A DNA stretch of 64,000 nucleotides from Lepisosteus oculatus. Lineage: Eukaryota > Chordata > Actinopteri > Semionotiformes > Lepisosteidae. Below, piece after piece: positions 1 to 64,000 of the stretch. The position numbers and the translations under genes were made by a program. The stretch covers positions 27,847,148 through 27,911,147 of the forward strand of contig NC_090706.1 of NCBI RefSeq assembly GCF_040954835.1, in the 5' to 3' direction. Each line of letters opens with the position of its first letter. Position 1 is the first letter of the stretch. Below the pieces are notes generated by a model that saw only the letters and a list, made by a program, of their open reading frames with translations, was not told the DNA's origin and ran no database searches.

Positions 1-1600
1 TGCAATGGTCTCTGTACAGCCGAGAGAAAAAGTATGTGAACCGGTTGGAATCATCTGCGTTCATGCATTAATTGCTCTTCCGATATTCATCTAAATAATA
101 ATAATAGAAAAATACATTCTGATTAAACAACAAAAAATTGTCATGTCTATTTCTTTCCTGTCACTGTACATAGAGTCTTCACGCAAGAACTGTATTCTCA
201 TCCCATTAGCCTGAAAAACTGCAGGACAGACAGATAAAACAGAGACCAACTGAACCAACAGACCAGCCCTTTTGGAATCTGGAGAAGACAGGCTCTACAA
301 GAGGGGACTGAACATCTGCAAAACTGTGCCATTTTGGCTGGTCAAGAAACAAAGCTGCCATTGGAGGGAATCTCACGTGATATTGGGTTTAATAAGCTGC
401 AGTTTCTTGCACATCAAGTTCTGAATGCTCGCTTTAATTATTTTAAATGTCGTATAACAGGAATGTCATTTATCTGACCCGGCTGTTTTCAGGGTACCCA
501 GTTTTACAAGCAGCAAACTGCTGGGCAATGGGAAAGGCTTCTGCTTCACTGAAAAGGCTAAGAAAACCCAAAACATCAGCAGTCAATAATGTCCAGACCG
601 GAGGTGTTCAATCCTGAGCCTGGAGGCCTGGTTTGTCTGCAGGCTTCTACTTCATATCTGTTGTTCTGTGTTTATCGTTCTGTACTATCCGTTGTATGTT
701 GTTCTAAGTTGTGCATGATGGTTGGCTGCAACTTTCATTATTTACTGTTTTGTAATGTACTGTGCATAATGCGTGAAAGTGTTGGCAATTGTACTGTTCA
801 CATCCCGAGAACACAGTGCAAACTGCAAATAAATTCCTCCTCTCTAGGTCTCCTTACAGCGGCAGCACCTAAAGAGCTGGGAGTTTAATAGATTCAGTTC
901 AGCTAGATATAAGCTGATTTAAGTGATGAAACCCTGCTTCAATACCAGCCCTCCAAGATCAGTTTGATGCTCCTGGTCTAGACATTATTAATCATAAAAA
1001 CTAGGTACTTGAAGACATGATTTGTACACAAAGGAGATTGGACCACACAAGTCACACCGCTCCTAAACCAAGTTACTCATTTCTTCGCTGAAGAACCGAG
1101 CCAAGCAGCAGCCCGGATCCCGAGGCAGCTTTAACCGGGTGAACCAAAACAACTTTCGTTTCTTAACCACCGATACAGCCAATCGAGTTTTTTTAATATT
1201 TATCAACCCTACACACCGATTCAAAAGTGACCACATTTGAAAACGTATAACATGCAGCAGCTCAACAGAAGCTTCACCCCTTGAAAGGAGTGCTACTCTT
1301 CCAATAGGTCATATTCCTCTGGAAACATAAACGACAGCATCGTGAAAGACACAAACCACACTTTTTCGGGACTAATTTATAAGTGGCAGAAGTCAGTGAA
1401 GGAAGTTATAAATGCATGCCTGCGATAAACAGTTTCAACAGGCCAGATCAGTAGCTACTCGGTCTTAATAACTCATTTCAATGAAATAATGGCACTACAA
1501 TACACCTTATAAGCTCCTTGTTTGAACACACGGTGTTTTGTGAGGCGCCCATTCTCTAAAACTTAGGATGCCAACAGATTTCTTTGAAATACATTAGGTA
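1..1600. other. non-coding stretch, no gene recognised
   Basis: I see no coding exon here. The longest open frame (589-888, 99 codons) has no recognisable domain and no splice context. By synteny with human 5q32 a csnk1a1 3' end might be expected on this side of il17b, but I could not identify any of its coding sequence. If the promoter-like motif at 1687-1700 drives a leftward gene, this stretch would be its first intron; that is inference. Confidence 0.4.
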
Positions 1601-1720
1601 CAGCAGATCTTACCCTGCCGATCACTTCACTATGGCCGCCGGAAAAGAGAGTCCAGAAGTACTTCCGCTCACATTAGTGCGCCGGTGTTCTCGCGAGAAC
1701 TTCTGAGCTGAACGAGAACA
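1600..1720. promoter_or_regulatory. candidate TATA-less promoter with TCTCGCGAGA palindrome
   Basis: Positions 1687-1700 form a perfect 14-bp palindrome containing TCTCGCGAGA, an element known from housekeeping promoters. An ETS-like CGGAAGT (minus strand) lies within about 30 bp, and the stretch is CpG-rich in an AT-rich neighbourhood. On the minus strand a good donor-like sequence (CAGG then GTAAGA) follows near 1610, so a leftward non-coding first exon is possible. On the plus strand the ATG at 1633 opens only 24 codons. The direction and the gene served are unknown. Confidence 0.35.
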
Positions 1721-1884
1721 GAACGCTTGTTCAAATTATGAACAGCGACACTCAGCGGAGACTCAATAACAGTAGCGTCTCAGAATGGAGTATTATTAAG
1801 AAATAAACATATCAGAGTGTCATTTCAAGAAAGAAATATTTCAAATAAAATGAGAAAAGAACTGAGAAAAATGCTACATATCTA

Positions 1885-2155
1885 ATGGAATGTCCGTAAC
1901 TGACAGGCTTTGCAGGAAAGTACAGGTAGAAACAACTGCAAGTGTGCTTAAAACTGAGAAGAGGAGGCACTCCTTGAACCCAAAGAGTAGGGGGAGTTTG
2001 GATAAGCTATCCAACCACGTTGCTGTAGTTGATACTCTGGCTTCTTTCAAGAAACAGCTGGACAAGTTTTTGAATCAATTAACTATTATTAAATGGGCTA
2101 GTTGGGGCTGATTAGCCTCCTCTCATTTGTAACTCTTCTTTTGTTCTTCATGCTG
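1885..2155 (+). repeat. CR1/L2-like LINE 3' fragment
   Basis: The plus-strand translation includes a peptide of the type VVDTLASFKKQLDKFL, typical of the C-terminal end of CR1/L2-like ORF2 proteins. It is followed by the tail usual for such fragments in fish (AATGGGCTAGTTGG, then CCTCCTCTCATTTGTAAC). The same tail occurs at 4290-4740, and in reverse at 19790-20110 and 13450-13640. The copy is severely 5'-truncated and cannot be active. Confidence 0.6.
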
Positions 2156-2284
2156 TACGTACATTAACAGAGAAATAGCAATGTCTCAATGACTTTGGTC
2201 AGACTTCTACTAATAATTTCTTGCACGTTCATTAACTACTCAGACAGTTGTTAATGAATACATAAGAACATGCCCAACTTTTGT

Positions 2285-2775
2285 ATCTATCACCATACAG
2301 GTGATATAGCGAGCAGGTATATCACCCTGCAACCCACGACTTGCAGTCCACTGGAGCTCAGCAGGTGTGAGCCTGGGCCATACCTGGATAGGAGACTCCT
2401 GGGAAAGCTAAAGTTGCTGCTGGAAGACTTGTCAGTTGGACCAGTAGAGGGTGTGCGTCCTAATGTCCCAGTATAGTTATGGGGACACTACACTGTAAAA
2501 AACAAAGATGCCGTCCAAAGGACAAGATGTAAAATTGAGGTCCTGACCCTCTGTGGTCATTAAAAATTGTAGGTTGTATGGTGAAAAAAGTAGGGATGTT
2601 ACCCCAGTGTCCTGGCCTTTACCAATCACGGCCACCTAATAATCATAATCTCTGAATTGGCTTCATCTCTCTGTTCTCCTCCCCACAGGTAGCTGATATG
2701 TACTGAGCATTTTGGTGCACTTTGGCTGCCATCACATCATCCGGGTAGGTGCTGCACATTGTGGTGGGGGGGCAT
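2285..2775 (+). repeat. 5S rRNA-derived SINE, diverged copy
   Basis: The head around 2330-2400 matches the 5S rRNA internal promoter region (AGCAGGTGTGAGCCTGGGCC, then CCTGGATAGGAGACTCCTGGG). The body then matches the copies at 3326-3869, 15020-15455 and 53245-53722. This copy has lost the ATT-repeat tail and carries more substitutions than the one at 3326, so it is probably older. Confidence 0.75.
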
Positions 2776-3142
2776 TGCTGTATAGGATTAGCAGTATTAG
2801 CTGTATTTGGCCTTAGGTCTTAAGGCCAAAAGGTGTTTAGAGCAGTAATCTAAAAGTAATGACAGAGATAAAAAGTCCCTGATACAGTATGTACAATCAC
2901 AATTCTTATAAAAACCGAAGGGAGGGACCACTGACTGCATAAGAGGCCTTTAGATTGAAGCTAGAAGAGAAGGTACATGGTCAGAAAATCATTGGATTTG
3001 AGATTTGATTAAAATCTAGGCATGTGACGTGTGAATACACCTATTATTGAGGTCATTCCTAGATACACTTGGAAGTAAAACAGAAGTGATCAACTAGGCA
3101 ATTATCTTCTCGATAGCACACAGGGAAAGATATTACCATTCT

Positions 3143-3970
3143 GAATACACCATTTGCAAGCAATGGGCACAAGGCAGGATACACCCTGTAGAGGACACCA
3201 GTCCATCACAGGGCAGACACAGACACTCACACCAAAGCCAATTTTCCCTGAAGCCAACTATAACTTGATCAAAATAACCTACCACTGTGATTCTGGACCA
3301 TGGGAGGAAACCTGCACACAAACATCAGCAGCCATATCACCCTGCAACTCACAACTAGCAACCCACTGAAGCTAAGCAGGTGTGAGCCTGGTCAGTACCT
3401 GGATGGGAGACCTCCTGGGAAAAACTAAGGTTGCTGCTGGAAGAGGTGTTAGTGGGGCCAGCAGGGGGCGCTCACCTGACGGGGACACTATACTGTAAAC
3501 AGGCGCCGTGCTTCGGATGAGACGTAAAACCGAGGTCCTGACTCTCTGTGGTCATTAAAAATCCCAGGGTGCTTCTCGAAAAGAGTAGGGGTGTAACCCC
3601 GGTGTCCTGGCCAAATTTTCAATTGGCCCTTACTAATCATGGCCTCCTAATAATCCCCCTCTATGAATTGGCTACATTACTCTGCTCTCCTCCCCACTGA
3701 TAGCTGATGTGTGGTGAGCGTTCTGGCGCACTATGGCTGCCGTCGCATCATCCAGGTGGATGCTGCACATTGGTGGTGGTGGAGGGGAGTCCCCATTACC
3801 TGTAAAGTGCTTTGAGTGGAGTGTCCAGAAAAGTGCTATATAAGTGTAAGCAATTATTATTATTATTATAACATACAGACTCCACACAGATAGCACCCAA
3901 GGTCAAGAGTTAAACCCAAGGCCCCACTGCTGCAGTGCTGCAATGGTAACCACTGTGCCAGCATGCCACT
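3143..3970 (-). repeat. TGGA-tail tRNA SINE, split by a 5S SINE
   Basis: This is a minus-strand copy of the fish tRNA-derived SINE whose 3' part reads, on the other strand, as GCACAAGGCAGG, ACACCCTG, CCAGTCCATCACAGGG. Its two halves lie at 3143-3325 and 3870-3970 and are separated by a complete 5S-derived SINE. The 5-bp sequence AACAT occurs on both sides of the insertion (3321-3325 and 3870-3874), as expected for a target-site duplication. Confidence 0.7.
3326..3869 (+). repeat. 5S rRNA-derived SINE (SINE3 type), full-length
   Basis: The head at about 3370-3425 closely matches the 5S rRNA gene (GAAGCTAAGCAGG, GCCTGGTCAGTACCTGGATG, GGAGACC). A body of about 400 bp follows, then a 3' tail ending in AAGCAATT and an ATT triplet run. 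It is inserted in a tRNA-derived SINE with flanking AACAT repeats. It is a Pol III-type non-autonomous element that depends on a LINE. It is not a functional 5S gene: the 5S region is mutated and fused to unrelated sequence. Confidence 0.8.
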
Positions 3971-4289
3971 CTAGTTAATTAATAACTACTTACATTTAAA
4001 GAGAGCTTTTTATCCTGAAGTATCCCTAATATACTTAATCGGATATCCTTGGCAACCCACGACAATGCACAGCAGCCATTCTGCACAGCAGAGTAGGGGG
4101 GAGGAGAAATTTCTCCAATAAGGGGGTTAAGGTGAGACTTTAGAGAGGCAAGACTCTTCAAGCCCAGACTGGAATTTAGCCAGGACACTGGGGTTAGCAC
4201 CCCTGCTCTTATGAACTAACATTGGTTTATCATCTCATCCAACAAAGGCACCATCTACAGTAAAGTGTTCCTGTCTCCATTCTGCAGGG

Positions 4290-4740
4290 AATAGTTAAAA
4301 ATAACCCTAAGGACAGAGGGGGAACCTACTCAGAACTTCTTTACCCACAGGGTTGTGGGAGAGTGGAACAAGCTGCCTATACACGTTGTTGAAGCTGATA
4401 CTCTGGCGTCTTCTAAAAATGGGTGAAATCCTTGGATCAATTAACTACTAGGGACAAGTAACGGTTTATTCCATGCTGAAAAGAGAAGAAAAGAAACACG
4501 ATGTTTCCGCTGTGGAGCCTTCTTCGGGTGGACACCCCTGAAGACGGCACCATAGCCGAAATGTCTGGCTTTTTTTCTTCTCTTTTCAGCATGGAATAAA
4601 CCTTTCCTTGCTGCTCTGCAGCCTACGCATGCTGACGCAGCTCTCTACTTCAATTAACTACTGACAACCAAATGGGCTCGTTGAGCCAGATAGTCTCCTC
4701 TCATTTGTAACCTTTCTTCTGTTCTTATATTCATTGTAGA
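4290..4740 (+). repeat. CR1/L2-like LINE 3' fragment, interrupted
   Basis: This is the same LINE-tail family as 1885-2155: GTGGAACAAGCTGCCTA, GAAGCTGATACTCTGGC, then AAATGGGCTCGTTGAGCC and CCTCCTCTCATTTGTAACC. The fragment is interrupted at 4450-4649 by a foldback element flanked by a 13-bp duplication of LINE sequence. Confidence 0.6.
4450..4649. mobile_element. 200-bp foldback element with 13-bp target duplication
   Basis: The insert lies between two copies of TCAATTAACTACT (4437-4449 and 4650-4662). Inside it, 4463-4492 and 4573-4602 form a 30-bp perfect inverted repeat beginning GGTTTATTCCATGC. The loop carries the motif GAAGACGGCACCATAGCCGAAATG, of a kind seen in many fish repeats. There is no ORF. 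A 13-bp duplication is long for a DNA transposon MITE and is more typical of LINE-mediated insertion, so the mechanism is unclear. Confidence 0.6.
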
Positions 4741-4744
4741 GCAC

Positions 4745-6640
4745 AGGTTTGGCAAATCTAATGCCAAAAGTGACACCTACTTCTCCACCAACACTTTACT
4801 TTTGTTGTTCCTAGGAAGTCTCCAAGCCCACCACTGACCCCTTCTACGATCTGACATGGAAGGAGGTAATACTGCTGTCAACACAGATGGAGAGCTAGGC
4901 GTAGGGTGCAATCTTCACAAGTCTGACAGAACAGTGCTGTATTGGGGGAACAAAAAAAGTACATGAGCTGTATGAACACAAAATTGTATTCAGTGAATTT
5001 CACATTAAATTTACACTAAGAAAGCAGCAGAATCAAGAAACATCAAAACAAATAAAACATCTTATTGTTCCTTTTTAAGACCTTTGAGCTTTGAATGTCT
5101 CTTGCAAAATTTTGCTTCTGCAAAGAATAAACGATTCTTATATTGTTTGATATAATCTAAAGAACAGACTTTTTCTGCACACATTATTGCGCGAAAACTA
5201 AAACCCAGAAAAACAAACAAAAATGTGAAGCCTGGTTTGTAATTGAAGGGTACTCTAACTCGAAGAAAACGTGGAACAGTGTTGGAATTCTCTGTCAGGT
5301 TGAACTAATAGTGAATGAGAACTCGCCTGCTGGTAAACATGGTAACTCAGAACCTGTCTCGAATTTTCCACTAAGGGGAAAGAAGGAAAGAATTGTTTCA
5401 AAGAGCCACGACCTCAGAATCTTGTCATGACCCGGTTTTTGCCGGAATATTTTGTTCACCCCCCCCACTTCCTCGCGCTTTTTTAGGGTTTAAAGCATTA
5501 CTCATCCACTAAGAAAAAAAAATGAATTGTGGGAACGGGTTTCTCAAAAACACTGTTCTCGTGCACTTGTTCAAAGCGAAATCTAAATATTGTATGACAG
5601 AATTTATTGCGGTCACCTGTGCGCTAGAGGGCTTTTTTCTCTCTTCAGAATTATAAAAGTCCTGAGCATGCAAACAAGTCCTCCGAATATAAAAGAATCT
5701 GGGATCTTTAAGCAGGTGCTCTTTACAGCGCTGTGTCAACATTGGGCTCTCAAATGCGGATGTGCGGAGAGAAAAGAAACTTCGACAGGATTACAGAAAT
5801 AAAACGCGCCTTGTGTTGCTCCGATAATGCGCTAAATTCCCTTCGAAAGGGCGTTTCCTGCGGTGTTATTTGCTCGTTCTGTGAGGCATTGTCTGAGCCC
5901 CGGAGTTTTAGATTTCATATTATGAGACATGCATTGAAGGAAAGACATAAAGAGAATGAAAGAAATTGCACAAAGAAAAGCGAACCTTAACCATACAAAA
6001 GCATGGGATACAAAGACCATACTAAACCAGCCACGATCAGAACAATATAAAATACAAAAATATACATATATTGCTCTTTCATTATGTAAATACATTTAAT
6101 TATATATATATATCAAATAAGAATTCTGTATATTTAGAGGAAAATAATATATAAATATAGCACCCCCAGCGCGCACACACACGAAAACAAAAATCGTATT
6201 CTCCAACTTGATAATCAAATCTTCGCATTCCGAACATCTCACGACATATGACTCAATTCTGAGTATACCTGTGTTTGAAAACAAAAGGATTGTATGAGAC
6301 CTGATTAGTTATTGTAGTTTATTATCATTTATGATCATTTTGGATACTTTCGAACAGCTGCAAAGACTTCCAGTGGCTTTAAGGTATTTGCCAACATCTG
6401 TTCCTTTGAAAGACACGAGATAAATGTCTCTAGTTATTACATTTTTTAAAGTGAAATACGTTGTTGTTATCGTTTTAATTCAGAGCATTTAGGCTGGCAT
6501 GAGCGTTGTTCTTTGGACACTACCCAAAGGAGAAACATATAAAAGGATGTCAAAATGAATAAACGTTAACCGCAAAGCACAAAGCGTTTAATTATTAACT
6601 GCTGCCTGTGTTCTCATTGTGGGAAATAAGAAAGCTGTTC
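4745..6640. other. non-coding, upstream of il17b
   Basis: The sequence is AT-rich, with short open frames only (for example 5733-5990 and 5832-6095) that overlap one another on both strands and show no domain. There is a short TATATA run near 6100. No gene or clear repeat is recognised. Confidence 0.4.
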
Positions 6641-6655
6641 GCATCATTAAGGCGC

Positions 6656-6662
6656 TATAAAA
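6656..6662 (+). promoter_or_regulatory. il17b: candidate TATA box of il17b
   Basis: TATAAAA lies about 450 bp upstream of the il17b start codon in a locally CpG-richer stretch. No upstream coding exon intervenes. It is a plausible core promoter for il17b with a 5' UTR of about 430 nt. The call rests on motif and position only. Confidence 0.3.
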
Positions 6663-7115
6663 CTCCAGCTGCCTGCATGCCTTCGCCCGCTGGATTATAA
6701 AGAAACTGCACGGCCGTTACCTGAGGGTCTGGCGATGCTCACGAGAGTCGGTGTGTCAGAGCCCACGTGGTGAGGGGGATTAGATCTAAACTAGTTCAAT
6801 TTACCTGCATCTTCATATCCACTTTCCGACACCAAGGTGTCTTTCACTGCATCGGCGCTCGGCGTTGCGGGTGGTGGAGCTCTCTGTTCCAGTCAGGCTT
6901 TTAGAATTCTGTCATCTAACCTAATGCAACTTTGCTTCGTCTACATTCGCCCTGTGCGTGCAGTTTCATTTAGTTTCCGTTTGCTCGGGGGAAAAAAGGC
7001 GCCCTAAGATGTCTTAAAAGAGGAAAAACACAGTAGAGTCCATGACTGAGCAATCGGTGTAACATCCGTCGATTCAATTTTTTTCCCGTCTGCGCTGAAC
7101 TCTTGGTCCAGTTCA

Positions 7116-8696
7116 ATGACTATGGCGAGAGCGTGCAAACCCATGGTAAGTGAGCTTTAATGGAGTTAGAACCGAGTTCTAACTGTATGACTGTATGCAA
7201 GTACGACGTTTCATTCATATTTGTCATTAAATGTCCGTGCTAATCTGAACAAAATGCGTAAAACGGACCGACCAATAAACAGGTGCATGTTTTGCTGAAG
7301 ATGTGCGAAATTAAAATCATGATACTTCAATATTGGTAAGTGCAGGAAAAAAATAATGTCAAGTGTTTGAAACGCGAAAAATGGATGAAAATCAATCACG
7401 AAATAGAACTGAAACGAATCTGGGTGCCTGGATTTTAACATGTAACGTTCCTAAGGTGTTTGCTGCGCTTACATTGTTGCGAAATAGTGCATTTTAACAA
7501 GGGCACACTCATTATCCTTTTATTTTCGTGCAATGTTGTCACCTGCTGCAGATCCTCGTGGCTGTGCTGCTGCTGTTTGTCGTGATGGCGACGGACACTG
7601 AATCGAGGGACAGGCGCAAAGACGAGCGAGGCGCGCGTCGGAAGAACGGCCGTTTGAGAAACAAGGGGAGCTCGGCGCGGCGCCACAACGGCACCTCGAT
7701 GAACAGCTCCCCGGACCCGGTCCTGGTGACGGCGGAGGGGGAGAGCTCGCAGACCTGGGAGGAAGACTACGAGAAGAGCATCGGCGATATGGTGGCACAA
7801 GTGAGGAACAACTCGGCGCTGTCCAAGACCAAGTGCGCGGTGGATCGGCGCCTATGGATGTCCAACACCCGCAGCCTCTCTCCCTGGTCTTACAGGTCAG
7901 TAAATGCAGCCTGTGATGGCACTCGCTCTTCCGTTATATCTCTGCCTGGCTTGTTGCGCACGAAACCTCTTGGTACTGCCCGAAGAGGTATTTTAAAGCT
8001 TTTCTCCAACACAGGGTCATTATGAACAAACTACTGCAGAATATGGTTCATTAAACTCGACAATAAACTGGAGTTAATTCAAACTTTCAGCTGAAATTGA
8101 AACAGTTAATGACAGCTCCCGCTGATTTCTCAATACCTGTACTTATGTGTATTTGTGACCTGTTGCTACATTGTACCTTCCTCTAAACTTTAGTAACGAC
8201 TTTTCAGCAAGCGTGGAACAACGTTTGCTCTAGGGCAGAAACAACAGCTTCAACAATCCTGGTCAGTTCCTTCAACTAACGGCAGGGAAGACCACCTCAA
8301 GAATAGGAACATTTTTTTTGCTCTTCACGTACTGTACCGCAATGAAACGCCTTAGATCAACGAGAACGTCCATCGCACCTCTTTGCATAAATCCAACTAT
8401 TTTCTCTCTTTTCCGCCCCTCTCTCCCACCCGCACAAACCCAGCATTAACCACGACGAGAATCGGATTCCCGTCGACATTCCCGAAGCCCAGTGTTCCTG
8501 CTCGGGCTGCATCAACCCCTTCACCATGCAGGAGGACCGGACCATGACCAGCGTGCCCATCTACACCAAAATCCCGGTCAAGAGGCTACTGTGCGACACG
8601 AAGAGCAGGAAGCAGAGGAAAAAGAAGAAGAACTGCATCCCGGAGTACCGCACGGTGGTGGAGAACATCGCAGTGGGCTGCACCTGCATTCTCTGA
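7116..8696 (+). CDS. il17b: interleukin-17B (il17b), 3 coding exons, 208 aa
   Basis: This is a secreted IL-17 family cytokine; in mammals IL-17B signals through IL-17RB. The coding exons are 7116-7145, 7552-7895 and 8444-8696. Splice sites are ATG|GTAAGT, GCAG|ATC, AG|GTCAGT and CCAG|C, and the phases agree. Residues 1 to about 24 form a signal peptide (hydrophobic ILVAVLLLFVVMA). N-glycosylation sequons are at N56, N61 and N96. From residue 83 the match to IL-17B is strong: YEKSIGDMVAQVRN, LWMSNTRSLSPWSYS, INHDENRIPVDIPEA, CINPFTMQED, and a terminal VGCTCIL. The family cysteines are present, including C105, C142, C144, C147 and the final CTC pair. The protein is longer than human IL-17B (180 aa), mainly in the basic N-terminal region and in a lysine/arginine-rich insert before the last cysteines. 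IL-17D was considered but fits poorly. A likely poly(A) signal lies at 9223-9228. The gene converges on pcyox1l. Confidence 0.93.
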
Positions 8697-9560
8697 GAGG
8701 GGAGACCGGCGCAGAGACATTCGAAGGTGAAGCGTGGGTGAGGCGTGAATCGCTCGCCCTCTCGTTTTCCTAACGGAAAAAAAAGACAACATTCCTGTAT
8801 CTTCTTCTACTGCTTTTAACTTTTGAGTGCCTCTGTGTGGTTCGGAAAACGGCCACTTGTTCCATGGTGTCCTTTCTGTATACATCTCACTTTTCCATAT
8901 ACAATCAACACTGTTAAAGGAGCGACTGCGTTTATAGACAACAGCTGCTTAATGAACAAAAAGAACACAGACTGTAGTCCGTAGTCCGTACCCCGACCCC
9001 TTCTCTTCCGACACACTCCTCTGCAGGCAACCCAATTTTCAGAGGAGGAAAGAGATTTCTCAATTGGGTTGAATGTCACAAAGATAACGAACGAGGAGGC
9101 CATTCTGCGTTTCTGACGTGCTTGGCTGCTAGGTCTTACTCAGCCATTGCTTGAGAGGAGTCAGGTTCTGGGCTTTGCCCATGCATGGTGGCTTTTTCCA
9201 GTCTCCCACCACCCTTTGCGTAAATAAAAGTGCCGCCCGTCCTCAGCTTTACAGGACAATGACTGATGTCGGATGGCATTGCCAAACAATACACAGAACA
9301 CCCTCTAGGGTTATCAACCAAAACATTTCAGTCCGGGTGTGTTAAAGTTAGAATAAATGTCACAGCCTATGTAATCTGCAAGATGGTTTTGGTATTTAAT
9401 ATAAGACTGAAATGATTCCACAGACTTAATTTCACACTTGTTTCATATGGCCGACTTGGTTCATGACTCTATTTTTCAAGGAAAATGTGCCTGATTACTA
9501 TAAAAAGGCAGAATTTCAACATTCTGATACACTTTGATTTATTCAAATATTTCCCATGTC
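8697..9560 (+). other. il17b 3' UTR and downstream non-coding DNA
   Basis: This follows the il17b stop codon. AATAAA occurs at 9223-9228, giving a 3' UTR of about 530 nt if it is used, and a second AATAAA lies near 9352. No coding sequence is seen. Confidence 0.45.
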
Positions 9561-9566
9561 TCTATC

Positions 9567-9905
9567 GCAGTGCAGTGGTTAGCACTGTTGCCCCCCTCAG
9601 TGTTGGGGCTCTGGGTTCAATTCCTGTGGTGTTATCTGTGTGGAGCTTGTATGTTCTCCCCATGTTTATGTGGGTTTCTTTGAAGTGCTCTGTTTTTTTC
9701 TTAAAAGTCCAAAGACATGCTGGGAGGTTAACTGACTTCTGAGAAAATTGGCCCTGGGGTGAGCGTGTGTATGTTTTGTCTGTGTGCGCTCTGCAATGGA
9801 CTGGTGTCCCGTCCGGGGTGTATCCTGCCTTGCACCTGTTGCTTCCCAGGATAAGCACCAGCTCCCCTGCAGCCCTGCACTGGATAGTGGTTAGAAAAAG
9901 GATGG
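9567..9905 (+). repeat. TGGA-tail tRNA-derived SINE
   Basis: The head contains a tRNA-like B box (GGGTTCAATTCC at about 9613). The body has the conserved TGTGTGGAGCTTGTATGTTC, GTCCAAAGACATGCTGG and GGACTGGTGTCCCGTCC blocks, and the end reads AAAAAGGATGG. It is full-length or nearly so. Confidence 0.75.
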
Positions 9906-11674
9906 GTGTATGTCATATCAATTTGAATACCAGGTTTTAGTAAATCTGAGCGACTGAGTGTGCATCTGAGAGACCACAGGCATGGGGGAACCCGGTTCTC
10001 AAAATCAACAGGCTGGACAAGTTTTCAGGCTTTAAACAGCCAGCACTGGCGGAAAACAAAATCTTTTGTTGAGCCTCTGCGTCCAGGTTCATCCTCCCAG
10101 CACTGGAATGGGAATCCACTTCAAACCACTGTTGTTCCTGGACTCCATCAAGGCCCTATTCCCCCCCTTCACCCCTAAACAGCCCCTGCCCTTCGTATTC
10201 TGCCCCCCCCCCCCCCCGTAGCTCCCACTGTGAGCCGAGCACTAGGGGTTCCTGGGAGACACTTAATGTTAAGTAAGAGAATCAGACCATTCTGGCAGTT
10301 AACTCGCAGAGTATTCACATGAAAACCTAAAGCTTTGATTACTGTTGAGGACTGGAAATGAACTAGCCTGAACTGGCTAGCAGGATATTTTCAAGGAGTT
10401 CTTGTGGTTTTGTCACGTCCTGGTCTTTGTTCACCACACAGATTGTAAACATTATTGAGACCTTCTGAGACTCTTGCACGACAAGTATTTGTCCTTTTTT
10501 TTTGTAGAGCAATTGCATTTCTTGCCCTGTGCTTGAACACTACAGAACAAATCCTGTCCAATATTAGAACAACCTTTCAATGGTACCTTCTGCTCAAAAT
10601 GCCGACATCTGTGTTATACAATGCAAAATAAATGGCAAAACTTCAAAACAGCTTTTGATATTTATTAAAGACCTTCTGGGGTGTCACTTCATTTGCAGAA
10701 CATTCTCAAAGAATTTTGAATTCAGAAACCTACAGTAGTCACAATCAGTGCTGTAAATTAATCTTTTGAAATAAAAAAGACTAACAGTCCTTTATCTCCT
10801 CCTTCAAAATCAAAAACGTTTTACAAAAATTCTTCAAACTCTCATTGTTTCATTTAGTATACTGCATGATACCATAATTAGGTCTGACAATCCACTGTCA
10901 TACTTGGAATTATCTGTAGAAGAAAAAACATCTTGTTAAAATGGAGTTTCCATGAACATGTCTACTATTTCACAGTGCAACTGTACTTGAACAAAGCAAT
11001 GAACTATAAAATTGAGATGAATTTCTTCCAGCCAGATCGAGTACTGGTTTGATTTTGCACAAAAAAATACTAGAAAATCTTAGTGTTATCTTACTATTAG
11101 TAATGTATATATACATACTATAAGTAAAGCACACCTTGTAAAGTAAGACTTTACACATATTGTTGAGATGCTACAGGACAAAGTCCAAGCTTACCAGAAC
11201 AGAAAGGTCAATTAACCTCTATGGGGCAGAAAAAAACAACAATGAAAATTAATACTGTTTCCTAACTTGCTTATATGTAACATAGTTTCCTATCAAGACC
11301 AGCTGGTGCACCTGGTTTTAGAGATCTGACAGGAAATGGGAAATGTAAATCTGTATTGTCACATGAACACTATACTTGACAATTAGCAAGCTGAAGCTGG
11401 GCTTCACGGCAGCATACGTTCCCCACGCTGGGAATAATCTGCTGGCCCTGGGAGTCAACGGATGTATGTCCCTGTGGCACTTCAAGACCACCACCATCAG
11501 AAAAACCTGACCCATCCCCTTCACCTGCTCACAGAAGGAAAGAATAGGTTCAATTTACCCTGCCATGTGGGTATTTGTGCTTTCCTGGAAGCAAATTGTA
11601 GTTCTTTTGGAGAAGTTAAATCAATTGACAATGTCAGACCCCAGCTCTCTTGCCCTCTCTAGGAGCCCGGTCGG
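9906..11674. other. intergenic between il17b and pcyox1l
   Basis: No coding exon is seen. The stretch contains a poly-C run near 10203-10217, and the 3' UTR of pcyox1l should lie in its right-hand part. A minus-strand AATAAA (TTTATT at 10661-10666) lies about 1 kb past the stop codon and is one possible cleavage signal. Confidence 0.4.
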
Positions 11675-14453
11675 TCACAGCTCGGTCTTGATCTTGTGCA
11701 CCAGGTCCTTCTGGTCGATCATCTCCTGCTGCCTGTTCCAGCGGTGGTAGGCCAGCAGCGCGATGTTTTTGGCCGCCACGGCGCTCATCTCCATTGCGCT
11801 GGCAGCCCACTCGATACCGTTGAGGTAGTAGAGGCCGTCGTGCAGCACGAGGGGCGGCAGGGCCTGAGAGGACCCGTACTGGGGGTACGCCTGCCAGTCC
11901 GTCGCCTGGACGGAGTAGTAGGACTTGAACAGGGTCTTCAGCTCCTTCTTCCCCAGGAGCTGCTGGGAAAACACCTTGTAGACGGCCGCCTCCTGCGGCT
12001 GCTTCCTGCGGAAGGAGGCACTGATGTTGACGGGGCAGACGCTGCCCACGCTGTTGAAGAAGAGCCCAGGCGTGTCGGTGGTCAGCATGCTGGCGAAGGG
12101 GAAGAGCTTGGGGTCCGGGAAGCCAAAGTAGGAACAGTTGAGGTAGCCGTGGACAATGGACGCCACTGTGTGGTGGTAGGAGCCGGTAATTCCTGGCAGG
12201 GGCGGGTCGAAGCCGTCAAAAGCGAGGCCCGCCGACCCATCCTGCTGCAGGGGCGTTGCCAAGACGACGATGTCATAGATCTCCGCGCCCTTCTCCTCCT
12301 TCTCATTAACAGAGCTCAGCTGGTACTGGGTGCCCTCGGCTTCGGAGGCAAAAAACGAACATAGAAACACCCAGCAAATAACAACACAAACCTACAAAAG
12401 CATAAAGGGGAGGCCAACGCTGCTTCTGGAGAGCCACCGTCAGGTCTTACTGGTCACAATTAAATCATCCATTTTTAAAGGACCTGGATCACACGCGAGT
12501 TCTGATCATCTTATTAAAGTTACATGATTAATTGACACCTAAAAAAAACTCAGGGGTGCCCTTTGGGCAGTGCTTTCTAACAGGGTGTTTTTTTGTAACC
12601 TGCTGATTTGGACCAAACACCTGCTTAACTGACCAAAATGGAAGTGTTTGGAAATTCAGGCTTTTCTTGGCAACCCTCAAAACCTGCTGGACTACAGCTC
12701 TCCCAAACCATGGCGTTGTACTCGTGAACCATTTAGTTAGAGTGGACTCGTGTGGATTTTGACATCAATTGTGTTTTATCTACACAATAGATGTCATGAA
12801 ATGAATAAAATGGAATGACTGTGATACACATTTTAATGCAGTTAGGAAAAAGTTCCATAACAATGAACTGAAATGGACTCTAAGGACTGGTTAAGCAGGA
12901 ACACGACACAGAGGGACTGATTCTATTCTGTTTTTGGGTTTATGGCTGTAGTGAGAACACCACATGAGCTAATGTCTACAAAAACAGAAAATAAAAAGAG
13001 CACTGCACTGAGGGTTATGTCCTGTTTAGCAAAGTCTAGACATACCATACATTCAAGAGGAACGTTCACAATCCATTCCCAACAGACTTAAAGGAAAATG
13101 CTTCAGTGTTCTGAGAAGGGTTCTGCTGCCACCTACCTGTTGCATGCGGTGCGACTGCTGTGACTTTGGCATGGATGAGACTGGCCCTAGCTAGGTTCAG
13201 CAAGCCAGAACATACCAGCTTGTTGCCTCCTTCCACTGACCACATATTGGCCTGGGCTCCAGCCAGGGATACCGCTCCTGTTACAGAAGACGTAGGGATC
13301 AGATGGACATCAGTCACATGCAGAAGCCCGTGTGATAAACACAAGCAATACCCTCACCCTAGGCACTGGATTTGTCCAGCTTCGTGCCTCATGGTACAAA
13401 ACCCCAGTATCTTGCCCCAGTGACCGCATTAAACTTCCATTCATAAGAACCAAAGAGCATAAGGTTTACAAACGAGAGGAGCCCTTTGTGTATAGAGGTG
13501 CCTCCTGTCCTTGCTGGAGGATCTCATCTAGCTGTGACCAGATTATTGGCTTCAACCACACGGCTGTGTAGCTTGTTCCACACCCCCACCTCCCTTGGAG
13601 CAAAAAAGTGCCTGTACTTTCACAGCCCTGGGGACTTATTATACACATGATTTAAAACCGCACTACCATTATATAAACCACTACTATTTGTCATTGGCAG
13701 ATTCAGTATTTTAAGAATATCAACTCAAAACACATAACGCCCGACGTTTCTCACCAATGAAGAGCTGCATTCCAGTCGGTTGGGGTCAGGAGGGCTGCGG
13801 AGTCCCAGCCTGCCCCCCGCCCACGCCCACTCCACCCCCACGCCACTCCGCGGCGCCCGGCATACCTACGAAGGCCGGGATGCTGACAGGCTGGCCGTAG
13901 TTGGCCCTCATGACGGCGGCGATGACCTCGTCGATGAAGCGCTGCGACACGCCCAGCTCCAGCAGGGACTCGGACACGGAGCGCCGCGTCATGTTGATGA
14001 AGGATGAGCCGCCCAGGGAGTGCAGCAGCTCCTCCACCGAGCTGAAGGCGTAGCCATGGGCCTGGTACTTGTAGATCCTGGACAGAGGGACAGGGAGAGC
14101 CCGGCAGGGGCCGGGGAAGAAGGGAAGAAGGAATGAGGAAGAGCAGGGAGGAAGGAGGTGACTGGCTCAGTGGGAGCAGGGGGTGGGTCGAGGGCACGGA
14201 GCAGGCGCAGGAGTCATCCGCGTTCGCGCGCGCGCGCACACACACATATCCCCACCTCATGAACTTCTCCATGATCTCCTCCACCCACATCTGCAGGCGG
14301 ATGAAGCTGAAGCCGTAGCGCCACCACAGGCGGAAGAGATCCAGCAGGTACCAGTCAGTCTCCTCCAGGATGAAGTGCTCGCCGTTGAACACAGCGGTCT
14401 TCCCCGCCACGCTCTTCCGGTACTTCAGCCCTGCCGGACAAGCAGAGGTGGTC

Positions 14454-14507
<54 letters not shown>

Positions 14508-17500
14508 CCGCAGCCCTGCCCAGCCCCTGTTCCTCCTGGGTTACAGAAACACCACACCGCCCTGCTTGATTTGCATTACTTATCTATCCTGTTGTCTAAC
14601 TGCTTTATCCAGTACAGGGTTGCAGGCAAGCTGGAGCCTATCCTGGCAAGCAACAGGCACAAGGCAGGTTACACCCTGGAATTTACCTACCAGTACGTCT
14701 TTGGGCTGTGGGAGGACACCGAAACACCTGTAGGAACATGCAAACTCCACACAGACAGCACCCCAGGTCCAGTACTGCGAGGCAGCAATGCTTAACCACT
14801 GCGCCACCGTGCGGCCCTGGCATTACTTATTTGCTTTACTTTTTAAAAACTAATATTAGGTCCATTTCTTTTCTTACTGTACCAATTTGTTCATCTGTTT
14901 AACTATTTCTGTTACATCCAACTGCGAGTGCCCAGACCTCTTAACCACAACATTACTGGGTAGTAGGGCGCACACACATAAGACAGAGAGTGGCATCTCC
15001 GATAAAAGAAGAAAATAATAATAATAATAATAATTGCTTACACTGTGCTTTTCTGGACACGCTACTCAGAGCGTTTTACAGGTAATGGGGACTCCCCTCC
15101 ACTACCACCAGTGTGTAGCCCCACCTGGATGATGCGATGGCAGCCAAGTACACTCACCACACACCAGCTCTCAGTGGGAAGGAGAGCAGAGTAATGAAGC
15201 CAATTCATAGGTGGGATTATTAGGAGGTCATGATTGGTAAGGGCCAATGGGAAATTTGGCCAGGTTACACCCCTACTCTTTTTGAGAAATGCCCTGGGAT
15301 TTTTAATGACCACAGTCAGGAACTCAGTTTAATGTCTAATCTGAAGGACGGTGCCTTTTTACAGTATAGTGTCCTTGTCACTGTACGGGGGCATTAGGAC
15401 CCACACGGGCCACAGGGTGAGCGCCCCCTGCTGGCCCCACTAACACCTCTTCTGGGAAAGCGTCCCAGCGCCATAACTGACCCAGCTGCTTGACGAAGTC
15501 CTGCATGTGCAGGTTGAGGGAGTGGATGATGGAGGCCCCAGACTCGTACTCCTGGTTGTTGACCGTCACCGTGGCCAGGCGGCCGCCGACCGCGCCCTTC
15601 TCGTACACGTCGATCCGCACCTCCGGCCCGAAGTGCTGCCGCAGGAAATGGGCCGTCGCTGTCCCACCGATTCCGGCGCCGACGATGGCTGCGAGGGCAA
15701 GACGAGGGGGAAGCGGGGAATCAGTAGGGCTGCCCTGTGTCCGCGGAATGCAGAGTTCCTACCGGCGCAAATCGCGGACCAGCCAAAACTGCTCTTCCGG
15801 TATTGTAAGCTTAGTCCTGGGCTATTGTTCTTCAGGTCAGTTTAAAATCTTCTTGAGTTATAGAGAGAATTCTATTTCCGTTTGTAAATAGGTTTACGTT
15901 AATATATCTTTCTGTGTTTTCTGATTGGGTACAGGATAACGTGACTAGAGAAAAAGGGAGAGATCAGGGACAGAGACAGAGAGAATGGAGCTGGTGTACA
16001 TGTGACTGTTCAGAAGTAAACTGCACAGGGAATATCCGTCTCCATCCAACTCCCATCCCATGGGCGGAGTGGTGGCTCTGTGGCTAAGGATCTGTGCCTG
16101 TGGCTGGAAGGTTGCCGGCTTGAATCCCACGGCCGGCAGAGGAATCCTACTCCGTTGGGCCCTTGAGCAAGGCCCTTCATCCCAACTGCTCCAGGGGTGC
16201 CGTATAAATGGCTGACCCTGTGCTCTGACCCCAAGCTTCTCTCCCTGTCTGTGTGTCTCATGGAGAGCAAGCTGGGGTATGTGAAAAGACAAACTCCTAA
16301 TGCGAGAAATTGCATATGGCCAATAAAACAATCTTATCTTAGTGTGTTTAACCCCCACCCTGCACGAACCCTACAGTCACAGTATCACCGCTGACTTCTT
16401 TTTCTGTCTGTATCTATCTGTATTGGAGGTGAAGGTGTGATTGGGTTTGGTAGCTGTGAAGCTGTTTTGTATAAATATAGTATCCCCAGTCTGTGTGGAA
16501 ACTTTTTTCGTTGTGCTTACATCAGCACTACAGTGCAGACCTGCTATCGACATCCTTATTACTGTGTCCTTATAGACGTGGCCGGTGTGAATGTCATCTG
16601 CACACTCCATCCAGCATTACACGTGCATGATGGTTTCACCCATTATCCTATAGCAGACAGGTAAAAAGGCCTGGTTTTATTAAACCTGCAACAAACCTGC
16701 CCTGGGCCCTGCCTGTATTCAGACCTCCCCACTTTTAAAAACTGATTTTAGAGAGGGGGGGTCATCCCTCTTGTGAAAACTTACTTGACCCCCAGCTTTA
16801 TAATTAAATAATTCGCTGATAGATACTATCATATATATGCAATACACTATAAATACTATGACTCACCAGTTGAATTTATAATAATCTTGAATAATCTCAC
16901 TTTCTTTGCAAACTTTTGTTGTACAGAGATGCGGTTTGTTTAGCAGATTTGAGCAGTCTCAGATGGCTCAGGGTCATATTATATAATGAATAATTCGATG
17001 ATGATTTTTCGGATTTCAGTGAGACTCCCGGAACTTCCGGGGGACGTGGGGTGTCTGTATTTGCTGTGCTTTAACTGAATGCACCACTCTCCATGAAATT
17101 AAATGTACTGAGCAGTAATACAGCCCGCAAGAAGCAGTAAAAAAGCGAGCCCTGTAAGAGTGACGCTTGACTGCCCCTTTCCGTCAAGGGATATCAGAGT
17201 GACGACTTCTCATTTAGAAAAACGCACCTGCTGGCCACCCGCTGAGCGAGGAGTAGATCGAGAAAGAAAAACTGTGCAAAAAAGCGCCACGGTCACGCGC
17301 ACGCCACGAGTCTGCCTATACCGTGGGCGAGCACGTCGTCCCACAGCCTACAGGGACTATAACCCGCATGCCGTCGCAGCCGCAAGAGTGTTTCGAAACA
17401 AATCTCCGTACCTATTTTAGAAGGCGGAGCACCGTCCACTTGGGCGGAATCGGGATCTCCCACAGCGGCCGAGCAGCACCAGACGAGCGTCAAAACGCAC

Positions 17501-17526
17501 CGCGACAGCAATAGGAACCGGGTCAT
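11675..17526 (-). CDS. pcyox1l: prenylcysteine oxidase-like (pcyox1l), 6 exons, 504 aa
   Basis: This is a paralogue of the FAD-dependent prenylcysteine lyase/oxidase that cleaves the thioether bond of prenylcysteines; the substrate of PCYOX1L itself is less certain. Minus-strand coding exons are 17526-17412, 15688-15482, 14430-14256, 14077-13866, 13277-13137 and 12339-11675. The junctions follow GT-AG, every phase matches, and the sum is 505 codons including the stop. Residues 1 to about 22 are a signal peptide ([18 protein letters not shown]). The Rossmann FAD motif IVGAGIGG follows at about residues 40-47, then [64 protein letters not shown]-type sequence (here [14 protein letters not shown]), [20 protein letters not shown] and [19 protein letters not shown]. 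The C-terminus is [10 protein letters not shown], very close to human PCYOX1L (494 aa). N-glycosylation sequons include NMT, NCS and NIS. The convergent neighbour il17b supports PCYOX1L over PCYOX1. Confidence 0.95.
12340..13136 (-). other. pcyox1l intron 5
   Basis: This is the intron between coding exons 5 and 6, with donor ACAG|GTAGGT at 13136 and acceptor CCGAAG before 12339. No clear repeat or ORF is seen. Confidence 0.7.
13450..13640 (-). repeat. CR1/L2-like LINE 3' fragment in pcyox1l intron 4
   Basis: Read on the minus strand, the sequence has GGGTGTGGAACAAGCTACAC, then GTGGTTGAAGCCAATAATCTGG, and ends near GGCTCCTCTCGTTTGTAAACC. This is the same LINE tail family as 1885-2155. It lies in sense orientation to pcyox1l. 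Confidence 0.5.
14225..14246. repeat. CG/CA alternating tract next to pcyox1l exon 3 donor
   Basis: An alternating purine-pyrimidine run (CGCGCG into CACACA) starts 9 bp inside the intron downstream of the exon 3 donor on the minus strand. Such tracts can adopt Z-DNA. Confidence 0.7.
14455..14504. repeat. (CA)n microsatellite upstream of pcyox1l exon 3
   Basis: About 25 uninterrupted CA repeats. On the pcyox1l strand this is a GT run ending about 24 nt before the exon 3 acceptor at 14431. Confidence 0.95.
14583..14820 (-). repeat. TGGA-tail tRNA-derived SINE in pcyox1l intron 2
   Basis: A minus-strand copy: CTGCTTTATCCAGTACAGGG, then GGAGCCTATCCTGGCAAGC, ACATGCAAACTCCACACAGA and TTAACCACTGCGCCACCGTG. 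The middle part is deleted relative to 9567-9905. It is in sense orientation to pcyox1l. Confidence 0.75.
15020..15455 (-). repeat. 5S-derived SINE in pcyox1l intron 2, 5'-truncated
   Basis: It starts at the AAT-triplet tail (about 15017) with AATTGCTTACACTGTGC, and runs through ACAGGTAATGGGGACTCCCC and ATTTTTAATGACCACA to GCGCCCCCTGCTGGCCCCAC and TAACACCTCTTC. The 5S rRNA head itself is missing. Its end lies only about 27 bp from the exon 2 donor (15481), inside the first part of the intron. Confidence 0.75.
15689..17411 (-). other. pcyox1l intron 1
   Basis: The donor ATAG|GTACGG is at 17411 and the acceptor CTCGCAG at 15689. The intron contains one tRNA-derived SINE (16062-16345) and otherwise unremarkable sequence. 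Confidence 0.75.
16062..16345 (+). repeat. tRNA-derived SINE, GGCGGAGTGGTGGCTCTGTGG family
   Basis: The tRNA-like head contains an A-box region (GTGGCTCTGTGGCTAAGG) and a B box (CCGGCTTGAATCCC). The body reads CTCCGTTGGGCCCTTGAGC and CCCCAAGCTTCTCTCCCTG, and the tail is GCATATGGCCAATAAA. Other copies lie at 22925-23190, 42955-43180 and 46078-46365, all reversed. It is antisense in pcyox1l intron 1. Confidence 0.75.
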
Positions 17527-17780
17527 GATGCAAGCTGCCGGAGAGCTAGACGCTGCAAAACATATTAAAACATCACGAGCTGATTACGAAACATTCGCCC
17601 CTGACAGTCCCGGAACTCCCTCCACCGAGGAAACAAATGCTGGGTCAACGCAGTAAAAAAGCAGGGATGTCACCTTAACATAAGGTATATAAAGCCATGC
17701 ATCCCTGGTCCTACCGTCCCACCTTCCTCTTGTAGCGCTCTGCGCACTGACGTCCCCTTGGCGAGAACTGCGCATGTCCG
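17527..17780. promoter_or_regulatory. pcyox1l: pcyox1l promoter region, possibly bidirectional
   Basis: Upstream of the pcyox1l start codon the sequence holds a CRE-like TGACGTCC near 17748 and NRF1-like half sites (TGCGCACTG, CTGCGCATG) at 17740-17775. A plus-oriented TATATAAA near 17686 points away from pcyox1l. I found no plus-strand gene here. Confidence 0.35.
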
Positions 17781-19780
17781 TTTTTTTGACGGGAGACTCA
17801 GAAAAAAACCTTACAAAATATTTTCACAAAGCATGGGATTTGTGTTGTTCTTGTGGAAGAGGCTCGCGTATGACTAATAATGTTGTTGAACTGTTTTTGT
17901 TTCCTGTAACTGAACCGATCCGAGCTTCACGTACATGTCTTGACGTACACGTATTTTCCTCAAGACACAAAATAGGGAAGGGAAATGTGTTTATCAATGT
18001 TAACAATCAATCAGAGTGGCATTGAAACAGCATGGAAAAAAAGCGCTGCTTACAATAAAAGTTTTTGTTTTGGTCGGAAAGTTGAGTCGTCTTGTGCTTC
18101 CTTAGAACAACCAGCAAGGGGAGCGCTGAGCCGAGATTACGTGCAGTTATTAGTGTGAAGTATTTTAAAGAAGTGCTTATGAATTATTGTTGTGTATGAC
18201 CCCTCTGCAGACCACATCTTTCTGCGACTCATCAGCACTGCGCGCCATGTTAAGTTTACATGTGCCGAAACTGTAGTCCATAATTATGAATAATTCTCAT
18301 CATAATTGCGTTTATACAACGCTTTTCATCTCAAACGATCCGATCCCAAACGATTCCACGAACAGGAGGGGGCGTGAGGCGGTAGTTAAGCACCAGCGAT
18401 CCCACTACACTGCGGATCAAGTGGAGAAGTAAAACATCGCTGTAGGAGGAACTTCAGGAAAGTCAGATTGTTCCAACACAGAGTGGAGTGCAGCCAGGAC
18501 ACTTGCATGAACGCCCTAGCGCTTTCGAAAAGTGCCAGATCTTTAAGGATCAAACAGGCGGGACTTTGGTTTAATATCGGTGCGATAATAATAATAATAA
18601 TAATAATAATTATTATTATTATTATTATTATTATTAATAATAATAATAATTTGGGTCCTTGTTTATTGGAGGTCTCCCATTCCACTACCGGACAAGCCCA
18701 AGATCAGCCTACAAGGCAAAAAAAAAAAAGATCTGTCTCATGTATACCAACTGTCCCAGTATGCCAAACGCCTTGTCTGTATATTGGCATATCATTGCTT
18801 TAGATTCCACCAGGACAGCTGTCAATTATATGATATTTTTCACCAATTATTGCTCCTCAATGTATGGTACATTACACTATACTATATACACTCCATACTT
18901 TGTGTGCTTGTTTTGAATGAAACCACTTGTTACTGTTGCTGACTGTCATGTACTTTTCAGTGTTGAATAAATACCATATGGAAACCAATAACTAGGAAAT
19001 GGTGTGTAAAACATCTGAAAAAGAAAAAAATGCTTTTGTAGTTTGTGACCAGGGTTATTTTTGTTCGCGCTTGCTCTTTATGATGCGAATTATGTGTCCA
19101 GTTTGTGAAATTTCTGGTATTTCTGGGAGTTCTGAGAGTCTGCTTTTTTAAAAAGAACCCCTTTGCTGTGAAGCACACTTCTGGGAATAGTGCCAAGTGA
19201 AATGTTGAGTGTCGAGTGCTAAAATATTGCTGTTAGAGCAACTTCTCGAAACAACGAGCCATCTTTGCAACATCCTCTTTCTGTGTTTTTGCCTGTGTTT
19301 GTCTGAGGTTTATAAAGGTCACATTCTTATGCGAGGCAGTTATTCTTGAATGCACGTTTTTGTTGTTTAAATTTAGAACGTCCAATTTTGTTTTGTGTGT
19401 GTGTGTGTGTATTTTACTAACCCAGTTTTGGAACCACCAGTTGTGTGTTTTTGCCAGAGAGAGCAAGGAAGTGCAGGCAGACTCCTCCAGCTCTCCCACC
19501 CTCCAGCCACTCGTGTTTCAATAAGTCACGGGAGGTTCACTGCCAATTGGAGGACAAGCATGTCACTCGCCGGCAGCACCGCGAGCCTGCAAGCACCGGG
19601 GTGACCACAGGGGGCGCTGTGTCGTGGGGAACAAAGAGAGTCCTGACCGACCATCCAGGTCACAGTCTCTAATGACATGACCCAATTTCAAACCCACTAC
19701 ACCTGGATCATGATCGTGTTTGGGTGAGCACCTTTGCCACCCCTGTGGTCAATAATGTACATCCATAGAAGGTCCCATGC
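17781..19780. other. non-coding stretch with AAT/ATT palindromic microsatellite
   Basis: Open frames are short and carry no domain. The notable item is the AAT-ATT-AAT triplet run at 18585-18651. A GT run lies near 19395-19410. No gene is recognised, although a grpel2-like neighbour might have been expected from human synteny. Confidence 0.45.
18585..18651. repeat. (ATA)n(TTA)n(ATA)n self-complementary microsatellite
   Basis: About 9 ATA units are followed by about 8 TTA/ATT units and about 5 ATA units. The switch of strand sense makes two possible hairpins. Such runs usually start as SINE or LINE tails; here no SINE body is seen beside it. Confidence 0.9.
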
Positions 19781-19789
19781 AAGCACACA

Positions 19790-20110
19790 TGAACATAAGG
19801 ACGGTCACAGACAAGAGGAGCCATTTGGCCTTTCAAATCCGTTTGGTAGTTAGTGGTAAGACAATCAGAGGGTCTCATCCACCATTCCTCAAACAAAGGC
19901 AGGGTTTTGGCTTCAACCACATGCCTAGGCACCTTGTTCCACACTCCCACAACTCTGTGAGTACAGAGGTGCCTCCTGTCCTAACTGGAGGACTTCATTG
20001 GGTTGTTTCATGAAAGAAGCCAGGGTATAAACATCAAAAATATGACTGGGGATCTTGTTCCATACTCCCGCCTCCCTTTTGGAAAAGATCGTACAGGAAA
20101 GCTGCCGCAT
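19790..20110 (-). repeat. CR1/L2-like LINE 3' fragments
   Basis: The minus-strand translation gives peptides such as GVWNKVPRHVVEAKTLPLFE and AGVWNKIPSHIFDVYTLASF, related to the CR1/L2 ORF2 C-terminus. Two adjacent diverged units appear to be present. Confidence 0.55.
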
Positions 20111-20114
20111 TCAC

Positions 20115-21870
20115 AAAACCCATTGCCTTCAAAGTGGTTCTCCAGACTTGGTTTATAAGGCTTACAGTATATCTACAAAAATGATACAAATTAAAACGTT
20201 GGTGATTTCTCCATAAAAGTGTGCAAGATTAATGCATCAGTGTGCAAAATTCATCTTGATGACCTACTTAAGATCAGAGCTGTGTCTTAACTATGTCATT
20301 AGTAGTTAAATTGGATTGAATTGGATTTATTCTAACTCAACGGTAGTACTGTCCCCATACTGTCCCATTTGTTTGAAACCACTTCCCCCTTCATCACTGT
20401 CATAGTCTTCCAGTCCTGAACAGATAGGTGTATGTAGGGGATCAACACAAGTGGCCAAATCAATGCACCTGTACTAAAAAGACACCTCCACAAATTGCTT
20501 TTCACAATAAAACAATGACCTAAACGTGCAAGTGGAGTCTGTGTGGAAGTCTGTTTAGGATTGAAGTGCATTTTAAACTTGGAAGAGGATGAATTCTTTT
20601 CAAAAAAGGACTGTGAGAGTTTAGAACAACTAACCAACATCCTGCCTTGCTTTCAAAGCCAATACCCTGACTTCTGTTAAGAAACCACTGTTTGAGACCG
20701 TTGGACTACTTAGCTAATCAGCAGTCATAACCAGCAAAACAGCTCTACCTCAGTGCTTCGTTTGCCCTGTTATTATTCATTTGAAGGCTCTGCAAAGAGA
20801 TTTCCCCTGGTAATATACACACCTAAAGCTGCTCACCTCATAGTGTACCTGGAAACCTGAAGTGTGCTGAAATTTAACTGGAATATGGAATAACCTTTAC
20901 TCAACAGAATCAGCCTTAACATCCAGTTTCCAGTTCTACCTTCTTTGAAAAGGAGAGACACCAGATACAAGAAAACTCCAACACCAGAGAAACACCAGGA
21001 AAGAGAGGTTAGCTACCTAAAGTTAAAGTGCTGTAGCTATGTAATATATTGAGAATCAATCTAGGTAAATAAATGTTGGGTTTCTCGATGTGTGCCCGTT
21101 TGTGGTGAGTGAGGAGCTGAATTAAAGCCATCTCTTGCTCTCTTTTTTATTTACTTTCTACCAACCAAAAGTTAATGACTGAAATAAAAGTCCCTGTGTT
21201 TATTTTTTGCTCCTCTCACCTTCCCCGTGACTAAAAGTCATCCGTTGATCATTTGATTTAAACTTGACTCAAAGCCTCCCGTCATGTGAGCTAAGTTTCG
21301 TGGTTCAGTAGAGTAAAACAAGCGGCCCAGAGCGTCACACTGCCTGTACTCAAGTGCCTCCAGCGGCTCCCATCTGTACAGTGTGGGAGGTAAAGGCAAC
21401 AGACAGACATTCTGCTGGTCACTGACCTACAATGCCCACTTCCTCTATCACAGTATTCCAAAGCTAGGAAAGGAAAACTCTTTCACATGATGTGGGGGGG
21501 ATTTCCAAGCATTTTTTTAATGTTTTAGTGTGGTAGGACAATCAGCTCTGCTGTCTCAGGGGATCCTGGGTTCTGTTTCATTTTGAGTTCCCTCTGGTGT
21601 TGGTATGTTCTCCTTGAGCTTGTCTCCTAACACACAAGTTAGGGTTCATTGATTAAGACTTGATAGGGTATGTTCCCAGTACTGACTACGGGGATGAATA
21701 GCACATGGTATAGGGTATATTAATGTACCCACTTTGAGTTATGCATCACTAGAAGTGCTTAATGTGGTATACCATCTACCCATCTACACACCCATCTGTC
21801 AATTCATGGATGGGCACCTCTGTTACACCCTAACCACCCCTCCACAATGCTGCTGGCTCCATCATTGGAC
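20115..21870. other. non-coding stretch
   Basis: No coding exon or clear repeat is recognised. The frames are short and interrupted. Confidence 0.4.
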
Positions 21871-21876
21871 ACAAAC

Positions 21877-22286
21877 TGTCACGATCGTAATCCCTCCTCT
21901 TAAGGGCGCTCCGGCTCTTTCACATTTTAGTTGATCATGTGCACCTGCCGCCATTCCTGCCCCTCTCGGCGTCCTGACCCAGCTGAGACTGGGGCTCAGA
22001 GCGCCTGGCCGCGTGATCCTGCTTTTATTCCCTCTCCCTGTACCAGATCCCATTCCGGTTTTTATACTTGTCTAGATTTTGTTTTGGATGGATCTCCCGG
22101 CTTTTGGACTGCTTCCTGCTTTCCCCTTCTGGAGAGTTTTGGACTCGTTCGCCGGTGCCACGCCCCCCAAGCACCGGAACAATGTCAGTCATCCCGTCCT
22201 GATCCTGTCGTGCTTCCCTGTTACCCTTCTCCAGTCTCTTCCAGATTTTACCGTCTGCATAGGGTCCTGACCTACGCAGCGTAACA
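21877..22286. mobile_element. solo LTR, gypsy-like, with CAAAC target duplication
   Basis: The 410-bp unit begins TGTCACGATC and ends CAGCGTAACA, the TG...CA ends expected of an LTR. It is flanked by CAAAC on both sides (21872-21876 and 22287-22291), a 5-bp target duplication. There is no internal region, so this is a solo LTR formed by recombination. The open frames in it are chance. Confidence 0.75.
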
Positions 22287-22924
22287 CAAACACATTCACT
22301 TACACACACAGACATGGGGACACCATCTCACCCAGACAAGTACTGTATATCCAAAGATTGTGATAGAAACCCTTTGCAGGCATGGAAAAGCCTACAGTCA
22401 AGTCAGGAACAGAACCAGGAGCTGTATGGCAGCAGCTCTTGGGCACCACACCACTGTGCCACCCAGGGTTCCATGAAACTATATCTCATCAGTAGATGCC
22501 AAACAGAACCCCCACCCCCCCTCCCACCCACCTCTTCCATCCTCCTGGATCATGTTCAGATGTGACGTTCAAAAAAATTCATGAATTAGAAAACAATGAG
22601 CCATCCCGAAGAGAGGTCATGACTCTTTTACTCTTTGTATACTTCTTAATGGTAAGAATCACCATTGTTAACCCCTTCTTTAAACTATATTGAGTTTATT
22701 AAATGGCATAGAAACCGAAAGCCTACAGACATTTTACCTCTTCATTGTACAGAACATGCAGCAACATTACAATTCTATGTATAATGGCAATTTCTGTCCG
22801 TCAGTCTGAGCCGCTTGAAACTAAGGTTTAGCCAAAGAAGTGGCGGCCCCTGGTGGCAGGAGGATGTTCCATCGCTTATGAAAACCTGCACCAGTACTAT
22901 ACGGGAACTTGAACCCTTCTGTAA

Positions 22925-23190
22925 TGTAATGTTTCTTTATTAGCCCTATACAGTTTCTTGCATTAGGAATTCATCTTTTCACATACCCCAGCTTTTCTCC
23001 ATGGAGACACAGACACGGAGAAAAGCTTGGGGTCAGAGCACAGGGTCTGCCATTGTATGGCGCCCCTGGAGCAGTTGGGGTTAAGGGCCTTGCTTAGGGG
23101 CCCAATGGAGTAGGATTCCTCTGCCAGCTGCAGGATGTGAACCGGCAACCTTCCAGTCACAGGCACAGATCCTTAGCCACCGCTCTGGCC
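22925..23190 (-). repeat. tRNA-derived SINE (same family as 16062)
   Basis: A minus-strand copy: CAGTTTCTTGCATTAGGAAT, then AAAGCTTGGGGTCAGAGCAC, GGGGTTAAGGGCCTTGC and AACCGGCAACCTTCCAGTC. Confidence 0.75.
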
Positions 23191-23212
23191 ATCAGCATTA
23201 ATGTTCTTTTTC

Positions 23213-23550
23213 AACATCCAACCATTTTCTAACTGCTTTATCCATTTCAGGATTGCAGAAGAGCTGGAGCCTATCCAATTGGTGCAAGACACGATACACC
23301 CTGGACAGGACACCACATCCATCACAGGGCACACACACATAGACACATACTCACACCAGAGACAATTTTTCCAGAGGGCAATTAACCTAACAGAATGTCT
23401 TTGGACTGTGGGAGGAAAGCGGAGCACCCAGGGGAAACCCACACAAACACAGGAAGAACATACAGACTCCACACACAGAGTGCCCCAGTAATTGAACCCA
23501 GGGCCCCAGCATGTGACACAGTATTGACTACCCCTGTGCCACCGTGCCCC
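23213..23550 (-). repeat. TGGA-tail tRNA-derived SINE
   Basis: A minus-strand copy: CTAACTGCTTTATCCATTTC, then ATACACCCTGGACAGGACAC, ATACAGACTCCACACACAGA and CTGTGCCACCGTGCCCC. It lies directly next to the SINE at 22925-23190. Confidence 0.75.
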
Positions 23551-23554
23551 CCCT

Positions 23555-24305
23555 CTGTTAAGTTTGCCCAAATCAGCCCTAATTCATGGGACCAAAACAA
23601 TGCACGCATACAGTGTTCTACTGCAGTAGCATATTTTGCTTAGCTCCACTCTCACCCTTTCCACCTGTCAACAGACTTAAAATGCCAAGACAGAACCTGG
23701 TTCTGTCATCCTACACATTGGGTGATCTGAGCTAAAAATCAAGGAATTATTTTCTGAGATGCATTTTAATACCTCGTTGTAAAAGAAAAGGTGATTAATA
23801 AAAAAGCATTTAGAAGTCGCCAAAACCTGCAGATGTTATTCTTTACAAACGTTTCCTGTGGTGTCCAGGTAGGTGAGAAAAACACCATGACATCACGGCA
23901 AAGCAGAGGACTTTACAGTAAAGTACCACACGAGATGAGATGTAGGGAAAAATAGTACCGCACCCTGTGTGCGTCGTACAACTGCAAAACTGCCACACAA
24001 ACACACATTCCCTTGCTGACCTTCAAAAGACAAAACAGGTAGAGGGGATACCTTTCTTTATGAAGCTGTCAGTCAGCTGGAATGACCACAATCTGCATTG
24101 AGCAGAACAGAATCCAGAAAGCTCATCCCACTTTTCTTAGCCTTTCGGGGTACCCACTGTCATAGACTGTTAATGCCCTTCTCAGATCCCAAAGGCTACA
24201 AGCCAAAGCGTGTTGTTTAAAGTTCACTTTAAATCGATAGGTTATGAACACTTTTAAACCATGTTTATTTTATTGATTTCACAAGACTATGTTTTTTTTT
24301 TCAGA
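23555..24305. other. non-coding stretch
   Basis: No coding exon or clear repeat is seen before the 3' end of the LINE that begins at about 24308. Confidence 0.4.
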
Positions 24306-24307
24306 GA

Positions 24308-26195
24308 CTAGTTCAAGTTCAAGTTCATTGTCATTATACTCATATACAGGTATATGGGACGACGAAATTCTATTTAGCTAGCTCTCAGACGGTAAGAAGT
24401 ACAAAAAAAAACCAACAACAATACAATTGTATAAGAAAAGAAAGACAGAGACAACAGGCAATGTGCAAAACAACAACAGTTAACAGGTTATGTGCAAAAC
24501 AACATCAGATGTGCAAAATCGTACATCAGCAAAATGAAATAAAGGATAGAAAATTAGCTTCTTGACATATGAGGTAGAGGTAGATTTCAATGTGTGTTTG
24601 AGTTTTGGTAAAGACAGAAGGCACTGTGAGGTTCATATCGTAGGTGAGAGAGGCTGGGAGTTTAATAGTCTGATAGTGCGGGGGTACCGTTTTCCAGATG
24701 GTAGAGGGTCATACAGTCTGTAGCTGGGGTGCGTGGGGTCTTTGGTGATGCTTTCTAAAGCACTGTCTGTCATAAATGTCCTGGATGGATGGGAAAGCAA
24801 CCCCAGTGATTTTCACCACCCGCTGAAGGGCTTTGCGGTCAGCAGTACTACAATTGCCATACCACACTGTGATGCAACCTGTCAGTATGGTTTCTGTAGT
24901 GCATCTGTATAAGTTAGTGAGGATCTGGGGATTAATCTTAGCCTTCTTCAACTGTCTAGGGAAGTACAGGCGCTGTTGCGCTTTCTTGATCAGACAGGTG
25001 GCGTTGAGAGACCATGGGAGGTCCTCAGTGATATGGATGCCAAGGAATTTGAACTTACTGACCCTTCAGTCCCGTTGATGTGGATAGGGGCATGTCCATT
25101 TTGCAGTTTTATGAAATCAGCGATAAGCTCCTTGGTTTTGCTGACATTGAGGGTGAAGTTGTTGTCCTCCCACCATGTTGTAAGGAGATTGACCTCCTCC
25201 TTGTATCCCTCTCATCATTGTCTGTGATCAGACCTACTATGGTGTCATCGGCAAACTTGATGATGGAGTTGGTGTTGTGTTTGGCCTTACAGTCATGGGT
25301 ATAGAGGGAGTAGAGCATTGGACTAAGCACACAACCCTGGGGGACCCAAGTGTTCAGAGTTAGTGTGCCGGAGGTGTGGTTTCCAAACCTGACAGCCTGA
25401 GGTCTGCCTGTCAGAAAGTCCCAAATCCACTTGCAGAGGGTGGTGTCAAGACCCAGTACACTGAGTTTCTTGACTAGTTTCTCTGGAATGATAGTGTTAA
25501 AAGCTGAGCTGAAGTCAATGAATAGTAGTCTTGTGTATGTGTTATTTTTATCCAGATGGGATAGGCAATGGAGATTGCTTCATCTGTGGATCTGCAGGCT
25601 CTGAGGACGTGACTGGTTATGCCGTCGGGTCCTGCAGCCTTGTGTGTGTTCACTCTTAGCAGAGATCTCCTCACCTCATCTGCAGACAGTGAGAGCAGCT
25701 GGTCAGCTGCGGCGGATGCAGCTCTGATGGCTGGTTCTGTGTTGCTGGCTTCAAACCGAGCGAAGAAGGTGTTGAGCTCGTTAGGCAGGGAGGCATCATG
25801 GGCAGGTGCACAGATGTTCTTCCTCTTGTAGTCTGTGAGGGCCTGTATATCTTGCCACATGCGCCTTGGGTCATTGGTGGTGAAGTGTTCCTCTAATTCC
25901 TGTTTGAGTGTGTTTTTGCATGTTTAACACTATTGTTTAGATTGATCCTGGCTGACCTTAGTTCTGATTTATTGCCCGATTTGAATGCTGCATCCCTTGC
26001 TTTGATTAGGATGCGGACCTCACTGTTCATCCATAGTTTCTGGTTAGGAAAAGTTCTTGTTTCTTTTGTGAGTGTAACATCATCAGCACATTTCCTGATG
26101 TAGCTAGTGACTGATGATGCATATTCCTGTATGTCGGTGTATGATCCCTGTGTGGCTGCCTCTTTAAACACATCCCAGTTCTCGTCCTGTCACGT
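24308..26195 (-). mobile_element. L2-type non-LTR retrotransposon, 5'-truncated and degraded
   Basis: Minus-strand frames contain reverse-transcriptase blocks: HKAAGPDGITSHVLRAC (about 25640) and [13 protein letters not shown] followed by [11 protein letters not shown] with the FADD catalytic motif (about 25220-25320). The C-terminal part has ITGVAFPSIQDIYDRQC. The frame is broken into several pieces. The endonuclease end is absent, so the copy is 5'-truncated at about 26195. The 3' end lies by a TTCAAGTTCAAGTTCA short repeat at 24311-24330, the microsatellite tail type of this clade. It is non-functional. Confidence 0.85.
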
Positions 26196-26240
26196 TTACC
26201 GAGTGATGGCGTTTCTTTTTTAATCCTCTTCATCTCCAAA

Positions 26241-26914
26241 ATGGCAAAGTACTCATTTCGCAAGCTTCGAGCGTCTTTAGAAACGAAATGGTTTCCTCGG
26301 TTCTCCTGTCGGGTAAGAAAACATTGCTCTCACGCTGCCAGCAGGGAGGCAGTCGATGACACAGACGTGTCGCCGGGCCGTCAGCACCAACACAGACGGC
26401 ACTGGAGGAAGTCAATGTGTTATACCTCGGGGAACTTTGTAATAAGGCAGGACAGCAGATGCATTTTAGTTGGCTTTAGCAAAACGTGTGGGTTGATGCC
26501 ACAAAAAAAAACGTGGTTGCTCTTTTCCTTTCCTTTTTCACAGATGAAAGAGACGGCAGAACAAGTTACTAAAGCGAAGGACCCAACTAGCTGGGCTCTG
26601 GTTTCACCGAGTCGCCCACGCTGTGGTAAAAAAAAACATTATTTTGCCTGTCGGAGCAGGGTTTGTGTGCGAACTCTACGAACAGAACTGTCGCGCAGTG
26701 CCTGCGAGGGCGATTTTCATTTGAAACAGATGTTCTGGGCATGGCACCCTTTATCGAAGTTTGCTGGCGAAATTATTCTTTTATTTTCTCAACCGATTTC
26801 AGGTCTCCTGTGGTGGTAAAGAAAGGGACAAATAAATATATTCAGATAAACCCAGATAAACACCAGATGCTTGTTAACCAGATTATTAAAAAGTACAAGA
26901 ATGAATCTCCTTAA
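26241..26914 (+). other. unrecognised open region beside the LINE, possible small gene or chance
   Basis: A 192-codon frame runs from 26241 to 26819, and an overlapping frame ends at 26914 with an AT-rich lysine-rich peptide (YIQINPDKHQMLVNQIIKKY). Splice-like sites occur: CGG|GTAAGA at 26312, a pyrimidine-rich TTTTTCACAG before 26544, TGTG|GTAAAA near 26626 and GATTTCAG before 26803. Joining the first two pieces keeps frame, but the third piece does not stay in its lysine-rich frame. No domain is recognised. It could be a small gene, a pseudogene or chance. Confidence 0.2.
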
Positions 26915-26919
26915 GAAGA

Positions 26920-29900
26920 AGCGTGAGCATCCTATCAGGATTCTTATATCGAATTCAATAACGTACTTCACTTTGTCTGGCTTTTATAATTGGTCCTTAT
27001 TATTATTATTATTTTTGTTGTTGCAAATCCCGGGTTCTAAGCAATGCTTGAAGAGCTAGCGAGCTTATCAGCCGGTCGATAAAAAGTCTTCGGCAGGACT
27101 TCCCCGCGTCACCCCACGGAGTTTACAGAGAGGAAACGCTGTATCGAATACTTGACCAGAGTTTCCTTCTTCAACGCCGGCTGGGGTTTTCTCAGCCGAA
27201 TTCGGTTGAAGCTGTGTCGCACGGTTTGTAGGGAGACAATATGATAAAACATATTATTTTGTAGATTTCTGCCATTATTATTATTATTGCAATTTCATCA
27301 ATGCCGTCGGTCCATAGGAATGCCGTCTGCGTTACGCAAATAAGCATCAGCTACAAGTTTCGGAACATGTTTAATCCTGTGAACCAGTTTTCAATGAACA
27401 AGGGATAATGCGGGGACTTTCCATGTCTAAATGTGTACGTAGTGTGTTAAGTGGAATATACGCCTATGCAAATTAGCGTTGATCTCTGCCTTTATATACC
27501 AATGAGGCCAAAGAATGAAACAGAGCAATTGAATGTAGGTGGCTTTTTTTCTCTTTCTAAATCTGACATCAGTACTTATGACAGATGAATCAGCAACTGT
27601 TGAGAGTCCTAAGATTCGGTTACTTGGTAGCAGAATGAATCACCGAGTAGTGGTGATGATGTTTTTAAAACGGCGGCACAGAGAAAATGAAAGAAAAACC
27701 GAAGGAAAAGAAAAAACGAGATGAGAAAGAATAAGACAAACACGAAACTACCTTCGTCTGAACTTCCCGTGAGTAATTGAAAAGAATGAAAGGATAAACT
27801 GGTTTGTGTGAACGTGGGGCTCCCAGGTTAAGATCGCACCTGAAGACGTTATACGAAATGTACTATGACTTTAGGGTTATAACTTATACTGTATAGGTGG
27901 CCATTCTTTCATTGCAGATGTATGTACTGTACAGTATGTGTATTTTATGTGGGCATGGATTTTGTGGAAGTGTGGAAACAATACCAATAACATTTTTCGT
28001 TCTGTGCACACGCCTATTTCTTCATTGCACACTATGTCCTTAAAAAGACCGTATAAATGTATTCTATACGACATGTATAAAGATGGAAAGATATTGATAT
28101 TCTGTTATCATTCGCTGTCTAGCATATCTGGGTAGATGTTTAGCTCTTTTCTGAGATCAGTCAAGAGAATTGCCATATTTTTGGTGTATTAATAACAATA
28201 AAAAATAATGCTTTCAGTCCAACGTGTATTGACACATCACCGACTCTGGAACATTACATATTACATATAAAATTCGCGGCTGGGCGCGAGTATGAAATGA
28301 CAATGGAGTAGTCCGCTTGTATTTTAGAAAGTGAGGGGAAAGCCGGTGTTTTCCATGAATTATCGTTCTGTGCTGTGACTGAATAGACACAAAATAAATA
28401 TGTCAATTTACGTATTACAACGGATTTTTATAATTTTGACATTTCTCCAACGGCGAAGATTAATATAAGGGTTATAACCCTTTGTGAAAAATCTGATGAA
28501 TTGTTAAATGGAGAAACGGCTTCTTGTTTAGAAAGTCCGGACCACATTTAGAATTATTTGCAGTTTGGGGTCTTTGGAAAAGGGGTAGCCGATTATTTAT
28601 AACTGGTTTCAGAATAGAATTAACTAACATGATATTCATTGTTGCCTTCCACAGCTATTTGAATGTGTTCCTATTCACAAAGTGTAGTTTATCAGTGTGT
28701 GTATTAACAGCGTTATTGTGCGGTAAAACCACTCACAAACGGTAATATACTTTACAACACTTGTACTGCAGGGCAATTTTTGTTTCTTGGTAAATAAGTC
28801 TATAACGATGTTTCCAGAAACCAGAGAATTAGCAAATAACACCTCTCTCGTGTGTGTGATGCGATGTGTGCTGCTTATTAGAACAAAATATGCATTCTTT
28901 TTAATTACACAAAGTGAAGCAATAGAACAACATAATTTTCTGGGTTGAAGATTTGGTGTAACATCGTAATACAAATTGTTTTAGCAAAAGCAACGTTTTG
29001 TTGTTTTGTGTTTCATTTTCTCTGTAGTGCATTAGCTTTTAATCTTTCCTGGTAAACGACATCATAACTTGAAAAACAAGCAAAAACAGCAATCGCTGCA
29101 AATAACACCAGAGAAGACTGGTGTAAGGCTTTCGTTTTAAACGATTTAAATGTATACAGTGTATTAACATTTTTTCAGATATTATAAATGAATTTGTATG
29201 AAATGATTCTGTATAGCATATATTTTGTATGGGACTGTGAAAGGCCGAGTCCTCTCTGCACATTGGCTGATGTACTGCCTTTCGATATAAAAGTAGAAAT
29301 TATTCCAATTATTATTATACTGTGAACATTTAGAGCAAAGGGGAAAAAATGCAAAATAACAGAACAACTTTACAACTGAACGCAGAACAAAAACTCTTAA
29401 AAGAATAAAAGAACCTGTCTTAACATGCCAAGCATCAGTGAGTTAGCTGTTGAAGTACAGTACTGTGCTACAATGAAACATGTATTACATGGATTAATTT
29501 TGTATTTTCTGTTCCAAATAGAATGTGCTGTTCCAATTATTGCTGTTCTTGTGCTAGCGACCCGAAACGTTAGAGCATTTCCTACAGCTCTGTAATCAGG
29601 AGAATGAATTGCAGTTTCCAGTGTACTCGAGGTATTTTCGTGGATTTTTACTTCAGCTTTAAGTTTTGCTTTGTTTTATCATTCATCAGAGTTACAGAGA
29701 CGTGGCCAGGGGAATGTGACTGGAAATGCAGCTGTTTGGAAAAACAGGCCCTTTTTATCCATCAGGAGAAAGCTAGGATAGGTTGGAATTGGGCTGTTCC
29801 ATAACAGCAGCTGCTGGAAAAATCACAGAAATATCACAACAGCTGCCCTTTAAAATATCTGAATAAATAGCTTGATTCTCTGTCTGGTAATATTAACAAC

Positions 29901-32320
29901 AATGGCAATAGTCACTTCAGTAGTTCTGACCATAACAAAAACATTTACCTAAATTAGGATTCTGCTTTTTCCGGACTCAAATATTTTCACTAAGGGTGGA
30001 AGATTATTTTGCATTTTGGTACATAAACAATATAGCCATTCAAACAATCAGTTGAAAAAAAGAAATCATGTAATGAAAACAATTTTGCAGTTTGACTTTT
30101 AACCTGTTCAGTATCTTCATAATACTATGATTATACTTTGAATACTACAGTCAAAATACTATGATTCCTGGTTTTGGGAATGGAGATAAATACTGCAAAT
30201 GTAAAACATTTAACATAAATGGTAAGCTTTTTGGAAGATTTTTGGTTGTCTCAAAACGGGTGCAACAGAGAAAAAGAAATTCTAATTAATTGGCAGTGAT
30301 GTTTGTTGACTTTGCTCTCTGTTAATCAAAAGGTTACAGAGCACCCTTCACAAATGAAGACACTTTCTTCTTGTCTCTTGTGTTCTGTGTTTAATGTAAA
30401 GCATTCTCCAGGAATAGGAGTGAAGATTTTGACAAAAGTTTCCAGATTCAGTTAAAACAATTTATGTATATAGTTATTTAACTAGACACAAATTCTTTAC
30501 TCAGTCTGTATCGATTTACCCCTTCCCCCAAAGAACACGTTTCTTTTTGGCGGGAAAGCTCATGAGAGTAAAAAAGGTATCCATTTTAGAAACTATATGT
30601 GTGTTCTTGTGTGTGTTTGGATTTTCAAACAGTTCCCCTGAGTGTATTGTTGGAAACTGCATGAGAGCGTGTATTTCTGCCTCAATGGGACGTCCTGACA
30701 TCCACATTCAACCTTTGTCCTTTCACAGGGGACAGAGTAGACAAATGTTCATCCTGGGCTGTCCTGCCTGTTCAGCTCTGTGGACTTGGAGGCTCTGGCA
30801 GGAGGGTGTGTGGCTGGTGACGAACTCACAGTGGAAAACACAGCCCTGCCACGAGTGGGCCTGAAAGAAGAAGATGAGTAATGCTTCAGATGACGGGAGA
30901 TTGTTGGTGTGAAAAAAATCACTGATTCACCATGTGCTACAACAGCCTGCTTCTTTTAAAAACAGTGTTGAAAACTGCTATCAAAAAATATAATCTTACC
31001 AGCACACGCTGAGCTCGGTAGCACTGGTCTTTCCATGTATGGTTGCATTTCTGAAGCCCTTAATTTTCATGTCAGCTAACAGAAATGTATAAATGTGGGA
31101 AAGATACCACCAAATGCTGTTGTTTCTTAGAATATTATCGCATTATATGTCCTCAGGTTGTCATTTTGTTGTAATGTTCTGGATGCTTTGGCTCAGTTCT
31201 TACTTCACTACGCTTGAGGTTAATGTCTCTAAGCCAGTGGCGGCTGAGTTCCGGCGTGACTCTTGAGCTCAGAGAGAGCTGGAGTTGAATTTGATTTTAC
31301 AAGGTTTGCCCGGTTCCATGCGTGTAACACAATGCAGGCCTTGCCATGTTTTCAACATGGCTATTAGGACTGGGGCTGTGGGCTGAGATGGCGACATGTG
31401 ACAGGAAAAGGAAATGAGGTATGTAGCCCTGCGATGTGATTGGCTGAGTTGAGATATCAAGCCATAAAAGTGACAGGAAGAATGCCAGTGTTGGCTCTTT
31501 CTTCATTGAGGCTGATGAGCTAAGAACAGCAAGGTTTCAGTGGCAGCAAAATTGGTACCGACATGAAAATTACTTTAAGATATTATGAAGTTAAACTGGA
31601 AGATTCCATAGAGAGGTGAAAGAAGCCCAGGTAATAATTTTGAAAACCTAATAAAATGTTTGAGATTTAAATGTTATTGACTCATAGTGGTTGTGGAACA
31701 ACGTCTTTGTGGGTTTTTTTAACATAGTACATTCTATTCTTATTCATTCAAGGCAAGCAAAATGTTTCTCTTGTATCAAGTTAAAGTGTTGCTCTGTTTT
31801 AAGATGAACATCCTAAAGAATAATAAAATGTACAGTGCAATTGTAGAAAGATATGGAATTGGAGGGTACTGTGCTTAGCTTGGTTTCTGAGAATACTTGT
31901 TAAACTGTGCAAAACTTGGGATGCAAATTCTGCGCAAGAAACATGAGGTGATATTACAAGCCATGACGCGCTGCACCAGAGTGTGAACTGATAAGCCTCT
32001 GCATTTACAGTGTAGAGCTGAAAAGCAAAGAGTGATGAAATCTTTCACATGATTCCTGGAACACAGCTCTTACAAATAACAATAATGCTCAGTATAAAGC
32101 TTTAATAATTCTGTTTAGACCTTTTCAGAAATAACACACACAGATGGTGCACACACTAGTGCTGTAAGTACGATCCGTGGGACAGCTGCTAATCTATACA
32201 AAAAGGTATGTTTTGGAAGAGAATCTTTTCTCTTTCCTTCATGACTTTACAAAGGAAAAATGTTCTTGTTGCAAATATGATGTTTACTTCTAAAGTTCGG
32301 AATTTCATCAATGCTATGGG
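26920..32320. other. long AT-rich non-coding stretch
   Basis: No coding exon is recognised. ATT triplet runs occur near 27001 and 27280. Open frames are short and shadow each other on both strands. No known repeat family stands out. Confidence 0.4.
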
Positions 32321-32324
32321 GAGG

Positions 32325-32640
32325 ATGGGGGTGCAGTGGTTAGCGTTGCAGTCCCTGGGGTGCTATAGGTGTGGAGTTTGTCTGCTCTCCCTGTGTTTCC
32401 ATGTTCTTTCTCAATGTGCTCTGGTTTCCTCTCAAAGTGCAAAGACATGCTGGTAGGTTCATTGGTTTCTAGGTAAAACTGGCCCTGTTGTGAGTGTGTC
32501 TGTGTCTGCGTGTGCTCTGCGCTGGACTGGTGTCCTGTCCAGGGTGTATCCTGCCTTTTGCTTGTTGCTTGCTGGGATAGGCTCTGGCTCCCCCTTGACC
32601 CTGAATTGGATGAAGCAGTTAGAAAATGGATGGATGTTAT
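32325..32640 (+). repeat. TGGA-tail tRNA-derived SINE
   Basis: It starts GGGGTGCAGTGGTTAGCG, continues with GTCTGCTCTCCCTGTG, CAAAGACATGCTGGTAGG and GGACTGGTGTCCTGTCCAGG, and ends GAAAATGGATGGATG. Confidence 0.8.
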
Positions 32641-32644
32641 TACT

Positions 32645-35520
32645 ATTATAGGTGTTACAATTAAAAAGGTGTTGACCAATATATTTTTAACTTTAACAAC
32701 CAGAAAAGACATTTGAATGCCTTTTGATTTCAGTTCTGTTAAAGAGTCAAGAGGATATGACCCTGATAGACATAATGCATTGACTCCAGGAGACAGTCTG
32801 TGCTGATGTGGCTCCTGTGCCCTGAGTCATTCTTCAGCAGGGCGCCTTTAACCCCAGTTCACTCCTGCCTCTTGTCACAAGCTTGATGCTATGATCACAC
32901 TGCTCTGCGGAACGTGTATGCGTTTTGTACAGCTGGACATCGCCCATGAGAAGAGGTGGGAAAGCATGGAACAGCTGCTTGTGAGCTCAGGATTATGAAA
33001 TGGTAAGGGGGAGTCAGAAATAGCATGCAGAATAAGACCAAGGACTCTGCTTCTTCCCGTTAAGAATTGTGTGCTTTTAATTGTACGCGTGTGTGCTCTG
33101 TCTCTGTGTGTGTGCTTTAGCTTGTGGGAAGTGGAGTAAACCATTGTTTAGACATTATCAACTCGATCAAATGTACTGTAAGCGCTGGAAGAAAAGTCCT
33201 TTGAAACTAACACGGAAATTTACTTCGGTATTTTTTCCCCCACAAGGAACAGTATGTTCTTGGCCCGTCACGCCCCCGCCTTCACTTTCCAGGTAAAGCC
33301 GGCCAGTCCCGTCTCGACCTGCCGGGAAGGAAGCGCGGCCCTTTCTAGCCTCGTGATCAGTTCGCGCGGAGAACTAGGGGGGGTCCGGTTCGGGCGAGGA
33401 GCGCCGGGACCGCTGCGGAATTCTCGGCTTTGAGAACTGAATTCCAAGGGTTGAGGTTTACCGACCAGCCCATGGACCTCAGTTCTGGAGCTTGGGGTTT
33501 CTAAACGACACCGCTGGGACTCACACTTCCCTTCGCGCCTTTCTGAGTTGGAAAAGTACAGGGGCTGCGTCTGAAATGCAAGTGTTGTTTTTCTTTGGTC
33601 TTCAGTCCGTGGGGAAGCACAAAAGGCGTCTTGGAGAAATTGCAGACCGTATAAAAAGGACTGGCGGTGTTAGTATGTGTCATTCTGTTGCTGTGCAGGT
33701 CGTTGCTCAGTGGATTTCAAGCTGCCGGACGATTTCAACAGACAGAATAGAACTGAACTTAATGTTCCTCCCCCACATACACCCTCTTTGCCCGCAGGCC
33801 AGCAATGGCCTAGCTTTTTGCTGTTCTGTTAGGAAACACCGTAAAACTTGGGGTGTGTAGGTGACTTCATCCTGCCCACACCACTGGATCAACCCTCAAG
33901 TTTCGAAAGGTTAGATTTATGCAGAGATCCCTTGAAGAGCAAGCTGGATCACACGGCTAGCTCCTACACCAGATGCAAGCCTTGCTAGTTTCACAGTCCC
34001 GGGGTCAAACAGCTCTCTTTGTTAACCGCTAATGAGTGCCAAGAAACGCGATATGTTCTTGCGAAGACTTCAGGAAATATTTGAAAATTATGTTAGTCTT
34101 GCCATTTAAATTAAGGTTGGAATGAAATCAGAAAGGTGGCAATGGATAGATCACCCCATTCGAACATCATTGTGTGATGCTTTACGTATAACGCAGCTGA
34201 TTTCCATTTTATATTGGCTACAAAGATAATGTTAAAACATAACACCCCCATAAACAGATCGACGCGCAATCGCCTTCAAATGTATTGGCTTCGCTGTTAA
34301 AGAGCTCCCTCTACCGTGTTCAACTGGAAATGAAAGTTTCGTCTAGCTTTGGAGACACGAGCTGTAGTTATTTTTAATCCTGTGTCCCTCTAGAAATGCT
34401 TTTAGGTAGAGAAAAATCAGTCGTTTACAGTGCTGACCCGGAGAGTGCTCACTTTGCTCAAGTAAAAGCGCAGCACGTGCCCTACCTACGCCTCGAACCC
34501 GGGACCAGCGCCCTCCCAGCCCTACCCACTACTGCACTGGCCAACGGGGCTGGCAGAGTTCTGTTTTGTTTCTGTTGTTATTTATTAAAATGTCGATATA
34601 AAATGTACTAATATAAAAGTATAACTTATACATTTTAGTTGAGTGTATGTAACTTCGCTCCCTACCAACCATTTAATTCAATATTATAGCAACCACATAG
34701 GATCGTTCGACAACGATAAATGACTGTTTTGCAATAAACATTTTTGCTCTAACTTAACATTATGCGATTGATTTCTTCTTCTTCAACCTCCAGACCTGAC
34801 TTATGGTTTAAGATGTTTTTTTGAAAAACCGTTCGGGGCATTCAGCCTCTGTTGTACTCGGTTAACTATTGATACTGTGCTAACAGCGTTTGATTTATGC
34901 TTTCAACATTCACAACTTTTTGGATTTAGAAATATTTAATTTTACTCGAAATATAATTTATAGGAAATTAGCCGAGTGTTTAGACTACGTCAGTCCAGGC
35001 AGGTTTGCTAAAACATGAACTTCGCAGCCGTCTTAAAATTCAAACTTTTCTATATATAAAAATATAATATAGGTCAGCGCTACAGCAGCAAAATATAATA
35101 CAATAGTATACAATAAACTATATAGGTCCGTGCAGTAATATTGTTCTAGTATAATTTGTAATAAGTAGGCTACAGGTTGTACAATAGTAGTTACTTAATA
35201 AATCAAGTTAAGAAATATTACGTTTTACAGAGGAAAATTTAAGATTTTTTTTCACAAATACTTCAAAATAATCATTGAGACTGTGAATCTCAGTCAGATT
35301 ATGGTACAGAGAAATCTGATTCTTAACGTGCTCTCACGACTGAATCAGTCAGGGACGAGAAGGTGGGCAGACTTGAACCAGATTTTTTTTTCGCCATTTT
35401 GAAACGGCATTTAAATAGTTGAGACAGGCAGAACATCACCACATATTTGCAATCGTCCACTCCCCTCCATCTGCACGCTAATTCGGTAACAAACGGCAGC
35501 AGGGGTTTCGGGAGAGCTCG
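32645..35520. other. non-coding, includes a CpG-rich patch at 33240-33460
   Basis: Around 33240-33460 the sequence becomes GC- and CpG-rich (for example GTTCGCGCGGAG and GGTCCGGTTCGGGCGAGG) and could be a promoter or 5' UTR exon. No coding exon is recognised. A tRNA-like B-box fragment (CGCCTCGAACCCGGGACC) lies near 34490. Confidence 0.35.
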
Positions 35521-35570
35521 GTTAAGACGGACGACAAAGTCTTCAGTATCAACCGCCTGCCTCAGGAATC

Positions 35571-35756
35571 ATGATTCCCGGTATGTCATCTAAAAAAATC
35601 CGCACTGAAGGCAAATACAGCATTAGCTAATTCTGGGGGAGAAATAATTGTGCACCTTGGTTCGGTTCTGTCCAGGGTTCGGTGGAGGCAGCGCGGAAGA
35701 CACCAGATGGTGTTTCGCACAGGTGAAAGGTGACGTGGAGGTCAATGTCACAGAAG
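35571..35756 (+). CDS. ppp2r2b: ppp2r2b alternative N-terminus, two exons (PPP2R2A-like start), partial
   Basis: Exon A is the 10 bp 35571-35580 (ATGATTCCCG) with donor GTATGT. After a 95-bp intron, exon B is 35676-35756, with acceptor GTCCAG and donor GTAAGA. The spliced product begins MIPGFGGGSAEDTRWCFAQV and continues through KGDVEVNVTE, ending after GAA plus one base (phase 1). This parallels the PPP2R2A/D start, with GGG, WCF and QVKG shared, which likewise runs into the ADIISTVEFN WD40 exon in phase 1. The subunit directs PP2A to substrates. The gene is assigned as ppp2r2b because the B-beta-2 exon follows 9 kb downstream on the same strand. The remaining exons are not in the window, and this isoform's use is inferred. 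Confidence 0.75.
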
Positions 35757-37690
35757 GTAAGAAGTCACCTGGCTACGCAATTGTTGTTTTACTAGGTTTT
35801 TATAAAAAAAACATTCTCTGTATTTAATTGTTTGACGCTCGAAGTAGTCCTACGAAGTGTTTATGTTGATTTAAAAAAATAACTTGTCTTTATCAAATGA
35901 GTTCATTCTAAACGGCGTGTTTCGGAAGTTGTTTTTTTTTTCTTCACACGCCTTTACAGCAGGTGTTGTAAGCCCGGTCGAGCTCATAAGTATATTGGAT
36001 TGTGTTGTTTATTTCATCCCTCCCACCTTTTTTTTTTGTTTTGTCCTGTAAAGTTATATTCCTCTGAGTGCTATCAAGCATGGAATATGATGCACATATT
36101 TGTTTTTATCAGCACTCTGTTTTTAAACATGGTGGTTTGGAGGCGTGGGAGAATGAATAAAAGTATGTTGCAGCGTAGCACAAGTCCGTGTACGTGTGTC
36201 TGTGGAAGCAGTATCTCCCTACAGGTCAGGTAACTTGAGTGGGAAAAGGCGTTCTTTATAATTTCTTCGTGGAGTTGAAGGCATTACATAACCTGCTCTG
36301 ACATACAAAAACGCTGAGATGGTACCTGCATGGAGGAAAAATAACTGTTATCTGTTTTGTACTGCCCTTCAACAACCACGGTTTAAGCTGGGGACATGAT
36401 TTCCTTATGCTTTCAGTACATTTGGAGACCATACTTCGGTGTATCAAGGCTTGTCGCGGGTGTCTTTGACAGAGAGGGGGAGTAAATTTTAGAATAATAT
36501 GACTTACAGTTGTACTGTACTTTATAACATTGAACGCCGAGACGTTTCTATGGAAACCTGAACGATTCCGGTTTTGACGAACATGTTGCGGATCCTCATT
36601 GAGTGCCTTTGCCTGTAACTGAGCACCGATCGTCGGAAACCGGTCCTTGCCCACTTTCAGTCTGAGCAAGCTCACATTTGGGCGAGAACGCCTTTTGATT
36701 TCAGTATTGTAATGTAAGGGGGGCCGCTTATATACATCGATTTATTATTAGAGTCAGGAACACGGTAACCCCGTAGCTCGAAATAGCTGTTTCTGTCAAA
36801 CGTATCGAATTTCTAGGACGGTATGAGACGCTAGGTTTGTTTTGCCCAATAATCACTTGGTTATCAGGGCATCAAGTGGGAGACGAGAATCGGTTGTCGT
36901 GGCGGAAGGTTTTTAATTCGAATGTCCTAACGGGGGTGTATCTGTTATATCATGATTTTATTTCGAGGTTTTGATGGGCCATCAATCCAGGAGTCTAAGG
37001 GTTAAGGAACATTTCCGATCTTGACTGAAATACCACATAAACGGATGTGTCATGTCGATAAGAGCCGCGGCGCGCAGTTTGTCTGCCGGTCGCTGCCGAA
37101 GCCGTGTGAGGTTTGAAAGGTGCCGTGCAGAGAGAGATCGGTGTGTATCCGGGCGAGGTGCTGTCGGCGGCGGAGCCCCAGCTGTGATAAGCCCAGAGTC
37201 TCTGGGGGCTGAAAGATCAGCTCATGGAAGAACAGGAAGAACACCGCAGTCCTCCTCTTGCGGGGGACTCCGCAAAAATAATACAACAAATGCCAAAGGC
37301 TATTGTAACGACAAAACGTCCCCTCTCCTGTTTCGAATAACCCCCCTTTTCACCTTTCCAAACATATCTGTCTATCCGTCTATATATAGAAACCTCTATT
37401 TCATAAATATTCATTGATAGTTTTCGGGCTTCCTAAAAAGCCGTGTAAAGCCGAGATAACTGCTGCGAGAGCGCGCACGGGGGAGGCGCGCTTCCGTGTG
37501 CCGGTGGAGTGGGCGTGAGGTAAATACCACTTCCCTGTCTCCAAGCTGTGGTTTCAATTGTAAAATGCACGGTTTACCGGCAAGCTTAAAATATGGATAC
37601 CTCGGCACATTAACAAAACAAATAATTGTCTTCTGCAGCGGAAATCATGTCGTATTTAGGCCTGTTCCAAAACAGGTATTTGCATATTTT
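35757..37690 (+). other. ppp2r2b intronic DNA with CpG-rich stretch 37030-37520
   Basis: CpG density rises at 37050-37180 and again at 37465-37520. A donor-like GAG|GTAAAT at 37519-37520 could end a non-coding alternative first exon. The 121-codon frame at 37052 has no recognisable domain and is probably a by-product of GC content. Confidence 0.35.
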
Positions 37691-37694
37691 ACAC

Positions 37695-37812
37695 AAAGGC
37701 GCCGAGGCGGATAGCGCGATGCTGGCTGTTGTACTAGCGGGATCCGACGGTCGATTCGAGGCTCAGAACTGCGTGGAGCTCGCATGTTCTCCCCGTGTTT
37801 GCGTGGGATGCC
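37695..37812 (+). repeat. TGGA-tail SINE, 5' half only
   Basis: The head is recognisable: AGGCGGATAGCGCGATGC, GGTCGATTCGAGGCTCAG, then GTGGAGCTCGCATGTTCTC. The copy stops after CCCCGTGTTTGCGTGGG. It keeps unusually many CpGs for this family. Confidence 0.6.
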
Positions 37813-37814
37813 GT

Positions 37815-38990
37815 CTACGCTTAGACTAGCCTGTTCTCGCTTCTCTTGCGGGCTTGCACCCCGCTTTGGGAGAAAGCTTTTCAGCCTCACCCTAAACCCT
37901 GTGCCAAAGAGGCTGCGGTTTGCCTCCCGCCCTCGGCAGAAAAGCACCCTTCCCAATTCTAGGACGGCTTGAACGTTAATTATCAAAGTTCACCACATTG
38001 GGATTCCTCCGGTCATACGCTGTACAGCTTTTCCGCTTATTGATACTTACTAATTTACTGCAGATTTTAGTCTACCTTGACTCCCGTGTCTTCTCTTACT
38101 AAAATGGATGACCTCTGTATGTAGCTTATTCAAACGCTAGCGGAAATATAACTGTATTATATAATTATAACGATATTATTTAGAAAGCGTGACGCATTCT
38201 GTGTACATAGGTTGTAGGACGGGCACTGTGAGCTACGCGTTGTAGCGCATCCTTGTTGTAAATGAAGAGCTTTAGGGAAAATAGCTATGATAACAGTTTT
38301 CTATGTATTGACACTTCTTGTCTCAAGGGCTTTGTCACTGAATTTCTAATGAGTAATAGCAGGCAGCTTGTTTTGTGTTTTTTATATGATGTGTTTTTCA
38401 AGTTTCAGACATTTCAAAAGTTCAAACTTCATATAAAAAGTGTTTTGCCACTGAAATATCAAAGGTCTGTGCTGTCAGCAATTTCAAATAAAAATTGAGA
38501 TTGAGTTCTTTAGTATGTAAAACATCCACTAGGTGGTGCTGTAAAAGGAGTCGTACTGTTCAAGTTTTAAAAGCAGTTTCCCTCTCACAGATACTAGTAT
38601 TGGTAAGTACTTAGAAAAGCAAATGAATATATGTGCCTTATTTATCAAAAATATCTTGTCAGTACAGCAATATCACAAAGTTGCTGGGACAATAACACTG
38701 AGCATGTCCAAGCCATTTCTCAAACAGTCTCAGGAGAAGCATCCCAGTAATTTCACTTTTGTCATGCACAGCTGGGTCTTCTTGTTGAGTATAAAGTCCA
38801 AGGCAACCTCACAGAGAGTTAACCCCACAAATACTTTCAGAGGGAAGGTGTGGAACACATTGTCCATGGAGATAAACATTATGGTGGCCATCGTGTAGAA
38901 AATTAAGTACTGAGCTGTTATAAGAGACATTTTAACCAGTTAGAAGCTCCGCTTTGCAATTCTTTGTTCATTCCATTTTCAAGGACTTTT
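37815..38990 (+). other. ppp2r2b intronic DNA
   Basis: No exon or clear repeat is recognised. Confidence 0.4.
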
Positions 38991-38994
38991 TACT

Positions 38995-39622
38995 GGCCGG
39001 GCAGCATGGTGAGACAGTGGTCAGCATTGTGGTCTTGCAGCGGTGGGGCCCTGGGTTTAACTCCTGGTGTGCTACGTGTGTGAAGTTTGCATGTTCTCTG
39101 TGTCTTTGTGTGGGGTTTCCTGTGGCTGCCCTGGTTCCCTGCCAAGGATAAATTACATGCTGGAAGGGTGATTGGTAATATCCCTGAGGCGGCAGAGCAA
39201 GCCTCAAGATGGCTCTGGTTAAGAAGAGAAGATCCATGGGGTTCTGCAGCCTAATGCCACTTGAACACAGCTCGTGGCCTGATTAACCACGGCCAGGTTA
39301 CCTGGGCAAGCATGTCTGATGTTGAAAGACCCAAAACACGCAATGACCCTGGGAACGTCACCGAGGATGTGTTCAAGAGCATCGGAGGATGGGTCTTGTA
39401 AATTTGTGTTTGTTCCGTGAATCCAGTGACATCCAGGAACAGACTGGCTGACGACCATGAATAAGTGTGGCTTCTGGGAAAATTGGCCCTGACGTGAGTG
39501 TGTGCGTGTCTGGGCTTGTGTCTGTATCCACCCTGCAATGGACTGGCGTCCCCTCCCGGGCGTATCCCCCTGCTTGCTGGGATGGGCCCCGTGACCCTGT
39601 ATTGGATGGATGGATGGATGTT
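38995..39622 (+). repeat. TGGA-tail SINE split by a ~290-bp unclassified insert
   Basis: The 5' part is at 38995-39178 (GGGCAGCATGGTGAGACAG through ACATGCTGGAAGGGTGATTG). The 3' part is at 39469-39622 (GGCTTCTGGGAAAATTGGCC through the TGGATGGATGGATGG tail). The roughly 290 bp between them match no family I recognise, and I see no clear target duplication. Confidence 0.65.
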
Positions 39623-39624
39623 GG

Positions 39625-41710
39625 TGGCCTCAGGGCTGTTTCAGGGCCGCAAATACAGCTCTCCTTCCAGTTTTGTTGCTAATAATATAGTTATCCAGAA
39701 ATCCCACAAGCACTCTTTAAAGGGTCCCATGGAGCTGAGGTCATCATCCTCATAAATTGAAATTTGGCTTGTATCCCTGAGGACCCTGAAGATGTCTCCT
39801 CCCCATGCTCGTGGCTTCCATAGTCTAATCCTGGACCAAGCAGGCCTTTCCAAACACCTGCTGCTTTCTTCTCATGCCTTTATCTTGCTCTCTGTAGATA
39901 ACAGGGGCCTCCAAAATACCCTCCTCTGGAATCCAGTCATTTGCCGAGTTGTGGCACACAAAGCTTTATTGCTCAGTAATTACATTTTACAATTAACCAG
40001 TGTTTTACTAAAGACCGGCACTGGGATGGAATGGCGTTTATTTGACCATCTCTAACATGCAGTGTACTCATTTTGTACATTATCAATGTAAATAAACTAG
40101 ACAGACACATAATCTAGACGAATATTAAAAGGTAGATTGCGTAGATGACTGACATCACCAGCATTTGTTCATTTGCAGGGCTTGCTAGGCAAATCCCCCA
40201 GGGCTACAGCCTCATCTCTGATGTTGCTGTACAGACACAAGACAGTAATTGATGAAGACACTTGAATGCGAATAAGATGGTATGAAAGTCGTTTTTTTTT
40301 CCAATCCCAGATCAAAATAGCCTAGCATGGCAACACATCCTGCTCGTCGACAGTGGCTGCCTAAATGAGAACCGCACGACAAGAAGATGTTTCTCGTCTT
40401 CAAGCCTTAATGAGCGTGTAACGAAGGCGTTGACATTCATTAAAAAAGGGAGCCTTCTAAACCCAGAGGCTCTCAAAGTGAGAGCTTGCAGCTGTCTTGT
40501 GCTCCCTTGTTGTTTTATTTGTTATTGTTGTTGCTTCCAGTTTAATTTGACAGAGCACTTGTGTGTTTCATTTTGAACTGCTTTTGTAAACACTGATTGC
40601 CACCTCTTACTAACGGAATGTCGATGAAGTTGGAAAGTAGCTCATTAGCCTGAAAAAGACTGATGCACAATCCTGTGCATCGAGGGAAGAGTTCACACTG
40701 CCAGGCGATTAGCATGATACATCTTTCAGAGTCTCCTGTTCTTTACCGTAAGAAACAATTAATATCAGATTGATCCTTGGAGATTCCTGTGGGAAGAATG
40801 GTAAAGATCTTGTGTGAATGTAACAGGAAAACTGACACAGATTGTGAAATCACAGTAAAGTACCCGTGATGTTTGTCCTGTCTCATGTTTATCATCTTCA
40901 GCCTACAACCTGAGAAGAAGAGCACACACACACACCCCTGTTCAGAGCCAGCTGTGAGATCTGTAAATGGTCCAATTGTGTGTCTACAGGAAACTACATA
41001 ATGCTGACATCATCCCAGTGTAAGACTATACCTAACAACATTGCATGTATCAAAATCTATACTGGATTGTTTGATTTGTCTACATGGCTTTTAACTAATT
41101 TCCAGAAGGAAATTTCTGTACAGCAATTTAAAGATCATATTTGGTGTTCAGTTGTAGGGCACTCCAAAGGCTCATTCTAATCATTCTAAAACCTATCTGT
41201 GTGAAGAGCTAAGGATTATGGTTAGGACTGCACATACAGAATTGGACCCTGGATTCAAGTAATATCTCAGACCAAAGTTCTGTAGGTTTTCATTCCAATA
41301 ACAATTTTTTATGATGGAATTGAATTAGTTTTGGGGGCAAATAAAGCAGTTTAAGTGCTCCAGGTTTTCCCAGCTCTTCAGGTGTTACTGATTGAAAGAG
41401 ACCTGCAGTGACTTCACTCTGACATTTTCAGCTTATACAATGAGACCTGTAGTGATTGTGAGGGTTTGTTGGAAAGGGGACAGACTTGTATCTTGGGTAA
41501 AGAAAAATGTTTGGAAATGAGATTCAGTTTTGTCCTAGAACAAGATCAATGCCTGGTAAGTGTGTGTTTTCATTGATCCATTCTGTTATCAGTCACATCA
41601 GAATACAGCTTAGCCCTGCCTTCATTTTCCTATCACTGAAAGCAATGGACAGGCAGCACAGTGGTGCAGTAGTTAAAAGGGTGTTTCATTATTTCAAGAC
41701 CATGATCACC
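39625..41710 (+). other. ppp2r2b intronic DNA
   Basis: No exon is recognised. A short CA run lies at 40923-40934. Confidence 0.4.
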
Positions 41711-41714
41711 AAAA

Positions 41715-42030
41715 GTGGGCGGCATGATGGCGCAGTGCATAGCATTGCTGCTTGGCAGTGTTGGGGCCCTAGGTTCAGTTCCTGGGGTGCTACCTGCCTG
41801 GAGTTCACATGTTCTCCCCATGTTCACATGGGTTTCCTCTGGGTTCTCCGGTTTCCTCCCAGTCCAAAGACATACTGGTAGGTTAATTGGCTTCTTCTGT
41901 GTTCTCTGCGCTGGACTGCTGTCCCATCTGGGGTGTGTCCTGCTCTGTGCCCCTTGGTTGCTGGGATAGGCTTCAACTCTCCCGCAACCCTGAATTTGAT
42001 GAAGCACTTAGAATATGGATGGATGGATAA
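41715..42030 (+). repeat. TGGA-tail tRNA-derived SINE
   Basis: Begins GTGGGCGGCATGATGGCGC, contains ACATGTTCTCCCCATGTTC, GTCCAAAGACATACTGGTAG and GGACTGCTGTCCCATC, and ends ATATGGATGGATGGA. A second, 5'-only SINE head (GCAGCACAGTGGTGCAG) sits just upstream at about 41650. Confidence 0.8.
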
Positions 42031-42034
42031 AGGC

Positions 42035-42950
42035 AAGGCTGATGCGTTCAACAAAAAGCACTCACTGTGTTTGTCTTTCCATGCATTGCACAGCTCTCTC
42101 TGAGCAAAGTTCTCTCTCTGTTCTGCATCAAAAAAAGACTGTTACAAATCTCTCAGCAAGATGCAGCTAACGCTTTCTTCTCATCTGCCTGAGCTTTTTA
42201 ACATGATGCCTGAGATTAATGGGGTTTTGCAGCCTGCAAGTGAATTAACAAAATGGATTAGTGTAAGAGGCTTCTTTTGCTTTTATATAGCCCTAAAAGG
42301 AAAACGTGTCAAGTGCAAAGCTCCTTTATAGGCACCATTCCTTAATCTTTTAATTGAATACCTGTTTGACTAACATTTTTCTCTCTTTTGTTTCCTCGTC
42401 ACCCCTTCTCAGTGGAACCTGGAAATTTAATTTAAACGTTTTGGGGATTACGAACAAGAATGGTATAAACCACCTTTAATCTTGACATCTGTCTGATTAA
42501 TAGGGAGGTTAATATTCACTCATTCCCTTATCTGATGACCCAGATAATATTTTTATATATAGGATGGTAAACCCTTCCAGTGCTCCCAGCCTACTGGGTC
42601 GATTTGATCACACGGATTCCAGGAATCTTTGATTTACTGTCTTATGATCAGTCACATTCGAATATTCCAGGCCCTGGGGCCATGTATGCTCCATTTGAAA
42701 GGAGCAAAGAAACCACTGTTGCAGAGTGCTATTGATATAAACACTGATATTAAGAAATAAAACCGGACGAGTGGACAGTTTTACAGTACATGCTACTGGT
42801 AGGAGTGGGGTTGTGGGTTGTGGGGGCATCTTGTGACTCCCGTGGACAAAAGAGTAATAACACAGCTATGAAAACATTTACTTTACGTTTTTTTAGCAAG
42901 ACTGTTGTGGAGCAATACAAACCATGCCCGTTAATTCGATGAAATTATCA
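42035..42950 (+). other. ppp2r2b intronic DNA
   Basis: No exon or clear repeat is recognised. Confidence 0.4.
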
Positions 42951-42954
42951 AATA

Positions 42955-43180
42955 AAATCACTTCATTAGCCACATACAATTTCTTGTATTAGGACTTTGA
43001 CTTTTCACATACTCCAGCTTGCTCTCCATGCGACACAGACACAGACAGGGAGAGAAGCTTGGGGTCAGAGTGCAGGGTCAGCCATTTATACAGTGCCCCA
43101 GGAGCAGTTGGGGTTAAGGGCCTTGCTCAGGGGCCCAATGGAGTAGGATTACTCTGCCAGCCGTGGGATAAGGTCGCTGG
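42955..43180 (-). repeat. tRNA-derived SINE (family of 16062), head truncated
   Basis: Minus-strand copy: GCCACATACAATTTCTTGTA, GAGAAGCTTGGGGTCAGAG, GGGGTTAAGGGCCTTGC and TGGAGTAGGATTACTCTGCC. The tRNA-like head beyond about 43175 is lost. Confidence 0.7.
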
Positions 43181-43184
43181 GTGT

Positions 43185-44260
43185 TACAGCGATCCTGAAA
43201 TATCCTAAAACAAAGCAAACATTTTTGAAAGTCCACTATAAGTCAAGAAGCAGTTCAGTTCTTTTCCCCCTTTATTATTAAACAAGTGGAGTAGGTGTCG
43301 TTTTTTGAAGCTCATGAAAATTCATTTGCTTCATCATTTCTTACAAGGCCAGGTGATCCTGCCCCCTGAGTGGGGGAACAAGGGAGGTAAACAGTTTCCC
43401 TTTCTTCCAAATCGTCATTGTTTTTTGTTTTTCAAGCATGTCCAAATCCAACACAAAATACCCTTTCCCCAGGATGTGAATACTTTGACTCAGAAGGACC
43501 TTTGTCGAATTTGTGGTTTGTGTCAGGGCAGGCAATGGATAGGCATCTTATCTGTAAGAAAACTCTCGCACTCCAGGTTTTTCTTCCAAGTTCCCCATTT
43601 AACAAATTGATTTTTAATTTATATTGCTTCTTTCCTGAAGTATAAAAGGCAGGGTATAGATTTTCCTTTGCTTATTATATTTTGCTGCAGGTGGCAACAG
43701 AGACAGTTGAAATTCAATCCTCCTACAGTGTGCCTAAAATGGAACAAACCCAGGATTGGGATAAAGATTCTCACAGTGCAAGCTTACATCTTAAAGCTCT
43801 TCAGCCCCACTCTTATCTGGTTCCTTCAGGCTCTTTAAACAGAGTCGCTTGTTCTGCGAGTTATACTCGCCGTAAGAGAAACCTTGCAAAATGATTGGTA
43901 AATGTTGCGAAGAAGAGCATAAATACATATTTTATCTCCTGCTCCCTTCATCAGGAAACACCCTTTTCCAAACCTTTTATTTAAAAAAACCCCAGCAGTT
44001 TCTTACATAATACGGTCAGTATCTTGGCAACGTATCTACTGTCCAGTCAGCAGAAAATGTACCTGTTCCTTAATTAAATACCAAAGATCACCACTTTCAT
44101 TAGCAGCATTCTTATTATTGTGTGAGTGTGGGTGTTATTGTGAATGGGAGCAGTGCAGTACCATTAGGGATCTGCTCAGATAGAATGGCACTCAGTTTGT
44201 TTACAGGTAATTGCTTACTTAGCAAATTCTGGAGCCGTGATGGGCTTGAGTCAGTGACAG
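43185..44260 (+). other. ppp2r2b intronic DNA upstream of the B-beta-2 exon
   Basis: No exon is recognised. The 70-codon frame at 43682 has no domain and lacks clear splice context. Confidence 0.4.
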
Positions 44261-44261
44261 A

Positions 44262-44828
44262 TCATTTTATGTGTGTGTGTGCGTGCGAGAGGGAGAGAGG
44301 GTACTAGGAGAGAGAGGGAGGGAGGAAGACGGAGAGCGAAAGAGAGAGGGAGCCAGTCCGCAGACACTGGGGCTTCGGAGTTTCTGCTCTCTAGAACCGG
44401 CAGCAGCAGTAGCGCCGGCCACAGGCAGCAGCAGCACAGGCTTGACTCCTACAAAAATCCCCTCCCCTCCCCTTCCCCACAACCCCCCCCCCACCCTCCC
44501 CTTCCCTACAAATCCTGCAAAAGAAAAAGCAACATCCTCGCGTCCTGCTGGCGGCAGGGGAAGGAAACATGGTGAAGGAGAGAGCAGCCGCGCACGGAGA
44601 TCGCTCCCGTCCTCCAGCTGTGCTTGCCGTAGAGGAAGGATTAAGCACTGAATAAGTGATGCCGCTGTAGCGCTCGGAAACAGGAGCAGCTCTGCCCCTT
44701 CAATCCTCTTCTTCCACTCTCCCGTCTCTCTCTCTGTGTCTGTGTGTGTCGTCGGCAGCCAGGATGGACTGAACACTAGGACACCACTGCTTTTTTTTTT
44801 TTGCGAGCAAACGAGCAAGCAAAAAAAG
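44262..44828 (+). promoter_or_regulatory. ppp2r2b: candidate promoter/5' UTR of ppp2r2b B-beta-2 with short CAG tracts
   Basis: A purine-rich GAGAGAG stretch (44286-44350) is followed by a GC-rich stretch with two short CAG runs at 44399-44440 (three CAG, then three CAG plus CAC), and by C-rich sequence. The region precedes the B-beta-2 start codon without an obvious intron. Alternatively, a pyrimidine-rich run ending CGGCAG at 44757 could serve as an acceptor for an upstream exon. Human PPP2R2B has a 5' CAG repeat whose expansion causes spinocerebellar ataxia 12. Whether these runs correspond to it is not established. Confidence 0.4.
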
Positions 44829-44907
44829 ATGAAATGCTTTTCCCGTTACCTGCCTTACATCTTCAGACCTCCGAGCACTATCCTCTCTTCCAGCTGTCAC
44901 ACAGAAG
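44829..44907 (+). CDS. ppp2r2b: ppp2r2b B-beta-2 first coding exon (mitochondria-targeting), partial
   Basis: The 79-bp exon encodes 26 residues starting MKCFSRYLPYIFRPPSTIL and ending in CHTE, then donor G|GTAGGG in phase 1. As I recall it, this N-terminus is nearly identical to the mammalian B-beta-2 isoform, differing at about one residue. That N-terminus is known to bring neuronal PP2A to the outer mitochondrial membrane, where it acts on Drp1 and promotes fission. The shared WD40 exons should follow more than 19 kb downstream, outside the window; neither they nor the B-beta-1 exon (MEEDIDTRKI) were found. The frame is open upstream to an ATG at 44736, but MKCF is chosen because the family starts there. 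Confidence 0.93.
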
Positions 44908-44909
44908 GT

Positions 44910-46075
44910 AGGGACACGGGGGGTTGGTGTTCTGGGGCTGCTGAGGTGTTTGTGTGGCAGAAGGTGGCCTGGGAACAGGATGCACTGTGGGGTGTTAGTT
45001 TGGGGGGTGGGGTGGGGGAGTTAATGACTGGGATAGTACAGTACCCAATCCTACTTCTTACAGTGCGTGCTGTTTCAACCACTGTTGGGGTGTTACTAGA
45101 TGGTGCTGAGATGAAGAGCACTGAAAGTAAATCATACTGTATTTCATCTGCCTGCATTTACTTAATACTGTTTTGGAGGACCTGGGGGGGACTGGCGAGT
45201 GTAGGTTACAAGATCAGCGATCCTGAGGTTGAGAGGCGAGCCACTCTTTGAGAAGGAAAGGGGTCTGCCGTGCAGTATGTGGCCGACTTGTACTGTTTGC
45301 ATTATTGATTTCGAATGATCAGCCTACAGAAGAAGGTGGAATGTCTCGCAATAACATAACCCATAGTTGAGTAAACAGAAAAATTAATTGTCCTGGAGCC
45401 GGGTGGGTTATTGTGAGAGGACGGAGCACTCACTTCTGAAACGCCTAATGAGCGTGTGGGACCTTGCGGTCCGGATAGCTACACTACATAAATTCTATCA
45501 TAAAGCTGCAATAACATTGTGCATATTTGTCTGGAAGTATTGCAACCCCAGACTTTAACCCAACGTGATTGTGGAGCATGAGAACTTTCTTTGCTTGTTA
45601 GCATTCCCTGTAAGGAACTAGTCACGATGACTGCACTTGTCAGAAATGTAGAGAGTGATGTCGAATTACGGACATATGTTTGTTTTTTTTCCAAATCCAA
45701 TGAAAAGCAAATGTATGAACTTGATACAATTTTCTTTGGCAGGTATGGTACGTTTATGGAGATCCGCATCTGTCACTTAGGATTTCCTAAGTGAGATGAT
45801 GACTCATGTTTGCACGGCTCCATTCTTATTGCATAAGGGTTTAGAACCGACACTGCACCTAGAAATCGGTGAAGGTGGCACCTCTGTATGTAGTATAGCT
45901 TAACCTAAATACATCACATGATCTGTCTCCGCACGCCGCAGCTACAAGCCAGTGACAAGACGCTCTTTGTTTTTAAGGTGAACTATGTGACCCGGACCTG
46001 CTGGCTAATGTGGCTGTTGCCCTCTGACAGTATTACAGTGTTACAGTATGGAATAATACTTCTAAAAATCCATTA
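44910..46075 (+). other. ppp2r2b intronic DNA
   Basis: Begins with the B-beta-2 donor. No further exon is recognised. Confidence 0.5.
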
Positions 46076-46077
46076 AT

Positions 46078-46365
46078 AACATAACATCACTTTATTAGCC
46101 CAGTACAATTTCTTGCATTAGGAATTCGTCTTTTCGCATGCCCCAGCTTGCTCTCCATGAGACACAGACACACAGACAGGGCGAGAGAAGCTTGGGGTCA
46201 GAGCGCAGGGTCAGCCATTGTACAGCGCCCCTGGAGCAGTTGGGGTTAAGGGCCTTGCTCAGGGGCCCAACAGAGTAGGATTCCTCTGCTGGCTGCGGGA
46301 TTTGAACCGGCAACCTTCCAGCCACAGGCGCAGATCCTTAGCCACAGAGCCACCACTCCGCCCTT
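46078..46365 (-). repeat. tRNA-derived SINE (family of 16062), full-length
   Basis: Minus-strand copy from the tail (AGTACAATTTCTTGCATTAG) through GAAGCTTGGGGTCAGAGCGC to the tRNA-like head (GAACCGGCAACCTTCCAG, then TTAGCCACAGAGCCACCAC). Confidence 0.8.
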
Positions 46366-46369
46366 TTTT

Positions 46370-49300
46370 CCATCATGAACCTACAGCGTGGATGGAAGTC
46401 ATATTACATATACAGTTTTCTGCCACTACATGCAGTATGTTGCAATGTCCAAATTATAGTGATGATGCAAATATATACTGTTAAATATATATGTTTACAT
46501 TGGTTACATTGGTGTTAAAGCAAGCAGCTGGTAAATCCTGGAATGGATTAAACTTTGATGCTACAGGAGTCTTAGTTCACTTAGCACTTAGTTCCTGTAC
46601 TGGGCCCATAGTCACTTTGTTCAGGTGGAAATACCAGTAGCTGGCAGTCATGGTAGGTCTCCATTCACTAGATGCATTCCCAAGGTGCAGAGATATGGGG
46701 GGGCAGGGTTTCCCCACAATATCGGGGGACATCACCTCATATTCAGTCCTTCCCATTCAAGTGTGAGCTGCAAGTGGTGAGGTCAGTGAAGTAGGACATG
46801 CCATCTTGGGGGGATAAAATTAGATGGATGGCCTTTTCTATAATACAAACTTAAATACAGATGAGGAGTGAGTGCTATAAAAGGATTTATTAGGTCTGTG
46901 TTTGCTAGGGTTAATGCTCTCTGCTGTTAGTTTTTAATTATTTAACTCTTGCCCCAGGGTGCTCACAGCAAGGAGCATGTGCTTATAAGAGGGACTTTGT
47001 TTAACTTGAATTCCATGGAGATTACTGTTATGAATTCACATTATTACACAGGAGACCAAGTAGGGCATTATCTGAAATGATATTTTTGTTTTAGTTCTGA
47101 GCATGATGTGATGAAAAATAGTGACTTTGCCTGCAGCATTTCCTCTTAGTTATTTATTTATGTACTGTACAATGTATATGGTGCTCAGATATCAGAATGT
47201 GTACAAAACACTTGTATTTATACTTACACGTTCATAACCCACTGTAAGTTTGTTGCTTAGGAGGTACTTCCAAGCACAGAGCTCTTCGGTATGCATGGAG
47301 CAAAGGTTTGCTCTGTAATTCTTACAGTGTCATTGATTATGAAAGATTGCTAGGTAACACCTTATATTGAAAAATGCTGAATTCCAGTGTCAATTCATAT
47401 GACCAGACCCAAATCCTGACAATCACCTGCTCCCACTAAGGTATAAATGTTACAGTAGGCTTCCCTTCCCAGGGTTCATTGCTCAGCATTTCTCCAACAA
47501 GTTTACCGTCTCTGCTTCCCTTATCCCCTCATTTAGTTTCACCTTCCTGGAGTTCATTACTCAGCTTCTCTAAACAACCCTACTGTCTCGGTTCTTCATT
47601 AGGATTCCATTCCCGGAGTGCACTGTTCAGCATCTCTGAACAACCCCACCATCTTGGCTGTTGTAGCAAGCCCATTGGTTCATCTCACAGGAGGCTTCAG
47701 GAGGCCTCATCCTCATCCATAGGCATTGCATTGCTAGCATAAATGAATTGACTGAATAATTCAGTTATATAACGTACAATAATTCATTATATATCAATAA
47801 TGAATAACATTTCCCTAAAGGCTTTTAAAGAACACTAGACACAGTCAACAAGCGGTACTCTTTCCTTGAGCTTCAGAGATGGATGGGAAGGAAATATGCA
47901 ACGTAACTTGTTTGATTATTTGCCGCTTCTTGAAGAGGTGACAAATCACAGGGGTGACATTTACTTTCATAGTACAGCTTATGAAATGCATTTGTGGCTA
48001 TAGAATGGCCGGTCGGACTGTGATGTAGCTTTATGCGGGTCTTCATTTGCGTCCTCAGCTCTGGAGGTGTATGCGGTTAATTCAGGCTACAAACCTGCTG
48101 ATGTCCCTGTGCAAACTCAGTGGACACTCAGTGTGGGATCAGACGCCCCTGTCCTGTCCTCTTTATGGTCACCTTTGTTTCGGAGGCCTTGTTTTTGTGT
48201 TCATTGCTAGTTGAATTGTCAGTGACAGTGGCAAACAAACCATATCAGACAGGGGTAGTCAATTGGCAGATCATTGTTGAATTGTCGCAAATTGGCTGAT
48301 TATGTTCCAGTTAATATAATAATGCAATCAACATGCAGGTGGTAGACAAGACTCAACGTGGAATTGTTTTGAAGATGGCTAACTGGTTCAAGTCTTATTG
48401 TGGATGTTTTCAAGCATCAATAACCTAGCGAAATAAAAACCAGAAGCAGAATTTTTGGCATTTGTTATAAAAGATTTGTGTTTACAATTGCTCAGGGTTT
48501 CAGGGGATAATAAATCAAGCCTCCATTGTAGAGCACTATATAGTATTTCAAGCATTAAATATGAGGATAACACAGGAACCTGTTGCAGCTGGATAATTCA
48601 TAGTGAAGCTTGAATTGTTTTGTTCTGCACTTTCCCTTTCAGCCTAATTTGTATTCCTTTTGCTGTGGTTTCCCTGATAAAGAATTTGGCATTCCATGTT
48701 ACTTCTGATGGATTAAGGCTTAAAAAGCAATGGGTTTTTGGAGCATTTATTATTTTTTGGGTGTAGTTTTAGTGTGTCATTTGTGAATGCACAGTGGAAA
48801 ACAAAATGAAAACATCTGTTGCTCCAGATACCATAGTGCTGTCTGACATGTCATCATTCAGCACTATTTAGTTGGTCTCTTGAGTTTAGATAACAATGCT
48901 GTGAAACAAAAGAGGAAGAGGAAAAGCTAAAGAAAACAAAAACTCTGCTGCTTTTGGTGTCCAGGTGCCGCACAGGGTCTGATGACTTGATTTCTTTTGC
49001 TTCTGGGTGCTATTTTAGTGCCCAAGCCTTTTTGTAATTGTGTGTTCTATGCATAAATGGTCGCTCTCAGTCATAAGACTGCGGAAGAAGGAATTGGCGT
49101 ACATTATCCAGATAGCAGCGGATGTGATTTAGATTTTAAAATGATAACATGGGAACTTCTCTCCTTGGACATTGTAATACAGCACGTTACATTTGTTCCT
49201 TTAGCCTCCAATTTCCTGGATAATATACTGGACATAAGGAATCAAAGAAGAGGTTAGCTTTGTTGATTGCTAGTGCCATTTTAAACCAAGAATGTAGTCC

Positions 49301-51450
49301 AACAATAACAAGCAGGGTCTCGGGGTATCCGCTTCAACAACATAGCTGGACAGCTTGTTCCATACTCCCCCAACCCTTTGTGTAATGTGGTGACTCCAAC
49401 TCTCAGTTCTGTACGCACTTCCCTGAAGTTTCCACTACAGTTTCTGTTTGGCTGTTGATCCTGAAGATCCTGGATGATTTAAGAGAAAAAGTTAAATTTG
49501 CAACACACATTTCTACTTGGGCTGTTTTCTTAACATGGCCCTAGTTAAAGATCTGTGAAGGTGTGCTGTGGAGAATGCAGAGACTGAAGTAAAGTTGAGT
49601 GAAACCATGGTAAAAACACAGTAATGGAAATGGACATATGGTCAGTCATGGTATAAAATGGATTGAAATGTGGTAAAAGTGTGGAAGCAGCTGGTAATGA
49701 AAAATGTTGCACACATGCAAGAAATTATTATTATAATAGTGGTGATGGTGTTTTAACATGATAAAACCATGAGAAACCTATGAAAACACTAAGGTAAACC
49801 TTCGCAACCAAATCAAACAAGAGGTTAGCTTTGTTGATTGCTACTGACATTTTAAAACAAAAATGTTGTGCAACAATTTCATGAAGGATCTCTTTGTGTA
49901 AAGTCTCACCCCCTGTTCTAGGACTGAGAAATGTCTAAATGTAAACTTGAGATTAGCGGGGGGGTGGGTGGGGGTGATCTATGTAGGATCTATATGGCTG
50001 TACTGTAGCTCAGTGGGCATTGGTAGGATTAATACACTGAGTTGGTTTCCAAGGCTTTGGGGAGAGCTGTCTGACCAGGAATGTCAAACTATAAGAAAGG
50101 GAAGAATCCTCTTGAGACACCTCACTACCATGGAGAAACCACGAGTCCAGTAAGTGAAAATAAAAAAGTGGGCAGCTGATATTAGCATGGAAAAAGATTT
50201 ATTTTATTTTATTTTCTATCATTAATGTTATCACATTTTTTACCACAAAAACATTTTGTATATTTTACATGTTACAGGAGACATAAATTGTTGATATGTT
50301 GTTTCCACATCTGTCAGTTATTTATGAACAGGAAAATACAGTATTTCCCATCCCCTTCTAGAGTTTGGATTTTGAATCAGTCTCTTTTTTTTCTCCTTTT
50401 GAGATGATGAAATATTTGTCTTATTTTTTTACTGATCCAAGTGATTTCTTCCAAGCTGAACAAGGCTGAGGGGCATCAGTCCTGAAAGCTTGCCTCAGTA
50501 AAGGTGCATCATGGTTCTGTAGGTTTACCAAGCCTCTACTTTTTGTGACCCTCTTCACCACATTTCTCTTCTATTGCCGTGAACTCACCACGACGTGCAG
50601 ATTTTCACTCACCCTCAGTGCGTACTGCTCCCTTGCAGGACCTGACTCATTGCGATGGTGATGTTTCCGTGAGGGCGAATGTGCAAGTCATAGTGTGCTG
50701 CCCGCCCTTGGGGGAGCTCTCTTACTCCGCTTGTGTCTTTGCTCCGTCCTTGTCGCGTCTGCGGCGGAGCCTGCTTCCACAGTCTGGGACTGTCCCACCT
50801 GCTCAGACAACACCCTGCCCAGGTCGGCGTAGGTCACTGCTATTTTGTTTTTGTGCCTGCAGGGGGGGGGAGAGGAGTACCCTCTCCTGATGCCCGTGCA
50901 TTAATCACGTAGTATCAAAAGCTACATTGCGCACCTGGATGCACACGGGTGCTTGGGATTCGTTGCACTTTTATAAAAAAATAAACTCAACTAAGATGGG
51001 GAGTTGGGGGAAAGCTGTTTTGCAGAAACGATCTTCTCTGCCGCCCTTTAAGGTTAGTAAGGGACAGGGCAGACGCAGACAAGCTGGCCACGCTGCTGAC
51101 CCCTAGAGTGCGGTTTTGCACTGTCAGCACTGAGGAAAAGACAAACCTGCTGCAGACAGACAGAGGAGGTGGCTTGGAAAATAACAATAAGCACAGTGTG
51201 ATTGATTCCCTTGCAGAATGTCCGTAAAAGCCTGCCATTCTCTTTTTTTAGCCTTCCCTTCCATCGTATTCCCATTTATTTTAGGTCTTGGCAGCCCGCT
51301 CAATTTAACAGATGCCTTAGGCTGTTTATTCATTTAATACTATTTTATAATTTTGACATTTCATTTTCACCCTACTATGCTGAGCTTGTGGGGCTGCTTT
51401 TTGCTTTCTTTATATTATAAGCAAGTTGCCATGTCATGTAATTTGCCAAA
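46370..51450 (+). other. long ppp2r2b intronic stretch
   Basis: No exon is recognised. It contains a pair of about 70-bp direct repeats at about 49250 and 49802, and a LINE-tail-like fragment at about 49330-49470 (reverse: GTATGGAACAAGCTGTCC). The 103-codon frame at 50579 lies in a GC-richer patch and has no domain. Confidence 0.4.
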
Positions 51451-51454
51451 CCGC

Positions 51455-51725
51455 TTTATACCATAAGGTGTCGGAAGAAAGCCGGAGCCTACCCGGCACG
51501 CAACGAGTAGAGGCGGGGTACACCCTGGACAGGACGCCAGTCCATCACAGGGCCAGTGCAAGCCAATCACACATGGGGACAATTAGGAGGCCAAGGTAAA
51601 GGCCGAGGGGGAAAATTTGGCCCGGAAACCAGGATAACTCCCTACTCTTATCGAGAAATGCCCAGGGATCTTTAATGACCACTGAGAGTCAGGACCTCGG
51701 TTTAACCTCAGTCTGAAAGATGGTA
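51455..51725 (-). repeat. chimeric SINE: TGGA-tail SINE 3' part joined to 5S-SINE body
   Basis: The left part (51470-51555: GCCGGAGCCTACCCGGCACG, ACACCCTGGACAGGACGCC, AGTCCATCACAGGG) belongs to the TGGA-tail SINE. The right part (51575-51725: GGGGACAATTAGGAGGCC, TCGAGAAATGCCCAGGG, TTTAATGACCACTGAGAGTC) belongs to the 5S-SINE. Both are in the same orientation. Confidence 0.6.
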
Positions 51726-51729
51726 TAAG

Positions 51730-52705
51730 GATGTTTTTCCAAATAATAAAGAAAAATCTTTTGCAAAGTTTCTTTGTACAAAAACAAGTGTCTGGGAAGG
51801 GTCTTGTGTGGGTTAAAATAAAAAGACTATTTACAGCCATCCTGACAATAGCACTCCATAAGAGAGATAAAGGGAAGATATATTCTAATTATCTCTAGCT
51901 TATTAGAGATAATTATCCCCCTGTGAATTAGATTTTTAACAGCACCACTAGCAGATTGAAAATAGGTTTCACTGCAAATAAATTTCAGATAATTCTTTTC
52001 CGTAGGAGATCATTATTGTAATTAACGCTGGATTGCATCTTTTTATCTTAAAATAAAAAGAACTGTCTATTGGATGCTCACCAATTTGTACTAACACCAA
52101 AGAAAACCAATTTGTTCTTTCAGGTCATGTCTATGGGTGCATAGAGATACAGTGGTCAGAGAGCTGGCGGTCTTGTTGTGGCGGGAGAACTGCACATACG
52201 GAAATGTGAGCTCACACACACTTTGTAAAACATGGGCTTTGGAAAATAATGCTATTGGAGGAGAAATGGTTTCTGAAAAAAACAACAATCTGGTTTAAAG
52301 CTGTAAAAGGCTAGTAAAGTTACTCCCTGTGTGCTTCTTCCCATCTAGTGGTTATCGCAGCAGAAAGAGCAGGGCTTAGGTTTTGAAGCTGAGCTCTGTG
52401 AAGACTGCAAGATCAGCGATGGTAACAGCGATTGCCCTGATGTATTCAAAATAGCTGACTGGGTGACTGGGCTGCTGTCGCCATCGCTGTTTCAAAGCGG
52501 AACAACGAGGTAGGCAAGGTCTCCCTGTTGATTTGAGGTTGTGCAGGAGCCTTCTTGGCAGTGCAGACAAACGCTTGCCACAATGCACGAGAGTAGTACG
52601 CCGTTCTTGGTAGTGACCCAAGCTGTCAGATATTCCGAGATTTTACATGGTTAAGTCATGGCTGGTTGTAATGGGTAGCATGTCTACTAGAGAAAAAAAT
52701 CTAAT
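51730..52705 (+). other. ppp2r2b intronic DNA
   Basis: No exon or clear repeat is recognised up to the mini LTR element. Confidence 0.4.
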
Positions 52706-52710
52706 AATAA

Positions 52711-53244
52711 TGTAACGCAACGGGGGCTCAGGCGGGCGCCCTTGCCGCATTAGGTCGGCCCCTGCACCGTCCGGGGCTCGAACCCGGGACTTCCGCGTCT
52801 CTCTGCAGCGACCTAGCCCCGTGAGCCAAAGAGAGATCTCTCTACAGCCCAGTAGCTGTAGTCCTGCTATCACAGGGAAGGGCGGTGACGTCACCCGCTC
52901 TGGTACGCCGGCTCTTACACAGTGCCTGTCGGCCGTAAGCGTTACACTCTCCCCCGCTTAAATCGCCGTCCCCGGCGAAGGGCTATCCCGCCCCGCTTCT
53001 GACACCAATGTAACGCAACGGGGGCTCAGGCGGGCGCCCTTGCCGCATTAGGTCGGCCCCTGCACCGTCCGGGGCTCGAACCCGGGACTTCCGCGTCTCT
53101 CTGCAGCGACCTAGCCCCGTGAGCCAAAGAGAGATCTCTCTACAGCCCAGTAGCTGTGGTCCTGCTATCACAGGGAAGGGCGGTGACGTCACCCGCTCTG
53201 GTACGCCGGCTCTTACACAGTGCCTGTCGGCCGTAAGCGTTACA
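52711..53244 (-). mobile_element. TRIM-like mini LTR retrotransposon with tRNA-like promoter in its LTRs
   Basis: Two direct repeats, 52711-52946 and 53009-53244, are each 236 bp and differ at one base (A at 52860, G at 53158). Each starts TGTAACGC and ends GCGTTACA. The 62 bp between them contain, read on the minus strand, TGGTGTCAGAAGCGGGG beginning one base after the first LTR, which fits a primer-binding site for the 3' end of tRNA-Leu. A purine tract (GCGGGGGAGAG) stands directly before the second LTR. There is no coding capacity. Within each repeat the minus strand carries a B box (GGTTCGAGCCC) in a perfect 5-bp T-arm-like stem, and an A-box-like TGGCTCACGGGG about 44 bp before it, the usual tRNA spacing. 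It sits in the triplet tail of the adjacent 5S SINE. Confidence 0.75.
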
Positions 53245-53722
53245 ATAATAATAATAATAATTGCTTATACTTATATAGCGCTTTTCTGGACACTCCACTC
53301 AAAGCGCTTTACAGGTAATGGGGACTCCCCTCCACCACCACCAATGTGCAGCATCCACCTGGATGATGTGACGGCAGCCATAGCGCGCCAGAACGCTCAC
53401 CACACATCAGCTATCAGTGGGGAGAAGAACAAAGTAATGTAGCCAATTCATAGAGGGGGATTATTAGGAGGCCATGATTGGTAAGGGCCAATGGGAAATT
53501 TGGCCAGGAAGCCGGGGTTACCCTACTCTTTTCGAGAAACGCCCTGGGATTTTTAATGACCACAGAGAGTCAGGACCTCGGTTTTACGTCTCATCCGAAG
53601 GACGGCGCCTGTTTACAGTACAGTGTCCCCGTCACTATACTGGGGCATTAGGACCCACATGGAACACAGGGTGAGCGCCCCCTGTTGGCCCCACTAACAC
53701 CTCTAAGCAGCAACCTTAATAA
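53245..53722 (-). repeat. 5S-derived SINE, reverse copy
   Basis: Begins with the AAT-triplet tail and AATTGCTTATACTTATATAG, continues with CAAAGCGCTTTACAGG, CATCCACCTGGATGATG and GAGTCAGGACCTCGGTTTTA, and ends GCGCCCCCTGTTGGCCCCAC, TAACACCTC, AGCAGCAACCTTA. Most of the 5S head is missing. The mini LTR element is inserted in its tail. Confidence 0.8.
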
Positions 53723-53754
53723 CGCAACTCGGTTTCTGGATGAGTCCTGAATGA

Positions 53755-54030
53755 GGCTGGGTGGCACGGTGGTGCAGGGATTGGCATTGCTGCTTCGTAG
53801 CGCTGGGACCCTGTGTTCAATTCCAGACCTGAGGAGCTATCTGTGTGGAGTTTGTGTGTTCTCCCCTTGTTCACATGGGCTTCCTCTGGTCTTCGTTTTC
53901 TTCACACAGTCCAAAAACATGCTGGTAGGTTAATTGGTTTCTGGGAAAGTTGGCCCTGGTGTGACTGTGTCTCTATCCTGTCACGGATTGCTGTCCTATC
54001 CAGAGTGAATCCTGCCTTATGCCGACATCA
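53755..54030 (+). repeat. TGGA-tail tRNA-derived SINE, 3'-truncated
   Basis: Starts GGGTGGCACGGTGGTGC, contains GTTCAATTCCAGACCTGAGG, GTGTGTTCTCCCCTTGTTC and TCCAAAAACATGCTGGTAGG, and stops after AGAGTGAATCCTGCCTTATG without the TGGA tail. Confidence 0.75.
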
Positions 54031-54034
54031 ATGT

Positions 54035-56055
54035 CGCCGCCATTATGACTGCAACAGTAACAGCTGAGTGAGCAATATTACCAGGAATCTGTATAAGTGG
54101 CACAGTTTGGTCAAATTAGATCAATTTTGTTTTTATCTCATGTCCGCGGTAATGATAAGAAAGCATCCTGTCTGCGGAGGAAATCGTAAAAAAGCAACTA
54201 CAGTGCGTGAGGCACATATATTCAAATTTAAATGGGAGAGAACACAAAGTCCTCAAAATCATTTGATCATAAACAATAGTCCCACCAAGGCAGCTGGCCC
54301 CATAAATTGGAATATTCTTCCAGAAATATCGAGCCGGTCTGTATTTTTAGCAAACATTTGTGCCCATGCGCTTGGGCGCAGGGAAGGCGTAGTGATTAAT
54401 TACATGGTGCTGGAGCTGTGTATGGAGAGCAGTCTGGCCCTGCCTTCAGGGCCCACACAGTGCAGCAGTGCTGGAGGCAGGCTGTAATTTATTAGAGAGA
54501 GGCCTTCTCCTGGTTGCGTGTCTAAATTGGAAAATAGGACTTCCGTTTCGGTGGTGGTGGTGGGGGGGGTGATGGGGGATTTGCATGGCGAGTCTGCACC
54601 CCCAAAGTCAAAAGGAGCCAAGGAAGACATATGGAAAGTGAATGAGTCTCCCAAGGAAATCGTTTTTCAAATGAATAAATCATGGAAACCACAATTCCCT
54701 CGCACCATGAGGGGGCCTCAGATGTCCCTGCAGGGTGCAGATTGATGTATTTTTAGCTCTGCTTGCCTAGATTTACCTACCCCATGTCCAGAATCTGCAG
54801 GGAGGGCGCAGGAACAGTGGCGAATGCTTCTTGTTACACGTGATTAACACTGAATGTATAATTGCCATCCTGTTGATAGATCATAGTCGTGCGCATGGTG
54901 TGTTACCAAGCTTGGTGAGAAGAATTCAGGTCCCATGCCTGTAGTACATTCAGTATTGTTGAAATGGAGGGTTATTACAAGAGCCATTGCAACCTCTGCG
55001 TTACTTTTCCCATTCACCTGTTATGGATTTATACATTCCCTGAAGAGAAAGGATCAAAAACCTTCAGCAGAGGGAGATGTGGATTGGATAGTGCATCATA
55101 TTAAAGTTCATTCTGCTCTTTAGAAGTTCAGTAGAAGCCTCCAAAAGTTTCTTGTATACCTGTAGTAACTCAGACAGCTCTTTGCAGACCATAGGTACAT
55201 GGTCATTGATCTCCACAAGGTGGGAGATGATTGGATCTCCCATTGTCCAGTGTCCAGTATTAAAACATGTAAAGCTACTGACATAGTGGCCACTCTGTGC
55301 AAGAGAATCCTGTTACCAAGGGCTGTTCAGTACGGTGTTTGGACTGCAGCTGTAAATCCAGTGTCATGTGATGGAGATCTACAACACAAACTGGCTTCTT
55401 CAGGATACAAATGGCTAAAAATAATTATTTATGGTACATTTTGATTTTTTCCTATGCCATGCTATTATTGTTATTACATTTTTAGAATTTCATAAATGAG
55501 AGACACTAACATCAATCCAGAATGAGTTAAGGACTGGGTATCTGTTCCTGTTTCAACCAGGCTATGAATAATTTTGGAGGACACTGTATATCTACATATC
55601 TACACTGTAGAACACGGAGTACCTCTTTGGACTGTTGGTACATATGTGATTTTGGCTTGCTCATTAAATCTTTCATGTGGTCCTAAAGGAGTGTTCAGAA
55701 TATACCCAGATTTCTATTGGGCAAGCTTTGCCATGGGAGTAAATACAGTGATGAAATTGCACCCCATCACACGTTTTTGCCACAGGTAAAGTACAGTATA
55801 TGCTGGGCTCACGTAAATCGGGCGACAGAGACTTTATCACCTGTGGTATTAAGAAAACTGCCTTTCTTGTTTCCTGTCAGCTTAGCCCTCTGAAGGTGAA
55901 AGTAACTAGCAGTCTTGAATTGAATGGATGTTGTACTGTAACTCCATCTTCACATCTGATCCAGAGACTCGGTAATGGCGCTGATCTGTTCTAAAGCAGC
56001 TGTTCTGAGATGCTGAGGGAGCCTGTTGTTCTGTGATCCATTTTGCGAGTGTCCC
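54035..56055 (+). other. ppp2r2b intronic DNA
   Basis: No exon is recognised. The open frames (for example 54068-54487) have no domain or splice context. Some evenly mixed stretches could be conserved non-coding elements, but only alignment would show that. Confidence 0.35.
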
Positions 56056-56060
56056 TCAGT

Positions 56061-56160
56061 GAGGGCTGTGACGTAGTGGGGTGAGGACCGTTCCTAGGTG
56101 CGAGGGCTGTGACGTAGTGGGGATAGGACCGTTCCCAGGAGCGAGGGTTGTGATGAATGA
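56061..56160 (+). repeat. 41-bp tandem repeat, about 2.5 copies
   Basis: Units start GAGGGCTGTGACGTAGTGGG at 56061 and 56102, with a partial diverged unit from 56143 (GAGGGTTGTGATG). Each full unit has a CRE-like TGACGTA. Confidence 0.85.
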
Positions 56161-56164
56161 GCAC

Positions 56165-59030
56165 ACGCAGCAGGAGTGAAACCCACACAGCTCGGATGCT
56201 GAGCGTGGGGGGAAGCCAGCTTGACGCTGCTCAAGCCCTAAAATAGAACTTCAGTTTATCACCAGGTTTTCTTTTCGCTCTCAGGTTTGTCAGTTTCTAA
56301 CACTGCTCCCAGGGGGAGCATGAATCCAGCCCAATTCAGCACTGAGCACGAAGATGTTCTGCGGGCGTAATAATCCTGTTGGAATTAATGCATTGCCAGT
56401 GGTATTTGTGATCATATTCCCAAATTATTCCTCGCATTCCCAAGGGAATCCCAAGCATGGGGTTTGAAAAGTCTGGTCCAGAAGGAAGAGTTTACCTTCT
56501 AGTCCACCAGCATCTCCTACTGTACAACAGCAGCATGACCCTCCAACAGAGGTATCTTCTGCCAGCCTGGCAGAATGTTTGACATCTGCTGAGATCAGGC
56601 TGTGAGCTGGTAATTCTGCTGTTATACACCAGATTGGCCTTGAAGAACCCTAGGCCAGCGGGGAATGCACAAAACAGTAAAACAGTTTTTAACGGCTTAA
56701 TTGTTAGCTCCTAACAGGCATAGGTTCTTTCACCCTCCAGAGTTCACACTTTACTATAGCTCTAATTATTTTTTGGTTAGAATGATCACCAAGGCTTTAA
56801 ATGTATTGCCATTAAATTAAATGCAGTTTCTTATATTACGTGCTAAGCAATGTCATATTACTTTCAAATTACATTTAACTAAAAGATAAAACCATGTAAA
56901 CAGCAAAGTCTCCTTTAAGCAGTCATAGAGCTGAACCTTAATAGAATCTATTTCTTCCAACTCCATTGTGTAGGAGATCAAAAAAAGATCATTTTTCTTC
57001 TTTTAGTATGATCATTTCTGTGGTCATCCTATAATAATTGGCATTTATTAAGATAAAGTAATACAACATAATTTAACCCTCAATAATATGCAATTTCATA
57101 TCCATAAATGTCATGTAGAATAAATCCTTACCCATAGTTCCTGCTCAGTTCCTGAGATCAGAAGAGTGGTAAAAAGCAGTCAAGATCAGTGGAGAAAAAG
57201 ATATGTAGGAGTGAAAGAAAACTATAAATGAATGCTTAATAAACATGTAAATGTCTGGTTTTCATTTGGTGAAGCTTTCCTACTGGCACCTGTTCCAGGA
57301 AGTAATTACTCATTAATTGAGTTGCTGTTGTGGTTCAAGAGCTATACAGCCCAGCCTGAAAGCTCTGCTTATACACTCCTACCCTTTCAGAGCACTGGGG
57401 CTTTCAAGCCAAGAACTACAGCCTGAAAACATCAGACTGACTGTCCAAGGCAACTGCCAGCAGATTTAATTATGCCGCACTGTAGGCTGAACAGAAATGT
57501 GTCTCTGATCTGGATTTCACCCTTGTTTTCTCTCCGAATTGAAAAGCTTAAGTGGAATGTCAAAAGAAAGCTCTCGCTCACACCCGTCAGCTCGCGAGTC
57601 AGGTGATCAGGTGTAGTTTGACTCTGCCAGTCTGGTCTCATTGTTTATTGCAGCACAGCTGCTGACACATTGAAATGCAGGGCTCATCTCAGGCAGTCTT
57701 TGCCTGTGGTTTTGTGATATGTGTTTATTTCTGGGTGTGCTCATGGCACACGAGTGAAAATGAGATTTAGCCACCACCCGAGATGGTTCCCGGAAGAACT
57801 ATGCTGTTGCCATTTCCAGAGAGAGCAAGGTTAAATGTTCGGATTTTATTTTTCACTATCCCAGTCTTCCTCAAAGTCTCTGTTTTCCTTCTCTGTCTTT
57901 GTGTTATCTTCTTTTTTTCTGTTTTTGTTATGGTTCTTACCAGCAGTACAGATACATTTTTATATCGTTTCCACCAAAAATATTTTTCAATTAGATTAAA
58001 AACTGTTTTAAATTTGAAAGAATTGTCATTTCTTATAAAGATGGAGAGGGAGTTTCAGCAACAGCGGTATAACAGCCTGAAGTCATGAGTCACTGAGGCA
58101 GGTTTCTGGGCATTACCACTGAATTTCTTTTCTCAGTAATAATAATTGTAATAAGTGTAATAAGGGCATCCTAAAAGTGGGATGACCAATGAAGAACCTA
58201 TAATTCTGTGTTTCACTATTTCTATGTCCTTCCTATCCAAGTATAAATGTCTGTCATTAGTGTAGAAGTGAAAGCTAAGATCACACTTCCTCATTTTGCC
58301 AAGTATTAACATACAGCATACGCACTGAACAGCAAGAGCCCAATGATGGTATCCTGGGGAACACCAAAGTGAACAGTTCACAATGCAGATGTCTCTATCT
58401 GTTGAGACATCCTGAATCTACAACAGTAAGAGTTAGACAAGTCTGGAGCTTTTCCAGACAAACCAGTGCAAAACTACAAATCATCTAATCACAACAAATG
58501 ACTGGACCTTTATATGCCGTCATCACAGAGAGATCTAACACCAGGCAAGAGTCTGTAGCAAGAGGAAACATCCTTACAGACTTCAAAAAAGCAATCTCAG
58601 CGCTATGACCAAAACAAAGCCCAGACTGAAATCTCTAAAGATAATCATTTCTGAGGAGAAGCCTAGATTGATGGTGGTGATAACTTTCTCAGTTACTTTA
58701 GCAAGAAAAGGAAGATGGGAAATAGCCTGATAATTTCTTTAGACCTCTGAAGGAAAGCTCATGTTTCTGCAGAAGAGATATTACTTTAGCCACTATAGAA
58801 TCTATGGGAACCATGCCTGGTTTGGAAGAGCTCCTGTATTAGGTTAGACAAGACCTAGACTGGAATGCATTACTCATATAATGGTTACAAATAAGAGAAG
58901 GTCATTCAGCCCATTTACTTGTTTGTTTTAAATGAGCTACAGTAGTTGGGATGGTTTAAATGAGTCTGGTTTCAGTGAGGAGCCAATCATACTGAATTAA
59001 GTTTTGGAGACTTTCATCCTTTATAAAAGA
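56165..59030 (+). other. ppp2r2b intronic DNA
   Basis: No exon or clear repeat is recognised. The 101-codon frame at 57783 is AT-rich and hydrophobic by composition, without a domain. Confidence 0.35.
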
Positions 59031-59045
59031 TTGTTCATCCTGGCG

Positions 59046-59415
59046 GAGTTGGGGTGCAGTGGGGTGATGAGCTGGTGTCCATCCCGGAGGAGCTGGGGTG
59101 CAGTGGGGTGCTGAGCTGGTGTCCATCCCGGAGGAGCTGGGGTGCAGTGGGGTGCTGAGCTGGTGTCCATCCTGGGGGAGCTGGGGTGCAGTGGGATGCT
59201 GAGCTGGAGTTCATCCCGGAGGAGCTGGGGTGCAGTGGGGTGCTGAGCTGGTGTCCATCCCGGAGGAGCTGGGGTGCAGTGGGGTGCTGAGCTGGTGTCC
59301 ATCCTGGGGGAGCTGGGGTGCAGTGGGATGCTGAGCTGGAGTTCATCCTGGCTGAGTTGGGGTGCAGTGGGGGTGATGGGCTGGTGTTCATCCTGGGAGA
59401 GTTGGGGTGCAATGG
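59046..59415. repeat. 44-bp minisatellite, about 8.5 copies, with 132-bp higher-order period
   Basis: The unit is 44 bp (it begins GAGCTGGGGTGCAGTGGGG and continues GCTGAGCTGGTGTCCATCCC, then GGAG). Every third unit carries shared variants (TGGGATGCTGAGCTGGAGTT), giving a 132-bp higher-order repeat. Because 132 is divisible by three, two minus-strand frames of about 130 codons stay open. These are by-products, not genes. Confidence 0.9.
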
Positions 59416-59419
59416 TGTG

Positions 59420-62400
59420 ATGAGCTGGCATTAATCCTAAAATAGATCTGTGAGGTGGCCAGGCAGCTTGTTTCAGACACTCCCATGGTTTTTGGTGTAA
59501 ATTATTCCTTTTAGTTTCATTCCTCCTAAATTCAGTCTCTGTCCCAGTGTTCTTGTGTCACTGCAAAGCATGAAGTAATCCTTTGTGTTGACATTGTGAA
59601 TATCTCTGAGGATTTTGAAAACTTGCAGTTTCCTTTGTTCAAGCCCCGAAAGATTGGACTCCAGGTCACCTCTTAAAATCTCAATGAATCAGTCCTGTAA
59701 ATCACCTGCAGCAAATCTAAAGGAGGTTTCCAAGATGTATTGGAATTGCTCTGCCTCTTACTGCTGCCAAGTCCTTAAGTGAGCAGTGTGGAGATAAGAT
59801 TCCTAGTGGGCAATTACTTAGGGAAATGGTCGCCTGGGGTTTCTCTTGGAATGCTGTACAGTATATCCTTTTATTAGCCTTGCCAATGAAAATGTGACAG
59901 AACATAATTAACACACCTCACACGTGTTATTTATTGTAAAAATGGTGTGGAAGTCGGGGCCTGTCATGAACTTCGTTATTTTGGCTGGAGTGCTGGATTC
60001 CTTGGGTCATTTAATTGGCTCTTTGCCTGGCTTGAAATCATTCATTGCTTGTGCAATCACTCCATTAGCTGCTCGGGGAACGGCCTCCAACTTTTATGAG
60101 GCTGTGTGAGGTGTGGAGATCTTTGACCGTCTCTCCACTGGCTTGTGCCTTTCATTTGCTGTTTCTCCAAATAAAATATTTTTTTTGACATGACCTCTTG
60201 CCTTCAGCCTTCCTGTGAGCCACAATGGGTCAGGGGCAGAGTCTAGGGGTGACCAGCCCTGGTCCAGAGTGAACTGGTTCAATTAAGGGTGTTGATATTT
60301 ATAACTAAACAAATCACCTGCTTCAGTTTAACATTGGCCTGTTAAACCTGTTGGCCATCCCTGGTCTTTACCTCTCAGAACTGGTCATTGCTGCTTATTC
60401 TCAGGTCAGCTTTTCTATTCTAAGCTTCATTTGTTTTGCAAATAGGGGTCCTTTTCTCCATTTCTACACCCTTATTCCTTCTAGACGTGCACACAAACCA
60501 CTAACCAAGTCAGCTGAAATATTCATATGGATGATAAGCATTGTCCATTAACTGCCTTTGCATTATTAAAAGGCTTCATTTGGCCATATCCTGAGTTTTA
60601 TAACCTCAGATGATTATCAGAGAGAAGAGGAGGATTTGTTCTGTAGTCCTGGCTGGGTACATTTGGAGTGGTGAAATTTCACTTGGAAACACATGACATT
60701 TGTCACTGTGTCCCAGAACATATCTGATGGTTATGTGTATCTTTCCATCCCCTAGAACTCTAGACTGATGAGCCATTTCCCAAAGCATCTCGCTGTTCTG
60801 TGTAGCTTGGAGCGACACAGCTATTACATCAGCTAGCTATCTGTGGGGGAAGATATGAAACGCAGGCAAAGCTAGTTGAGGTTGCAGATTGCCGAGTTTA
60901 ATGATACCAATAGCACATAATAACCAGTGATTGATGCCTCCTTCCAAAATGAAACTGTCGCTTTTCTGTGCGTGGCAGATTTGTCTCCCGACCAGCGAGG
61001 ACTGAGGAGAGGCTCTTGCGGATGTGGTTCTAAATACTCTCGCTTGGTTCGTTTGCACGTCCGTACATACCTTTTGGTTTTACTTCTTCATTCCTGTAGC
61101 GATGGGGTCTGCTAGAACCTTTTATTGTCGAGCACCCTGCCCCTGTGTTAGGAGCTGCTCATTTTTAATACGCAATTCCTCTCCATGCTGGTCCTGTGTG
61201 TCGCTCCTCCACCCCCCCTCCCCCTCCTGCCCCTCGAAGGCCTGCGGAGCTGGCGAGCCGCGCATCCGTCTGACCTGCTTTGGAAAACATTGCAGTCCAG
61301 CGCCGCCTGCCAGCGCCCCATTGATCGCGACCCCCACACGCTCAGCGCTGCAATCAATACCCGCCATCAGCGGCATGTGTATAAAAAGAGATCAATAGGG
61401 GGGAGGGGCTAAGTGAGCATCAGGCATGAGGCTGCCGAGGTGAGGCAGGGAGGTACAGCACGGAGGAGAACACCGGTCTGGGCAAGGGGCTGGCACTGCT
61501 GTCTCCCAGACCACAGCTGACAGGCTCGGGCTCTGTTAGAGCTCCCGATTCATTTAATTCAAAGTGCTGGCAGGTCAAACAGTGGGGTATGTCCTACTGC
61601 TTGTTCACCCACACTGCAAATCTGTCACGCGTTAGGCTGGGCTTGGATGTCCAATGGGGCCGATGTTAGGAGCTGAGTTTGGGGTTAGGGTTTGGGTTAG
61701 TTGGACTTTGGGTTAATGCCGGAAAGTGGGATTCCCATAAAGAAAAGGGCAACGTGTAAAAGCTTTTAAAAGCTTTCATAGTCTCTCTGTTTGTTTTCTC
61801 TGTAAATTTCTCGGTCTAAACTGAGAAGTAAAGCGCAGTGTATTGACAGACAGAAAGACCTTCTCCATTACACAAGACAACATCGGCATGAATTGCATTG
61901 AAACTTATCTCTGCCTTGCCAGCAAAAAGGAATATTTTTTGACAGGATGCAGATTTATTTAGGCTCATCTTATTATATTTCGGACTTCCTGTCTTGGGGA
62001 TGTTCCTTCCAGGAGATCACTGGTCATTCTCGCTGTGCAGTGGTTGCATTCCGAATTCCGAGTCTCCTTGTGCGTGGAGCTCTCTCGATTCGGAGCTCGG
62101 TGACGCAGGCACGCTTTTTGTGTTTGTCAATCCGCGCCGACTGATCTGCAGAGTCGGATTTTTGAGAAGGCGACAGAGCCCCCGCTTCAGACATTAATAA
62201 AACATCAAACAGGCCTGTTCTGTCACACCGAGCAGACTCACCATGCCTGCAGCTACTGTACTGTAGGTATCCTGCAAGTTCAGGAGACCGGAGCAGCTGA
62301 AAGAACATCTGCAGTCACTTCAGCGTTAAAATTCAAATGTTCCTCTCAGTCTATTAAAGCAGGCTGGCACACTGCTGTGATAAACTAATTACGGTAATTG

Positions 62401-63895
62401 TTTGTACACTACATTAAACACAGATATTTCCTTCTTTTGTTCTCCTGTGTTCACTAAGTTCTTTGCTGTATTTGTTCACGCTGTTGTACATGTTTCCTCC
62501 TTTAGCACAACAGAAAAGGTACAATTGACCCAATATGCAGATTTGTTGTTTTTCCAACTAACTGGAGAACCCGGATTTTAATTTATTATTTGCATGTTAA
62601 ACTGCTGGACTAAACAAACATAGGGAATTGAGTACATGAGAGGCTGCATCTCGGTTTGCCGCAAATAAATTCTGCTTGTTAAAGCTAATGCTGGAATTTG
62701 AACTCTGGTATGGCTTTGTGGTTGGAGGCAAAATAAAAATTATATTTATTGTTAATTTATCTTGGAAGTTTACTGGCATTAGCATGCATGTGTGAGGAAG
62801 ATTCTTTCTTCTAAGATCCATACTAAGTGATTTTCCTGGGCCACACACAGCTATACTGCTCTGACGAGCCTAATAAAGCAGAAACAGCTGTCAGTGGCTG
62901 AAGACTTAATGAAAATCTACCGGAACCAGCATTAGAACCTCTTGATTTTTGATTTGACAGATTTTGCCTTCTGTCACTGTGAAATGGTCAGAGCTCATGT
63001 CTATCTACAGTGTGTGTACAGGCCGCATCAGTGCTGTCATTTTCACTGCTATGCTCTGTGGAGGCTATGTTGTGTTCAGGTGTCCAGTTTTGCTTGCCTT
63101 GGCAAGATGCACATCAGCTGTGTCAGCCGAAAATAGCTGGCAGCAAACACCAAGAAAGAGAAAAGGTCAGACGTTTGGCTTCAAACCAAAAGCAGAAAAT
63201 CAGATCCTGCAAAACCTACTGCTCTGAAATGTCTGTGACTTTTCTTCACCTTACTCTATCGGCTGCAGATATGTGCCGCGTGATCTGTGATTCACAATCA
63301 ACAATGTAGTTGCAGTGTCTTGTTAGCTTTTGCACTGGCCTCTAATGCTCTTCCTCTCAGTATAGATCTACCCCATACAGTTTTCAGTGTAGGCTAAAGA
63401 GCAGAGCTGAAATTATTTTGATGCAGTTGATGCTGTAGAAAAGTACAAACACGCCCGACTGTGGTCCCAGACATGCTTCTAAATTTTGCAGATGAGCTGT
63501 CTTCAAACATGTCTCTCATCTACTGATCTGTGGTGGGATAAAACAAAATTGAGAAATAATGACCAAGATTATAAAAAGCAGCTGTAAACATAACCTCAAC
63601 AATGACGGGAATTTAATCAAAATCAGAATGCCTTGAAAGCCACTTAGCAGAATGTCTAGAATTCTTGTACAAACATAAGAAAGATGATAAATGCAGAGGC
63701 CAATTTGGACAATCCTCTTCATTTGGTAGCTGTTTCTTGAAGTAGCCCAAGTCTTGGGCCTTTGTATATGGAAATAAGAACTATTTCTTGTTTCCTGTCA
63801 TTAACTTCCTTTTATTTGCCAGTGGTATACACGTTTCACCACTAAAGGCTGAAATAGGCCTTTATTGCTACATTTGTGTTTGCCATTCCCAGTTT
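59420..63895 (+). other. ppp2r2b intronic DNA to near window end
   Basis: No exon is recognised; specifically, the shared second exon (ADIISTVEFN) was not found. A GC-richer patch lies at 61190-61330, and a short telomere-like run (GGGTTAGGGTTTGGGTTAG) near 61685. Confidence 0.4.
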
Positions 63896-63897
63896 TT

Positions 63898-64000
63898 CCC
63901 GTCCATCCATTGTCTCAATGCTTCATCCAGAACAGGATTGCAGGAGAACCGGAGCCTATACCGGCAAGCAAAAGGCACCAGGCAGGGTACACCCTGGATG
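63898..64000 (-). repeat. TGGA-tail tRNA-derived SINE, cut by window end
   Basis: Starts TTCCCGTCCATCCATTGTC, then GCTTCATCCAGAACAGGATT, GGAGCCTATACCGGCAAGC and GTACACCCTGGATG. Only the 3' part lies in the window. Confidence 0.75.

What the first reader, a model, noticed from the sequence alone, without database searches (positions are those of the whole stretch)
52711..53244. Miniature LTR retrotransposon (TRIM-like) whose LTR contains a tRNA-like Pol III promoter
Two 236-bp terminal repeats with TG...CA ends differ at one base and enclose only 62 bp, which consist of a tRNA-Leu-type primer-binding site and a polypurine tract (read on the minus strand). That is the TRIM plan, best known from plants. 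Each LTR also holds a B box in a perfect T-arm-like stem and an A-box-like motif at the normal tRNA spacing. Plant Cassandra TRIMs carry a 5S promoter in the LTR; this would be a tRNA-based analogue in a fish. The near-identical LTRs suggest recent insertion.
Basis: partly seen in the sequence, partly recalled or inferred. Interest (0 to 1): 0.78.

Follow-up and report, generated by a model that had tools for sequence, protein, structure and literature searches.

The report
Tiny retrotransposon hitchhiking on Gypsy
A 534-base parasite of a parasite: a mini retrotransposon with a tRNA-like start signal in its ends, common in this genome, whose copies are sometimes physically fused to one particular Ty3/Gypsy family and are often inserted as mirror images, which points to the engine that moves it and to where its RNA may begin.

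Summary
In detail: two 236-bp LTRs (one difference) around 62 bp holding a PBS and a PPT, sense on the minus strand. It is a multicopy TRIM (1,089 LTR-end+PBS matches). Copies have 4-bp, not 5-bp, target duplications (67 of 73 full-ended sampled copies). The LTR carries A and B boxes at tRNA spacing; the combination with a T stem is absent from 415 kb of flank counted over both strands. This is the published Helenus/TRIMp3 plan (Kojima 2024), so not a new kind. Three things go beyond what I read there. (1) A partner: a ~5.4-kb Ty3/Gypsy family with the same PBS and first 8 LTR bases, fused to TRIM sequence at three loci read in sequence and three more by coordinates; for one, the empty site is unbroken in 40 of 40 scored copies. 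(2) 23 of 85 sampled loci are palindromic; most have 4-bp TSDs and the U5 end outside on both sides, with U3 missing at the centre. (3) 17 of 23 palindromes have an arm end at LTR 96-112, suggesting an RNA 5' end 10-15 bases before the A box and ~50 after a CRE, as in 7SL/EBER genes. Pol III transcription is inferred, not shown.

The parts
52711..53244 (-). Complete TRIM (5' LTR - 62 bp - 3' LTR), sense strand minus
53009..53244 (-). 5' LTR (236 bp), TGTAACGC...GCGTTACA
52711..52946 (-). 3' LTR (236 bp), one base different from the 5' LTR
52947..53008 (-). Internal region, 62 bp
   Evidence: conserved in copies
52992..53008 (-). PBS TTGGTGTCAGAAGCGGG; the same 17 bases follow the TRIM LTR before gag in chimera L059
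52947..52957 (-). Polypurine tract GCGGGGGAGAG
53115..53126 (-). A box TGGCTCACGGGG in the 5' LTR (LTR 119-130)
53069..53085 (-). T-arm-like stem with B box GGTTCGAGCCC at 53072-53082 (LTR 160-176)
52817..52828 (-). A box in the 3' LTR
52771..52787 (-). T-arm/B box in the 3' LTR
53128..53141 (-). Palindrome AGAGAGATCTCTCT (LTR 104-117): inferred RNA 5' end / R start and centre of many palindromic insertions
53184..53191 (-). CRE TGACGTCA in U3 (LTR 54-61), followed by CCGCCC; at -51/-44 if the RNA starts at LTR 105
52707..52710 (.). ATAA, left 4-bp target duplication (ambiguous, in an ATA repeat)
53245..53248 (.). ATAA, right 4-bp target duplication

Best explanation
[quoted passage not shown] Inferred cycle: Pol III starts at about LTR 104-109, directed by the A/B boxes and probably helped by a CRE about 50 bases upstream in U3; with no TTTT inside the window copy, the RNA runs through the second LTR into the flank. 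It is packaged with the Gypsy RNA, primed at the same PBS, reverse-transcribed by the Gypsy enzyme and integrated by the Gypsy integrase, which recognises the shared TGTAACGC terminus and makes 4-bp duplications mostly at RTAY sites. Shown: structure, copy number, TSDs, shared PBS and terminus, and physical TRIM-Gypsy fusions that entered as one unit. Also shown: about a quarter of sampled loci are palindromic, most with one TSD around the whole. Inferred: that these form when a minus-strand cDNA that has reached the RNA 5' end primes on another minus strand, and that they integrate because the TRIM U5 end is the exact inverse of its U3 end. Inferred: Pol III.
For: Copies: 1,089 LTR-end+PBS matches, control 0 (up to 2 mismatches, so a few Gypsy ends may be included). 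TSD: perfect 4 bp in 48 of 51 direct and 19 of 22 inverted full-ended copies, 67 of 73 against a permuted mean of 16 and maximum of 26; 56 of the 67 are RTAY. Partner: L009 joins TRIM (LTR, spacer, U5 236-214) straight to Ty3/Gypsy RNaseH-integrase-3'LTR with ATAT at both outer ends; the joined flanks match across the join in 40 of 40 scored copies of the target repeat (464 candidates), 36 over query 1-240 and four over 1-239 or 3-240. L033 is inverted TRIM, RU5, PBS, gag, with GTAC at the left end and after a Gypsy LTR end 5 kb to the right. L059 is a TRIM LTR (ATAT on its left), shared PBS, then gag; its far end was not seen. By coordinates only: C13, C11 and C14. Gypsy LTR end + TTGGTGTCAG in 14 exact copies, control 0; 10 of the 14 have an LTR end + RTAY 5.0-5.5 kb downstream. 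Start site: an arm end at LTR 96-112 in 17 of 23 palindromes.
Against: No RNA or ChIP data; no whole-tRNA match. The boxes are not more conserved than the rest: A box 6.9%, T-arm 5.6%, U3 3.6% non-CpG differences; the CRE's CpG decays like others (8.8%). The start-site clustering coincides with a 14-bp palindrome that could itself be a fold-back hotspot; without palindrome-centred cases it is 8 of 14, and 6 of 23 palindromes have no arm end there. L084 and L098 also have the opposite (U3-U3) inversion near the same place and L042 one at LTR 68, which RNA-end priming alone does not explain. TRIM and Gypsy LTRs are otherwise unrelated (one Gypsy LTR read). 2 of 42 complete copies contain TTTT. 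The share of Gypsy LTR ends followed by RTAY was not obtained (71 such ends).
Confidence: 0.82

Rival explanations
1. Same TRIM and same Gypsy partner, but the RNA is made by Pol II; the A/B boxes are a relic of a SINE inserted in an ancestral LTR.
For: Boxes not specially conserved; no whole-tRNA match; CRE and GC-box also occur in Pol II promoters (recalled); Kojima states Helenus Pol III use is unvalidated.
Against: Both boxes kept within 1 mismatch in 170 of 186 LTR copies; inferred RNA 5' end lies 10-15 bases before the A box; CRE at -51/-44 if the start is LTR 105, as listed for EBER and 4.5SH, and -50/-43 for 7SL-1; no TATA seen by eye 25-30 bases upstream (sequence).
Confidence: 0.3
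2. The palindromic copies arise at the DNA level after insertion (fold-back at the AGAGAGATCTCTCT palindrome, inversion by recombination) or from assembly errors.
For: Many centres sit on a 14-bp palindrome; L084 and L098 look like segment inversions between two palindromes.
Against: 19 of 22 full-ended inverted copies have a perfect 4-bp TSD, and 19 of 22 have U5 ends on both outer sides, which inversion inside an inserted LTR-spacer-LTR copy would not give; arms differ at subfamily-diagnostic sites in 61 of 131 comparisons (16 of 23 palindromes examined) against 67 of 378 in the same region of 42 direct LTR pairs, so two different templates were often used.
Confidence: 0.08
3. The TRIM-Gypsy fusions are later genomic deletions or nested insertions, not reverse-transcription products, so Gypsy is not the partner.
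For: Gypsy is abundant (673 and 620 first-look candidates), so chance neighbours exist.
Against: One 4-bp TSD around the whole composite at L009 (ATAT) and L033 (GTAC); unbroken empty site in 40 of 40 scored copies for L009; L059 and L033 join at the shared PBS in sequence and C13 by coordinates.
Confidence: 0.04

Closest known systems
Helenus (TRIMp3; Kojima 2024, PMC10886601), e.g. LTR-11_DR of zebrafish
   Same: TRIM with tRNA-like A/B boxes in the LTR, PBS and PPT between, 4-bp TSDs in animals, PBS types including tRNA-Leu in vertebrates, tandem arrays and thousands of LTRs for LTR-11_DR (abstract, methods, results, discussion and tables read).
   Different: That paper infers a Gypsy partner for animals from PBS similarity; the words palindrom, inverted, chimer and template switch do not occur in its main text. 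Sequence identity to a named Repbase family could not be tested.
Cassandra (plant TRIM with 5S promoter)
   Same: Pol III promoter inside a TRIM LTR (as described).
   Different: 5S rather than tRNA type; plants; no autonomous partner indicated.
ta-TRIM and its candidate partner lennie (Taeniid cestodes, PMC4558846)
   Same: Partner argued from identical first 8 LTR bases, same tRNA-Leu PBS and TSD length (passages).
   Different: The passages show no fusions; 'inverted' and 'chimer' occur 0 times.
Template-switch complexes in Triticeae (Sabot and Schulman 2007, PMC1950507)
   Same: Composite insertions with TSDs explained by template switching (whole text).
   Different: Direct three-LTR dimers, 2 in ~7 Mb of Triticeae; not palindromic, not TRIM-partner fusions.
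7SL / EBER / 4.5SH RNA genes (PMC7279448)
   Same: Type 2 Pol III promoter with CRE at about -50 and a GC box further up (passages).
   Different: RNA genes, not LTR elements; the passages say SINE copies lack the -50 CRE, whereas this element carries one in U3.

Membership tests
TRIM | Direct terminal repeats TG...CA, total under 1 kb, no coding capacity | tested here: met
   534 bp, 236-bp LTRs
TRIM | PBS after the 5' LTR and PPT before the 3' LTR, conserved in copies | tested here: met
   1,089 LTR-end+PBS and 748 PPT+LTR-start matches, controls 0; conservation
TRIM | Target-site duplication | tested here: met
   67 of 73 full-ended sampled copies, 4 bp
Helenus (TRIMp3) | tRNA-derived sequence with A and B boxes in the LTR | tested here: met
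   Boxes and T-arm found; whole-tRNA models fail, so met at box level only
Helenus (TRIMp3) | 4-bp TSD in animals | tested here: met
Helenus (TRIMp3) | Sequence similarity to a named Helenus family | not testable with these tools
Helenus (TRIMp3) | Transcription by Pol III | not testable with these tools
   no RNA or ChIP data; not shown for Helenus either
Mobilised by the Ty3/Gypsy family of L009/L059 | Same LTR terminus and PBS | tested here: met
   First 8 LTR bases in the one Gypsy LTR read; LTR end + TTGGTGTCAG in 14 exact copies
Mobilised by the Ty3/Gypsy family of L009/L059 | Same target preference (RTAY) | tested here: inconclusive
   71 Gypsy LTR ends followed by RTAY; 10 of 14 PBS copies have such an end 5.0-5.5 kb on; the total number of ends was never obtained, and ends on smaller contigs may be one amplified insertion
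Mobilised by the Ty3/Gypsy family of L009/L059 | Joint products that entered as one unit | tested here: met
   L009, L033; L059 joined at the PBS, far end unseen
   50 of 87 sampled clusters are direct with two LTR hits, some truncated; 10 are direct with three

The most novel reading that the evidence does not exclude
Palindromic insertion is a regular second route for this element. Minus-strand cDNA that has run to the 5' end of a Pol III transcript primes on another minus strand (another TRIM's or Gypsy's), and because the TRIM's U5 end is an exact inverse of its U3 end, the U5-U5 product integrates normally, giving about a quarter of sampled loci. The LTR format also lets a Pol III element carry its own -50 CRE, which SINEs cannot, so genomic fossils map the RNA start of a Pol III LTR element and catch it using its helper.
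Probability: 0.45. Interest if true: 0.76.

Novelty: new variant of a known kind. Interest (0 to 1): 0.66.

Why it matters
How TRIMs borrow an engine is, in the papers seen here, argued from a few shared terminal bases and a PBS. Here fused molecules frozen in the genome point to the engine. The palindromes look like a natural record of abnormal reverse transcription, and they suggest where the RNA begins without any RNA data, which makes the unvalidated Pol III claim for Helenus directly testable.

Tried and rejected
Considered and rejected: a simple tandem repeat (copies have TSDs); a tRNA gene or whole tRNA; a deletion derivative of the Gypsy (LTRs unrelated beyond 8 bases); 5-bp TSD (0 of 73; one copy, L028, also matches at 6 because of an AT run); same-molecule snap-back as the only source of palindromes (12 of 16 examined have two or more diagnostic arm differences; L013, L015, L074 and L098 have none and remain compatible with it). 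PPT+LTR-start hits near Gypsy copies were looked for by eye in the first 100 of 748 places and not found; the Gypsy PPT read in L099 differs.

Dropped or partial: of the 100 places listed (of 1,089), 90 loci L009-L098 were held; five were duplicates (L014, L017, L018, L034, L036), leaving 85. The locus of L017/L018 (C1:22.26 Mb, = L007) fell out altogether, and L005 and L006, seen, were not counted; L005 is inverted, L006 and L007 are direct arrays. The pattern needs an LTR end plus PBS, so solo LTRs are not sampled. Arm statistics used 16 of 23 palindromes. One search was given 30 of 40 gag rows, 32 of 40 RNaseH-integrase rows and 12 of 71 LTR-end rows; one search was given 50 of 80 palindrome centres, 59 of 71 LTR-end rows, 21 of 40 gag rows and 15 of 40 RNaseH-integrase rows, so its 14 of 50 is a lower bound. 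Subfamily sites are linked, so the Fisher value overstates independence; arm positions there were typed from BLAST ends. The share of Gypsy LTR ends followed by RTAY was not obtained.

Full report
What is there. The window holds a 534-bp element at 52711-53244 whose sense strand is minus. Two 236-bp repeats differ at one base and enclose 62 bp. The repeats begin TGTAACGC and end GCGTTACA, an exact 8-bp inverted repeat. The 62 bp begin with a primer-binding site and end with a polypurine tract.

It is a family. The pattern LTR-end + PBS occurs 1,089 times (up to 2 mismatches, so a few Gypsy ends may be among them) in the 1.2-Gb assembly that holds the window, with 0 in the reversed control. From the first 100 listed places I worked on 85 loci. 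Of 87 clusters, 50 are direct with two LTR hits (some truncated), 10 direct with three, 23 inverted and 4 direct with one. One search shows longer arrays with a period of 298 bp. LTR-LTR divergence in 42 direct copies has a median of 2.1%, with ten at zero, so the family has moved recently. Perfect 4-bp duplications flank 67 of 73 full-ended copies, against a permuted mean of 16 and maximum of 26; 56 of 67 read RTAY. Of the six failures, two (L059, L033) are fusions with another element, three (L068, L080, L082) match at 3 of 4, and one (L042) is unexplained.

The promoter-like part. A box TGGCTCACGGGG (LTR 119-130) and B box GGTTCGAGCCC (LTR 163-173) start 44 bp apart with a perfect T stem in the window copy. 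With one mismatch allowed per box, 170 of 186 LTR copies keep both and 75 keep the perfect stem as well; 0 hits with the stem occur in 415,102 flanking bases, both strands counted. There is no whole-tRNA match. The boxes are not more conserved than U3, so conservation alone does not prove use.

The partner. In L009 (C1:1.03 Mb) the TRIM minus strand runs LTR, spacer and the last 23 bases of U5, and then continues without a gap into RNaseH and integrase of a Ty3/Gypsy element (Pfam RT_RNaseH 4e-36, rve 3e-15; best solved relative Ty3) and on to its 3' LTR, 353 bp, C1:1031207-1031559. ATAT stands at both outer ends. The left flank looks like an ERV-type repeat (by eye); the two flanks joined with one ATAT match across the join in 40 of 40 scored copies elsewhere, of 464 candidates. 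So TRIM and Gypsy went in as one molecule. In L059 (C3:1.91 Mb) a TRIM LTR is followed by TTGGTGTCAGAAGCGGG and then by gag and protease reading frames (by eye; Pfam sees only zinc-knuckle matches below cut-off, E 0.05 and 0.07); that gag belongs to the same Gypsy family, since its genome matches lie next to those of the L009 part. The far end of L059 was not seen. In L033 (C1:57.85 Mb) an inverted TRIM leads to a TRIM RU5, the PBS and gag, and one search lists a Gypsy LTR end at C1:57859260-57859278 followed by GTAC, the same as the left flank. By coordinates only: at C13:30.67 Mb the gag match begins 16 bp after a TRIM LTR, the length of PBS left out of the query, and C11:5.43 Mb and C14:38.73 Mb have a palindrome centre at the L033 distance from Gypsy parts. 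Twelve more listed centres of this kind lie on smaller contigs; the LTR ends shown there are followed by ATAT (the pattern only admits RTAY), probably one fusion amplified with its surroundings.

The Gypsy family itself has, in 14 exact copies, its LTR end followed by TTGGTGTCAG (control 0); 10 of these 14 have another LTR end + RTAY 5.0-5.5 kb downstream, and 15 of the 30 gag rows given to pair with an RNaseH-integrase row about 2.6 kb on. The length of ~5.4 kb is inferred from these coordinates. First-look candidates number 673 and 620; of the 40 scored in each search, 37 and 40 are 99% or more alike to the query. In the one Gypsy LTR read, the first 8 bases equal the TRIM's and nothing else is alike. 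L059 and L033, and by coordinates C13, join at the PBS, which is what a second-strand transfer between a TRIM plus-strand strong-stop DNA and a Gypsy minus strand would give; this step is inferred.

Palindromic insertions. In 23 of 85 loci the strand of the element reverses inside the copy. 19 of the 22 full-ended ones have the U5 end on both outer sides and 19 of 22 have a perfect 4-bp TSD. In the usual form U3 is missing at the centre. At least one arm ends at LTR 96-112 in 17 of 23 (8 of 14 when palindrome-centred cases are set aside; binomial 1e-10 and 2e-4 against uniform ends). Genome-wide the palindrome-centred form occurs 80 times (up to 1 mismatch). In 16 palindromes the arms differ at subfamily-diagnostic sites in 61 of 131 comparisons, against 67 of 378 in the same region of 42 direct LTR pairs, 23 of which also show some such difference; other sites differ at 117 of 1,862 against 185 of 5,208, with 53 of the 117 from the poorly aligned L030. 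So the two arms often came from two templates. The simplest reading is that minus-strand cDNA stopped at the RNA 5' end and its 3' end then primed on another minus strand; L009 is the same kind of event with a Gypsy strand as the second template, though its switch point is LTR 214. The product has U5 at both ends, which integrase could use because TGTAACGC/GCGTTACA makes both TRIM ends alike. Against this stand L084 and L098, which carry U3-U3 junctions near the same place, L042 with one at LTR 68, and six palindromes with no arm end at 96-112.

Where the RNA starts. The arm ends suggest an RNA 5' end at about LTR 104-109, 10-15 bases before the A box. U3 has TGACGTCA at LTR 54-61 and CCGCCC just after it; with a start at 105 the CRE is at -51/-44. 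The passages of PMC7279448 that I saw list CRE at -51/-44 (4.5SH, EBER) and -50/-43 (7SL-1), and say SINE copies lack it; their GC boxes lie upstream of the CRE, here it lies just downstream. The CRE is intact in 129 of 148 full LTRs, and its CpG decays like the others. 40 of 42 complete copies have no TTTT on the sense strand and the first TTTT lies a median 67.5 bases into the 3' flank, so a Pol III RNA would include a full second LTR. All this fits Pol III; none of it shows it.

Compared with what is known. Kojima 2024 (PMC10886601; abstract, methods, results, discussion and tables read) defines Helenus by this anatomy and reports it in several fishes, with 4-bp TSDs in animals and tandem arrays. 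The finding is therefore a further Helenus-type family, possibly one already named. The partner evidence goes beyond the terminal-match argument made for ta-TRIM and lennie (passages). Direct template-switch composites are known from Triticeae (whole text). For bivalve TRIMs I saw passages only (PMC6934838): tandem copies and solo repeats, inverted repeats inside the spacer, no partner found. Searches aimed at inverted or palindromic integrated LTR or TRIM copies and at partner fusions listed no paper on palindromic TRIM insertions or TRIM-partner fusions that I could recognise; these cover open PMC papers only, and I judged the listings by title and start of abstract except where stated. The second check changed wording and moved the target-preference row to inconclusive; the odds stand.

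Noticed in passing
window 33416-33504 (+): mir-146 microRNA precursor, 65.9 bits.
   Followed up: no
window 3324-3442 (+): 5S rRNA-like sequence, 55 bits; gene, pseudogene or 5S-derived SINE not decided.
   Followed up: no
window 24709-25923 (-): Open frames that look like a LINE reverse transcriptase fragment (judged by eye).
   Followed up: no
window 59032-59428: 44-bp minisatellite, 9 copies.
   Followed up: no
Smaller contigs C35, C76, C277, C283, C326, C380 of G000: Many Gypsy LTR ends followed by ATAT, 12 of them at the expected distance from a TRIM palindrome centre: one TRIM-Gypsy fusion seems to have been amplified with its surroundings, perhaps in a satellite or segmental array.
   Followed up: partly
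L005 (C3:55.26 Mb), near 1737-1925: The spacer jumps from its PPT straight to LTR 105, skipping U3: another junction at the inferred R start.
   Followed up: no
L009 1-1215 and L099 after 710: Target of the L009 fusion is an interspersed repeat (464 first-look candidates) that looks ERV-like by eye.
   Followed up: no
C5:59391078-59394904 of G000: Array of about a dozen TRIM units ending in an inverted junction at LTR 104.
   Followed up: no
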